From Cephalotus follicularis (Eukaryota > Streptophyta > Magnoliopsida > Oxalidales > Cephalotaceae): 64,000 nt of DNA. Positions within the stretch are counted from its first letter, which is position 1. The number at the start of each line of letters is the position of its first letter. The translations under genes and the position numbers were made by a program. The notes under the pieces are model-generated. The model did no database searches. It saw only the letters and a program-made list of their open reading frames with translations, and had not been told where the DNA came from. The stretch is taken from the NCBI GenBank assembly GCA_001972305.1, contig BDDD01001615.1, forward strand, positions 157,167-221,166, written 5' to 3'. Below, piece after piece: positions 1 to 64,000 of this stretch.

Positions 1-1671
1 TTAAAGCATTAAAACACTTACATAGTGTGTGTGCTTGGATCATCTTTATGTCCAATTCTCCTCAAGCACACCTACAAGACAAAAATTCATCTTTTTGGTA
101 CCCAAAAGGTTTTGGGTCCTTTTGCATTAGTAGGAAAAGTTCCTTTCGGAACCCATATCCTTTTTACTTTTGTACTTGTTCTTTTAAACCAACAATTAGT
201 AGAAAAATGTCCAGATTTTCCATAAAAATTACAATTAACCGCATTTTTCTTTCTTTCTAATAACTTGTTAAAATGTTGAACTTTGTTCATTTCATCAAAG
301 CCTAAACCGGCTTTGTTAAAAACACAACGTTGCATTCCTAGCAACTTATCAAGTTTATCATTACTGTTTGAAAATTTTGAAAACGTTTTTCTTAAAGCAT
401 CAATTTCAATTTTCAATTCAGAATTTTCTTTCTCTAAAGTTGAATTCTTTTCAATCAAGCATACATCATTTTTCATATTCAAAACAAGATTTTTCAATTC
501 CATATTTTCTTTAGCTCTATCTTTATCTAATTTTTTTTAACAATTTATATTCCTTGTTAAGATCATTCAAGATATCGATAAACTCATTGTATTCACATAG
601 AAGATCATTATAACTAAGAGAAGTGGAACATACCTCATTATCGTCTTCCATAGCCATAAAAGCTATATTGGCATTTTCTTCGTTTTTGTCTTTGTCCGAA
701 CTTGAATCGTCACTATCGCTCCAAGTCACGATCATTGCTTTCTTCTTGTCCTTTCTCTTCTTTAATTTTGGACAATCCGGTCTTATGTGACCCGGCTTGT
801 TGCATTCGTAACATATTACTTCTTTTTCTTCTTCGTCACTTTTGCTCGAATCTCCTTTTGATTGGAACTTCTTCAATTGCTTCTTTGAGAAGTTTTTCTT
901 GTCAAGTAGAATTCTTCTAATTCTTTTTGTAACTAGTGCCATTTCATCTTTGTCTTCATCGCTTTCTTGTCTTTCTCTTCGGCTCATTCTTTGCTTGGTC
1001 ACTCATTCGTAGTTCATGAGTCATCAATGATCTCAATAAGTCTTCTAACGGAAGAGTAGACAAATATTTTGCTTCCTCTATTACCGTGACTTTATGTTCC
1101 CATGACTTTGGTAAACACCTAAGTATCTTACTCACAAGTTCATGATTAGTATAGACTTTTCCAAGGCCTTTTAAAGCATTTATAATATTATTAAAGCAAG
1201 CATACATACTAGAAATGTTTTCATTTTCAAGCATAGTGAAAAGCTCATAATCATGCACTAATCTATTGATTTTAATGTCCTTTACCTGGTTGGTACCTTC
1301 GTAGGTAACCATTAACCTATCCCACATTTCCTTTGCTGAATCAAGGGATGAAACATGATTAAATTCACTAGGACTTAATGCACAGAAAATGACATGCTTT
1401 GCCTTAGCATTCAATTGAAGCAATTTATTGTCATGATCATTAAACTCATTGTTCATTTTCAAAACCCTTTGACCATCAACTAATTTGGTAGGAATTTCAG
1501 GTCCATTTGTGATAATATTCCATAGTTGATAATCCAACGATTGAATGAAAATAGTCATACGAGTTTTCCAATAACTATAATTGTTTCCATCAAATAACTA
1601 TAATTGTTTCCATCAAAGCTAGGAGGCTTATTAATCGATTGACTAATATTATCATGAAAAAATGTTGCCAT
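1..1671 (-). pseudogene. gag: copia-1 gag, broken, with two zinc-knuckle regions
   Basis: A Met codon at 1,669-1,671 opens a reading frame that, through several frame changes, gives a copia Gag of the UBN2 type: the central domain at 956-1,558 (200 aa), then 523-1,002 with a perfect CX2CX4HX4C zinc knuckle (CYECNKPGHIRPDC), then 87-503 with a leucine/lysine-rich coiled-coil stretch. A second knuckle near residues 93-105 of that last frame is degenerate because its second Cys is Tyr. Gag packages element RNA in cytoplasmic particles. Breaks are a 23-bp tandem duplication at 1,571-1,616, a frame change near 1,000, and an A-run frame change near 530. The protease would follow just beyond base 1. 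Not functional as read. Confidence 0.88.
1571..1616 (-). repeat. 23-bp tandem duplication inside copia-1 gag
   Basis: The unit taactataattgtttccat plus caa occurs twice head to tail. It lies in codons just before the conserved Gag domain. Because 23 is not a multiple of 3, the duplication alone breaks the gag frame. Confidence 0.85.
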
Positions 1672-1710
1672 AGAATCAGATTATCTCAATTAAGATTAAC
1701 GATAACAACC

Positions 1711-1722
1711 ACTCTGATACCA
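1711..1722 (-). other. copia-1 primer-binding site
   Basis: On the minus strand this reads TGGTATCAGAGT, complementary to the 3' end of initiator tRNA-Met with one change at the last base. It lies two bases from the LTR end (..CCTATCA at 1,725), the expected position for priming minus-strand cDNA. Confidence 0.9.
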
Positions 1723-1946
1723 ATTGATAGGTCCACAAAGCAACCAAGATGGGGGGTGAATTGGTAATGCGGAAAATAACCAACTTTTTCAAACTTTTTG
1801 AAACTTAAAAACAAGAGTGATAAAAGCAATCAAACTTAATCAACAAATTATAAACAAGAAAATAACTTACAAATAATTAAAAGAGTAAGGGAAGAGATGA
1901 CAAACAAAGTTATAGTGGTTTGGCCCAACAATGCCTATGTCCACTC

Positions 1947-2745
1947 TGTTAGATATAGTGACCCGACAAGCCATTAGATGGGTTGTCATATTATATCTTA
2001 CCATGTATAGAACAATCTTATTCTTGTATAAGTATATGATGCGTGCTAATTTTGTTATGGCTATATCACTTGTGTTTTATCACTTAATAGAAGTAGATTA
2101 GAATTTACCTGCTTACACTTGTGATGCCCTGACATAAGGTTGGATGCCTAGCATGGAGGCTGTGAGATTGGTTACCCTATTCCTTATGTCAAATTAGTTC
2201 CAAGTCATAGGTTCACTTTGTGGGCATTAGTGAACCAGATAGACTTGCACGTATGTCTCCTGCTCATGGAATTGGAGGATGGATTCTCTCATTGAAGCAA
2301 AGGCTTATCTAGGGTGGATTGATTATTGACTTCATTGGTCATAATCAATACTCCTTCTCTAAGCTAAGTGAGAGAGAGAGTGTGAGTTCAAGCACTTTGA
2401 TTTTGCTGTTTGGATTACTTTGTGTTCCTGAGGCTTGGAGAAGATCAAAGGGAATCTACTCAAGCTTGTAGCGGCAAAGAACGAAGGAGCCAACACCCAC
2501 TGGTATAAATTCTTGGTCCTTCTTTCTTATTCCATGCTTGTGTGTCACCATTGTTTGCAATGGTGATACTAATTCAATTCTGTTGATGTTGTGGTGATCC
2601 ATGTGGTCTGTGGACGTGCCATAATGGAATGGTTTATGTTTTATTGGGTGTTCTTCCACTGCATGATTGTATATTTAAATTTTATTCCACACCCTACACA
2701 CCTATGTCCATTTTGGCACCGGACTCGGTATATCCGTTTCCAACA
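1947..2745 (+). mobile_element. S1: solo LTR (799 bp) nested in the copia-1 LTR
   Basis: It starts TGTTAGATAT and ends TTTCCAACA, and is flanked by a perfect 5-bp duplication CACTC at 1,942-1,946 and 2,746-2,750. There is no primer site or internal region, so it is the product of LTR-LTR recombination. It shares a 20-base block (2,197-2,216) with the copia-2 and copia-4 LTRs and is a distant relative of that LTR family. Confidence 0.92.
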
Positions 2746-3101
2746 CACTCTCCCAAGCCGCAACTTGAGGTTCCACTAGAGTGTAATCCCACCGATTACA
2801 GACAGTAACTCTGGATTTTTACAAGATCAATCCAAACTTGGACTTTTGCGAGTTCAATCCCAACTCGGACTTTCAAAGCTAAATCCTAACTTTTGAAGTT
2901 AAGGTACTAACGACCTTGGGTTACACAAATGAGAAGTTGTGTTTGTGTTTTCTGTTACCTCTAAAAGGTTGTATATGAAATAAAACTCAGAAAACAAATA
3001 TAACAAGAACGAAAGCTCTTTAAGAATGATAAGCACTTGTATATTTTGCTTGAATGCTTTGCTTGGTTTTGATTGATGTATTTCTAGCTTGATTCAGCCT
3101 C

Positions 3102-3109
3102 TATTTATA
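3102..3109 (-). promoter_or_regulatory. TATA box of copia-1 LTR
   Basis: Reads TATAAATA on the minus strand, within CTATAAATAG. It lies just downstream (in element sense) of the GCGTTGACG-type array, as expected for a U3 promoter. Transcription would start about 30 bp further left. Confidence 0.6.
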
Positions 3110-3360
3110 GTCTTCAGAAGCATGTAGTCGTTGCTAGAGTTCAGGGAACGTCAGATAGTCGTTTGAATCAAGAATGGAAAGGATCACACCATTTTAGCAC
3201 CTTCAAAATTTGCAGATTTCGTGTCTGGCTGTCATTGGCATTGACTTGTACAAATGGCATTGGCGCCTATCATCTTATGCGTTGACTTCTGTAGCTTTAT
3301 GCGTTAACACTCCAAGCATTTGTACATCTTTAGTTCTGTTCTCATTGACGCGTATCCATG

Positions 3361-3560
3361 GCGTTGACGTATAACATCAAGATGTTGACGCCATAATACC
3401 TTTGAGTTAACGTCCAAACCTACTGTCTGAAATGTGCACCATTTGCGTTGACGTCTTGATATGGCGTTGACGTCTATAGACAAGATGTTGAAGCCATTTG
3501 TTTTCTGCGCTAACGTCCAAGCTATTTCCGTTGACGTCTTCCTCAAGACATTGACGAAGA
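3361..3560. repeat. array of GCGTTGACG-type palindromic motifs in copia-1 U3
   Basis: Motif starts at 3,361, 3,381, 3,404, 3,445, 3,464, 3,484, 3,507, 3,528 and 3,548 give steps of 19-23 bp, apart from one double step. The form is GCGTTGACGT and variants. Two more copies at 15,115 and 15,136 (21 bp apart) lie on the far side of copia-2, which landed inside one motif. Many copies contain TGACGTC or TTGAC cores, which are known bZIP and WRKY binding cores; such a use here is an inference. Confidence 0.75.
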
Positions 3561-3653
3561 TCATCATTTCCCAGCACATTGAGGCGGATATATATGACGT
3601 TGACGTGAATCATCTTTTTAAGCCCAGAACAAGTGCCTATTCCCAGCACGTTT

Positions 3654-6189
3654 GTTGGAATTCGGTGTCCCTGCAATCCACGAGAGGCTACATGTACACT
3701 CGGATTCAACGTTCTTAGTTCTAGTTATGTTTTGTTGTTCATTTTTTATTTATATTGGCAAGAATATATGACTCATCCCAACCAACCAAAAGGAACACAA
3801 TAATTATTCTTAATTAACTGTATGCCATATATTGCCCTGTCACATCAAAGGGTTGGATCTCTTACCAGGGAGGCCATGAGAATGAGATCCTTATTCCCTA
3901 TGGCTAAACTTGTTCCAAGTCATAGGTTCACAATCTTTGGGTCATTGTAGAACCGTGATAAAGACTTGCCACATTACGCTTGCTACCAAGGAGGGAGGAT
4001 GGATCATCTAATGAACCATTTGGTATTATCCTAAAGCTAATGTGGGGTGCGTGCACGGTTGCATGATGCTGAACAGACCCACCAATAGGATCCCTATTTG
4101 GATAGTCTATACCCATGTCAATAGGGGTTCCTATGGTCTCAGTAGTGTATAGTCTATGGTGACTACTAGGTCCACGCCTACGATGTTCCTTTGACCTGAG
4201 CGACTATCATGCATTGTGTGGGGACTGCTTGACTTTGATTTCTGCCTTCCCCAGCACTAGCCACGTGCTGGCAAAAGAGTTGTCTTTGGGTCTTGTGGAA
4301 GCTGCATTGAGATGTATGAGCGAGCGCTCAACAAGGAATCGTCACACCCGGGCAGAGGGTAACCAACTCTATTTGATCTGTGTACGTTGTAGACTTTAAA
4401 GTCCTGATCAGGCAAAGGCGGACTGAAAATGAGAGGTTTCCATGGGAGGTCTGCTGTTTGTCTCAGTGCATTCAGGGATTTTATAGTATCACGGCTAAAT
4501 ATAGGGGTGAAATTCATCCAAACTCTAGACCATTGATCGGAGCTAAGTATGACGAGGGAAACACTACATATATGCCGATGACTGGACAAAGCGACTGGCT
4601 ATTCGGTCTCCGGTTGATAGACGTGGTAATACACGGATCCGGAGGGTGATTGGAAATCACACCGGGTCTATTCTAGTAGTTGGTGACTATTAAAGTAGTC
4701 GTACCAGATGACGGGGTGCTCTGGGAATTTATCATCATACTGGAGATCGACAGGCTTTCGGGTTCCGCCCGATTATTGGAAATGTGGGGCATGCTGCACA
4801 CATGCTCTCTTGGTGGTAAACCTTGTTTTTAACTAGTATATATTAATTAGACATTTGTGGTTTGTTCCTCTCTCCATAATTTGCCTTTTTAATATATAGA
4901 GATTAAATGCCGGAGCATGATTTAATTTTAATTAAATCAAATTAATTGAAGAGAAAGTATTTAATTAATTTGGAGAGAAACAAATTAAATTGAAAGAGAT
5001 TTACTTTAATTAATAAAAGGAGAAAGGAGATTTTTAGCATAATGAGAATTCATTTTCTTTTATGTTAATTGGGAGTTAAGAGGAATTTTGAATTCCTTTT
5101 GTCTAACACACAACAAAACGCACGACAGCATTTTTTGGAATGAGAGAGACGCGTTCAACGCGTCATGCGCAGGGGCGTGTGGTTCGACTGGGGATTATGC
5201 CTGCGTTTCACGCTGGCGGCCGAGGAAGAGGCGTTCATCACCCACGGTATGCCTCCTTCCTTCTCTCTCCCGTTTTCTCCCTTCTTCTTCCCCGTTTCTC
5301 CCCTACGGCAGTTTTTGGGTTTTGCCGTTTTCTTGCTCCCGGTGTCTCTTCCACCGCCGGTGATCACAGTGGGTGGATCCCTTCCATGGCTCTATCCATT
5401 TTTATCTTAGTCTAGGTTTTCCCGATCCGTTTTTGGACGGTTTCCGTGCGTTGAGTCGACCCTGTTGACTCAGTGCGCCTTGCGCCGTGACTTGGCGTTC
5501 TGGCCTGAGTCATGACGAGTCTAGGGTGTAGGTGTGTCGGGCTGAAGGAGTTGAGGTGTTTGGTGGCTTGGCGACCGCTGATGGTGAACGGCGAGTCAAC
5601 TCCGTGACTCGTCTCCGGCCGTTCTCTGCGTTCCAGGCCGAGTCTCGTCGAGTCTCGGCCACTGGTGTGAAGATCGGGTGGTTAGCGTCCACATATGTGA
5701 AGGCCGGTCAATGGCGAGTTGACCGAGAGTCACTGAGTCCGAACTCAATGAGTCGCCACCACTGTTTGTCGTGTTCTGGCGTGTTTCCAGGCGAGTCTTT
5801 TCCAGCAATGGGTAGAGCAGATTTTTTAGAGTCCGGTGGTGTCAAGATCGGACCTAACGTGGACTGTCTGAAATCTGGCGATGTTACCGGTGACCGGCTG
5901 TTGCTACTGCGAGCATGTAGCGGCAAAGTGGTGGAGCCTCCATCGTTGGTATGGTCGCTTCTCTTATGCTTTTATATATACTGATATGATTTCGGTTTAG
6001 TTTTATATGCATGCTTGTTTTCGTAATTGTTTGATTGAACATTAAACGGAGATCCTAGGCTTTTCGATTTGGTACTAAGATGTCAGTGTGAATCTTGACT
6101 TCCTGTCTTGGTGTTTTTGAAATATTAAAATTATACACACTAGCGTCCTATGACCAAATTGACCCGGAACCCTTGCCAGGTTTCCAACA
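3654..6189 (+). repeat. copia-2 5' LTR (2,536 bp)
   Basis: The LTR starts TGTTGGAATTCGG and ends CCAGGTTTCCAACA, two bases before the primer site. Its 3,840-4,650 part aligns closely with the copia-4 LTR (56,540-57,500, reversed). Compared with the surviving 3' LTR end (14,867-15,114), about 5% of positions differ by eye, so the element is not recent. Reading frames of 60-150 codons inside (for example 5,532-5,984) show no family resemblance and are not called as genes. Confidence 0.88.
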
Positions 6190-6191
6190 AG

Positions 6192-6203
6192 TGGTATCAG
6201 AGC
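6192..6203 (+). other. copia-2 primer-binding site
   Basis: TGGTATCAGAGC, a perfect match to the plant initiator tRNA-Met primer site, two bases after the LTR end. Confidence 0.95.
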
Positions 6204-7665
6204 TATCCGTTTTAATTTCAATTGGACTTTAATTTCAGATTTGGTGACTGTTTTGGAATAATTAAAGCATATGAAATTCTAGTTTATTTCCCATCCCATG
6301 GTTGTTTTATAAAATAAAATATTATTTTTCGGGATACTAGGTTTTAAATAATCTAGTGGGAGCTTTATTGGAATATCGGTGGACTTGTGGAATTATTTCG
6401 ATTGGTCATTAAAAATTGAAATTACTTGTGTTTATTTAAAGTCTATAGTGGATTTAGATTTTAAATGTCTTACGCATGATGGTAGGCTATGAGACTGAAC
6501 CTACCTTTTGATTTCTTTTGTGGATGGTTTAATTTGCTTTATTAACTTGTGCTTTTGTCTGGTCTGTAATCTGGTTGCCTGCGAGCACCATTAATTTCTC
6601 ATTTGTATTATTCTCTCTCCCTCCATTTGTATTATATTCTTTATTTTTAAATGTATTTTGGTAATTTCATTTTGTAAACAAAGAGAGAAGAATCGCAAAG
6701 GAGCGAGAAGAGGAAGATCAAGGAATTTGCAAGACCAAGTGAAGGCCATGTATGCGTGGTGCATTTTGTAATAAAGTAGTTTTAAATAGTTCACCTAGGA
6801 GATCGAGTGATCACATTGGCTCGTGTGATCACTCATAGATTTAGTCCCTGGTCAGACCATATTTATTTCTAAGAGGGAAATAGGTTGCATGAGATGGATG
6901 TTTTCTTTTTGCAAATAAATCCAAACACGTCAAGCATGCTCAGCCGTCCAAATGGATTGGAAGATAATTAAATTTATCTAAAACGGCTTTGGTAATAAAT
7001 ATATAAAATTTGATGAGACCAAATTCTTCCAACTTGTAAAATAATAAGTCCATAAGCGGTGGGACATAGGGTTGCCCCGTCCTTGGCCTTCCATAATCAT
7101 CGTTGAATGGTGTGGACATATTGGGGATGGCACCAGCTAAAGCTGAGGTCCTCGTATGACCATTTCTATTCAATTTCAGTACAGTGGTTGCACTGGAAGG
7201 AAGTAACCATGTTTTGGTACCGATGGCACGTAAACGGGCGGGTATCAAAACGAGTTTATTTCTTTGAGGATTGTGGGTTTGACTTATACCGGGACCATAT
7301 TGTTGGCACACTGCAAGTGGGACTATATGGGCCGGTAGGCCGAATCTTGTATCGGATCTTGCATATCAAGGGCAAGAGGCCCTAATGCAAATATGATGCT
7401 TTAAGCCTAACTATCAGGTATTATGGTTTGCGCAGCTAAAGCTGGAACCATGATATTGTGGGATAGATTTTGATCCCCACTAGGAGGCAATAGGCTTCCC
7501 GAGTTCCACATTGGAGGTGTGAGATACGATTAGAATAGTGGGAGGAGCCATAATTACAAAAGACCAAGGATTATGGTAATAACATAAATGGAATGATCTG
7601 TTAATATTCTCTCTCTCTTTCCTCTTATAGGTTGCTAGTTTTCACATACTCGATTTAATACTCAA
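6204..7665 (+). other. copia-2 leader, no gene
   Basis: About 1.46 kb between the primer site and the gag start. It holds no supported coding region. Parts of 6,940-7,560 match the copia-4 leader (about 61,840-62,460, reversed), so a long leader is a family trait rather than an insertion. Confidence 0.75.
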
Positions 7666-8110
7666 ATGGCAGACAGCACGACAAATTCAAACACATTTGG
7701 AACTCCTAAATTTGAACATCCGATTTTTATTGAATGGAAACGCGTTTAGCGTAACATTCTCACGAGCATGAGAGGCACTCATGTCATGACTGAGATAACC
7801 CCGAGCTAGGGAATGATGTATCCGACCATCACAAGGCCTTGGTAGTTAAGTGGTGGGACGACGATTATCAGGCTCGTAACCTTGCATTTGTTGGCACGGA
7901 GCCACAATTTTTATACAGGTTATGCACTCACAGACCTTGTGTGCCATGCTTACACAACTTGAGGAGTTGTATGGCATACAATCGAGGACTGTAAAGGTAG
8001 ATTTTGACCAAGAGAGGTCGAGATCATCTGTGATGCCTCGATTTCCTACTTGAATAATCTCAAGGGGTGATAGATCAAGTGAATCTAAGTTCCAAGGGTG
8101 AAAACCCAAG
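7666..8110 (+). pseudogene. gag: copia-2 gag remnant
   Basis: An ATG at 7,666-7,668 opens a 27-codon frame that stops at 7,747. Around and after the stop, residues such as EW-K, LTSM and THVMTE line up with the start of the copia-4 Gag (61,524-61,742). Further matches are scattered to about 8,110, with several stops and frame changes. The zinc knuckle is no longer recognisable. Function in the live element would be particle assembly and RNA packaging. Confidence 0.7.
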
Positions 8111-8399
8111 GAAGAGGCAGCTGGTGCAAAGGTAATTCTATTCTAGAAAAACGATTAAAAGTTTTATGTGGAGTTTGCCTACTTCCATCGTGGGAAGCTA
8201 AGGCAATTGGAAGATATTGTAATATGTTCCTATAGTCCATAGCTAGAGATGCCTTGTGGTAAGGCACCTCCATATACTTTATCTAGCTTACGATGTAAGT
8301 TGAGCCTGAATAAGGAACTCAGGTTATGACACTAACATTGGTATCTCTATGCAAAGAGCTAAGAGAAGCTAGGCAGCAAGGAGATGTTAAAGCTGTGGA

Positions 8400-9070
8400 T
8401 GTACGCCATAGTGATGAATCAAGGGATTCACACCTTTGTAATGGCGTAATGAATTGTTTAAATATTGTGAATGGATATATACTAAAACTGGATCCTTAAA
8501 TATAAAGAGTATTGTAAGAAACATTGTTTCGATTTGTATGAGATAAGCAAGGAGCTTGAATTGTGGTAAATTCTTTATTCTCATACATAGCAATATTCTA
8601 GTTAGTGCAAGAGGCACATGGATACAAAAGGATCTAAGTTTTAACCATTGTCTTAACAATTCAATAAGGAATATATAATAAAAGATTACTGAGAGATAAT
8701 GGGACTTTCTTTCTAAATGGACATCTCCGAGGAAAAACCATGTGGAAATGGCATATCCGTACAGAGTAGATGGACTTTGTGGAAAGGCTTTCTTTCTAAA
8801 TGGACATCTCCGAGGAAAAACCATGTGGAAATGGCATATCCGTACAGAGTAGATGGACTTTGTGGAAAGGGTCTAGTCCATTAAATCTTTTATACATCTT
8901 CCTATCTCATTCTGGGTTACGTATTACACATGGCAATACTTATCCAAATATGGATTCCTTGAAATCCGTCCACTCCGATATCGAGAGGATATCATATGAT
9001 CAAGGAGATCATACATGGAGGAAACCCAGCCTAAACTATCGGTTGGTTAAAGGCTGTCCAACTTATATAT
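8400..9070 (+). pseudogene. copia-2 protease/integrase remnant
   Basis: Fragments align with copia-4: 8,440-8,500 encodes an NGYILKLDP-like stretch matching the protease/pre-integrase region, and 8,880-9,050 contains an ISFW stretch and METQPKL-like residues matching the end of the integrase core. Between them lie a tandem 83-bp duplication and stops. The catalytic D-D-E set cannot be traced. Confidence 0.6.
8705..8870 (+). repeat. 83-bp tandem duplication in copia-2 integrase region
   Basis: Bases 8,705-8,787 and 8,788-8,870 appear identical, head to tail. The unit starts ctttctttctaaatggacat and ends gtggaaagg. Absence of differences between copies in an otherwise eroded element suggests a late event. 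Confidence 0.92.
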
Positions 9071-9861
9071 GAAGGTGGAAACCTTCTAAGCTGGAGGCGT
9101 GAATGGATCATTGCCGGTTTGTGGGATATCTTAAGAAGTGCTTAGGATATAAGGAATTGGAGGTTGGAACCTCTGAAGACATAATTGGGAAAAGGATCCC
9201 AATATGAGATGGAATCTCAGTTAGGCACTCCTCTAGCGAGGAGATCAGGCAAGGTTTTCGACAGCGCCTGAGAAATACGATTTTCTCAATAAAGGCACTG
9301 ACAAACCTATTGTCGGCGAGATGATGAGCCTGTCACCTATGAAGAAGCAGTGCAGTGCACTGATTCCAGGACATGGTAAGAGATCATGAGATCCTAAAAG
9401 GACTCCATATACGCCTATCAAGTAAGGGACTTAGTATACGCACCCGAAGGCTTAAAACCCTATCAGATGCTAAGCAAATCTTCATGAGGAAGATTGGCGT
9501 TAATGGAAAAGGTTAAAAACCTTTAAAGCGCAATTGGTCGCGAAAGGGTATACACTAAAGACAAGAGGTCTGTATATACCGGGAACTTTCTCTCCAGTCA
9601 CAAATGCTTAAGTCCATTCGGATTATGCTTGCAATTGTTGCTCATTGTGGTAATGAGCTATGGCAAATGAATGTCAGGATTACCTTCCCCGAGGACTATC
9701 TTGAAGAGGACATTGAAATGTTCCAAACCAAGGAGGTTTACATTCATTGAGCATTAACACATGGAGTGCAAAGCTCAAAGGGTCTGTGCATGACCTTAAG
9801 CAAGCATCCAATAACTAAAATAACAATTTTGATTTTATCAAATATATGGATGAGCCTAATG
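9071..9861 (+). pseudogene. copia-2 integrase C-terminus and reverse transcriptase N-terminus, eroded
   Basis: Frames in this stretch carry PVTYEEAV-like, LVYAPEGLKP-like, and later KGLCMTLSKHP-like residues, which follow copia-4 58,733-59,674 in the same order. Stops and frame changes occur throughout. The match ends abruptly at about 9,861, where sequence of the G0 LTR begins. The polymerase YVDD box and RNase H would lie beyond this point and have been lost. Confidence 0.72.
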
Positions 9862-10258
9862 TCTACAGTATAACACTTCATTCATTCATTACTAGCAGTT
9901 AATAACAGTACGATCCATTCCGTATCATTCCTTAACAGTCATTCATTCCATATCAGTCCTCAATAGTCATTAATAGTCACTAACAGTCATCATTAACCGT
10001 CATAATAAATCATTCCTCGGCATCGCCTACTAAAGGAGGAGCAATAACGCACTCCAGACATTAAGGCAGAGGATCCAAGACAGGAATAATCATTACATTT
10101 TAGGCAGACCGGTTCCTCGGGTTCCTCGGCTGTAGGAAGAGCAATATACGCGCTCTAGGCGTTATAGGCAGAGGAGAGGAACATAAACATTATACAGTAT
10201 CAGTAACAGTCATTCAGTACACTATACAGTAATAATAACAGTAACAGTAACAGACAGT

Positions 10259-10455
10259 GTGGCTCATCTCGGTCGGTGATCAGTCGGCTCATCTCAGTTG
10301 GTGATCTGACGGCTCATCTCGGTCGGTGATCCATTGGGCTATCTCGGTGATCCCGTAGGCTCATCTCAAAGATAGCCTTGCCGGCTCATATCAATCAGTG
10401 ATCTGACGGCTCATCTCAGTCGGTAATCAGTAAGCTCATCTCAATTGGTGATCAG
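10259..10455. repeat. 25-bp tandem array in G0 LTR
   Basis: Eight or so degenerate copies of CGGCTCATCTCGGTCGGTGA followed by TC. Starts at 10,261, 10,286, 10,311, 10,337, 10,358, 10,383, 10,408 and 10,433 give a period of 25 with one step of 21. No coding potential is supported. Confidence 0.85.
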
Positions 10456-10779
10456 GCACAGTACAGTACATTGACAGTACATTAACAGTACCTTAACACT
10501 ATAGTAACAGTACAATACATTACACTAACACTACATTTCCATTCAATGTAGGGTCTGCCTTTATTTATTTATTACACTATACCTATCATCTACATTTCAC
10601 TACACTTATCAATTATATATTAATACCATCTCACTGCTCTTATCATTAATATATTTCCCTTCACAGTTGCCATCATTTCCATCACTCTTACATTTATTCT
10701 CCTTTTACTAACATCATGCATTCTTGTGCCAGCACGTCATGAGATATGCATAGATACAATGCAGACCATATACATGCCT

Positions 10780-11700
10780 GGGACGCATGTATCAAGTGAG
10801 CTCGAGTGCTTTGCCAGGGAAGAGCTGGTCACGTCGTTGAGGGCTTAGCAGGGCGTTGCACGAACGCCATACACTGGCGCTACATGATAGAGGGACGCTC
10901 AGTATGCGTTTGGCACCACAGGCACCTTGGGCATGTCTTCACGACATGTCTCCCCAGGCGCATTGTGTCCCCAACGTTATGGCAGTGGGCTGATACGTGT
11001 GTCCCCTGGAAATGGCTCCTCTGGCGTTTAGCATGGGTGCATCCTCCGTAGGTGTCCTCGGGCGTTAGCGCTGATGAAGTTATATGCAGAGGACAATGAC
11101 GTCCTCTGCACTTGTCCCCGGGCAATGGAAACAGTGGTGTTCTACCCTGGTGCATCCCCAGACGCATGGCAAAGTTTGGCGTCTTGGACGCAGGGCGCAT
11201 GGAACCTCGGCACGTGGCACCTCGGGCACAGCTCCTCGGGCATGGCTCCCTGGCACGGCTCCATGGGTACGGCTCCTCAGGCGGTTTGGCACCTCTGCGC
11301 CTGGTCGTCTAGGCACATCACCTCGGGATCGTCACCTCTGGCATGGCTGGGGTGTGAGGTGCATGCAGAGGATGATGTCGTCCTCTGCACTTGGCGTTCC
11401 AGAGCATGGCAGTGGAGGGAACGCAGGCCGAGGACAATGGCGTCCTTCGCGTTTAACACTGGTGCATCCTCTGTACCAGTCCTCGGGTGATGGCACCTCG
11501 GCATGTTTATAGAAGGAGATCGGCACTCGTGCATGTAAGGACGTTTGCAAGGATCCGGCGCATCCCTGGCGTGAGCGTGGCAGGACGCATGGATATAGGA
11601 ATGCGTCCCCAGTGCATGGTGCATCATTTGGCATCCTCAACATGTGATGCCAATGCACGTGACACACTGCTCAATAAAAACAAGTGCATCAGTGACGCTT
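10780..11700. repeat. GC-rich degenerate word array (CTCGGGCATG-like) in G0 LTR
   Basis: Roughly 15-40-bp steps of words such as CCTCGGGCA, GGCATGG, GGTGCATCC and GTCCTC. GC content is clearly above the flanks. It produces long open frames on both strands (for example 11,074-11,512), but none shows a protein family and the frames reflect lack of AT-rich stops. A similar word set (CTCGGGCATGTCCTC) occurs in solo LTR S2 at 21,640-21,770. Confidence 0.65.
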
Positions 11701-12466
11701 AGCGCGGGATCCTTGGAGGCATGAATACGTGCTTAAGCGTAGTGTCTTAACAGTGTCCATGGAGTAGTGTACATTTTATCCTTGCATTTCTAAGACAATT
11801 ATTCTATACTAACAGTACCACAACATTATCAATTAAAACTACTGAGGAGTGCTAGTAGGAGAACCTACCTGGAATTGATGAGCTCTAGCACACTTCCTCC
11901 ACTGGTTCCTCTTTTGCCTTCACTTCATTTTCCTTGATCCCTGGTAGCTCCTTCCTTGTCTCTTCCAAGGTTGGAGATGAGGGGATTTAATGAAAGTGGA
12001 GAGAAGGAGACAAGAACTTTCCAGATGATGGACGTCTCCTTGCCCCTTTCTCCCCCAAAATATCAGCAAGCCTTCACTGTCTCTACTCCCCTTTTTATAG
12101 GCAGTCAAGGAAGGCTCTAGAACTCACTCCACAATTCCATCAAATTTCTTCATATTGTGGGCTGCCGAGGACAACCCATATTTCTTCCTTTCTCCTTTAA
12201 TTCAATTTGGCCCAATATCCTTCTTCTTCATTATAACAATTTGTCCATTATCAAATCAAAACTCTTCAAGCCCAAGTGCTATGCATTCCTTTATTTATCA
12301 TAATTTGGCCCAACGCCAAATATAAATATTCAAGCTCAAATAATATTATCACCATTTAGGTCCAAAATACTATTTATTCATTAATTCAATTTCCAGTCCA
12401 ATAACAATATTACATCTTTGGGCCCAATTTCCATTTCTTAATATTTATAAAATTTCGGGTATTACA

Positions 12467-12481
12467 ATCCTCCCCCCCTTA
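12467..12481 (-). other. G0 polypurine tract
   Basis: Minus-strand AAGGGGGGGAGGATT next to the 3' LTR start (TGTAATACCC at 12,466), the plus-strand primer for cDNA synthesis. Confidence 0.82.
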
Positions 12482-12959
12482 GGGGAATCTCGTCCCGAGA
12501 TTCTAGGCTCCGATCTGGCGAGGAAAGATACCGTTTCCATATCATTGTCAATACACTGACATTACCGTAACATTATCTTTACACATTTATCCTTATGGTG
12601 ATAGCCTAGAGGCTAGCTAAATACATTTACTGTCCCATACCAGCATATATAGACAGTTAACCACGCACACCATCCAGACATAATATATCAGTTCAATGCG
12701 ATTCAGTAACGGTACAGTCCTTAGCGATATGCTCTATAATGGTACATTCATCAATCATTTGTTCCATATTCAAGGCCATTCAGCCCATAACCCTACGTTT
12801 TACAACAATTCCATTACCATTCATCAATATAATATAGTAAGCCCGCTTACTGGTCTCAGAAGGTGTCGGTCCGTTATCAGTTCATTCCCAAAATTTCGAC
12901 AATTTTGTCCATCATTGTCATCAACACGCTTCAGTTGCACACTCTGATATCAAATCTGA

Positions 12960-13330
12960 GGCCAATAAGTGACTTCTTGGCCTTTCGGGTCTCAATTCCA
13001 ACCATAAGTGGAGCCTAACTTGGCTTCATTTTGAGCTAAGTTCAGAGACTCAACTTCCCCTTTTGGTCCATTCTATGAAGTTTCTATCATTTTCCACCAA
13101 AGAGCTGCTTCGCCTTGCAGTTTATAGGTGGCGAAGAGAACTTTATGAGAGTCAGAACATTCCAAGACTCTGAAAGTCCTTTCCATTTTACATCAACCAC
13201 TTCACAGCTATCAACGATCTGTGCCAGATAAGCGTCACATCATCGCCTTAACAGTTTGTCTGCTTGCGTAGCAGACATCATTTAAATCGGTTAACATTTC
13301 AAGATTCCAATAGACTGGAAAAGAAACTGT
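12960..13330 (-). pseudogene. gag: G0 gag remnant
   Basis: One minus-strand frame contains FATYKLQGEAALWWK, the hallmark of plant gypsy Gag, and upstream ERTFRVLECSD, matching gypsy-1 Gag at the same relative place. Stops surround it. It shows that G0 derives from an ordinary gypsy element. The rest of 12,482-13,536 has no supported gene; the piece at 12,480-12,525 resembles the untranslated 3' end of such elements. Confidence 0.75.
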
Positions 13331-13536
13331 CCCAGTACATTGAAGGTCACACCTCTCTGTTACAATCCGTATAATCCATCATACAATCATCATTTCATAA
13401 CCGTATAATCAATAACTTGTTCACTCTGAACCGTGCAATCCGTAACCTTTCAACTCGTTCGTTCATAATCCATTCAATAACAGTCCATTCAACCACAATC
13501 CATCCATTCCTAGTCCATTCAGTCTCAATCCAATAT

Positions 13537-13547
13537 CTCTGATACCA
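13537..13547 (-). other. G0 primer-binding site
   Basis: Minus-strand TGGTATCAGAG, complementary to initiator tRNA-Met, four bases from the LTR end at 13,552. Confidence 0.85.
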
Positions 13548-13551
13548 AAAC

Positions 13552-14863
13552 TGTACCGCCCCAAATCCCAAGGGTCAACCCCCAAGGTTTGACGTGCTAC
13601 GAACAGTATCATTCATTTACCCATTTTAGCGGAAATTAAAAACTTTTAACAATATAATAATACATGCGAAATAAATCTAATTAAATATCATTTGCGTGGA
13701 TAAAACCCTTTTGTACAATACTATTCATAAAGCTCTGCCACAAGCCGGCAGGTCATAAAACAAAAATACAATATATTTATACTCATGTGTCGTCGAACTG
13801 CAATAAGAGGGAGGAGACTCACCCGGGGCTTTAATCCTCAGCTTGCTTGCGAAGCTCCTCCTGTACCTGACCCATTACATTAAAATGCAATGGCTCAACG
13901 ACCACTGGTCGTGTAGGAACTACAACCCACTCATGTATGGAGATGCAGATGTAGCAGGCAATATGCAATGCAATGAGATGCAATAATAACAGTACAGTAT
14001 AACACTTCATTCATTCGCTACTAGCAGTCAATAACAGTACAATCCATTCCGTATCATTCCTTAACAGTCATTCATTCCATATCAGTCCTCGACAGTCATT
14101 AATATTCACTAACAGTAATCATTAACCGTCATAATAAATCCTTCCTCGGCATCCCCTACTAAAGGAGGAGAAATAACGCACTCCAGACGTTAAGGCAGAG
14201 GAGCCAGGACAAGAATAGTCACTATCAATTAAAACTACTAAGGAGTGCTAGTAGGAGAACGTACCTGGAATTGATGAGCTCTAGCACACTTCCTCCACTG
14301 GTTCCTCTTTTGCCTTCACTTCATTTTCCTTGCTCCTTGGTAGCTCCTTCCTTGTCTCTTCCAAGGTTGGAGATGAGGGGATTTAATGAAAGTAGAGAGA
14401 AGGAGACAAGAACTTTCCAGATGATGGCCGTCTCCTTGCCCCTTTCTCCCCCAAAATATCAGCAAGCCTCTCACTGTCTCTACTCCCCTTTTTATAGGCA
14501 GTCAAGGAAGGCTCTAGAACTCACTCCACAATTCCATCAAATTTCTTCATATTGTGGGCTGCCGAAGACAGCCCACATTTCTTCCTTTCTCCTTTAATTC
14601 AATTTGGCCCAATATCCTTCTTCTTCATTATAACAATTTGCCCAATATCAAATCAACACTCTTCAAGCCCAAGTGCTATGCATTCCTTTATTTATCATAA
14701 TTTGGCCCAAGGCCAAATATAATTATTCAAGCTCAAATAATATTATCACCATTTAGGCCCAAAATACTATTTATCCATTAATTCAATTTCCAGTCCAATA
14801 AAAATATTACTTCTTTGGTCTCAATTTCCATTTCTTAATATTTATAAAATTTTGGGTATTACA
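13552..14863 (-). repeat. G0 5' LTR (1,312 bp)
   Basis: Ends TGTAATACCC (14,863) and GGGGCGGTACA (13,552). It lacks the 1.74-kb repeat-bearing centre of the other LTR, joined across short homology at about 14,221. The flank just right (14,864 on) is copia-2 3' LTR. Confidence 0.85.
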
Positions 14864-14866
14864 TCC

Positions 14867-15114
14867 AACGTTGGTATGGTCGCTTCTCTTATGCTTTTAC
14901 GTATACCGATATGATTTCGGTTTAGTTTTATATGCATGCTTGTTTTCGTAATTGTTTGATTGAACATTAAACGGATATCCTAGGCTTTTCGATTTGGTAC
15001 TAAGATGTCAGTGTGAACCTTGACTTCCTGTCTTGGTGTTTTTGAAAAATTAAAATTATACACACTAGCGTCTTATGACCAAATTGGTCGAGAACTCTTG
15101 CCAGGTTTCCAACA
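14867..15114 (+). repeat. last 248 bp of copia-2 3' LTR
   Basis: Aligns with 5,942-6,189, the end of the 5' LTR, with about a dozen differences, and ends TTTCCAACA followed by the duplicated ACGTT. This fragment proves that 3,654-15,114 is one element. Confidence 0.92.
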
Positions 15115-15278
15115 ACGTTGACGCGTATAACATAAACGTTGACGCCCAAAGTTCTGATATGAAAGTTTCAACTTTCTTGCAACACAAGTTAACTTAAATA
15201 ATGATTCCTTCAAATCAAGCAAATACATTAGGTGTTTTGTTATTATCAAAACAAGGATTGTAATATATGATGTCAACA

Positions 15279-16293
15279 AATATGACATACACATCTAACA
15301 TGAAATAATTTACCACTTAATATCGGATCAAAAAACCTCTTAATTGTCTAACAGCAGAATCATTATTAGTAGCATTATCAAAACTAATAATTTTTTTTTT
15401 CCTCAATTCCAAACTCACGAGTAGTTTCTATTATAGAGGTAGCTGTATTATGAACAGTGTGAGGATCATCCAAATTTTTAAATGTAATATTTTTTTTCTT
15501 CTAATAATCAGTTTTCGTCAATATAATGTGTAGTTATACAAATAAAACTTTTTCTCGTGTTTGTGCTCTAAACATCAGACGTGAGAGAAAAAGTAGAAAT
15601 ATTTATCGAAGAAGAAATTAATTTAGCCTTGTGTTCTTCATAAATAATAAGACAATCACTTTTAAAGGTAGTTATTGAATATAAGTTAGCCTGAGGATTA
15701 AGTCCTTCATGTACTAGATCACGGAAAAAAACTGAGTCAACATGAGAAAATGGTAATTCATTACCTATAATATAATAAACTAATTTCCTTCTATAATTTT
15801 CATCGATAAATCTAAAATTAAGTAATTTATGATCACCACTGACCTGGCTAAATTGGAGTTGGGTTTGGTCCGAACCTTTAACACCATGTTGTTCCAAGCA
15901 TTTTACTAAATGCCTATTGTAAGTTCCCGTGCCACCCCCACTTGTATAAGCATAATCCTTAGTGTTACATACCTTGCAAAAGACTAGTTTCTTTCCATTC
16001 CCGACATGTCTAATCTCCATGTGCTTCCATATGCCGGATTTTTGTTTCCCCCCTTTGATAGGATCGTTCTTCTCGGATTGTAGGGATGTTCCACCGATCG
16101 CAGCATCCGATGGCGTATCTTCATCCAAGTCAAAAAAATTATCACTAGGTGGAGGAGGTTGTTGCATCATGTGGGCCATTTCGTCGTCGTCATGAGGAAG
16201 TTCCACATCCGCCAAGTCGAACGCGGTGGTGGATGTAGAACCCACATTCTCGGTCCTCCTTTCTTCTTTCCTTGATCTTGATGTTGAATCCAT
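15279..16293 (-). pseudogene. hAT-superfamily transposase, N-terminal part, broken
   Basis: The Met at 16,293 opens a 241-aa frame. Residues 1-80 are polar and acidic; residues 87-132 form a BED zinc finger (C106, C109, H128, C132) after GIWKHM, the DNA-binding module of hAT transposases. Residues 165-225 resemble the start of the hAT catalytic region (LPFSHVDSVFF). After the stop near 15,570 the homology goes on in shifted frames (SDV then a Trp codon turned to stop, later an REFGIEEK-like stretch), until copia-1 cuts it at 15,279. The catalytic RNase-H fold and dimerisation domain are off-window. Non-functional. Confidence 0.85.
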
Positions 16294-16442
16294 TATAATG
16301 AAAAGATAAGAGCTTTGTAATGTATGGAATTGCTTGATCTTGATCTATTTTGGTATTTGAAGTGTTGTGTAAGTAGCTTGAGTTGCTTTGAAATAATTGA
16401 GAATTGCCTTACTTGATCATCGAGTAAGATACCTCACTTTTT

Positions 16443-16450
16443 CTTATAAA
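16443..16450 (-). promoter_or_regulatory. possible TATA box of the hAT transposase gene
   Basis: Minus strand CTTTATAAG, about 150 bp upstream of the transposase Met. The palindrome array starts about 45 bp further upstream. Weak by itself. Confidence 0.4.
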
Positions 16451-16492
16451 GACATGCTCAAATGGATCTATTTTTAAAAATCAGACTTAATC

Positions 16493-17135
16493 CAGTCGGC
16501 TGGATTTCCTTGGCAGTCGGCTGGAGTGGACCGTGTGTATTTCAAAATATAGTCGTTGGTGTAGGCAGTCGACTGGTTGATCTGTACAGTCGGCTGTTTG
16601 CCCAAAACAGTCGGCTGGTGGAGATAGAGAGGATTTCCAAAAAGCTACTGGTCAGTGACTCAGTCGGCTGGAAATTCTGGGAAGTCGGCTGTTTCACCTT
16701 GGAAGTCGACTGGATTTCCTTGGCAGTCGGCTGGAGTGGACATTGTGTATTTTAAAATATAGCCGTTGGTGTAGGCAATCGACTGGTTGATCTGGATAGT
16801 CGACTGGTAGAGGTAGAGAGGATTTCCAAAAAGCTACTGGTCAGTGACTCAGTCTGCTGGCAATTTTGGGCAGTCGACTGTTTCACCTTGGCAGTCGGCT
16901 GGTGCGGGCCAAATGCGGTTCTTGCGGTCCGATTTTTGTGGTTCGGTTCATACACTACTATGCGGTCCGGGCCGGGCCTGTTCGACGGGTCCTAAATATT
17001 TGAACCGGCCCGGACCACTCTCAAGGTCCGGTTCGGCCCCCGATCCTGCCACGTGGCAAGTGGTCCGGGCCGGTTCACGGGTTGGCCCGGACCACTTGCA
17101 ACTCTAGTCGACTACCCATCATTCGCAGTCGACTG
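16493..17135. repeat. array of CAGTCGRCTG palindromes at 21-bp steps
   Basis: Motif starts: 16,493, 16,514 / 16,566, 16,587, 16,608 / 16,661, 16,682, 16,703, 16,724 / 16,776, 16,797 / 16,850, 16,871, 16,892 / 17,105, 17,126. Every step within a run is exactly 21 bp; steps between the first five runs are 52, 53, 52 and 53. The array is partly built by a 189-210-bp tandem duplication (copies start near 16,501 and 16,711). It lies upstream of the hAT transposase. No coding content. Confidence 0.92.
16900..17105. mobile_element. GC-rich segment splitting the array; possible small hAT-type element or hAT end
   Basis: About 200 bp with repeated GGTCCGGGCC words. Near-inverted ends TGGTGCGGGCCAA (left) and TGGTCCGGGCCAA (right, reverse strand). 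Flanking octamers AGTCGGCT and AGTCGACT differ at one base, as an old 8-bp hAT duplication would, but they are also part of the array motif. The right edge AGAGTTGCAA (reverse strand) resembles hAT termini. Whether this is a separate element or the end of the transposase-bearing hAT is open. Confidence 0.45.
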
Positions 17136-17165
17136 GATTCTGCAGAATTGCAGAAAATTTTGGCC

Positions 17166-18101
17166 AAACTCAACAAACATCTTCGGATAATTCAGTCCAA
17201 ATTCAATCAATCAACCATTCTTCTTTAGATTCTAAACAAGAATCTAATACTAACGATTCCAACATTAAAACTAATAACTGCAATAAAAATATTATGAGAA
17301 AACCTTGTTTTACAACTCGAATAAATATGTTGAACATTGAAAAACAAAAAGAATCTAGTTTATTATTACAACTATTACATAAAATTGATGATCCAGAACT
17401 AAAAAGGAATATTTATTAAAAATAAAAGATTTAATTACAACTGAACCTTCAACAACAACCAACCAACCTTATACATTACAAAAAATATTTCAAAAATTTA
17501 ATAAACCAATTCCACAAACTCTTACATTACAAGATTTATAAAAAGAAATTAAAGATACTAAAAAAGAATTACAAAAATTTAAACAAAAAACAAAAGCACA
17601 AATTTCACATTTAGAACATTTATTACAAAAACATTCGTCTCCCTCATCCTCTGACAAAGAACCCGAACCTATTGATCCTGAAACTTCTACTATATTTATT
17701 AATTTAACTGAAAGAATCACTTATCAAAGATGGTGCATCAATATTACTATAGTAATTCAAAATTCTTTCAAACTCCAAACAACTGTTCTAGTAGACTCAG
17801 GTGCACAATTAAATTACATTCAAGAAAGGTTAATTCCAACAAGATTTTTTGAAAAAACTAAGAAAGTCTAACAACTGTTAATGGTGAAAAGATTAAAGTT
17901 AAATTTAAAATTCCAAATGCACATATTTGTAATGATGGCATTTGTATTAAACAAACATTTATCCTAGTCAAAGATTTAGACATAAGTATTATCCCAGGTC
18001 AATCATTTTTAGAAATCATTAAACCTTTTAAAGTAAACAACGAAGGAATTACAACAAAAATATTTCAAAGAAAGATTTTATTTGAATTTTCTAAACAACC
18101 A
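17166..18101 (+). pseudogene. caulimovirid polyprotein, coiled-coil and aspartic protease part
   Basis: 17,166-17,419 is an open Gln/Ser/Asn-rich frame; after a frame change near 17,419 a Lys/Glu-rich stretch predicts a coiled coil, interrupted by a stop at 17,538. The retropepsin-type catalytic triad Asp-Ser-Gly is at 17,794-17,802, within a VLVDSGA context. A stop follows near 17,870 and another frame change brings the protease C-terminal part to about 18,060. In the live virus this enzyme would cut the polyprotein. No CCHC coat-protein knuckle is present upstream. Broken by at least two stops and two frame changes. Confidence 0.8.
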
Positions 18102-19200
18102 ATGACTAAAGATATTAATCTCTTCAAAGCTTTATCACTTTTTAAAGAACATTCAATAAAGTTAATAAAAAGAAAAGAAAATCATTTATATTTTATGAAA
18201 CAAGAAATGTCAATCTATAAACTTGAAAAACAATTACAAACTCAACAAGTACAAAAAAAGATTAAGACATTAAAAGAAAAAATAATTTCAAATCTCTGTT
18301 CAGATCTTTCAGATGATTTTTGGCATCGGAAACGTCATATGGTATCCTTACCATATGAAAAAGATTTTTGTGAACAAAACATTCCCACAAAAGCAAGACC
18401 AATTCAAATGACCCGCGAATTAATGGAACACTATAAAAAAGAAATTCAAGATTTATTGGTTAAAAAATTAATTAGGCTTAGTAAATCCCCCTGGAATTGT
18501 GCAACATTATATGTTAATAACAATTCAGAAATAGAAGGAAGCACACCCAGATTAGTTGTTAATTATAAACCAGTAAACACTGGATTACAATAGATTAGAC
18601 ATCTAATTCTAAATAAAAAAGATTTACTTAAAAGATTAACTGAAGCCAAAGTATTTTCCAAATTTGATTTAAAGTCAAGATTCTGAAAAATTCAAATTCA
18701 AGAAAATGATAGATATAAAACTGCATTTACCACTCCTCTCGGGCAATATGAGTGGAATGTTATGCTATTTGGCCTAAAAAATGCCCCAGTGAATTTCAAA
18801 AAATTATGAATGATATTTTTAATCCATATTCATCATTTTCCATTGTATACATTGATGACGTTCTAATATTTTCCAACTCTATAGAATAACACTTTAAACA
18901 TTTATATATATTTTATAAGATTATTCAAACTAATGGTTTAGTATTATCAAAAACTAAATTAGATTTATTCATTACGAATATTAGGTTTCTTGGTCATAAT
19001 ATACATCAAGGAACTATCACTCCTATTCAATGTTCTATCCTATTTGCTGAAAAATTTCCAGATGTTATTATTGATAAAAAGCAATTACAAAGATTTATAG
19101 GAAGTTTAAATTATATTAGAGATTTCATTCCCAATCTCCAACATTTGTGTATCTCATTATATCAAAGATTGAAAAAGACTCATCTCCCGTAGACGGATAA
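18102..19200 (+). pseudogene. caulimovirid reverse transcriptase, broken
   Basis: 18,102-18,593 is an intact 163-codon stretch covering the start of the polymerase. The frame then runs into a stop at 18,593-18,595 and another at 18,684-18,686, both where a Trp codon is expected. The active-site motif Tyr-Ile-Asp-Asp survives at 18,848-18,859 in a different frame after a small deletion near 18,790. The thumb region continues to 19,190. The enzyme would copy viral pregenomic RNA into DNA. Catalytic aspartates are readable, but no uninterrupted enzyme is encoded. Confidence 0.88.
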
Positions 19201-19728
19201 ACATACTTAATTAATTAGACAGATTAAAAATTATGCCAAAGAAATTCCTTGTTTACATTTAGCCTCACCACTAGCATTCAAAGGTGTAGAAACCGATGGC
19301 TCAGACATACGATACGGTGGAATATTAAAACAACTAATAGACAACAAGGAACAATTAGTACAATATACAAGTGGAACTTGTAACAATGCTCAAAGAAATT
19401 ACGCTACTATTAAAAAAGAAATTCTTGCAATTGTATTATGTGTTAAAAAATTTCAAAGTGATTTGTTAAACCAGAAATTTTTAATTAGAGTTAATTGGCA
19501 GCAGCTAATTCAATTTTAACCGAAGATGTCAAGAACTTAGCATCTAAACAAATTTTTGCAAGATGGAAAGGAATTTTATCTGCTTTTGATTTCACAATTG
19601 AACATATTATAGGAGATTCAAACTCCTTACCAGATTATTTAACTCGTGAATTCCTGCAAGGAAATAAAACATTTGAAAACAATTTTACATTCTATTGCGT
19701 GGAAAACAATTATGCATCTTGTGCGTGA
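19201..19728 (+). pseudogene. caulimovirid RNase H, broken
   Basis: From about 19,240 to 19,520 one frame holds the RNase H start (TDGSD context, Asp and Glu of the active site plausible). A frame change near 19,495 moves it into a 77-codon frame that ends at 19,728 with the typical caulimovirid ending SLPDYLTREFL. It would degrade RNA in RNA-DNA hybrids during reverse transcription. It directly follows the polymerase, as in all caulimovirids. Confidence 0.85.
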
Positions 19729-19785
19729 AAACATTATGAATCATAGTGTAACATTCTTTACATTTTACATTTCAGGAAAACCACT

Positions 19786-21023
19786 ATGGCCTCTAAGCCA
19801 AAAAACACTTTCAAAACAAAGCAGTCTTACTCACAAACATCTCATAACACAAGATTGTTACCACAAACTATTACAACCATTCCAAATGAGAAATCGCTCA
19901 TACCCGTTCCGGCCAAACCATTAACTACTATTTATGCAAACATTGTGAAAGGAGAGAAGCCAACTTCCTCTCAAGCCATTATTACCCAAAAATACAATAA
20001 GCCCACAAACAAACATATACAAGGTGATTATTCTGAGTTCCTCTTAACTATTGAACTGGAATTTCAAAGGAATTGCCAAACTCCTCTCGAGATTGCTCAG
20101 AGAGTCTTTCACAATGGTTGGAATTTTGATTCTACCCACCCATTTAAAACCCAAATATTTTATGAATATATTTTAGTAGACACAGACTCAATCAAAATTA
20201 GCCTTAAAACTGATCTAAAAAACCCCTTCTTAACTACTCATACTTCAGTTTTTATCCAAAAAAATTATAACCATTCCAGAATGGGGACAATCTCCTCACT
20301 CTTACAGATACTTTTCATCCTCATTTGATCCTCCTACTTATAATTACTTTGATTACATGGATGCATGCATTCCTCTTTCAAAATATTGAAAATAAACATT
20401 CTTGGTTCTTTTGTTTCGACAAAACATTCAACAACAATAAAATTCTCCCCTATTGGTTCATAGACTGGTGGCTTTTTTATGGACCACATGATGCAATTTT
20501 ACCCAATTCTATTACGGATGCATTGGTCACATTTTCTAACCACATTGAAAAGAATCCACTCTGTCCCACAATAATAACATTTTTTATCCATTGTAGATTA
20601 TCCTGGATAATGTATTGGGATTATAGCATATGCCAGCCCACTCCAAACCATTTACCAGCACTCTATAATTTTTTTTTGACAAAATGGTGGAATAACTATG
20701 ATTGATCCAAATGTACACCTCAAACAATTCTTCAATCATTTCAAACCAAAACCCAACAAGATCAAAAATTTACTTTAACAAAAAGCCAAATACAAACCTC
20801 CATTGCATCATCATCCACTAAACAAGAACTTCAAGCACAAATTAAAAAATTACAACAAGCATTAGCAAGCACTCCTGATGATGAAGACGATAACAACTCT
20901 CAACCTTCTGTCTCTTCTTCTATAGCATCCATTAATTTAGGAGATGATGAAGACTTCATTCCAGCCACCAAAAGAAAAGAAAAAGAGAAGACTTCAAAAT
21001 CTACTAAAACTGGAAAAAAATAA
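19786..21023 (+). pseudogene. second caulimovirid open reading frame, function unknown
   Basis: Starts at Met 19,786, 58 bases after the polyprotein stop. About 412 codons in all, interrupted by one frame change near 20,320 and one TGA at 20,703-20,705. N-terminal third: basic, Pro/Thr/Ser-rich, then a compact mixed region. Middle: aromatic-rich with several Trp and Cys (20,400-20,700). C-terminal third: Gln/Lys heptads suggesting a coiled coil, an acidic Asp/Glu run, and a Lys-rich tail ending at 21,021-21,023. Position matches the ORF2 of florendovirus-like genomes, whose role I do not know. No enzymatic motif seen. Confidence 0.7.
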
Positions 21024-21181
21024 ACATTGGCGGATGAAACACTATTCATGAACAGTAACCGCACCAGTCGCCAGACATGTTATTATTCATGAACAGTATA
21101 ACCACTCAGCCGTCACAGCCATGCAACAGATAGGTCACTGTTCATCTACAATGAACCGCACTCAGTAACTCCCACTCAGCG
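21024..21181 (+). promoter_or_regulatory. caulimovirid intergenic region, copy A
   Basis: Holds a direct repeat ATTCATGAACAGTA at 21,044-21,057 and 21,085-21,098 (41 bp apart). The same kind of sequence (ATTCATAAACAGTAACCGCACC) recurs at 26,035-26,058 just upstream of the TATA box of copy B. No coding content. Confidence 0.7.
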
Positions 21182-21280
21182 TGTGACATCCATATCCTAG
21201 TACGGTCTGTGTCAGTGCAGCTTATGTGGCAATATGTCTGTCCGTCTGTCTAGCGGTTAGGCTATTTTTCGGGCATTCAT

Positions 21281-23599
21281 TGTAACGACCCGTCCCTCAG
21301 GATAACCACCTCGGACGAATCGCCCGGCAAGAAGGAGGAATTTCCCATCTCCTCTAAGCCAAAACAACGCTACAACTCATGGCAGGGAAGAAACAAAACA
21401 GGAAATGGCAAAACTGTAAATAACCCTTACACAAAACCATTCCAAAACTCACCGTTTAACTAAAGGGAACACAACAACCACTGCCTAAGCGTACCGTTCC
21501 ACTAAAGGAACATGCCAGGGGAGGGAGCCAGGGCAGAGAACGTAACACTACGTCTGGCCAGGGGTCCCGGGCTAGGGATGTCAACACCACTCAACACAAC
21601 ACGATGTATCACAGCCAGGCCTGCACCGCCATCCTAAGACATGCCCTCCCCGGACGAACCATCCTCGGGCATGTCCTCATTGGACAACTAACCTTGGACA
21701 TGTCCTCCCCAGACAACACGTTCTCCACAGACGTCTCCTTGGATAACATGTTCTCCTTGGACAGAGCCCGACGACAAGTGCCAGACCACAACATAAACCA
21801 TCCCAGCCCTAACAACCATGAGGTCAGGACACGAGCCCCATAGGTTTGACCTCCGCCCCGAGGAGATCCCCCGACCTGCCCGACCTTGGGCAACCTTCAC
21901 GACAAACAAGCAGAAGATCGTAACACAAACATTTCAAGTAAAAACACAAAATCTCTTCATTTAACACAATAAATCATCTCAAGAATACATCATAGTATCA
22001 TTCAAAAATAATATATATCTTGTTCACAAAATATCGTCCCCTGCTCAAAAACCGATGACCCATACAAAAGAATATTATTTCCTCCTCAAATCGAGGACCA
22101 TACAACAAAAGTAATAAAACTCGTATGCCCCCATGAATGTATGCAAGGACGAGCCCGAGAAGCCGGCAGCTTTGCTCATCCCCCGTAATCTACCTTGTCA
22201 ACCCAAAGGACTGCCCTGGAAGCCACAACAGCTTTCTCTACAAAACAACTGGGAGGGGATTAGTCCAAATGACTAGTGAGCAAGAACAAGCATTCTCCGG
22301 AGCATCCACAACCACTGGACGCACAAGGAAACATATATCAGGTCATACCCAACTGGGAGAAACAAGAACATATCAGAGGACAATATAAGAATGTATAACT
22401 CAACCACATGACAACATCCAGCTCCTCGGATCCTGTCAAGAGAGTCAAATATCAACAAGTATAAGAATCCAACGGAAGATTATATCACCACAAAAAATAA
22501 TAATAACCGTGTCGGGGATAACAAATAAGAAAGAGGAAGACAAATACACACATCACCACATCCCGTGGTCAGTCGTCATACACCATGACACCACACACAC
22601 ATATCCAGGCCTCGCATGCTATGTCTATCCGGACCTCGTCGGCTAGTATCCACCACAATATCCGTGGTCTACCGCCGTACCAGGCGAAACACACACCTAT
22701 CCAGGCCTCGCCTGCTATGTCTATCCGGACCTCGTCCGCTAGTACGCATCTGAGCCAGAGCTCGCTAAACTCTATCCGTACAACAAGGGGAAAACCAAGA
22801 AAATAAGCCGCACAATTTCGTGCACCCCTCATAACAGAGGAAAACAAAGGTATAAGGAGAGAATCATCAACAAAGATAACAACACATCCGAGGACAAAAT
22901 ACACAATCCCGAGGACCATCCGAGCTCTCAAGCTCATCCCATATCAAGAACACAACAATTACAAGGATAACCGGGATCCAAATCCCCAAGGAAAACATTC
23001 AACCAGAGGACAATAACAGGCACACGCAAATATCAAATAAAAGAAAGAGGAGAATGTCCCACTCATAAAAACACCCCACACGCTATTGCCGACCAACCCC
23101 GAGGTGCTCCGTCTCAGCAACAGGACCGTCGTCTGCAAAACTAACACGAATCAACCCAAGAAGAAACATAAACACATACATAAACATAACATAACCAGCC
23201 AACCGGGCCATCATCCTCTTCCTCGGCCCAAGCACAACGTACCACCATGCCCTTCCCGAAACCAGAGAATGTAGGAGCTCACCTCCAAAGCTCAAAAGCA
23301 AGACAAAGATTCCAACTCTCGGTAAGGAAGAAGAAGAAGACGAGAGCTCTCCCTTTCTTTCTCTCTCCAAAAACCGAACTCCACTTACTAGGAAAATCTA
23401 CCAACTCTAACAACTTCTTATCCCAACACCGCCTTGGGAACAACAAGTTTCCTCAAGAAGCTAACCATAATACTAATATAAAACTCAAACCATTCTCCAC
23501 CACATGTTTAAAAACATGCCACCAATCCCACTTAATCCTTCCCATGAGCCAAACAAGGCCCTAAATTGCAATCCTCTAAAACAGGTACTGGGTATTACA
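21281..23599 (-). mobile_element. S2: solo LTR (2,319 bp) nested in S3
   Basis: Reads TGTAATACCC at 23,599 and ends GGGTCGTTACA at 21,281 on the minus strand; the ends resemble those of G0 LTRs. Flanking pentamers TTCAT and TTCTT differ at one base. 21,600-21,780 holds words such as CTCGGGCATGTCCTC, also found in the G0 LTR. A 96-bp duplication lies at about 22,599-22,749. Frames of 60-140 codons inside show no protein family. Confidence 0.8.
22599..22749. repeat. 96-bp period duplication in S2
   Basis: The block containing CCAGGCCTCG starts at 22,605 and again at 22,701; about 50 bp of each copy are nearly identical, including CTATGTCTATCCGGACCTCG and GCTAGTA. Confidence 0.8.
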
Positions 23600-23823
23600 T
23601 TCTTGACATATGCATCAAAATATTAATAAAACTTTTGCCATTGCGATTTCATTCTGATGGTTTTATTTCTACATTACAAGTTTTCTTTGCTCTAAATTAA
23701 ATAATGTTTTACTGAAATGACTGTTAAATTCAGAAAATAAGCCAAGTGGTATGTCCTAAACATCCAATTTCTGTTCGTACCGGTTAAATTATGGACAAAA
23801 ATCCAGTATGTTATGGTTGAATA

Positions 23824-23846
23824 TATATAAATACATATAAAATACC
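23824..23846 (+). promoter_or_regulatory. TATA-rich promoter of LTR S3
   Basis: tatatataaatacatataaa followed about 30 bp later by a pyrimidine-rich CTCTCTCC leader, the usual pattern at plant LTR transcription starts. Confidence 0.5.
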
Positions 23847-26100
23847 ATTTTTATATTACAATTTGGTTTTCTCTCTCCTCTCTCCCATTTTCTCTCTCCT
23901 CTCCCCCATTCTCTCTCGTTCTGCCCCCTCTACCGCCGGCGTCACTGCCGATCTAACGCCGGCGAAGGCACCGGAGGGACCACCTCGNAGCTCTTCTCTC
24001 TCCGCCTCTAATTTTGACGTTTCTCCGTCTCTAGTGACTGTCACAGCAAGGCGAGCCTTGATCCGGCATCTTGGCATCGCGGCGTTGTAAACGCGACCAG
24101 CCCAGACCCGTGACGACGCCGACATGGCAGATGGGCGGGGAAGACAGCCATGGTCAACGTGCCCGTTTCGGCCAGACGCGGCGGCCCCGTGATCAACGCA
24201 CCTCAGAACGGTGATCCTCATCCTCCGGTGCTCCAGATCTGACTCTGCGGTTGTCCGACCGCTGCACGTGGCTGACACGCGTCAGCTAGCGGCAGTGCAT
24301 GGGCTCACGCCCTGGCAGCCTCTGGCGGCTAGTTTCTGACATCTTTCTGACTCCGTTTTTTGAGTAGGCGTGATCCGTTCTGGTTCAGCTCCGCGATTCT
24401 GGCTCTGTGCTCCATTCCGTCTACTTTCGGTAAACTTTGAACTCCGCTCTATTAATTTTGCTTTCTGCTGAATTTTGTTTTTCTGTATATGTTTCTGTGA
24501 TATAATGAACTTAAATTGTTATTAATTTCAAAATTGGATAACCTGGACAACCACTTGGACTGTCTTAATGTTTTTGTGAAATTATGTTTAAATGAGGTTT
24601 AAACGAAAAGTTATTAGTTTTTGTCATACGCATTTATGATAGCGAGTATACATTGAGGGTCATATCTGTTTGTCTGTTTTCAAAGTCTCTGTTGTCGGGG
24701 TCGGCCTTGTAGGCGACCGGCCTTATGGGTTGTTGATCTGTTCTGTGAATGAAACGTTTTTCTTTAAACGTTTTATTATGAAATATGTTAACGTTTTATT
24801 CTTAAATATGTTTAAGTTCTAATGTTTTAATACATTATGTTAATGTTTTTCAAAAACTCGCAAGGTGATAGTCATAATATGACATTATTTTCAATAATAT
24901 CTGTATCTGAAAAGAAAAGGATTTCTGCATCGATTGAATCTGTTTTTAAGTCTGTTTGAAAGAAATTCTGATTTCAGTATCTGTTAAATCTGCTTAAATA
25001 TATCTTGATGCTCTGGGATCTCGGTATTGTATTATATATATATTTGTTGCCCATGAGAGGCACTGTCTACACGGTAGACTTTCTGTTCTGATACTTTGAT
25101 ATGACGGTATCATTGCCTTTCTGTTTTGCTGGACGTTCGGCTCGACGGGGCCCAGGCGTCAACCTTACCTAGTAGACCCATTGCATCTTTATATATTTAT
25201 TTATTTCTGTTTTAAACTCTGCTGATTATTACATATATTTGAGATTTCTGATGATAAATCTGTTTATGATAAAAACCTAAACTTCTATTGATTCTGTTAA
25301 TTTCTATTTTAAAAATCGGTTTGTTAAATCGGATGTTCGATTTTATATCTGTTTCTGACATTCTGTTAAAGCCGTTTTAACTTGTTTTATAAATCAAATT
25401 TCTGATTTCCATTCTGTTTCTGAAATTCTATTAAGTCTGTTTTATTCTTTTAGTTATAACTATTCTACACATTTTTATGCGAACAAAACTCTGTCTGAGT
25501 CTGTTGTTTCATCTCACTAGTCCTGTGAGTTGAACCCTTTTGTTTTCAGTTCGGATGTGTTATTTTGTTGAGTTCTGTCTGTCCAAGTCAGTTAGTCTGT
25601 TGAGGTAAGACCACAAGAGTATGTTTATCAGGTTTTGGTACTTAAATTTCTGCATTCACGTTTTCTTTACATAAATTGTTTTCTACCTTGATGAAATGGG
25701 TGGAGCCCTATGATTTGTTTTATTTGTGGTTTTCTTCATTCGGGGGTGTGGTTGCTGAGGGCTGAGCCCATTTCATAAGCTGTGTTTGTCTTTTCAGAGG
25801 GTATAGTCCGATAAACGGATACTACATGCCCGATTTTCGTAAAAATTTAAGAGTTAGATTTATTTTCTATTTTTCAAGAAACTTTTCTGTTTATTCATTC
25901 GGTTTAAAAATGTATTTTTGGAACTCTGAACTGCTTAACCTACGAGGTGAGTCTCTGATGGGAGGCTTGGTCTCGTAGTGGGCACGACGGATCTCAGCGA
26001 GCTGGGTCTGGTCGTGTCACAGTGGACAAGAGACTATTCATAAACAGTAACCGCACCAGACAGGTACTGTTCATCTACAGGAATTGCACCAATTTTCAGC

Positions 26101-26108
26101 TATAAATA
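26101..26108 (+). promoter_or_regulatory. TATA box of the caulimovirid pregenomic promoter
   Basis: TATAAATA, 60 bp after the conserved intergenic repeat and 30-40 bp upstream of the leader start. Position fits a pararetrovirus pregenomic RNA promoter. Confidence 0.65.
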
Positions 26109-26545
26109 CGAAGCTCATTTCACGCATTCCTCAGAAATTGGAGCAGCCATTTGAAGGAGTTTTGAGAGAAGTTAGAGAGAGAGACTCTGAGAGATTTCCT
26201 CTACTTGTCTTACTCCGACCATTGTAACAACTCCGGTATCCATTCCGGTAACCATTACTCCGATTTCTAAACACTTATACACACTTGTAAACATTTAGAG
26301 TGTAACCACTCCTCCAGCTGTGTAACAATTCCGGCGAAGTCTCTCACAAACATTTCTCTGTAAGTACTGTACATTTCCTGTAATAAAGTCACTATTCCAA
26401 CAATTTTACTATTACGAGTTACTATTCATTGAAGTTTCTGGCAACAGTTCATTGAAGTTTTCGGTAACTATTCACTATTCATTGAGTTTTTCGGTAACTA
26501 TTCTGGCAAAGTTCTTTAAATTCCAACAAGAAAATTTTGTTTAAC

Positions 26546-27146
26546 GGATTCATCGATATGGCCGGTTCAACCGCCTGACTGCGTGGAGAAGTTAAAATTT
26601 TTTTACTTTATTTTCATATAAGAACCATCTACAAGCACGAACTACCGTCCGTAGTGTGGTACCTTATATTAATTTATTTTGTTTAAGGTTTCATCGTCCA
26701 GCGCGGACTACCGCCAATTGTGTGGAATTCTAAAATTAAATTTGTTAATAGATTCTATCATCTTTTTCATTTTATATTTATTTAATTTTATCTTTTGAAG
26801 AGATTCATTTACCGGTGCAGACTACCACCGGTTAGCGTAGAATTATTTTCATTTATTTGTCCTTTATTTACTCTATCCTCCTACCTTTCTTAATTTTGTT
26901 TTGCTTTATTCGTTTATTTTGTTAATTATTACTCTTTAAATTGTTATTGGCCTCCGCTTCCCCTAAATGATTCTATGTTCATTAATTTTTTAATGAACAG
27001 TTGATCCTCCTACTCTCTTATAGTTCTTTTAAAATAATGAATAAATTCTCATTTTAAAATAACATGTATAAATTTAAATCATTGTTAATCAAATGTGTAA
27101 ATTGTGACCAAAATCATTGATTAACGGCGCTAGTCTACACCGTTAA
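26546..27146 (+). repeat. hairpin modules with ACTAC-type loop in the caulimovirid leader
   Basis: Modules at 26,546-26,590, 26,622-26,663, 26,689-26,730 and 26,802-26,845 share CAT, then a G-rich arm, (G)ACTACC, a C-rich arm, and GTGTGGAATT-like ends. The fourth is a perfect 7-bp stem ACCGGTG/CACCGGT around CAGACTAC (26,811-26,832). An inverted relative at 27,121-27,146 has a perfect stem TTAACGG/CCGTTAA around a loop with TAGTCTAC. Stems differ in sequence yet still pair. Confidence 0.75.
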
Positions 27147-27839
27147 TTTCTAATAATTATTGCTTCAGGAGTAAAAATATACAATAATTTTGTTCCCCTA
27201 AAGGTTTAATTAAACTACCTGTACACTATTATAAACTGTCTTACTCCAACCATCGGAATACTGATAAAAAAAATATACAATTAAAAACAGAAATGGTGGT
27301 TACAATACTGTTTAAATATTTTATAAGAATATTTTATCTCACACTTATAATAATTAACTTACTCCCCAAAACATTTAGAGGAATTTAAACTCGTAAAAAG
27401 AATAGAGCCAATCATTTCAGGTAAAGGAGTAAGTTCTTAACATCCACCTGAGTACTGTACATTTCTTTGTAAGTACTGTACCTTTCACCTTAGTAACAGT
27501 TTATTAGTGTAGTGCCACAATAATATTATTCACATTTAGCGTAGTGTTACCCAGAAGTTAAAAACTAGATATAATTCCCCGCCCTTACTAGTTGAATAAA
27601 TTTACTATTCTCGCAACCTAAACTTTAATTTCGATCAATAAAGGCGGGGGCCATTTACATCTCCTCCTACCAAATCACTCATTTATTACTTGTTTAAACC
27701 AAAATTAAGAAAGGTCTACTCTTTAAATTTTGCTTCGCTTTATTGGTTTATTTAGTTAATTATCCCTCTTTATTAATCCATTATTTTTTGTAATGCGTAA
27801 ATAATCAAATAGTTGTATATTTTGTTAAGTTTTAGTAAT

Positions 27840-27955
27840 TTCCTACGACCAATAGTTCTTTCATACACACACATATATATATGTGTGTGTGTGTATGAAA
27901 AATTTAGCTAATTATTTATGAGTTTTAGGCTTGTTAATTAGAAATTAGCCTAACA
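27840..27955 (-). repeat. copia-5 LTR start fragment
   Basis: Minus strand TGTTAGGCTAATTTC beginning at 27,955, just after a purine-rich GTGGAGAATGTGGAGAA stretch (about 27,998-28,016), as at a 3' LTR. Its other end was not found; the left limit is arbitrary. Confidence 0.45.
27860..27899. repeat. palindromic dinucleotide repeat
   Basis: TTCATA(CA)n(TA)n(TG)nTATGAA: a 40-bp near-perfect inverted repeat made of CA, TA and TG tracts. Able to form a cruciform; common at AT-rich plant sites. Confidence 0.9.
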
Positions 27956-28039
27956 AATCTCTACATTGACTTGTAATTTCAAGAATAAACATAGCAAAAA
28001 ATTTCTCCACATTCTCCACGACCCTCATAGGGGTTAAAC

Positions 28040-28139
28040 TCAAACACTAGAAATATCAAACAAGTTTGAGCAATCCTCAAACTTGAAAATAGCAAGAAGC
28101 TTTGTTAATATATCGGCTGAATTATCTGTTGGAATTTGT
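28040..28139 (-). pseudogene. copia-5 polyprotein C-terminal tip
   Basis: About 33 codons ending at a stop (28,040-28,042) carry the ADILTK motif that closes copia RNase H regions. Followed in the minus direction by a polypurine stretch and an LTR start. The rest of this element is displaced by copia-3, which begins at about 28,140. Confidence 0.7.
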
Positions 28140-29328
28140 TGTGCATAGAAACACTAATTTATGAAAACAGTTAACATGCAAAAAAAGGTTTCAAAAGTTC
28201 TACACAAAATCAATCCTTCTCCAAGGATCTTTGATGCTCAAATAAGTTGTCTACAAGCATTAGAAACGATTTCTAACAAAAGTGGAAGAGATCGGAACTT
28301 ACATGATGGAGTCTCATTCCTTCAAGTACCTGTTGGGTTCCAAGGTCAACTTCCAAATAAAGGAAGTCCTCTAAAGTTATCCACAGCAAGATGATCTCCT
28401 TCCTCCAACTTGATCGCCTGAGAAACTCTTTCTCTTGCTCTAGTTTTTCTTTCTCAAAGTCGGCTCACATTAATGAGAAGTGATCTTGACTTATTACCAA
28501 GTCTTGTCTTCTTTTGTCTTATGCTAGTAAGTAACATTAATGTTCATTAATGGAGAAGAAAATATTTTAATAAATATCTTATCACTCAACTCTTAAGCAA
28601 TTAGATATTAATGTCTCATTAATTCATCTTATGATATTTTTGAAGGAGATCAACACTTGTATTGTGTGACTCTTTAGGTCTATCATTACGCTGGCCGTAC
28701 AATTAAATTATGATTCTTGTAATCATTCAATTAAACATTTTTCATCATATGAAAACACTTTAATTAACATTTCAACTAAAACTATTTTAATCCTTTTTCA
28801 TCCGAGATAGGTTATCAATCTACCTCAGACATTCTATTGATCAGCATCGACATCTAACAATGCATACTGACCTCCAGGTAATATGAATATACCTTGAACA
28901 TTTCAATTAAAATGCAGGTTCGTGCATGTTTAATCCCTCTATCGACAATGCTCTAATTAAACCTAGGGTATGGTTCACGTCAAACCCTAATAGTTCAATT
29001 AATCGGTACCATGATTTATTGTTATTAGCCCTGTCATATTATAGGTGCCCCTATAATATGAACCAGCGATATTTGAACACTTCACACATATCACTGTTTT
29101 TTCCCTGGCCAGGGATTTTCTGCCAATTACAAATCATACGAGCATCTGTCCCTTTTACTGGGAGCGGCGGATCCAATCATGTTCAATCACCTATCTCTGT
29201 CATAAACCTGCCATGCCCAATAAATGCCCGTATATTCCCCGTGGTTAGGAGACATATGTGAGCACTATCAAGGCATAACATTTTATGCATAGGATACAAG
29301 TGGTGGCTCATGTCTAAGGAACACTGTT

Positions 29329-31678
29329 TGTAAGAGCCCTAAATATTATAAAATATTATTAATGGGCTTTGTAATTATTTTTCCCACTTTTGGGCTGAAC
29401 CCGAAATTTATGATATATTTAATTGGGCCTTAATGGAAAATAAATTATGATTTTGGGCCTTAAGATAATATAATTTGTGAAAATGGGCTAAAGGAATTAT
29501 GTTATTCACATTGGGCCGGATTTATTGGTATAATTGGATTGTTGGACTTTAAGGCAGAAAGTGTAATTCGGTCCAAGTGGAGTAAGGTTGGCCCAAGCCC
29601 AAGCATGGCTTTTCACTGTGAGAATTCTCTCAAGAATTCTAGATCTTTCCTAAGGCTATTATAAAAGGAGAAATGGACCATTTAGATATACTTTTAGCCA
29701 AATTATCTTGCACGATCATTCCAGAGAAATGGAGAGAATGAGAGAGAGTTGAGGAAGGAGACAAGTGGGTGGTGCCATGGAGCCCCCAAGTCCCTTGCAC
29801 TTCAATGGTAAAGATACCATTCTCTGGGAGTAAGGATGCGCAGGGAAGGGAATTGGCAAAGTGAAGTGTAGCAGTCCCCTGTTTTAAGGAAAGCCAAAAA
29901 GGATGGAGCATCTCCGTTTTCAACCACCTTCCAGGTAGGTTACTCCATATGCGAGTTCCTACCAACTTACGTGTGTATGAGTTGTCTGCTGCATGTGCTT
30001 ATTATTTATCTTTGCGCTTGGTATGATTATTGTATGTGAATTATTGCTTGAGAATGATGTGCTATTACCAATATTAGAGGTGCTAGTAGGATGGGTAAGT
30101 TATGCCGACCACAACACATGTTCATCACGTGTGTGCGCCTTCCTCTCCAATTGAGCATCTCGTCTGTACTGAAAAGGCTCCTCGCAAAACGACGCCTTGG
30201 GCAGAGCTAGCAGGTTGGAGTGGAACTCTCCTGGCGACGTATCTGGGCGCTGCGACACGCCGGGCTCCTTACCGGCGGACGACTGAGCCCCCTCCACTGC
30301 TAGCAGGCGCCAAGAATACGTCCACCGTGTACCATATACAACCCCGGTGCACCATGTTTAACAGTGTGGAGCTTCCAGGCCATGTTGCTATAACGCCAGC
30401 GGTACTGGGAAGAAGCCATGGCCGGGCGCTCCAACTGCCGGGGGAAGATGCCAGGGCGCCTGGCCGAGCGGTCTATGCTTAAGGGATAAGTGGCCACCCT
30501 GCATGCGCTGAGCGTGGCTTTGTGCATGGGAAGCCCCATGTACTCCTTTTATACCAGGATGTGCTTAATGGAAAAAGGGATAAAAGGGAATAGCAAAGAA
30601 ATGGCTGAAGGAAATGTTTACATGCACATGCGCGTCCGGGCAGCGAAGATAAGGGAATTTGATACATGTAAGTATGCTCCGGATAATGATTAATAAGGGA
30701 TGAGACTATGCATGTGCCATGCACGTTTGAGGTGAACCTTGTGCATGGGGAGTGCCCTGCACAATGGTGAACCCTGGACCGGCTAAGAAATGGCTTAAGG
30801 AAGCCAAAGAAAAGAAAAAAGGGAAATAGGACAGGGAAGGAAATGAAATTAGGAAATGGGATGTAAAAGGAAAACACTTAGATAAATGGTCCCGAGCTGG
30901 TGAGCCCAACAAGGGAGAATTCCGCCGAGCAGGTGAACCTACGGGGTGAACTCCGCGAGGCAGGTGATCCTCGGGCGAACCGCCAATGGTGAACCTAAGG
31001 GTGAATTCAGCCAAGGCTGGTGATCCAAGGGGTGAACCGCGAGCAGGTGAGAAAAGGGTGAACCGCTCAGCAGGTGAACCGGAGGAGAATTCCACGGGCT
31101 GGTGATCCCAAAGGTGAACCATGTATACTGACCAGATCATAGGATGACCGGACTAGACTCCTCTGTGATATGATTGTTACGTATGATTCGAGTAGAGTAG
31201 TCCGAGGATAAATGATGATGATGATTATGCTATGAATTGTGATTTGCATTCATGTATATTTATTATTATTTTCTCCTCTGTTAGTATTGTTTGTTCCTCT
31301 GGTATGTGCCCGTATATGGGGTGACCTACACAACCCTTAGGGTTGCTGACCCATTCTTTTGAATGGGCCAGGTACAGGAACAGGTATTGGAGGCACATCG
31401 TAGCAGCCGCAAGGATAAAGAGTGCAGTAAGTTTCTCCTCCTCAACAGTACGCTTCCATGGGCAAGTTGCAGGAAATAAATTATGTATTTATTTTATTCT
31501 GGTTCATAGCAGTATGTAATTTATATGATTCGAACTGGGTCTGTAATCCACACATTAAATAAAGGATTTTGATTATGATTTATTTTAAGTTTTAAATTTT
31601 ATGCTTATTTATAATGATGATTGTACGGATTGCCACGTGTCGAGTCATGGGGCCCATCCCACGGTTCGGGGCGTGACA
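29329..31678 (+). mobile_element. S4: solo LTR (2,350 bp) nested in copia-3 3' LTR
   Basis: Starts TGTAAGAGCCC and ends GGGGCGTGACA. Flanking pentamers CTGTT (29,324-29,328) and CTATT (31,679-31,683) differ by one transition. No primer site or interior. It holds the GGTGAACC/GGTGATCC array at 30,899-31,118. Frames such as 30,102-30,482 have no family resemblance. Confidence 0.82.
30899..31118. repeat. GGTGAACC / GGTGATCC word array in S4
   Basis: Fourteen copies of GGTGA followed by ACC, TCC or similar in 220 bp, at 30,899, 30,932, 30,945, 30,963, 30,988, 31,000, 31,019, 31,031, 31,046, 31,057, 31,073, 31,101 and 31,113 among others. Steps vary from 11 to 33, so unlike the palindrome arrays it is not helically phased. 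Confidence 0.85.
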
Positions 31679-32052
31679 CTATTGCACTGCTACTTTCATG
31701 AATGTCAGTTTGACGTACATTAAAATTTCCATCTGGGCATTCCATCTTGCGAGTCAACTTCAGTGAACTCATTCACCCACGTGTATTACCCTTGTCTCTA
31801 CAAAATGACTTATGAGATCAGTCATCCTCTAAACGAGCTGGCGTACTACGTGCTGGTCTTATTGGATTAAGCATGTCCTGAGTACTTAATCCTACGATCA
31901 GGAAGATTTAAGAATAAAGTTTATCGAGATTCCAATTCTCACTTCTTGATCTCATCAAGAATTTGGTTCCTCTGCCTTTAATCTTAGGACATTCTAATAT
32001 ACAGATTAATATATTTAATGAACTCATAGCCATTATAAATAAATTATACATT

Positions 32053-32727
32053 TCATTGAATATCATTAAAGACAAGTTTACATATTACAAAATATGGCAA
32101 CTTCTTGCAGGACTTATCGCTAACATTATCTACAGTACCAATTTTCTTAATGAGAATTTCACCATTGGCAAAAATATCTCGAATAAAATGATACCGTACA
32201 TCAATGTGCTTCGTCCTCTCATGATACATATGATCTTTCGTCAAGTGTATAGCACTTTGACTATCTGAATGGACGACAATCACTCCATGATACACACTGA
32301 GATCTCTAAATAAACCTCTAAGCCAAATAGCTTCCTTAACGGCCTCAGTTATCGCCATATACTCAGCCTCGGTCGTAGATAATGCAACCGTATTATGTAA
32401 TGTAGCTTTCCAGCTAACTGCACATCCACTAAGACTAAATATATATCTAGTCAAAGATTTCCTACAATCAAGGTCACCAGCATAGTCTAAATCAACATAA
32501 CCAGTCAAATTGTCACCACGCATACCAAATTCTAAACAACCACTAGAAATACCATTCAAATACAGTAGTATCCACTTAACTGCTTGCCAATAAACCTTAC
32601 CAGGACATGATAAATATCTGTTGACAACACTGACTGCCTGTGCAATATCGGGATGAATTCATACCATGGCGTACATGATACTACCAACAGTGCTCGAATA
32701 AGGAACACGTGACATGTACGTTTCCTC
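32053..32727 (-). pseudogene. copia-3 RNase H
   Basis: The 168-aa frame (32,053-32,559) holds LTGYVDLDYAGDLDCRKS, ALSTTEAEYMA and VHSDSQSA, the Asp, Glu and Asp of copia RNase H, and the closing KHIDVRYHFIRD. The Tyr-Val-Asp start residue is normal (usually VDSDWAG-like). Upstream 32,560-32,727 carries the linker from reverse transcriptase with stops. Removes RNA from hybrids during cDNA synthesis. Confidence 0.88.
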
Positions 32728-33540
32728 CTAAACTATTTGTGGAGATAAAGCAACCGAAAGCTTATAATGAGCTGCAAGAGGCGTACTCACTGGCTTGACA
32801 TCTGTCATTCCAAAATGCCCAAGAACATTCTCTATATATTTCTTCTGAGATAAATATAACTTGCATGTACTGCGATCACGCCGAATTTCCATGCCAAGAA
32901 TCTTCTTCGTTGTCCCCAAATCTTTCATCTCAAACTCTGTGCTTAACTGTGCCTTTAGTTTGTTCACCTTGGATATATCTTTTGCTGCAATCAACATATC
33001 ATCAACATATATCAACAAATAAATAAAAGAGCCATCTGATAACTTATTGAAATAAACACAACTGTCATACTGACTCTTTCAATATCCAAGGCTAACCATA
33101 AATGAATCAAATCTCTTATACCACTGTCTAGGAGATTGCTTCAACCATATAAAGACCTTTTCAATAAGCACACATGGTCTTCTTTTCCTTCTATCTGAAA
33201 ACCCTTTGGTTGATGCATAAAAAATTGTTCTTGAAGTTTACCATGTAGAAAAGCTGTTTTCACATCAACCTACTCTAACTCTAAATTATACATGGCAACT
33301 AAAGCACATAAGACTCGAATATAGCTATCTTAACAATTGGAGAGAAAACATCATGAAAATTTGCTCCCTGTATTTGACTGTAGCCCTTTGCAACTAACCG
33401 TGTCTTATACCTTGCATCTTCCATACACGAAGTGCCTTCCTTTCTTTTAAAGACCCATTTACAGCCGACAATCTTCTTTCCTTTAGGCGGCTTCAAAAGA
33501 TCTCAAGTCTTATTTTTATGAATATATTATATTTCCTCAT
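32728..33540 (-). pseudogene. copia-3 reverse transcriptase, broken
   Basis: 33,299-33,496 gives the N-terminal KGKKIVGCKWVFKRK and LVAKGYSQ blocks; 33,019-33,298 continues with stops; 32,728-33,018 has the YVDD active-site box (MLIYVDDMLIAAKD) and the thumb LKAQLSTEFEMKDLG. All copia RT landmarks are in order. Broken by stops at about 33,018 and 33,298. Confidence 0.9.
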
Positions 33541-34362
33541 TCATTGCAACCAACCATTGAGCAGAATTTGACGAAAAAATAGCTTTTGAGTATGTCGAAG
33601 GTTCGATGCACTCAATTGTTTCTGCAACTGATAGAGCATAAGCAACAAATCTGCATAAGCATATCTCTGAGGTGGTTTTATAGCCCTCCTCAGTCTATCT
33701 CTTGCAATGACATGATCTTCTTGAACAACGGGATCATCTGAGACAACAACCTCTTCAGTGAAATCGGGCAACTGAACTGAACTAGGTTTTGTTTTCTGAA
33801 TAGGAGTAACTTCAAACTCCGTCTGACTAGAATCTCGATTTTCATCACAAGGAACAGGAGACTCATTGGGATGAAGAAAAGCAGATTCGTCAAAAGTAAC
33901 ATCTCTGCTAATAATAATTTTCTTCACATTAGCATTAGAACACCACAACCTGTAACCTTTAACACCAGATGCATACCCGAGAAAAATACATTTCCTTGCT
34001 CTAGGTTCAAGTTTGCCCTCATTAACATGCACATAAGTTGGACAACCAAAATTTCTCAAACCTTAATAATCTACTGGATGCCCTGACCAAACCTTCTCTG
34101 GGGTTTTACACTCAATGGGTGTGCAACGAGAACGATTCACCAAGAAACATGCTGTATTAATGGCTTATGCCCTAAACTTCTTGCCTAAACTAGCGTTTGA
34201 TAACATGCACCTAGTCTTCTCTAATAAGGTTATGTTCATGCGTTCTGCAACTCCTTTCTGCTGTGGTGTACTAACAACTGTGTGACGTCCCGCAATACCC
34301 TCATTCTTGCAGAACTCATTAAAATCACTACCACAAAATTCCAGGCCATTATCTGTCCTCAA
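33541..34362 (-). pseudogene. copia-3 integrase, second half
   Basis: 34,165-34,362 has the second catalytic Asp (RTDNGLEF) and the Glu (GVAERMN), so the D-D-E set can be completed with the first Asp at about 34,530. 33,541-34,059 is the C-terminal GCPTYVHVNEGKLEPRARKCIFLGYASGVKGYRLW region typical of copia integrase, then an acidic linker. A frame break at 34,060-34,164 separates the parts. Confidence 0.87.
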
Positions 34363-34403
34363 CCTCTTGATCTGTTTGCCAGTCTGTTTCTCAAATTAAA
34401 ATT

Positions 34404-35102
34404 TCACTGCTTAAAAGTTACAAAAACATCATTCTTGTGTTTCAAAAAATAGACCCAAACTTTTCTGAAAAAATCATCAATGAAGGTAAGCATATATCGA
34501 GCACCACCGCCTGTAGAGGAAACATTGGATGGACCCCAAAGATCGGAATGAATGAAATCAAGAGTACCCTTGGTCCTGTGAATAGCAGTATTGAAACTTA
34601 CTCTCTTCTGCTTCCCGTAAATGCAGTGTTCACAAAAATCCAATTTTTCTATACTGTAACCTCCCAAGAGACCTCTCTTACTCAAATTATTCATCCCCCT
34701 CTCACTCATGTGACCCAGTTGCATGTGCCATAATTTAGTATCATCTGAATCTGAAACGGATGAAGAAACTGCAACTGAGCCAATTACTATAGAACCTTGT
34801 AGCTTGTATAACCTGCAAACTATCAATCCCTTCATAAAGAGAATAACACCGCTGTTGATTTTCAAAACTCCGTCTCCACCAGAATACTTGTACCCTTTAG
34901 CATCAAGATAACCCAAAGAGATGAGATTTTTCTTCAAATCTGGAATGTGCCTGACTTCTGCCAAAGTTCTGACAATACCATCATGCATTTTAATTTTTAC
35001 TGTCCCCATCCCAACAATTTTGCAGGAAGCATTATCGTCCTTTAGAACTACTCCACCTGAAACTGGCTCATATGTGGTGAACCAGTCCTTATGTGGAGAC
35101 AT
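34404..35102 (-). pseudogene. copia-3 pre-integrase and integrase first half
   Basis: A 232-aa frame: first the end of protease, then the GAG-pre-integrase domain (LWHMQLGHMSERGMNNLSKRG), the zinc-binding HHCC set (H, H, CEHC), and the core start IHSDLWGP with the first catalytic Asp, followed by FIDDFFRKVWVYFLKHK. Ends where a stop interrupts before the second catalytic Asp. Confidence 0.9.
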
Positions 35103-35524
35103 GTAATAGGAACATCCTGAGTTGAGAACCCATTAATCTATATGGATATTTTTGTCATCAACAGCTAGGAGCAAATCGAAAACACTCTCAACCTCTGCAA
35201 TACTGGCTTCAGCGGATTTTTCTTTCCCTTTCTGGGACTTAGCATCATCTTCTGTTGTCTACCTATTTTTCAACTTGAAACAATCAGTCTTGACATGCCC
35301 TTTCTTCTTGCAATATTTACATATCAAATTCCTATGTCAAGAATTTGACCGTGACCTATTTTTATCATTATTGGAGCCCCTATCTGTAGGACGTCCTCTA
35401 GCAACCAAACCGACACTCTGATCATCCTTCCCATTTGACGTCAACTCACAATCAATTTTAACTTTACTTTGTAGGTTAGCTTTGACATCCTTAATGAAAA
35501 TAGTTTCTCTACCATAAATCATAG
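35103..35524 (-). pseudogene. copia-3 gag end with zinc knuckle and protease start
   Basis: Minus strand encodes CKYCKKKGHVKTDC (CX2CX4HX4C) at about 35,285-35,330 and, near 35,105-35,125, WVLNSGCS where copia proteases have D-S-G. The change of Asp to Asn removes the catalytic residue. The frame is cut at 35,524 by gypsy-1 (duplicated site would be CATAG). Confidence 0.85.
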
Positions 35525-35949
35525 TGTCACGCCCCAAACCGTGAGGAAACCCCCACGATCCGACACGTGATATACCATCCGTTCAATCCATTCATATCAT
35601 ATAAAACATACCCCAAAAAGTGCTATAAATTTAAAAATTAAATACCATAACCATGCGGAAGATAAACATCACTATACAAAGACAAGCCCATCCATATCCA
35701 TCACATCGATATATACACATCCTAAGCACTGCCACAAGCCGGCATGTCAAAAGCTGAAATACAAATGTCATTTATACATTTCCAACTAATATACATAAGG
35801 TAGAGATCGGGGACTGTGTTGCTGCTAGAAATCTTGTGCTGTCGTCCGTCCCGTCCATTCACTTCGGTTGCCTCACCTGTACCTGACCCATTACGAAAAT
35901 GGGTCAGCGACTAATGGTCGAGTAGGCAATACAATATACAATGCAATGG

Positions 35950-38544
35950 TGTAATAACCGCAAATTCGATTCGTGTACATTGTAATATTGATTAATAAAA
36001 TGTGCACTTACTTGAATTTAATGTCCAATTACTATAGGGTTGTGGTTGTAGTTTATTTGAACATGATGAGCCTAAAATAACCAAAACAGCCATCGACAGC
36101 CGACTGTCACAGGGGAACAGTCGACTGTCTGATTCGTGGTATGGCAGTCGACTGCCTGTTGAAGATAGTCAACTGGATCGGTACAGAACAGGTGTCTGTA
36201 CATGCCTGTGAGACTAAATCAAAGGGGCATTGCATGAGGGACAGGTGTTAGGCGAAGTCACCAGCTGCCAGAGCATGCAAAAAGGCATGCTTGCATGTCT
36301 TCTATCCCTCCTGCAACCTGCAGACAGAAGATGGGAAAGAGAGAAAGTAAATGTAAGCAAAATGCATGTGAGAGAGAGAGAAGGAAATAAGAGAAACTGA
36401 GTAAGGGAATCTGGCGAATACAAGGGTCCCTGAGCTTTATATCAGCTGTCCAGGAGCTGAATGTGTGTTAGAAAACACTATGAATCGAGGAGGAGAGTGG
36501 CTGGAAATTGATGGAGCTTGCATGTTGAAGGATTAGAGCTCAAAGAGGGAATTGAAGCTTTGAAGTTCTTGGTAAGTCCTCAATTCGAACTCACTGCTAA
36601 TGTGATGATAATGTAACTAGGAGGATGTTAAGATATCTTCTGTTAACATGGTTAAGGTTGGCAACTTCTAGATTTGAATTGGAATGGTAATGTAAGGAAG
36701 TAAGAAATATGGACATGAAGCTTAGAGAATTTTAACAACTCTAATTCGAATTGTAGTTGTTATTAGTTGTCATGTTATAAACTTACTGATTCCCTTAAGT
36801 ATACCTTCTGTCCACACGTTTAAGATCAAAGAATCTATAATTGAATGATATTTGACATAAGGTTCATAGAGATGTGGTAAAAAGAATAATTTATGAAGCT
36901 AATGAACTAGTGATTAACTACTGTTGAAGTGGTATTTGCCATAAGAAATTACTGAAGCTTACTGGTACTAATGCATGTGTCTGTAAACATGCATGCATAG
37001 ATTGATTCTGCTGGAACTGAAAGGATTGTTTGGTGAAAGAACTTTGGAAACTCAAAGAGAAAGATCAACCCCAATTGATCTTGGGATAAGCAATTGAGGT
37101 AGGGGTAATGACATGTTTATGGAAGATATTTTATGCATATCATGTATGTTTATTTTCTGTATGATTGCATGTGTTGAATTGGTTAGAAATTGAACATTGA
37201 AACACATAACCTGCTACTGCATGCACTTTATGGGCAGAAGCAGTCGACTGTTCTTCATGGCAGTCGACTACTCAATGCATCCAGTCGACTGTTAAGAGAA
37301 AATAGTCGACTGCTCAACCAAAACAGCCGACTGTTCTTGAGAACAGCCGACTGTCCTGGGTTAAATATTTCTATTATAGGTCATGTTTGGGCCAACTGAA
37401 TTGCTACTATTTCTGTTATTGCTTCTGTATATGCTACTGTTAATTAGTATATACTAATGATTGTTATAAACCCTATTGTTATATATTTCCAAAGATTGAA
37501 CAACTAAGTGCTATATGCACAAATTGAGGTTATCGACTATCATTTTTAAAATAAAAGATTATTGTTAAAAGATCTACTGATTTTCCTCCTATGAGAGGTA
37601 CCTACTGTTTTGTTTCCCAAACTGGAAACCACTACTGTATTGATATCGTTTTCCTCTTATGAGATGTACGATCACTGAATTGTTATATTTTTCTAAAGAA
37701 AACACTTTGATATTGCATATTATTTATATATGTAATATTATTATTGAATTGCATTGATTGAATTGCTTGTCTATGTTATTTTCCGTTTGTCGAGTGATGG
37801 CAGAGGTCACTGGCTATGGTGGGGATCCTAGATGCCAGGAGTTGGCTAGAGTATCACCCAAACTTATCTGCATTGCAGATCTTATTGTTAAACTGCCCGC
37901 TAAACGCCGGTAGTAAATGTTACCTTTTCTATCGTCCTCAGAGTGCAGGGTGATAGTTAGGTGGTGCACAGTTGGTGCTAGGAGTTAGCGACATGTGACA
38001 CCCAAACCACTGTATGAATTGAGTGTACCCTTGTGCGGTATTCTTGCATTTGTACTGTCTATGGCCACTTGGCATGATTGCTTATATATTGGCACATTTC
38101 AAAAGTTATTTTAAATATAAACTGTCATACATGTTGCATTCATATATTCCTTAGCATGCATTATCTTCCTACTTAGCCAAGTGAGGACAACGGCTAACCC
38201 CTACAATTTCAGATTAAGCAAGGACATTGGAGATTGCTGCTGAAGCTTGGAGAGCTTCTATTTTTTTCGATTTAAGGTTGTTATTTTATGATGTTGTACT
38301 GTATTTGAAATGAACGGTTCATACCCCATGTTACTGTTGTACTTCCTTATGTGTAAGGGTAATTTTGGATTGTACCTGCACGTAGTATGGGCTGCGTGCG
38401 GATGACTTGTATTTATATTCCGACTTACTGAATGCTTCCGCATATTGTTTTATGAACTGCTAAATGGAATGCTGGAATATTATGTTTAATTATGATATCA
38501 CCATATATGCTTGTCTAATGTATTTGGAATAACGGGGTGTGACA
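35950..38544 (+). mobile_element. S5: solo LTR (2,595 bp) nested in gypsy-1 3' LTR
   Basis: Starts TGTAATAACCG and ends GGGGTGTGACA, with a perfect 5-bp duplication AATGG (35,945-35,949 and 38,545-38,549). The uninterrupted site is visible in the 5' LTR at 46,102. Contains two CAGTCGACTG arrays. No interior, no supported gene. Confidence 0.93.
36097..37353. repeat. two CAGTCGACTG palindrome arrays in S5
   Basis: Array 1: 36,097, 36,118, 36,145, 36,166 (steps 21, 27, 21). Array 2: 37,241, 37,261, 37,282, 37,303, 37,324, 37,344 (steps 20, 21, 21, 21, 20). Forms are CAGTCGACTG, CAGCCGACTG and TAGTCGACTG, the same decamer and spacing as at 16,493-17,135. Confidence 0.92.
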
Positions 38545-39589
38545 AATGGTATGCAACATATATACAAATATATATGCATGGCATGTCATATGCATGAATG
38601 CCAATTGTGGACAGCTCTAGTACGCCAACCATCCCTAAGCAGTGGTGTACTTCGCCAGTCCTAGTATCACATCAAAGGCCATAGGCCTGCAGACACTCTG
38701 TAAACAATCCATAACCATACCGTGGGAACAATCAATCCGTAGGGTCAAGTACTTCTCTTCCTCTCCGGCCCGAGATAGTACCTCCACTGTCCATGCACCA
38801 TCCGTGCCATATCCAAGTGGAGCATAGGATAACACCGGCCATATAACCGTACTGTAATGTTTATACCCAAAGGTACCAGCCCGTAATACTAGTCCCGAAG
38901 GTACTAGCCCGTAGGGGGATCTGTACGATTTATCCATAAAAAGACTAATACGATCTACCCCATATCCGTTTCATAGAGCTCCACAATGCGGTGATGCCCG
39001 TGGGTCACCCCAAAAGGGAGGAATCTGTATCCGTGCCACTCTACAATGCGGTGATGCCCGAAGGTCATCTAGCAAAGGAGGAATCCATATAATATGTGGC
39101 CTACATCCATAATACTTCATGATAGAAATAAAAGTTATGAATGGGTTATCTCGTAAGTCTCAATCATAACAATCATAGTTGTACCGTAACCGTATTTCTG
39201 TGTAAAGGATAGGGACCATCCATAAAGGACCACATAGGATCCATCCATCAAAACAATTAAAAACCATTTCCGTAACCCTTTCCATAAACATTTCCTTGGT
39301 CCCTATCAGAATTTGAAAACAATGGAGAAGAAGTCTGACTAGGATATTCGCGTCCAGATGTCTCAATTGAGCTATCCTAACCATTCTTAAAAACCATTTG
39401 TATAAAACCCTATTTTTATGAAACTTTCTTTAAAGATTGATTTGAAGATTAATCCATAGTTTAAAATTGTTAAAATAGGATTTGTATGGGCTACAAGGCC
39501 TTAGGGATGCTTTCCATGGAATCCATTTGAAGAGAAAATCATTTGGGTTGAAAATAGTAAAGTTTGGCTTAAAGAAACAGGGGCGTTAG

Positions 39590-39903
39590 GCGTTGACGCG
39601 TACAGGTTAGGTGTCGATGCTAAACCTCTAGGCGTCGACGCTTTCTTCTAGGCGTCAACGAATAAGGAATTATGCCTCAGGCGTCGACACATACGCTAAG
39701 CGTCAACTACTCATAACACATAAGGCATCGACGCTTTACCCCAAGGCGTCGACACTGATGTCTATTTTCCCTTATAGCTTTAACGTGTTGCACGGTATAG
39801 CGCACAAATGCACAAGGCACATAGGAGTCGACGGTTAGGCCGAAAGCGTCGACGCTCTAGGCCCTGAAGAACACGTCAACGTGTACCAAGAACACGTTGA
39901 CGC
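39590..39903. repeat. GCGTCGACGC palindrome array, gypsy-1 3' LTR
   Basis: Starts 39,590, 39,611, 39,632, 39,652, 39,681, 39,700, 39,725, 39,746, 39,777, 39,825, 39,846, 39,873, 39,894; six steps are 20-21 bp. Forms include GCGTCGACGC, GCGTTGACGC, GCGTCAACG and GTGTCGATGC. Lies about 0.5-0.8 kb downstream of the LTR TATA box, so it would be transcribed. Confidence 0.88.
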
Positions 39904-40416
39904 CCTGGGCCACTATCAACACTGTAAAAATGTCCAAAAATCCATTTAAACTGTTTTTAATTCGATTCAAAGGAAGCCATAAGCTCCAAACATCAATTAA
40001 AACTTAAAAAAAACTTTTAAACCATTTAAATCCATTCCCATAACCCTTAGATCGAGAGAAAATGGAAATTGGGTAAAAAGCCCAAACTCTCCTATTTCAA
40101 TCAAATCTCTGTTTCAATCCATTTTAAACCGTAATAAATACCCTAGTCCATCCATCTAGCATGTATACAGCTACCTATAACCATAAAACCGTACAAATCC
40201 CTCACAATGTGGAGATCAGAGCATAAGTAGAACCTACCTCAAATTGGCTAAGAAAGGAGAATATGTTGCTTGGATCTTCGTTCTGCTTTTCCCTTCAAGT
40301 TCTATATGCTGCCACGATTCCATCCTTCCTTGCTTGATTTCGCCACTTCTCTCTCTAACTGACACACTCTCTAGAATAGGAAATGAGAAGTGAATTGATA
40401 ATGGAACTGAACCTCC

Positions 40417-40424
40417 TATATATA
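40417..40424 (-). promoter_or_regulatory. TATA box of gypsy-1 LTR
   Basis: TATATATA inside the palindrome CCTATATATAGG, followed in element sense by a GAGAGTGTGTCAGTTAGAGAG leader. Confidence 0.5.
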
Positions 40425-40627
40425 GGAATATGTTTCTTAAGGCGAAAATCTCACACACAACGATAAGGTTCTACTGAACCTCCACTACCCATAAAGAGGC
40501 ATAAAAGTGGAAATTAGTATATATCATATACAATCCATGCCATCTATTAGTACAATATTGTACAATACCATATAAATACAAGCAAAATACATGCCAACCC
40601 GTACACGTAAACTATCTGGGGCTTACA

Positions 40628-40642
40628 TCCTCCCCTCCTTAG
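40628..40642 (-). other. gypsy-1 polypurine tract
   Basis: Minus strand AAGGAGGGGAGGA directly before the 3' LTR start TGTAAGCCCC. Confidence 0.85.
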
Positions 40643-40679
40643 AGAAATCTTGTCCCGAGTTTTCCTAAGATCAAAACAA

Positions 40680-41189
40680 ATGAGGATACAAAGCTCTCAT
40701 GCCATCCTCATGCTCTCATGTTGCTTCCTGAAGCCCATGATACTGCCATAAAACCTTAACCAAAGCAATCTCCTTCTTCCATAGCAGTTTGACTCGACGG
40801 TCAAGAATCTGAACAGGCACCTCCTCAAAACTCATATTCGTCCTCAGATCCAAAGGTTCATACTGCAATACATGTGAAGGATCTGGGTGATACCTCCTCA
40901 GCATCGACACATGGAACACATTGTGCACCTCTGATAGGCTGGGAGGTAAGGCAAGTCTGTAAGCGACTGCACCAACCCTCTCAAGGATCTCAAAAGGTCA
41001 TATAAACCGTGGGGTCAACTTGCCTTTCTTGCCGAATCTCATAATTCCTTTAGTCGGAGAGACTTTAAAGAAAACATGATCACCCACCGAGAACTCTAGA
41101 TCCCATCGACGATGATCGGCATAACTTTTCTGTCAACTCTGAGCCGTTAGAAGCCTTTCCCTGATAACCTTGGCCTTCTATGTCGTTTC
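40680..41189 (-). pseudogene. gypsy-1 integrase C-terminus and chromodomain-like tail
   Basis: Frame 40,716-40,928 has [18 protein letters not shown], the conserved end of gypsy integrases, then [11 protein letters not shown] and [14 protein letters not shown], the chromodomain-like tail of Tekay-type chromoviruses, which is thought to guide integration to heterochromatin. The next expected Trp codon is TGA. Upstream 40,930-41,186 carries the GPFEIL-type linker with stops. Confidence 0.85.
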
Positions 41190-41930
41190 TTAAACCATCT
41201 TTGGCCTAAGGAGACTCTGTTCGTCTACCTCAAACCAACAGACTGGAGTTCTGCATTTCCGTCCATAAAGGGCCTCAAACTGTGTCATACCGATGCTAGC
41301 ATGGAAGTTGTTATTATAAGAGAACTCCACCAAAGGCAGATGTTGATCCCAACTGCCACCCAAATCCATAACACATGCCGGAAGCCTATCCTCCAGAGTC
41401 TGGATCGTCCTCTCAGACTGGACATCTGTTTGAGGGTGAAAAGTCATGCTAAAACTCAGCTGAGTACCAAAAGCTGTCTGCAGTCTCTTCCAAAATCGGG
41501 AAGTGAACCGCGAGTCTCTGTCAGAAACAACGCTGACTGGTACACCGTGGAGTCTCACAATCTCCTCAACATATGGAGATGCTAACCGCTCCAGAGAATA
41601 AGTTGTCTTGATCGCTAGAAAATGGGTAGACTTTGTGAAGCGATCAACGGTAACCCATATAGCATCATGGTTAGATCTCATCCGTGGCAACCCTGATACA
41701 AAATCTATCGTGATATTCTCCCATTTCCATTGTGCCACCGGTAACGGCTGAAGCAATCCGGCTGGTCTCTGGTGTTCTGCCTTGACTTGCTGACATACCA
41801 AGCATGCAGACATATACTTCGCAATCTCCCTCTTCATGCTGTTCCACCAATAGATGAGCTTCAAGTCTCGATTCATCTTAGTGCTCCCTGGATGCATTGA
41901 GAAACTGGAGTGATGAGCTTGAGACAACAA
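41190..41930 (-). pseudogene. gypsy-1 integrase core, intact catalytic set
   Basis: A 246-aa open frame. Zinc-binding H6/H13 and C43/C46; catalytic Asp76 (TIDFVSG), Asp137 (SDRDSRF) and Glu173 (QSERTIQ), the last two 35 residues apart as in D-D-35-E integrases. It would join element cDNA to nuclear DNA. The start is not its own; the protein is part of a longer polyprotein interrupted at both ends. Confidence 0.92.
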
Positions 41931-42793
41931 TTCATCCTTCAGTTCCTAACTGTCAGAAACACAAACCCTGCCCTGAAATCTGATCAAACCATCACCATGC
42001 ACTGAGAACTCGGGCTTTAACCTACCTTGACCATCCAAAGCAGCCTTAAGCCAATCTCCATCCATCCATTGAGCCTCTCTAATCCTGTCCATCAACTGTG
42101 GCCGTGCCTAAATATGGGAGACTGACAAGCAAGCTAATCGGCAACTCAAGGCGTCCTCCACCACATTAGCCTTGCCTGGATGGTACTATATCTCACAGTT
42201 ATAATCATTGAGCAGCTCCATCCACCTCATCTGCCTCATATTCAACTTTTCTGAGAGAAAAGATGTTTCAAGATCTTGTGATACGTGAAAACATCAAACT
42301 TTGTGCCGTACAAATAATGTCTCCATTTGCGTAGCGCAAAGATTATCGCTGCTAGCTCTAGATCATGCGTGGGGTAATTCTCCTCACGAGGCTTCAATTT
42401 TCTTAAGGCATAAGCAATTACCTTTCCATACTGTATCAAAACACAACCCAAATCATTCCCAGACGCATCACTGTATACTATGAAACCTTTATTACCCTCT
42501 GGTAAGGCCAAGATCGGTGCAGAAATCAAGCAATGCTTCAATTCCTGGAAGCTCTGCTCACAGTTGTCATCCTAAACAAACGTTGTCTTCTTCTGTGTCA
42601 ACCTTGTCAATGGTATGACAATCCGTGAGAATCCTTCGACAAAGCAGTGGTAATAACTCGCTAAGACTATGAAACTACGGATTTCAGACACGTTTGTTGG
42701 TCGTTTCCAGTCTTTAACTGCTTCCATCTTTGTTGGATCCAACGACAAACCAGCACTGGAAATAACATGACCTAGAAAAGCCACCTCTGACAA
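41931..42793 (-). pseudogene. gypsy-1 reverse transcriptase thumb and RNase H, broken
   Basis: 42,572-42,793: FLGHVISSAGLSLDPTK and the connection. 42,242-42,541: RNase H with VYSDAS and HDLELAA, but the third acidic site reads FTYHK where FTDHK is usual, so an active-site Asp is lost. 41,931-42,241 is the end of RNase H and the linker with stops. Stops at 42,571 and 42,793 fall at expected Trp codons. Confidence 0.88.
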
Positions 42794-43262
42794 CTAGAAT
42801 TCACATTTGTCAAACTTGACATACATCCGATGCTCTCTTAAGGTCTGCAATGCCAAGCATAAATGTTTCCCATGGTCCTCCATAGACTTGGAGTACACTA
42901 AGATTTCATCAATAAAGGCCATAACGAATTGGTCCAGATATGGACTAAACACCTGGTTCATTAGGCTCATAAATGCAGTAGGGGCATTGGTCACCCCAAA
43001 TGGCATCACCACAAACTTGTAATGTCCATACCGTGACCTAAAAGCCATCTTCGGAATGTCTCATGTTCTAACTCTGAGCTGATGATACCATGTCCTCAAG
43101 TCCAACTTGGAGAACACTAACGGTTCTTTCAACTGGTCGAACAATTCATCAATGTTCGGCAGTGGATACTTATTCTTGATAGTAGCCTTATTAAGCTGCC
43201 GATAATCAACACACATTCTCGAACAACCATCCTTCTTCTTAACAAATAGAACAGGCGCTCCC
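42794..43262 (-). pseudogene. gypsy-1 reverse transcriptase, active site altered
   Basis: Motifs in order: [33 protein letters not shown], then FIDEILVYS where gypsy enzymes have FIDDILVYS. The second Asp of the polymerase box is Glu. A Trp codon before GAPVLF is TAG (about 43,263). Confidence 0.9.
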
Positions 43263-43935
43263 TACCGGGTAACACTTGGCCTGATGAAACCCTTATCGAG
43301 TAACTCTTGCAATTGTAATTTCAATTCCTTCAATTCAAGAGGAGACATACGATAAGGAGCTCTCGATATAGGTGTCGTCCGTGGCAGGAGGTCTATAACA
43401 AACTTCACGTCTCTCTCAGGAGGTAAGGATGTCAACTCCTCCGGGAACACATCCTGGTACTCACAGACAACTAGAATATCCTCCAACTTCAGAATCCATT
43501 TCCTGCCATCGGTCACATATGCCAGGTATCCACTGCAACCCTGTTTCAAAAGCCTGTCAGCATGTATAGCGGAAATTGTCTGAATTGACTGGTACTCTAA
43601 GGTTCCAATAAGCTGGAACTGAGACTGTCCTGACATACTGAAGGTCACAACCTTCCCTTTACAATCCATATGGGCATAATGTGCCAATAACCAATCCATC
43701 CCAAGGATCACATCCAGCTCGCCCATCGGTAACACAATCAGATATGCTAGCAAAACAGGCCGGCGATCTCTATGACGCAAGACTTGCATACCCATTCTGA
43801 AACAACAGACTCCCCCACTGGGGTACTGACCTCCATCACAAAAGGCAAAGGCTCGGGCTCCACACTAACATGGCATATAAAATGTGATGCAATGTATGAA
43901 TGGGATGAGCCCAGATCTATGAGAGTCCGTGCCAT
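43263..43935 (-). pseudogene. gypsy-1 aspartic protease and linker to RT
   Basis: 43,747-43,935 begins ARTLIDLGSSHSYIASHF: the catalytic triplet reads Asp-Leu-Gly instead of Asp-Ser/Thr-Gly. 43,262-43,795 carries DVILGMDWLLAHYA and DVFPEELTSLPPER, the landmarks between protease and RT in chromoviruses, and RAPYRMSPLELKELK. One frame change joins the two. Confidence 0.9.
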
Positions 43936-45442
43936 ATGCTAAGAGATACAAATAGTACCTCTAATCACTGCTGTAAATGCTCCTGCAGCATTCTGATCCA
44001 TCGCATAAACCCTACCCTGCAAGGTAGGCATCGATCCCATAGGTTTCTTGCCACGGTCTCTCCCTGCAACATAAGGAGAACTGGTGCTGGGACGACCCTG
44101 ATATTGCTGTCCAGTACCACGGACCTACTGGGAACTTCCCTGGGATCAACCCGAACTTTGCCCTTGCTGACTCCCTGAACCATATCTATCATGAGAGCAC
44201 TCTCTAGCTATGTGATCGGAACCCCCACATATCATGCATTTACCAGTTCTCCACCAACAATCATCTGAGGTGTGATTCGTGTGGCCACAGTATATGCACA
44301 GATCAATGGGAGCCTAACTTCCTCCACTGGAAAGTCTAGAGCGATCTTCCTACATCCCCTACCTCCTCTGCTATGAGTCATGCCCTCTGAGCCTCCGTTG
44401 TGACCCTCTGGACGGTCTCCTCTGTGCTGAAAAACTAGGTGGACTGCCAATACTCTGAGGGGAGCCACCCTGACTAGGACTACTGTTTCCAGATCTCGGG
44501 GACTTGTTACTGCTCTGATTGCCATCCAGAAGAAGCAGGTCTGCTACAATCCATTTGAATTCGTAAATTACGCAACTCCTCTGCTAACGACTCAGCATCT
44601 CTGGCTCTGCTAGCCAAGTCCCCGAACGATCTCAGCCAGAGTGGTACTAGCCTCTGTCTTATATCTGGTCTGAGGCCACCAAGAAATCTCTTAGCCTTTC
44701 TCACTTCCATACCAACCATATGCGAAGCTACCTTTGACAATTCAACAAACTTGGCCTCGTATTGGGCTACCGTCATACTACCTTGAGTTAAAGCAAGAAA
44801 TTCAGCCTCCCTCTTATCAACCTCAGCCTCTGGATAATATTGCTCATTGAACTCTATTCTGAACATGTCCCATGAATTCGGTATCCCATTTTCCTCCCAA
44901 GAGATAGAAACCATGTTCCACCAATGTTCTGCTTCGCCTTGCAGCATATATGTGGCGAATGCAACTCTTTCAAAATTTGAACATCTAAAGACTCGAAAGA
45001 TCTTCTCCATTTGTATAAGCCATCTCTCAGCGGTAACTGCATCAGGATCCCCCGTAAAAGCTGGAGGATTCAACCTCAAAAACCTGACTAAAGGATCCTC
45101 CCTGGGTACAGGTAGGTCAACTGATCTCCTTGATATTTCGGCACGCCTAGCGGGCCTTACAACTGGGATCTGCTTTGGTGCTTTTGCTGCACGACTAACC
45201 GGCCTTGCAGCTGGGCTTTGCTCATCTGTAGTCGATTGTCGCTGCATAAACTCATTCATCATGTTCATCATGTTATACATCTTCCTCATAAAACCTCTGG
45301 GTTCTCGTTGGCCAGGAGCATCAAAATTTGTTTCTTGGCTCACATTCTGTTCCTCTTGTTCTTCCGCATCTCTACTGGCTCGGGTACGTCTAGTCGACGG
45401 CCCTGCTTTAGCTTTTCCTTTAGCTCCTCTTCGACCTTCCAT
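43936..45442 (-). pseudogene. gag: gypsy-1 gag with two zinc knuckles
   Basis: Met at 45,440-45,442 (MEGRRGAKGK) is the likely start; an in-frame Met 34 codons earlier lies in the leader. Residues include the retrotransposon Gag domain (PPAFTGDPDAVTAERWL; FATYMLQGEAEHWW; ALTQGSMTVAQYEAKF) to 44,507. After a frame change come two CX2CX4HX4C knuckles, CIYCGHTNHTSDDC and CMICGGSDHIAREC, at about 44,205-44,290. Forms particles and packages RNA. Best-preserved gene of the element. Confidence 0.9.
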
Positions 45443-45665
45443 ACTTACCTTGTATAAGAGACAAAAGTCAGCTATCAAATTTATAACCATAATTCTAAAA
45501 CGGATATAGCAATCAACAGGCTTATCAATATTATTCAATTCCAAAACTCAATATAGCACTTATTATTCCGTAACTCCAATTAACTCCAAATAGTACTTTA
45601 ATTCAATTAATCACCTTCAATTCCAATCCGTAAGGATCTTATACTGGTATATCCAGTATAGTTTA

Positions 45666-45678
45666 CTCTTTCATACCA
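45666..45678 (-). other. gypsy-1 primer-binding site, degenerate
   Basis: Minus strand TGGTATGAAAGAG, three bases from the LTR end (GGGCATGACA). Resembles the initiator tRNA-Met site TGGTATCAGAG with changes. Confidence 0.6.
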
Positions 45679-45681
45679 AAC

Positions 45682-47639
45682 TGTCATGCCCTGAACAGTG
45701 AGGAAACCCCCACGATTCGACACGTGATATACCATCCGTTCAATCTATTCATATCATATAAAACATACCCCAAAAACTACTACAAATTTAAAACTTAAAT
45801 ACCATAAGCATGCGGAAGATAAACATCACTATACAAAGACAAGCCCATCCATAGCCGTCACATCGACATATACATATCTTAAGCGCTGCCACAAGCCGGC
45901 AGGTCAAAAGCTAAAATACAAATGTCTCTTATACATTTCCAACTCATATACATAAGGTAGAGATCGGGGACTGTGTTCCTGCTAGAAATCCCAGGCTGTC
46001 GTCTGTCCCGTCCAATCACTTTGGTACCTCATAAGTACCTGACCCATTACGAAAATGGGTCAGCGACCAATGGTCAAGTAGGCAATACAATATGCGATGC
46101 AATGGTATGCAACATATATACAAATATATATGCATGGCATGTTATATGCATGAATGCCAAGTGTGGACACCTCCAGTACGCCAACCGTCCCTAAGCAGTG
46201 GTGTACTTCGCTAGTCCTAGTACCACATCAAAGACCATAGGCCTGCAGACACTTCCTAAACAATCCATAACCATACCGTGGGAACAATCAATCCATAGGA
46301 TCAAGTACTTATCTGCCTCTCTGGTCCGAGATAGTACCTCCACTGTCAATGCACCCTCCGTGTCATATCCAAGTGGAGCATAGGATAACATCGGCCACAT
46401 AACCGTACCATAATGCTTATACCCGAAGGTACCAGTCCGTAATACTAGTCCCGAAGGTACTAGCCTGTAAGGGGATATGTACGATCTATCCATAAGGAGA
46501 CTAATACGATCTACCCCATATCCATATCATAGCGTTCAACAATGCGGTGATGCTCGTAGGTCACCCCAAAAGGGAGGAATCCGTATTCGTGTCACTCTAC
46601 AATTCGGTGATGCCCGAAGGCCATCTAGCAAAGGAGGAATCCATATAATATGTGGCCTACATCCATAATACTTAATGAAGGAAATGAATATTATGAATGG
46701 GTTATCCCATAAGTCTCAATCATAACAATCATAGCCGTATCGTAATCGTAACCATAACCGTATTTCCGTGTAAAGGATAGGGTCCATCCATAAAGGACCA
46801 CATAGGATCCATCAATCAAAACCGTTAGAAACCATTTCCGTAACCATTTCCATAAACATTTTCTTGGTCCCTATCAAAATTTGAAAACAATGGAGAGGAA
46901 GTCTGACTAGGATATCCGCGTCCAAATGTCCCAATTGAGCTATCCTAACCATTCTTAAAAACCATTTCTATAAAACCCCATTTTTATGAAACTTTCTTTA
47001 AAGATTGATTTGAAGATTAATCCATAGTTTAAAAGTGTTAAAATAGGATTTTCATGGGCTACAAAGCCTTAGGGAGGCTTCCCATGGAATCCATTTGAAG
47101 AGAAAACCATTTGGGTTGAAAACAGTAAAGTTTGGTTTAAAGAAACAGGGGCGCTAGGCATTGACGCGTACAGGTTAAGCGTCGACGCTTAACGTCTAGG
47201 CGTCGAAGTTTTGCTCTAGGAGTCGATAGATAAGGCATTATGCCTTATACGTCGACGCATACGTAAAGCATCAACTACTCATAACGCATAAGGCATCGAC
47301 GCTTTACCCCCAAGGCATCGTCGCTTATGTCAATTTTCCCTTATAGCGTCAACGTGCTGCACGGAATAGCGCACAAATGCACAAGGCACATAAGCGTCGA
47401 CGCTTAGGCCGAAAGCGTCAACGCTCTGGCCCTGAAGAACACGTCAACGCGTATGAAGAACACGTTGACGCCCTGCACTGTCAACACTGTAAAGAGGTCA
47501 AAAAATCCATCAAAATCCATTTAAATTATTTTTAATTCGATTCAAAGGAAGCTATAAGCTCCAAACATAAATTAAAACTCAAAAACAGCCTTTAAACAAT
47601 TTAAATCCATTCCCATATCCCTTAGATCGAGAGAAAACA
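45682..47639 (-). repeat. gypsy-1 5' LTR, outer part cut off by gypsy-2
   Basis: Matches 35,525-35,949 and 38,545-40,070 of the 3' LTR. The GCGTCGACGC array reappears (47,158, 47,179, 47,200, 47,220; steps 21, 21, 20, and more to 47,470). Cut at 47,639; the remaining U3 lies beyond the right edge. Confidence 0.9.
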
Positions 47640-50241
47640 TGACACGACCGGTTTCCCCCGCTCCTTACAGGGAGACAAGCCGCGCCAGGAGGTAGGACAC
47701 TCTTCAACGACCCTCCACCTCAAACAATATCATCAACTTATAAAACAAAAGATTTAAAGATATGAGATCCGACATAAAGATCACGTCAAAAAAGGGCAGA
47801 CTAACATAGCTCCTCTAAACAACCACGCGTGCTAAAGCGCTAAAACTACACAGCACCCGAGCCCTCAAGCTCCTGCGCCTCACCATATAAAAAATATATA
47901 TAGGCAGGTGGTCGTGTAAAACCAAATCGAGGAGTCAGATTAATACATCATCGCTACACCCTACGTCCGAGGACTAGGCTTCCATGCTACCAGCTCTACC
48001 CTCAAACCTAGAGGTCTGGTCTGACTAACGCCAAGAAGGTCTGACAAGACCTCGGGACTCTTCCCTCCCCCTCGAATGCTCGGCGCTACGCCTCCTACCA
48101 ACTTATAACCTCAACAACCACCACAAGGATCTCAAAAACTTTTAAAAGGCATTAAATCATCAAATCTGTATCATTGCTTTGCCGAGCAAATCTCAAAATG
48201 ATAGAGATAACATAATCAAGAGATTATACGCATAAAGAGATGATTAACAAAATACAAGGCTTTAATGATTCTCATGAACTACAACAGAGTCTATACAAAA
48301 CCCAAAATTCCCCCAATGCATGCAGGTCTGACTAGCCGAGAAGCCAGCTAGGGTGCTCGAGCCATGGTCTACCTATCTCAAAACAAGCCTTGGTCGGGTG
48401 GATCAGAGGAACTTCAACCTACAGCTCCAACTGCACAAAAACTAAGGGGGATTAGTCCAACTGACTAGTGAGCGAGAACAAAGAACTCCCTGAACAATCC
48501 ACAATCATTGGACGCACTGAAGGCAACATCTCGTGTTATGCCAGACTCGTCCAACAACAATACATATAGCACTGCTCAAAGAAACAGAGACGAATGTGAA
48601 TAAGTATATATCAAGAAAACAAGAGAGTTAAGAAAAAAGACGTCAGAACAACCAACTCAACGACAAAATCTCAAGAAAAAGTAATAATATGCCAAGAAGT
48701 CATCAACTCAGAGGAATCCTAATAAAAAAATCAAGAACTCTGAGGATCATATAAATTAGAGGAACACTGGTACTGCTCGGATTCACATACTCACCTTGCC
48801 ACCCACACCGTGCCCATACATACCACTGCCGGAACCACCTCGGCTACATCATCCTCTACTCTGTCAGAACCACATCGGCCATAACAAGTAACTGCTCTGT
48901 CGGAACAACATCGACAAGGTCATTGGCTACAGGATTGTACATATCCCTCATATGCTGATATAGATGCCACACGCCCAAAGCACAATACCACATGAACCTC
49001 GATCGAGGGGCTACATAAGCTCCACCCTCTTCAGTAATCACGTAGTTCAAACATCGACTAAGGGGCCCGCGAATCACAGCTCAGCTCAACCCTTGTCAGA
49101 AATCACATAGGAGAACTTCGACTAAGAGTTAAGTGAATCACCGCTCGGACCATCTCTAGCAAGAAATATCATGTTAGAGCACTCAACATGGTCAGACGAA
49201 AGAAGTAGAGGATCCATCGGCTACACTCACACAACATACCGTCATAGACCAACGGAATGAGCAGATCTAGGTAACGGAACCCGGGGACAGTCACACCCAA
49301 TAACCCATTATAGACAATGCGACTGCTGAATGGAATTGGAATCCAACGCAATACTCTTCCTCAGCCAAATGAGTCTCATACCAGAGTTACCAGTACCCAG
49401 TATCTGAGAACAACACATGATATCAAGAAGCATGAAATACTCTAAATAACAAGGGAAAACATGACAACCCAAGACATCGAGCATACCTACTCGGAAAACA
49501 GTATTTCAACATGCAAACCAATAAAGACAACCGGAAAGCAAATCCTGGTCATCGTCAATATCATGAAAGACAAGGCACAAATACACAATAGGACTCTCAG
49601 AATCAGTTTATAGAAAAAGGAATATCCCACTCACTAGTTATTCGCAAGTTCTCTAACTAGCTCCCTTGCTGCGCGGATTCCACACCTGGATCTTCGTCTA
49701 CAAGACCAACACACACAACAGACTTAGCACCGTCTGTTCTAACATATAATTGAGCAACATGCATGAACACTCACATGCATAAAAGCCACAACACTGCCTA
49801 TCTAGCCATCATACTTTCATAGCTCTGCCTCAAAACTGTAACAGAAGATACAGCGCGTCGCACGCCTATATCAACAGAGAAGAAAGGCACTCACCTTACC
49901 AAACTCTTAGACGGTGAGAAACGCTCCGAATCTTCAAACTCGGTGGAAGAGGCTTCAAGGAAGAACAGGGAAGAAAGGGAAAATCACTCAAGCAAAGCTC
50001 ACCTTTTCAAGACAGAACTAACAGAATGCACATTTGTTACCAGTTCCAGCCGAATTAGCACACAATTGCTAAAGCTTCTCCAAGACGCTTCACACTTCCC
50101 AAGGCAGCATCATAATCCAAAATATATTCTCTCGCACATTGGGCCTTACCACTACCTAGCCCAATATCCAACAAACAAAAGGAAAATTTTTCTTAGGGCC
50201 AAACACATTAATTTATCCAACAATTAACACGGGGTGTTACA
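47640..50241 (-). repeat. gypsy-2 3' LTR (2,602 bp)
   Basis: Ends TGTAACACCCCG (50,241) and GGTCGTGTCA (47,640), preceded by polypurine AAGGGGGAGAGATT. The end repeats the 5' LTR stub at 55,169-55,189. No supported gene and no palindrome array noticed. Confidence 0.88.
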
Positions 50242-50951
50242 ATCTCTCCCCCTTGAGAAATTTTGTCCTCAAAATTTGAACACGGATTTGAGGAAGATGT
50301 CGAGATAGTGCTCTTTCATTTGGTCCTCGCGTTCCCAGGTAGCTTCCTCGGCTACATGGTTCCTCCACATGATCTTCACCAACGGAATGGTCTACTCTGC
50401 AAAATCTGCTCTCAGCGATCCAAAATTTGCACTGGAGCTTCTTTGTAAGCCAGCACTGGTAAATCTTCTTTAGATAACTCAATCGGCTCAACCAAAACTT
50501 GGGAAGAATCAGCAATGTACTTCCTCAGCACAGATACGTGGAAAACATCGTGAACTCTGGCCAACTCTGGAGGTAACGCCAGACGATAAACAACAGGTCG
50601 TATTCTTTTCCAAATCTCAAAAGGACCTATGAAACGCGAGCTAAGCTTGCCGTGCTTGCCAAAACGGATGATCCCAGTGTAAGGTGAAACACGAAGGAAG
50701 ACCTTATCACCCACTGAAAACTCCAAATCCTTACGGCGCTTATCGGCGTAACTCTTTTGCCTGCACTGAGCTGCACGCAACATTTCTCGGATAACCTTGA
50801 CCTTCTCTGCTGCGTCTTGGACTAACTCTGGACCCAATAACCTTTGCTTTCCCACTTCATCCTAACATAGAGGGGTCCTACAACGTCAACCATACAAGAC
50901 TTCATAAGGAGCCATACCAATGCTTTCTTGGTAGCTGTTGTTGTAGGCGAA
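50242..50951 (-). pseudogene. gypsy-2 integrase C-terminus and chromodomain-like tail
   Basis: 50,412-50,855 (147 aa): [60 protein letters not shown], then [11 protein letters not shown], all normal for chromovirus integrases. After a frame change at about 50,412 the tail continues (RNHVAEEATWE) to a stop near 50,280, just before the polypurine tract. Confidence 0.9.
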
Positions 50952-51672
50952 CTAGATCAAGGACAGGTAGTCATCCCAACTACCTTTGAAATCCATCACA
51001 CAGGCTCTCAACATGTCTTCAAGAATCTGGACGCTCAGACTGCCCATCGGTCTGAGGATGATACGCCGTACTGAGTCGCAACTCCGTACCCAACGCTCTC
51101 TGCAAGCTTTACCAGAATCTCGAAGTGAACCTGGGATCTCTATCTGAGCCAATACTGCTGGGAATTCCATGCAACCTGATGATACCATCCACATAAAACC
51201 GAGCTAGTTTGTCCTGGCTCAACTCCATCCTTATCGACAAAAAGTGAGCCGACTTGGTCAGTCTATCCACTATAACCCATATGGCATCGTGCTTTCTCTT
51301 CGTCAGAGGAAAACCTGAGATGAAATCTATGGATATATGGTCCCACTTTCATTCAGGGATGGGAAGCGATTGGAGAAGACCTGAGGGTCTCTGACACTCA
51401 GCCTTCACCTGCTGGCACGTCAAGCACCTTGCCACAAACCTGGCAATCTCTCACTTGATGCCACGCCACCAATAAGACTATCTTAGATCACGATACATCT
51501 TGGTACTTCCAGGATGCATCGACCAAGCAGAACAACGTGCTTCATACAAAATCTTTTTCTTAATCGCCTCAACATGCGGTACGCATATCCTCTGTCCAAA
51601 CATCAGAGCACCCTCTTCTCTGATGTGGAAGTTAGACTGAGATCCTTCTCTGACTTGCTTCATAAGCTTCAC
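50952..51672 (-). pseudogene. gypsy-2 integrase core, broken
   Basis: 51,478-51,672 holds the zinc-binding start (HPGSTKMYRDL). The core follows in other frames: ISIDFISGFP (first Asp), GSDRDPRF (second Asp), GQSERPDS (Glu), after which a frame change replaces the usual IQTLED. All three catalytic residues are present but spread over three frames. Confidence 0.85.
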
Positions 51673-51750
51673 TATCCTCTAATCTTGCTCTTGAGTCTCT
51701 CTGACCTACTCAACAAAGACTGATCTTACTCGCAGAGAAGCTAACATTGC

Positions 51751-52411
51751 TCAACTGCCCTCGGCTGATAGCTCTGCACCTAAAGATCTCAAATGCTCCA
51801 ACATCGGAAAATAGACCAATTGAATGTGAGTCAGGGAAATAGAAGACTTCCTGCTCAGTACATCAGCTACAACATTGGCCTTACCTGGATGATACTCAAT
51901 GGTGCAATCATAATCCTTGATGAGCTCAATCCTGCTCCTCTGCCTCATGTTAAGGTGCTGTTGGGAGGACAAATACCTTAAGCTCTGGTGGTCTGTAAAG
52001 ATCTGGCAGACCTCTCCATATAGGTAATGGCGCCAAATATTCAAGTAAAAAACCACGGCCGCTAACTCCAGATCATGGGGAGGGTAGTTTAGCTCATGAT
52101 TCTTCAACTGTCTCGATGCATAGGCTATAACTTTCCCTTCTTGCATCAACACACAACCTAGTCCCTGATGAGAGGCATAACTGTACACTGCAAAACCAAC
52201 ATTCGGAGAAGGAAGAGTCAACACGGGGGGCTGACGTTAGCTTATCCTTCAGCTCTTAGAAACTCCTCTCTCACACTTCCGACCAAACAAAATTCACTTC
52301 CTTCCTCGTCAACTTTCACAGATGAGCTACTATCAAAGAGAACCCTTCGACAATTCTTCGATAATAGCCAGCTAGACCAAGAAAACTACGCACTTCTGAC
52401 ACGCTGTTGGG
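51751..52411 (-). pseudogene. gypsy-2 RNase H and RT thumb
   Basis: 51,751-52,224: [11 protein letters not shown] in place of VYSDAS (first active-site Asp lost), then [17 protein letters not shown] and [12 protein letters not shown], the normal end of gypsy RNase H. 52,225-52,411 carries the RT connection with stops. Confidence 0.88.
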
Positions 52412-53058
52412 TCACTCCCAAGCTAACACAGCTTCGACCTTCCTCTGGTCTACCTCGATCCCTTCACCCGAGATCACATGACCCAAGAACACTACCTTGT
52501 CCAACCAAAACTCACACTTACTGAGCTTGGCATACAACTTATGGTTCCTCAAGGTCTGTAATACAATCCTCAAATGTTCATCATGCTCGGCCAGACTCCG
52601 AGAATACACCATAACATCGTGTATGAACACCACCACAAAGGTGTCAAGAAAAGGTTGGAACACCCGATTCATCAAATCCATAAACGCGGCCAACGCATTG
52701 GTCAGCCCAAACGGCATGATTGAGAACTCATAAAGGCCATATCGAGATCTGAATGCCATTTTGGAATGTCTCATTCCCTCACCTTCAATTGGCGGTATCC
52801 TGATCGAAGATCTATCTTTGAAAACACGCAGGCGCCTTGCAACTGGTCAAACAAGTCATCAATCCATGGCAACTGATACTTGTTACGCACAACGACTTTG
52901 TTGAGCTGCCTGTAATCGATACATAGCCGCATAGCACAATCCTTCTTCTTCACGAACAAGACCGGAGCACCCCATGGAGAACCACTAGGTCGAATAAATC
53001 CTTTCTCCAACAATTCTTGCAATTGCACCTTCAACTCCTTCAGCTCTACCGGCGCCAT
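52412..53058 (-). pseudogene. gypsy-2 reverse transcriptase, active site altered
   Basis: 52,771-53,058: [33 protein letters not shown]. 52,412-52,774: [20 protein letters not shown], then [12 protein letters not shown] where FIDD is expected, so the first Asp of the polymerase box is His. The two frames overlap by a single change near 52,772. Confidence 0.9.
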
Positions 53059-54488
53059 TCGGTAAAGAGCAAGGGATATCGGAGATGTGCTAGGAATTAA
53101 CTCAATGACAAAGTCTATCTCTCTGTCTAGCGGAGGACTATCTCTCTGTCTGGCGGAGGACCTGGTAACTCCTCTGGAAAGACATTGGGGAACTCACAAA
53201 CAACTGGTATATTCCTCATCTCTGGCTCAGGCATCCGAGTGTCTACCTCATGAGCCAAAAATCCTTGTCCGCCTTTCCCCAAGATCTTACACGCCACCAT
53301 AGCCAAGATTACCTTAAATGATGTCGAGCGTTGCTCACAGACTAGCTCCATGTCTGACCCATCAGATAAACGAAAGGAAACAACCTTCCGTGAACGATCC
53401 ACCATTGCTTGGTGCGTCATAAGCCAATCCATACCCAAGATGGCATCAAAATCTTCAATGTGGAAAGGAATAAGGTCGGCTAGAAAGTTCCGCCCCTTAA
53501 TCATAATATCACAATCCTTGAAAACTCGCTCTACCAGGTAGCTCTGGCCCGTTGGAATAGATAGCATGATCTCTCCCTCCAAGGAACTCAACTCACAACA
53601 AGCATGAATGCAAAGTGCATGGGCAATAAAAGATAAAGAGGCTCCCGCATCAAACAAAACGGTGGCATCTCTTCCAAAGATATGAGCCTCAGCTACTGCC
53701 ACATCTAGAGATCCGAGGGCATCATCTCTGTTCAAAGCGTAGACTCTCGCAGTCGCTACATGTCTGCTTTGCTGTCGGCTACCACCAGCTCTTGAGGTAC
53801 CCACCTGCAAAGCTGCTGATCCGACCCTTGGTCCCGTAGATTGCCTACTCGAAGCAACTGGTCCAAGCATTGTCGGGGTGGTCTGCTGAGCTTGTGGAAA
53901 ATTCCTCTTAATATGTCCAACTTGACCACACTGGAAGCACACTCTGGCCTCCAGCCCGCAATTGCCAAAATAAGATTGACCACACCTTTGACATCTTGGC
54001 GATTGCTGAGAAGCCACTATACTCTGATGCGTGCTCTGTTGTGTACCATTGGCCACTAGAGCATAGGCTGGTTGCGGGAAAAACGTTCTTTGTCCCTCAG
54101 ACCTGGTCGGTCCATGGTTCCCACCGTCAGCTTGTCTGGAAAAGAATCGCTTCTTTCGTCTTCCTTGACCCTTGGAGGAACTCTCCCCCTGCACAGCTTG
54201 TGGAGTATCCCGTTTCTGACCCTTGTCCTGTCTGCTCCTCTGTTCCAAGATACTCTGTTCAACCCTCTTGGCGGATTCCACCAGATCGCCAAAGATGGTC
54301 CAACTTGTCGCTACCACTGTGTGCCTCACCTCGGGTCTCAAACCCTCCAGGAATTTCTCACACCTCTCTTCCTGGTCAGCAACTAGCGCTGGCGCAAAAT
54401 GAGACAACACCATGAAACGATACTCATACTGAGTCACGGTCATGCTCATTTGACGCAACTGAAGAAATTCCCGTCTCTTCGCCTTCAC
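53059..54488 (-). pseudogene. gypsy-2 gag (C-terminal half) and protease, long open frame
   Basis: A 453-aa open frame from 54,488 to 53,127. First RQMSMTVTQYEYRF and KFLEGLRPEVR of the Gag domain; then a Gln/Arg-rich linker and CFQCGQVGHIKRNF, a zinc knuckle whose last Cys is Phe; then protease VLFDAGASLSFI with Asp-Ala-Gly for Asp-Ser-Gly; then DAILGMDWL and [15 protein letters not shown]. The long frame looks intact although two key residues are changed. Confidence 0.9.
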
Positions 54489-55040
54489 GTACGTAGCATG
54501 GAAGAAATATTGACGAAACTCTCGTCGAAATATTTCCTAAGATATCACCATAACATCGGCGTGCCTTGCCTAGAGGGCTTCCTACCAGCGAAGATCATTC
54601 TTTCGCACCAAGAAGGATGCAAGCCCAACAGGTGAATCGTCAGTGATTCCCATCTGCTCAAAGATCTGCTCTAGATGATTTAACCATGCCTCAACATCCG
54701 TTTGATCATCTGACCCTTCAAAGGTCGTAGCGCCTAAATGCTATAAACGCTCGATCGGCAATGCTCAAGGTCTAGTATCACTTAATACTTGGGCTATCAT
54801 CGAAGAAATTGCATCCAATCAGCCTGATTACCTGTACCAACTAGAGGAGGATGAGGTACCCGCGCAGTAGACTGCACTGCCTGAACATCGGCTGCCACAA
54901 CCGGTCCAGCCTCCGGTCCTACCACCCCAGGCTCTGCCTGCACTCTAGGCTCAAAAGGAGGTAGTTCTTGATCCACATGTGGTGGGGAGGCTGCTCTACC
55001 TCTAACTCGACCATGTCCTCTGGTTTGACCATGGAGCACC
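54489..55040 (-). pseudogene. gag: gypsy-2 gag N-terminal part
   Basis: Met at 55,042 opens MVLHGQTRGHGRVRGRAASPP, a basic, proline-rich Gag start, to 54,797; further Gag residues follow in other frames up to the long frame at 54,488. Stops at 54,796 and near 54,535. The leader 55,043-55,152 has no gene. Confidence 0.7.
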
Positions 55041-55152
55041 ATCTACCTTCACCTGCAAGATTAGGGTATTACTAACAAATATTCTACATGAAATGCATGC
55101 AAAGCATATCCCAAAATTTCCCAAAATCACAAGGAAAACATAAAACTGATCT

Positions 55153-55163
55153 CTCTGATGCCA
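55153..55163 (-). other. gypsy-2 primer-binding site
   Basis: Minus strand TGGCATCAGAG, five bases from the LTR end at 55,169; initiator tRNA-Met type with one change. Confidence 0.78.
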
Positions 55164-55841
55164 AAAACTGACACGACCCGTTTCTCCCGTGTTGGGAATG
55201 GGATCAAGCACAACGAAAAAATGACAACCAATTCAGACTTTAGGGTTAGGGCTGATTAATTTTAAATTTCTCCAATTGATTACTCCCCAAGCAATGGGAT
55301 GCCTTAATCAAAATCCAAATTTCCCCAAAGAGTACCAAGGAACCGTAATTGAACAACCAAGCATAGGGTAAAACGGGTTGGAACAATAGGGTTGTCGTAA
55401 AACCTAGAAATGGACTCCAAGAATGGCTCACAAGGAAATACACAAACTCTAGCCAAAAGTCCAATCAACCCAAACCCAAGCATCCATAGCCCTAAGGGAT
55501 AACAAGGAAATCACCAAGAGGGCAAGGGGTTCGGCTAGGGTTCTCTAACCCAACCTACAACCACTGCCAAGGCCATAAGAGGAAGAAGAGAAGAGATTCT
55601 TACCAAAGGTGAAGACTCCTTCCTTCAAGTCAAGCTCCCTCTACCCTTTGAATCCAAGAACTCCTAACTCCTTCTTAAGCCACGGAAAAGGAAGATCAAG
55701 GATGAAAGCCAAGTGTTTATCCTACACTAAATCACTCTAGGTAAAGATAAGATGCAGTGTACAAGTTATCTCCACCTATCATGAACTTTGAGTGGTGAAA
55801 AGAGGGTTGAAAATGGCTGCAAAATGAACCAGGCGTTTTGG

Positions 55842-56391
55842 GCGTCAACGCGTAGGCGATGGCATCGACACGTACGATAGAAGCAGGGAGAAGAGAGATG
55901 ACGGGGAAGAAGAGAGAGAGAGAGAGAAAAGTTGAAGTGTGTTCAGCAAGTTTTGACATCTTGTCATTTAGCTATTTATAGTCTTTGACTTCTCTCTCCA
56001 CTTTACCCCAAAAGTCACACCAACTTCTCTAAAGTCAGGTGAGATGTCGTGTGTCAGTCCTCATGGTGTCAACGCCATGCGTCTCATCCTATCTTGGCGT
56101 CAACGCCAAAGATAAGATGAAACAGGCGCATAGTCTCTTCCTGTCTTAGCGTAGACCCATAAACCTTATAGCGTCAACGCGTAAGTCACTGGTGTTTAAA
56201 ATGTCAAAAACAACTCTCCATGGCGTTAACACCCAGGGACTCTATCCAGTTATGGCGTCGACGCATGCTCTTCATGGCATCAACATTTAAGTCACTGGTT
56301 TTCTCAGCGTTAATGCATGCTCTTCATGACGTTAACGCCCAGTGACTCAACTAGACATGGCGTCGACACATGCTCTCCATGGCGTCAACGC
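55842..56391. repeat. GCGTCGACGC-type palindrome array in copia-4 3' LTR
   Basis: Starts 55,842, 55,862 / 56,066, 56,097, 56,149, 56,171, 56,223, 56,255, 56,277, 56,307, 56,329, 56,360, 56,382. Steps alternate about 22 and 30-32. The main block lies 90-410 bp upstream of the LTR TATA box in element sense, and the first pair just downstream. Confidence 0.87.
55973..55980 (-). promoter_or_regulatory. TATA box of copia-4 3' LTR
   Basis: TATAAATA on the minus strand within CTATAAATAGC; repeated at the same place in the 5' LTR (63,925-63,932). Confidence 0.65.
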
Positions 56392-57861
56392 CTAAGACAA
56401 AGATGAGACAATCTCTTCTATTTTCAAAACCCTTCGCATGGAATATTTCATTGCGGCATTGCATGGACCTAAATCCATCAAATGAAATACTCACTAGCAA
56501 AGTAACATCTTCCATAATGTTGTCCTTCCACTAAATGATATGTGTCCCACCACATATCAACCTGTTCAAAGTCAGGTAGAACCCGAAAGCCTGTCGATCT
56601 CCGGTATGATGATAAATTCCCAGTACCGCCCAATATCTGGTACGACCATTCTGATAGTCATCGACTATCAAAATAGCCCCGGTGTGAGCACCAGTCACCC
56701 CCGGATCTGTGTATTACCACGTCTATCAATCATAGTCTGAATAGCCAGTCGCTTTATTATCGGCATATGTGTCATGTTTCCCTCGTTATACTTGGCTCCT
56801 ATCACAGCCTAGGGTTTGGATGAATGTCACCCCTAGTATTGTTGCGATAACTATGAATCTATGATCGCATTGAGACTATTGGCAGACCTCCTATGGAAAC
56901 CTCTCGTTCCCAGTCCACCTATGCCTGATCAGGACTTTTAAGTCTACAACGTACATAGATAAATCGAGTCGGTCACCCTCAGCCCGGGTATGACGATCCC
57001 CTATTGCGCACTCGCCCATACATCTCAATGCAGCTCCCACAAGACCCAAAGACAATCCTTTTGCCAGCACGTGGCTAGTGCTGGGGAAGGCGGAAATCAA
57101 AGTCAAGCAGTCACCACACAATGCATGCCAGCCGCTCAAGTCAAAGAAGACAACGCAGGCTATAGACCTACTAGTCACCATAGACTATACACTACCGAGA
57201 CCATAAGAATCCTATTGACATTGGGTATTGATAGTCCAAATAGGTTTCCTATTGGTGGGTCTGTTCAGTGTCACGCTCTCTAGCATACACCTCACATTTA
57301 GCTTTAGGGATAAACCCAAATAGATATGAGATAACCATCCTCCACTGCTAACCCGGGAGCAAGCATAACGTGACAAGTCTTCGCGGTTCATCAATGTCCC
57401 TTAAGAAAGTGAACCTATGACTTGGAACATTTGTCACAAGGAGTAAGGATCTCATTCTCATAGCCTCCTTGGCACGAGATCCAACCCTTTGGATGTGACA
57501 GGGCGTTATGTGACATACAGTTAATTAGAAATAATTATTCTACTCCTTTTGGTTGGTTGGGATGAGCCACATAGCCTTGCTAATAAAAAGAATATGCACA
57601 TGAAATATGAATGAAATTCAGAATTGTATAAATCAAGAGTGTATATATACAACCAACGAGCCATATTGTGGCATACAGGGACACCCTTAACCTAAAAATC
57701 TCCCACTTGGCCCTATTGCCACGATGACCTATAGCCTAAGCCCATGGCACTTCGATGTCTCTCTAGAATAGTGCTGCTCAAGGCCTTGGTCAGTGGGTCT
57801 GCTAAATTTCTTCCATGGTAACTCTCTCAAGGGTAATGTCTCCTCGGTCAATGATCTCTAA

Positions 57862-58404
57862 TCAGGTGATACCGTCACTATATATGCTTGGAGCGATGAT
57901 GAGACCGTGGTTCTTTGGCTTGTGCAACAGCCCCATTGTTGTCACAGCACACCACAACTGGACGTGCAATGGTTGGAACCACATCAAGTTCAACAATGAA
58001 TTTTTGCATCCAAACAGCTTCCTTGGCGGCATCTGAGGCTGCAACATATTCCGCTTCCATAGTGGAGTCAGCAGTAGTCTCCTACTTGGAACTCCTCCAG
58101 CTCACAGCACCACCGTTCAGGAAGAAATCATATCCCGAAATGGACTTGTGATCATACGGATCACTAGTGAAGCTAGAGTCTATAAAGCCCTCTAATCTCA
58201 ACTCACTATCTCCTCCATAGACCAAGAAGATAACTGAGTCCTTCTCAGGTATTTAAGAACCCCCTTGACTGCTTCACAGTGTTTCTCACCAGGGTCAGAC
58301 TGAAATCGACTGGCCATACCCAAGGCATAGGCGACATCAGGTCTAGTACACAGCATGGCGTATATGATAGAGCCAACAGCCGAAGCATATGGCTGCCTAC
58401 TCAT
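57862..58404 (-). pseudogene. copia-4 RNase H and RT end
   Basis: 58,198-58,404: SAVGSIIYAMLCTRPDVAYALG, the copia RT/RNase H junction. 57,878-58,060: EAEYVAASDAAKEAVWM and CDNNGAVAQAKEP, with Glu and Asp of the active site. Frame breaks between 58,060 and 58,198 remove continuity; a small frame goes on to 57,862. Confidence 0.88.
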
Positions 58405-58425
58405 GCAAGCCCTATCCTCATTTTT

Positions 58426-58951
58426 CTATGGAGACATCCTCTTGGAGAGGTGAATTCCCTGGCCAATTGGAAGAAGGCCCCGGTTGGAATTGTCAAGGCC
58501 ATACCGTTTCAGCACCTTACTGATGTACTGGCTTTGGGAGAGTCCCAGTAACCTATTAGATCTGTCTCTATAGATCTCTATACCCAATATATAGGAAGCC
58601 TCTCCCAAATCATTCATGGAGAAGTTCTTGGACAAACATAGTTTAACGGACTGCAACATACCCACATCATTCCCTATGAATAGTATGTCATCCACGTATA
58701 GTACCAAGAAAGTGATGTTTGGGTCATCCTATTTAGACACAAGGCTCATCCACGTTTTTGATGAAACTGAAAGTGTTAATGGTCTCATCAAAATGAATGT
58801 TCCAACTACGGGATGCTTGCTTAAGGCCATAGATAGACCTTTGGAGCTTACACACTCTCTGTGGATGCTCCTCGGATGCAAACCCCTCGGGTTGGGACAT
58901 GTAAATGTCCTCTTCAAGAAAGCCATTCAAGAATGCTATCTTGACATCCAT
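58426..58951 (-). pseudogene. copia-4 reverse transcriptase, palm
   Basis: 58,733-58,951: DVKIAFLNGFLEEDIYMSQPEGF, LQRSIYGLKQASRSWN. 58,426-58,707: VLYVDDILFIGND with the YVDD box intact, then NDLGEASYILGIEIYRDRS. One frame break at 58,708-58,732. Landmarks complete and conserved. Confidence 0.92.
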
Positions 58952-58954
58952 TTG

Positions 58955-59674
58955 TCATATCTTATAATCGTAATGAGGGGCAATAGTAAGCAATATCCTG
59001 ATGGACTTAAGCATAGCGACTAGTGAGAAAGTTTCGGTATAGTCGACTCCGTGTCTTTGCCTATACCCTTTCACGACCAATCGCGCTTTATAAGTCTCTA
59101 TCTTACCATCAGCGCCAATCATCCTCTTGAATATCCATTTGCAACCAATAGGGTTAATACCCTCAGGTGCATCGACCAAGTTCCCTACTTGGTTGGAGTC
59201 CATCTCGGATTTCATGGCCTCTAGCCATACCCCAGATTTAGTGCTCTTCACTGCCTCCTCGTAGCTGACAGGCTCGTCATCATCGATGTCGTTGAGTTCC
59301 TCAGTGCCCTGAATGAGAAAGCCATATCTCTCAGGGGGTACAGGAACTCTGCCTAATCTTCTCATTCGAGGAGCGCCTAACTGAGATCCACTCTCTGGTT
59401 GGGAACCTTCCCCGATAATGTCTCTAGAGGGTTGAACCTCTAATTCCTCCTCATCCTGTGGGCATTCACCAGGTGATAACTCTCTCAGTTCCACCTTGCT
59501 CCCACTGCTCCCTGCAAACAGGTATTCCTTCTCTAGGAATTTCTCAGTTTGCGAAACAAAAGTCTTTCGTTCACTGTGATTGTAAAAGTAATATCCTATG
59601 TTCTCCTTAGGATATCCCACAAACTGGTAACGATCCGCTAGTGCCTCTAGCTTAGAAGGCTCCACCCTTCTCAC
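58955..59674 (-). pseudogene. copia-4 integrase C-terminus and RT N-terminus
   Basis: A 239-aa open frame: KLEALADRYQFVGYPKENIGYYFYNHSE (integrase C-terminal domain), an acidic linker, PVSYEEAVKS and WLEAMKSEMDS, INPIGCKWIFKR, YKARLVVKGYRQRHGVDYTETFS (RT start). In a live element this is continuous with the flanking frames. Confidence 0.92.
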
Positions 59675-60323
59675 ATAAGCTGGACAGTCCCAAACCCTTA
59701 AATGGTTTAGGCTGGGTTTTCTTCATTTTGAAAACGTCGTAAGGAGTGGAGGGGATGGATTTTGAAGGAATTCGGTTTAGGATGTGCACCGCCGCATACA
59801 GTGTATAACCCCAAAATGATATAGGAAGATCCGCGAAAGACATTATGGACCGGACCATGTTCATCAAAGTCCGAATCCTCTGTTCAGAAACACCATTATG
59901 TTGTGGTGTTCCAGGAGGTGTCCACTGAGAGAGAATTCCTTTATCCCTCAGATAACCCTGGAATTCAGCAGATAGGTATTCACCACCTCGATCTGACCGG
60001 AGGATCTTAATGGATTTACCCATTTGCTTTTCTACTTCTAGTATGAATTCCTTGAACCTCTCAAAGGCCTCAGACTTGTGTTTCATCAGAAACACATACT
60101 CATACCATGACAAGTCATCGATGAAGGTGATAAAGTAGGGAAAACCTCCAATAGCATTGACCGACATAGGTCCGCAGACGTCGGTGTGGACAAGTCCCAG
60201 TATGTGCACTGCCCTTTCTCCTACCCCGAAGAAGGGGGATTTGGTCATCTTGCGAATTAAACATGGCTCACACGTAGGAAAGGACTCCACGTCCTGAATG
60301 TCTAAAAGACCATCCTTAACCAT
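59652..60323 (-). pseudogene. copia-4 integrase core
   Basis: A 223-aa open frame. HTDVCGPM (first Asp), LRSDRGGEYLS (second Asp), GVSEQRIRTL (Glu), so the D-D-E set is intact, and CEPCLIRKM of the zinc-binding domain at the start. It overlaps the next frame by 23 bases, evidence of a small frame change near 59,660. Confidence 0.92.
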
Positions 60324-60560
60324 GAGTGTTGGTAAAGCCTCGCTAGGATGACCTTATCTACAATGCCATATGTATAAAGGGTTTGCATCGCATATATCTC
60401 ATTGCCTTTTAGTGCTTGTTCCAGTTTGAATTGTTAAAGCCGTTTGTTCAGATGTATTTAAAACATAGATTCCATTGTCAATGTGTCCATCACATAAAAG
60501 AACATTGTTATGTATAAGTCTACAGCCATATGCACAAAAAGTGAGCTCCATGCCCATCTT

Positions 60561-60968
60561 TTACAAATATGAAACAGAAACAACATTTCTTATAAGGTTC
60601 TTGACAAAATAACAAGGATCAAGTTTAATTACATGGCCATTTCCCAAAAACAATTCAAAAACGCCTATTGTCGTGGTGTGAATCCTTGATCCATCACCTA
60701 AGCGCAAGTCCAAAGATTCAGCCTCTCTCAGTTGTCTAGTTCCTCTTAGCCCCTGTAAAGAGTTACAATTATTAGTTCCACAACCTGAATCCAAAACCCA
60801 AATTGAACTAACATTAGTAGCTAGAAAAAGCTCAATCATGAAAGTACTTGACCCTGAGGCACCTCCTGATTTGGACTTTTGGAACTCACTGCACTGTGAT
60901 CTCCAATGTCTCGTGCTTTCAACAATAAAAGCAACAACCATCATCATGTAGTTGCCGGATCGTATCAA
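60561..60968 (-). pseudogene. copia-4 protease and pre-integrase start
   Basis: WVLDSGCGT holds the catalytic Asp-Ser-Gly near the middle of this 135-aa frame; LGDGSRIHTT, FELFLGNGHVIKLDPCYFVKNLIRNVVSVSYL follow as in copia proteases. The second half of a zinc knuckle (HWRSQC) opens the frame; its first half (CFYC) is at the end of the gag frame. 60,324-60,560 continues to integrase with stops. Confidence 0.88.
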
Positions 60969-61742
60969 GGACGGAACCCCCAGTAGCTGGCTCCGCTAAC
61001 ACAACTGCTTTTCTCCCTTTCTTCTTATTCCCTTTAGGTTTCATGGGTGCCTTGCCCTTGGACGTGGATCTTCTCGATCTGCTCCCTCTTGGAGCTGTCC
61101 GGGAAGATATAGATGGAAGAAACATCACATTCAACTTGGACCTCCTGTGGTCCATGTCGGCTTCAGCCGTACGAATCATTTCCACAAGTTCAAGCAGATT
61201 AGTATCCACCTTGTTCATATGGAAATTTGTGATGAACTGGGAGTGTGTTCGAGGGAGAGATGAAAACACCAGGTCAATGTAGAAATCATTGTCCATGGTG
61301 AGACCTAGTTGAGCCAGCTGCTCAATAAGATCAATCATCTTCAATCCATGTGCGTGGACTGAAGATCCCTCGGCCATCTTTGTGCAAAAGAGCTGACGGG
61401 ACAAGTTAAACCTCTCGATCCTCGACCGGGATCCGTATAACTCCTAAAGACGGGGAAGTATAGCTCCTAGGGTATCAAACTTCTCGTACTGTCTTTGCAA
61501 TTCCAGGACAATACCCAAAATCGCTAGGCAACGAGCTTGCTCGTCTTCATCCAACCATTTGGCCCTCTTGGCCTTTTGCTCTTCCGATTGGTTGGCTCCC
61601 GTTTAGGGGCGCTCTCAGTCATGACATGAGAAAGCTTCATGCTCGTGAGTGCCAAGCGTAGGTTGCGCTGCCAATCCAAGGAATTAGGACCTGTGAGCTT
61701 GTTTGTTTCCAAAACTCTCGATAGTGCTGTGCCAACTGACAT
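60919..61742 (-). pseudogene. gag: copia-4 gag
   Basis: Met at 61,740-61,742 opens MSVGTALSRVLETNKLTGPNSLDWQRNLRLAL, a common copia Gag start. A break near 61,524 and 61,405-61,523 with stops precede the 161-aa frame 60,919-61,404 (FSSLPRTHSQFITNFHMNK; basic KPKGNKKKGRK; CFYC). Forms particles and packages RNA. Homologous to the copia-2 remnant at 7,666. Confidence 0.87.
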
Positions 61743-63103
61743 GATAGCAAAATATGGTGATAACTAGCAACCTATAAAACAGAAAAGAAGAGAGAGATAA
61801 ATTAGCAAATCATTACAATTATATTATTACCATAATACTTGGTCTTCTATAATTATGACTCCTCCCACTATTCTAATCGTATCCGACACCCCCATGTGGA
61901 ATTCGGAAAACCTCTCGTTTCCTAGTGGGGATCGGAATTTATCCACAATACTATGGTCCTGACTATCGCCGTGCAAACCATAATACCTGAATAGGTAGGT
62001 ATGAATACCAATTACATTAGGACCTCTCGCCCAAAATGTAAGATCCGATACAATATTCGGCCTCCTGGACCATATGGTCCCAACTATCGTTGTGCAAACC
62101 ATATGATCCCGGAATAAGTCAGACTCATAATCCTCAAAGAAATTAACTTGTTTTGAAGCACCCACACATGTCGATGTCTTGATTCCAAAACAAAGTCATT
62201 TCCTTCCAATGTACCTCACACTAAAATTGAACAGAAATGGACATACGGGGGACTTCTGCTATCACAGCGTCATCCCCAATACGTCCACACCATTCAACGA
62301 TGCTTGTGGAAGGCCAACGATAGGGAAACCATATGCGCCACCGCTTATGAACTTATTATTTGCAAGTTGGAGGGATTTAGGTCTCATCAATTTTATAACA
62401 AACTACCAAAGCCGTTTTAGATTAATTTTAATCTTCCAATCCCTTTGGACGGCTTAACATGCTTGGACGTTTTTGGATTGTTTGCAAAATAAAAACATCT
62501 ATCTCATGCACCCTAAAAGAGGCCTGACTTGGGACTTAAGCTATAAGTAATCACGCGAGCCAACGTTATCACTTGGTCTTACTAGGTGTACTAATTTAAT
62601 ATAACTCTATTACATTTGCTACCACGCATACATGGCCTTCAACTGGTTTTGTAATCTTCTTGATCTTCTCTTCATTCTCCATTGGTCTCATTTTTTCAAA
62701 TTACAATCATAGTACATTTAAATGAAAAGAAATACAATTGAAGAAGAAGATAATTCTACTCTAAGAAAAAGAACAAGAATAAATAACGGCACACGCAGGC
62801 AGCCTTATTACAGACCGATTGAATTCCATAAAAGTAATAAAGCAATTAAATCATCTACATAAGAAAACACAAAGCTAGGCCGAGTCCCAAGCCTACCAGC
62901 ATGCATAAGAAATTCAAAAATATAACCGATAAATAATTGAATAAACACGTAACAATCTGACATTCAATGGTTAGTCGATTTCATTAGTGTGACCAACAAG
63001 CAACTCCAACTAAGAGTAGGGATATACAAAATCGGTCAAGACACATATGTAATCAACAATTCACTAAACATCAAATTGAGGTCTAATTGAAGTCAATTAG
63101 GTG
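61743..63103 (-). other. copia-4 leader, no gene
   Basis: About 1.36 kb between gag and the primer site. 61,840-62,460 matches the copia-2 leader (6,940-7,560). No supported coding region. Confidence 0.75.
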
Positions 63104-63115
63104 GCTCTGATACCA
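63104..63115 (-). other. copia-4 primer-binding site
   Basis: Minus strand TGGTATCAGAGC, perfect initiator tRNA-Met complement, two bases from the LTR end at 63,118. Confidence 0.95.
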
Positions 63116-63117
63116 CT

Positions 63118-64000
63118 TGTTGGGAATGGGCTCAAGCGCAGCGAAAAAACGACAAACAATTCGGACTTTAGGGTTAGGGCCTATTAATTTTAAATTCCTT
63201 CAATTGATTAATCCCCAAGCAATGGGATTCCCTAATCAAAATCCAAATTGCCCCAAAGAGTGCCAAGCAACCCTAATTGAACAACCAATCAAACCAGAAC
63301 CAAAACTAAGCATAGGGTAAAACGAGTTGGCACAATAGGGTTGCCGTAAACCATAGAAATGGACTCCAAGAATGGCTCACAAGGAAACACACAAACCTTA
63401 GCCAAAAGTTCAATCAACCCGAACCTAAACATCCCTAACCCTAAGGGATGACAAGGAAACCACCAAGAGGGCAAGGGGTTCGGCTAGGGTTCTCTAACCC
63501 AATCTATAACCCGCTGCCAAGGCCACAAGAGGAAGAAGAGAATAGATTCTTACCAAAGGTGAATACTCCTTCCTTTAAGTCAAGCTCCCTCTACCCTTTG
63601 AATCCAAGAACTCCAAGCTCCTCCTTAAGCCACGGAAAAGGAAGATCAAGAATGCAAGCCAAGTGTTTATCCTACACTAAATCACTCTAGGTAAAGATCA
63701 GATGCAGTATACAAGTTATCTCCACCTATCATGAACTTTGAGTGGTGAAATGAGGGTTGAAAATGGCTGCAAAATGAACCAGGCGTTTTGGGCGTCAACG
63801 CATAGGCAATGGCGTCGACGCGTACGATAGCAGCAGGGATAAGAGAGACGACAGGGAAGAAGAGAGAGAGACAGAGAGAAAAGTTGAAGTGTGTTCAGCA
63901 AGCTTTGACCTCTTGTCATTTAGCTATTTATAGTCTTTGACTTCTCTCTCCACTTTACCCCAAAAGTCACACCAACTTCTCTCAAGTCAGGTGAGATGCC
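63118..64000 (-). repeat. copia-4 5' LTR, partial
   Basis: Matches 55,190-56,070 of the 3' LTR. Carries the decamer pair GCGTCAACGC (63,792) and GCGTCGACGC (63,812), 20 bp apart, and a TATA box at 63,925-63,932. Continues past the window. Confidence 0.93.
63925..63932 (-). promoter_or_regulatory. TATA box of copia-4 5' LTR
   Basis: TATAAATA on the minus strand, same context as at 55,973-55,980. This copy would drive the element's full-length RNA. Confidence 0.68.

Follow-up and report, generated by a model that had tools for sequence, protein, structure and literature searches.

The array of short palindromes at 16493-17135 of the window (the whole 64,000-nt stretch of DNA that was analyzed) is most probably the U3 control region of a Sirevirus-type copia LTR, in which a host factor on the palindromic sites would drive transcription. 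By homology, the segment 16306-16901 (minus strand) is a piece of a Ty1/copia LTR of the Sirevirus type. The repeated decamer, CAGYCGRCTG, is common to copia and gypsy LTRs and very widespread in the genome. The array and its neighborhood contain the following features:

15568..16293, minus strand: broken ORF immediately downstream of the LTR fragment, which we take to be hAT-like from its motifs
16306..16492, minus strand: core promoter plus leader, with homology to a Sirevirus-type LTR that ends at about 16306
16443..16448, minus strand: TATA box (TATAAG); the last decamer lies 44 bp upstream of it
16493..16901, minus strand (the sense strand): 14 CAGYCGACTG-type palindromes in the U3 of the Sirevirus-type LTR fragment
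16494..16902 (16494-16713 and 16704-16902), no strand assigned: two higher-order units of about 200 bp, the second one 21-bp step shorter
16524..16565, minus strand: TATA-proximal 52-bp gap, read from the sequence as CCAACGACTATA on the sense strand
16734-16775: second copy of the 52-bp gap, read from the sequence as CCAACGGCTATA
16902..17106, no strand assigned: GC-rich 205-bp segment that contains inverted repeats and has TAGAGTTGCAAGTGG (minus) at its end
17107..17135, minus strand: what is left of the array past the probable insertion; its outermost decamer is at 17126

Sixteen sites with at most two mismatches to CAGYCGRCTG were located in 16493-17135, arranged in six runs; ten of them were exact. 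The steps from site to site were 21 / 52 / 21, 21 / 53 / 21, 21, 21 / 52 / 21 / 53 / 21, 21 / 213 / 21 bp. Coordinates and steps were recounted, and the initial annotation, which had described 16 sites at 21-bp steps in six runs with gaps of 52, 53, 52, and 53 bp, was correct. Its caution that a duplication had copied part of this order was also borne out: 16494-16713 and 16704-16902 are duplicates (82% identity, offset 210/189), and therefore only one 52-bp gap and one 53-bp gap are independent. Exact CAGYCGRCTG occurred 17 times in the whole window vs 0.09 expected. Arrays of the repeated motif (RM) boxes of Sirevirus LTRs form CpG islands; here the observed/expected ratio of CpG was 0.66 in 16480-16905, 0.26 in the spacers alone, and 0.64 in the whole window; a ratio of 0.85 was obtained for 16450-17140, a range that takes in the 205-bp insertion. 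The array was also considered as a coding sequence, and this was rejected: stops were present in the array frames, and the frame was broken by the 52/53-bp steps. In viral contigs, the decamer-pair pattern was found in nine stretches, with one pair in each.

Matches to LTRs spanned the array, the TATA box, and the leader. On the minus strand, 16653-16306 matched C1:102536-102168 (77.8%, E 3.7e-84), and 16595-16311 matched the LTRs of a Sirevirus-like element, C1:157624-162249 (69%); C1:1-200000 was the unselected 200-kb stretch used for LTR comparisons. Thus, the array represents the U3 of an LTR and lies outside the element of the neighboring ORF. The last decamer was 43, 43, 44, 44, and 44 bp from TATAA in five of the six LTR copies measured (four lineages, window included), while the sixth, whose last site has a variant sequence, gave no distance. 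Palindromic sites, clustered upstream of the TATA box, numbered 14 in the window and 11–18 in related LTRs. The Sirevirus criterion, AGGGGGAG exactly 10 bp ahead of the 3' LTR with an AT/TG junction and in several copies, was found in C1:4376-10195 and C1:157624-162249: both had the junction AGGGGGAG-AT-TG at the 3' LTR, with 3 and 4 copies of AGGGGGAG, respectively. A copia-type gag (E 1e-31) was encoded in C1:4376-10195. The 9-bp Sirevirus primer site TATCAGAGC, expected after CA/ATTGG, was not found in C1:4300-10400, where CAGTTGGTATCAG stands at C1:5467; its sole match in C1:157500-162400 was outside the expected place. Past 17135, the alignment did not outscore the best of the shuffled controls with two of the three LTRs compared (103.0 vs 108.5 and 83.0 vs 92.5) and slightly exceeded it with the third (78.5 vs 74.0). 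A degenerate coding stretch, presumably pararetrovirus-like by its motifs, abuts the outermost decamer at 17136-21000; three ORFs there gave no Pfam hit.

The 205-bp segment 16902-17106 is probably an insertion inside the array. It was flanked by an 8-bp repeat (GTCGGCTG/GTCGACTA) matching at 6 of 8 positions; excising 205 + 8 bp brings 17126 to exactly 21 bp from 16892 and yields four sites in one run, the arrangement seen in Sirevirus LTRs. The site at 17105 would mostly be the second copy of the 8-bp target-site repeat. We take the segment to have a hAT-like terminus on one side only, ending at 17106; the two ends did not match each other, and the left end was not a proper terminal repeat. 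The array had been described as lying upstream of a hAT transposase gene, and this stood as far as position is concerned: it is 5' of ORF 15568-16293, which we liken to a hAT transposase by motifs (Pfam zf-BED at E 0.94, below the cut-off). The array itself, however, belongs to a retrotransposon LTR. No homologues of the ORF were found in the protein database at E 0.001, its structure prediction was poor (pLDDT 44.5), and a search of solved structures returned nothing relevant. The LTR homology ends at about 16306, 13 bp ahead of the ATG at 16293, so the LTR could have driven the ORF.

Decamer pairs exactly 21 bp apart numbered at least 88,790 in the whole assembly (1.58 Gb; genome-wide counts of repeats are lower bounds) vs 246 for a reversed-letter control. 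In C1:1-200000, CAGTCGACTG was the commonest palindromic 10-mer, with 60 copies vs 0.10 expected from base composition, and exact CAGYCGRCTG was present at 111 sites in 24 clusters. Five other 10-kb stretches contained 8 sites in one and none in four; thus, the density of the decamer varies. Half of the clusters (12 of 24) were inside six LTR pairs of 95–99% identity, one cluster per LTR; in one of these pairs, a single site faces three. Ty3/gypsy genes were found within three of the pairs (C1:66362, 168030, and 184062). An unbiased scan of the window for repeated palindromes revealed arrays of at least five copies of only CAGTCGACTG and GCGTCGACGC, ATGCATGCAT aside, while 20 shuffles never exceeded four copies. 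Both CAGTCGACTG and GCGTCGACGC have the GTCGAC core. The elements concerned are as follows:

35950..38544, plus strand: solo LTR (TG..CA, 5-bp target repeat AATGG) that lies within a gypsy LTR and bears the decamer at 36097-36175 and 37241-37353
39590..39903, no strand assigned: second, related array of the GCGTCGACGC type in a gypsy LTR, with the LTR partner copy at 47158-47471
C1:4376-10195, 157624-162249, 66362, 168030, 184062, and 48757: the six LTR pairs with decamer clusters

Arrays of GCGTCGACGC or with a GTTGAC core were also present at 56066-56391 and 3281-3604, in gypsy LTRs and other repeats. The steps of the GCGTCGACGC kind were looser: of 58 steps in the 200-kb stretch, 19 measured 19–22 bp, as did 11 of 23 in the window. 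Elsewhere in the window, an 83-bp tandem duplication consists of two perfect copies (8705-8870), and the LTR at 9864-12466 is split by an insertion of about 1.7 kb (10096-11823) relative to the copy at 13993-14863.

Judged from the alignments, the palindromes appear to have been kept by selection while the intervening DNA changed, a mark of function in living elements. Between LTR lineages (aligned LTR regions below 86% identity), 1092 of 1165 decamer columns (93.7%) were identical vs 2880 of 3876 spacer columns (74.3%). Site identity was above spacer identity in 26/26 directional comparisons (13 pairs), which are not mutually independent and come from local alignments (about 300–1,900 bp) possibly anchored by the decamers. 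CpG pairs were kept at 102 of 117 positions inside decamers vs 249 of 417 elsewhere. Where the two LTRs of a single insertion were compared (six pairs), there was no difference (sites 645/660, spacers 2256/2322); thus, with conservation between lineages and none in excess after insertion, the decamers would have been kept in active elements and then decayed. Within the window array, where sites were picked by likeness, the mean pairwise identity of decamers was 0.94 vs 0.29/0.32 for spacers in the first unit and 0.83 vs 0.46/0.32 in the second. The initial view that the array is not the drift of a simple satellite agrees with this conservation of decamers and not spacers, seen both within the array and between lineages. 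After the window duplication, divergence was greater in decamers than around them (8/60 vs 9/129, raw counts), and the window copy is therefore not maintained now; in an old gypsy LTR pair, 20/120 positions differed in sites vs 115/1394 in the surroundings (raw counts). Such an excess of site divergence after duplication would fit the decay of methylatable sequence.

The spacing of sites was tallied with one LTR per pair dropped (six of 24 arrays) and with the duplicated array of the window counted uncollapsed. Steps of 19–22 bp made up 95 of 118 (19, 20, 21, and 22 bp: 1, 22, 63, and 9, respectively), with a mean of 20.8 bp, which upholds the earlier interpretation of the within-run step as two helical turns. 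The use of the 52/53-bp gaps as evidence for a 10.5-bp register was not supported: among the matches listed, nearly all such gaps either are one inherited gap or hold a third decamer, 31/32-bp steps are rare, and gypsy LTRs have steps of 27/28 bp. Among the first 50 matches listed for pairs at 52/53 bp, 28 represented one homologous gap with an AACGRCTATA-type motif (AACGGCTATA), 21 held a third decamer, and one held neither. In the matches listed, this motif was at offset 18–20, its distance from the decamers being almost constant, and the 52-bp gaps of the window (CCAACGACTATA and CCAACGGCTATA) hold it too. Its recurrence in a homologous gap indicates that the 52-bp gap was inherited and accommodates a further site; AACGG is a core of the MYB type. 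Genome-wide, pairs at 52 and 53 bp together numbered 3,838 (control 15). The 27/28-bp step, about 2.6 turns, was found at C1:67005, 58920, 169459, 184215, and 198500, gypsy LTRs among them, and at 36118-36145 of the window; longer steps in Sirevirus-type LTRs were 50, 52, 60, and 64/65 bp among others.

The sites had either the symmetric form CAGTCGACTG or an asymmetric variant. In 10/10 arrays with at least two asymmetric sites (LTR twins counted), all sites had the same direction. Forty of 46 oriented asymmetric sites read CAGCCGACTG on the sense strand; the six reverse ones all came from the gypsy pair C1:168030/178592, a counter-example to sense polarity in which the asymmetric sites are the other way round. 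Among the matches listed, decamers flanking the AACGRCTATA gap were CAGCCGACTG in 52 of 56 cases, CAGTCGACTG in 4, and CAGTCGGCTG in none; CAGYCGACTG described all 56. One-way sites fit an oriented reader or an oriented (one-sided) ancestral array, and inheritance of polarity from the latter could count against the host-factor view.

A strict helical register, with all sites on one face of the DNA in a 10.5-bp lattice even across the gaps, seems quite unlikely to us. The within-run steps near two turns and the 52- and 53-bp gaps near five turns speak for it, as do 23 longer steps, of which 10 were within 1 bp of a 10.5 multiple vs 5.0 expected (R 0.41, nominal Rayleigh p 0.02). These 23 steps, however, lack independence: the duplicated array of the window supplies four of them, and the Sirevirus-type 52s are one homologous gap. 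Other LTRs have steps of 27/28, 49/50, 60, and 64/65 bp; pairs at 31 and 32 bp together numbered only 837 (control 6), and, by inspection, a single spacer sequence recurs at most of the listed places; in a phase test of 12 hand-chosen window gaps, there was no signal (R 0.21). A neutral 21-bp minisatellite, for which the higher-order duplication within the array might argue, is scarcely credible, as spacers are near random while decamers are kept, and steps of 20, 21, and 22 bp are mixed. Plant hAT elements carry subterminal transposase-binding repeats, and the hAT-like ORF directly downstream together with the hAT-like terminus ending at 17106, both of them presumed likenesses, would suit an array of such sites. 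This is highly improbable: LTRs in C1:1-200000 show homology to array, TATA box, and leader alike, nothing in that stretch matched the ORF at E ≤ 1, and half of the clusters there occupy LTR pairs at least 95% identical.

It is unlikely, if less so, that the palindromes act as RNA, with transcript hairpins feeding small-RNA production, which has reportedly been proposed for the palindromes of maize Sireviruses. Sirevirus LTR palindromes are described as hotspots of small-RNA mapping in PMC5311732, and the antisense (plus-strand) RNA of the array folded far better than shuffles (z -5.8). The polarity nevertheless argues against hairpins in sense RNA because the usual sense variant CAGCCGACUG self-pairs poorly (-5.7 vs -15.9 kcal/mol for the symmetric form) and sense array RNA folds less well than antisense (z -2.3). 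The well-pairing variant of the opposite strand (-14.7 kcal/mol) is rare in sense (6/46, and 0/56 among the matches listed). Binding of the motif by a TE-encoded, VANC-like protein would explain a short motif with CpG in its center, placed in non-coding tandem arrays of more than one TE type, and VANC6, according to PMC5735166, is a precedent for action on a TE unrelated to VANDAL. We regard this as very unlikely, since a motif in both copia and gypsy LTRs needs one protein acting on both.

Under the preferred reading, a U3 control region read by a host factor, a Sirevirus-type LTR array would later have been copied by local duplication, interrupted by the 205-bp insertion, and truncated. We infer that a sequence-specific DNA-binding factor binds at several sites in each run along one DNA face and that, once bound, it may drive or license transcription from the TATA box; the 52-bp gap would serve a second factor, bound at AACGGCTATA. 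Since the motif occurs in copia and gypsy LTRs alike, the simplest assumption is a factor of the host. As the candidate reader, we presume a factor for GCCGAC/GTCGAC and guess at a DREB/CBF-type AP2 protein because sense-strand CAGCCGACTG contains the RCCGAC core. More tentatively, one host factor, an oriented palindrome with a GYCGAC core, and a two-turn lattice may form a common transcription entry for copia Sireviruses and several Ty3/gypsy lineages. If so, the GCGTCGACGC arrays would be a second version for the same or a sister factor, and the paired sites, tens of thousands in number, would account for a large part of all the sites that the genome offers to it. A single genome, with this abundance of 21-bp pairs and the motif in two retrotransposon superfamilies, offers a natural test of conservation between lineages and none after insertion. 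It also carries a warning: helical phase should not be read from inherited gaps.

Among known systems, the subterminal repeats of hAT elements resemble the array as repeated short sites near a hAT-like gene; they lie, however, between the terminal repeat and the transposase gene, whereas the sites here are in an LTR promoter. VANC proteins recognize, in VANDAL DNA transposons, YAGTATTAY (VANC21) and AGTTGTCC/AGTTGTAC (VANC6), as given in PMC5735166; these targets differ from the decamer in motif, in their TE-encoded reader, and in belonging to DNA transposons. Among the papers listed in our literature searches, none other than the Sirevirus work concerned this array, no title listed for CAGTCGACTG dealt with plant transposons, and none reported a factor reading Sirevirus LTR palindromes.

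The closest known kind is the repeated motif (RM) boxes, palindromes upstream of the TATA box in Sirevirus LTRs (Bousios et al. 2010, PMC2829016), and the array is a variant of them. In the portion of that paper known to us, RM boxes are clusters of at least eight palindromic copies; the window array has 14. The two have in common many copies of a short palindrome, the short distance upstream of the TATA box, and elements with the AGGGGGAG-AT/TG polypurine tract; grape RM, CGGTCGACCG (Table 3 there), contains the same GTCGAC core as the decamer. The decamer differs in its flanking letters (CA..TG), reads CAGYCGACTG on the sense strand, and is without the CGG-CCG core signature, to which the same portion names Tnd-1 as the exception. 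The 20–22-bp step and the polarity are unreported for RM boxes in that portion. There, RM is called Sirevirus-specific against classic copia elements, in a comparison without gypsy elements, while the decamer is also present in Ty3/gypsy LTRs of the same genome, so that the restriction to Sireviruses does not hold for the decamer. Experiments were called necessary there to tie the palindromic arrays to regulation. To these boxes our analysis adds what is new: one motif in copia and gypsy LTRs, the two-turn step, the polarity, and the evidence of selection.
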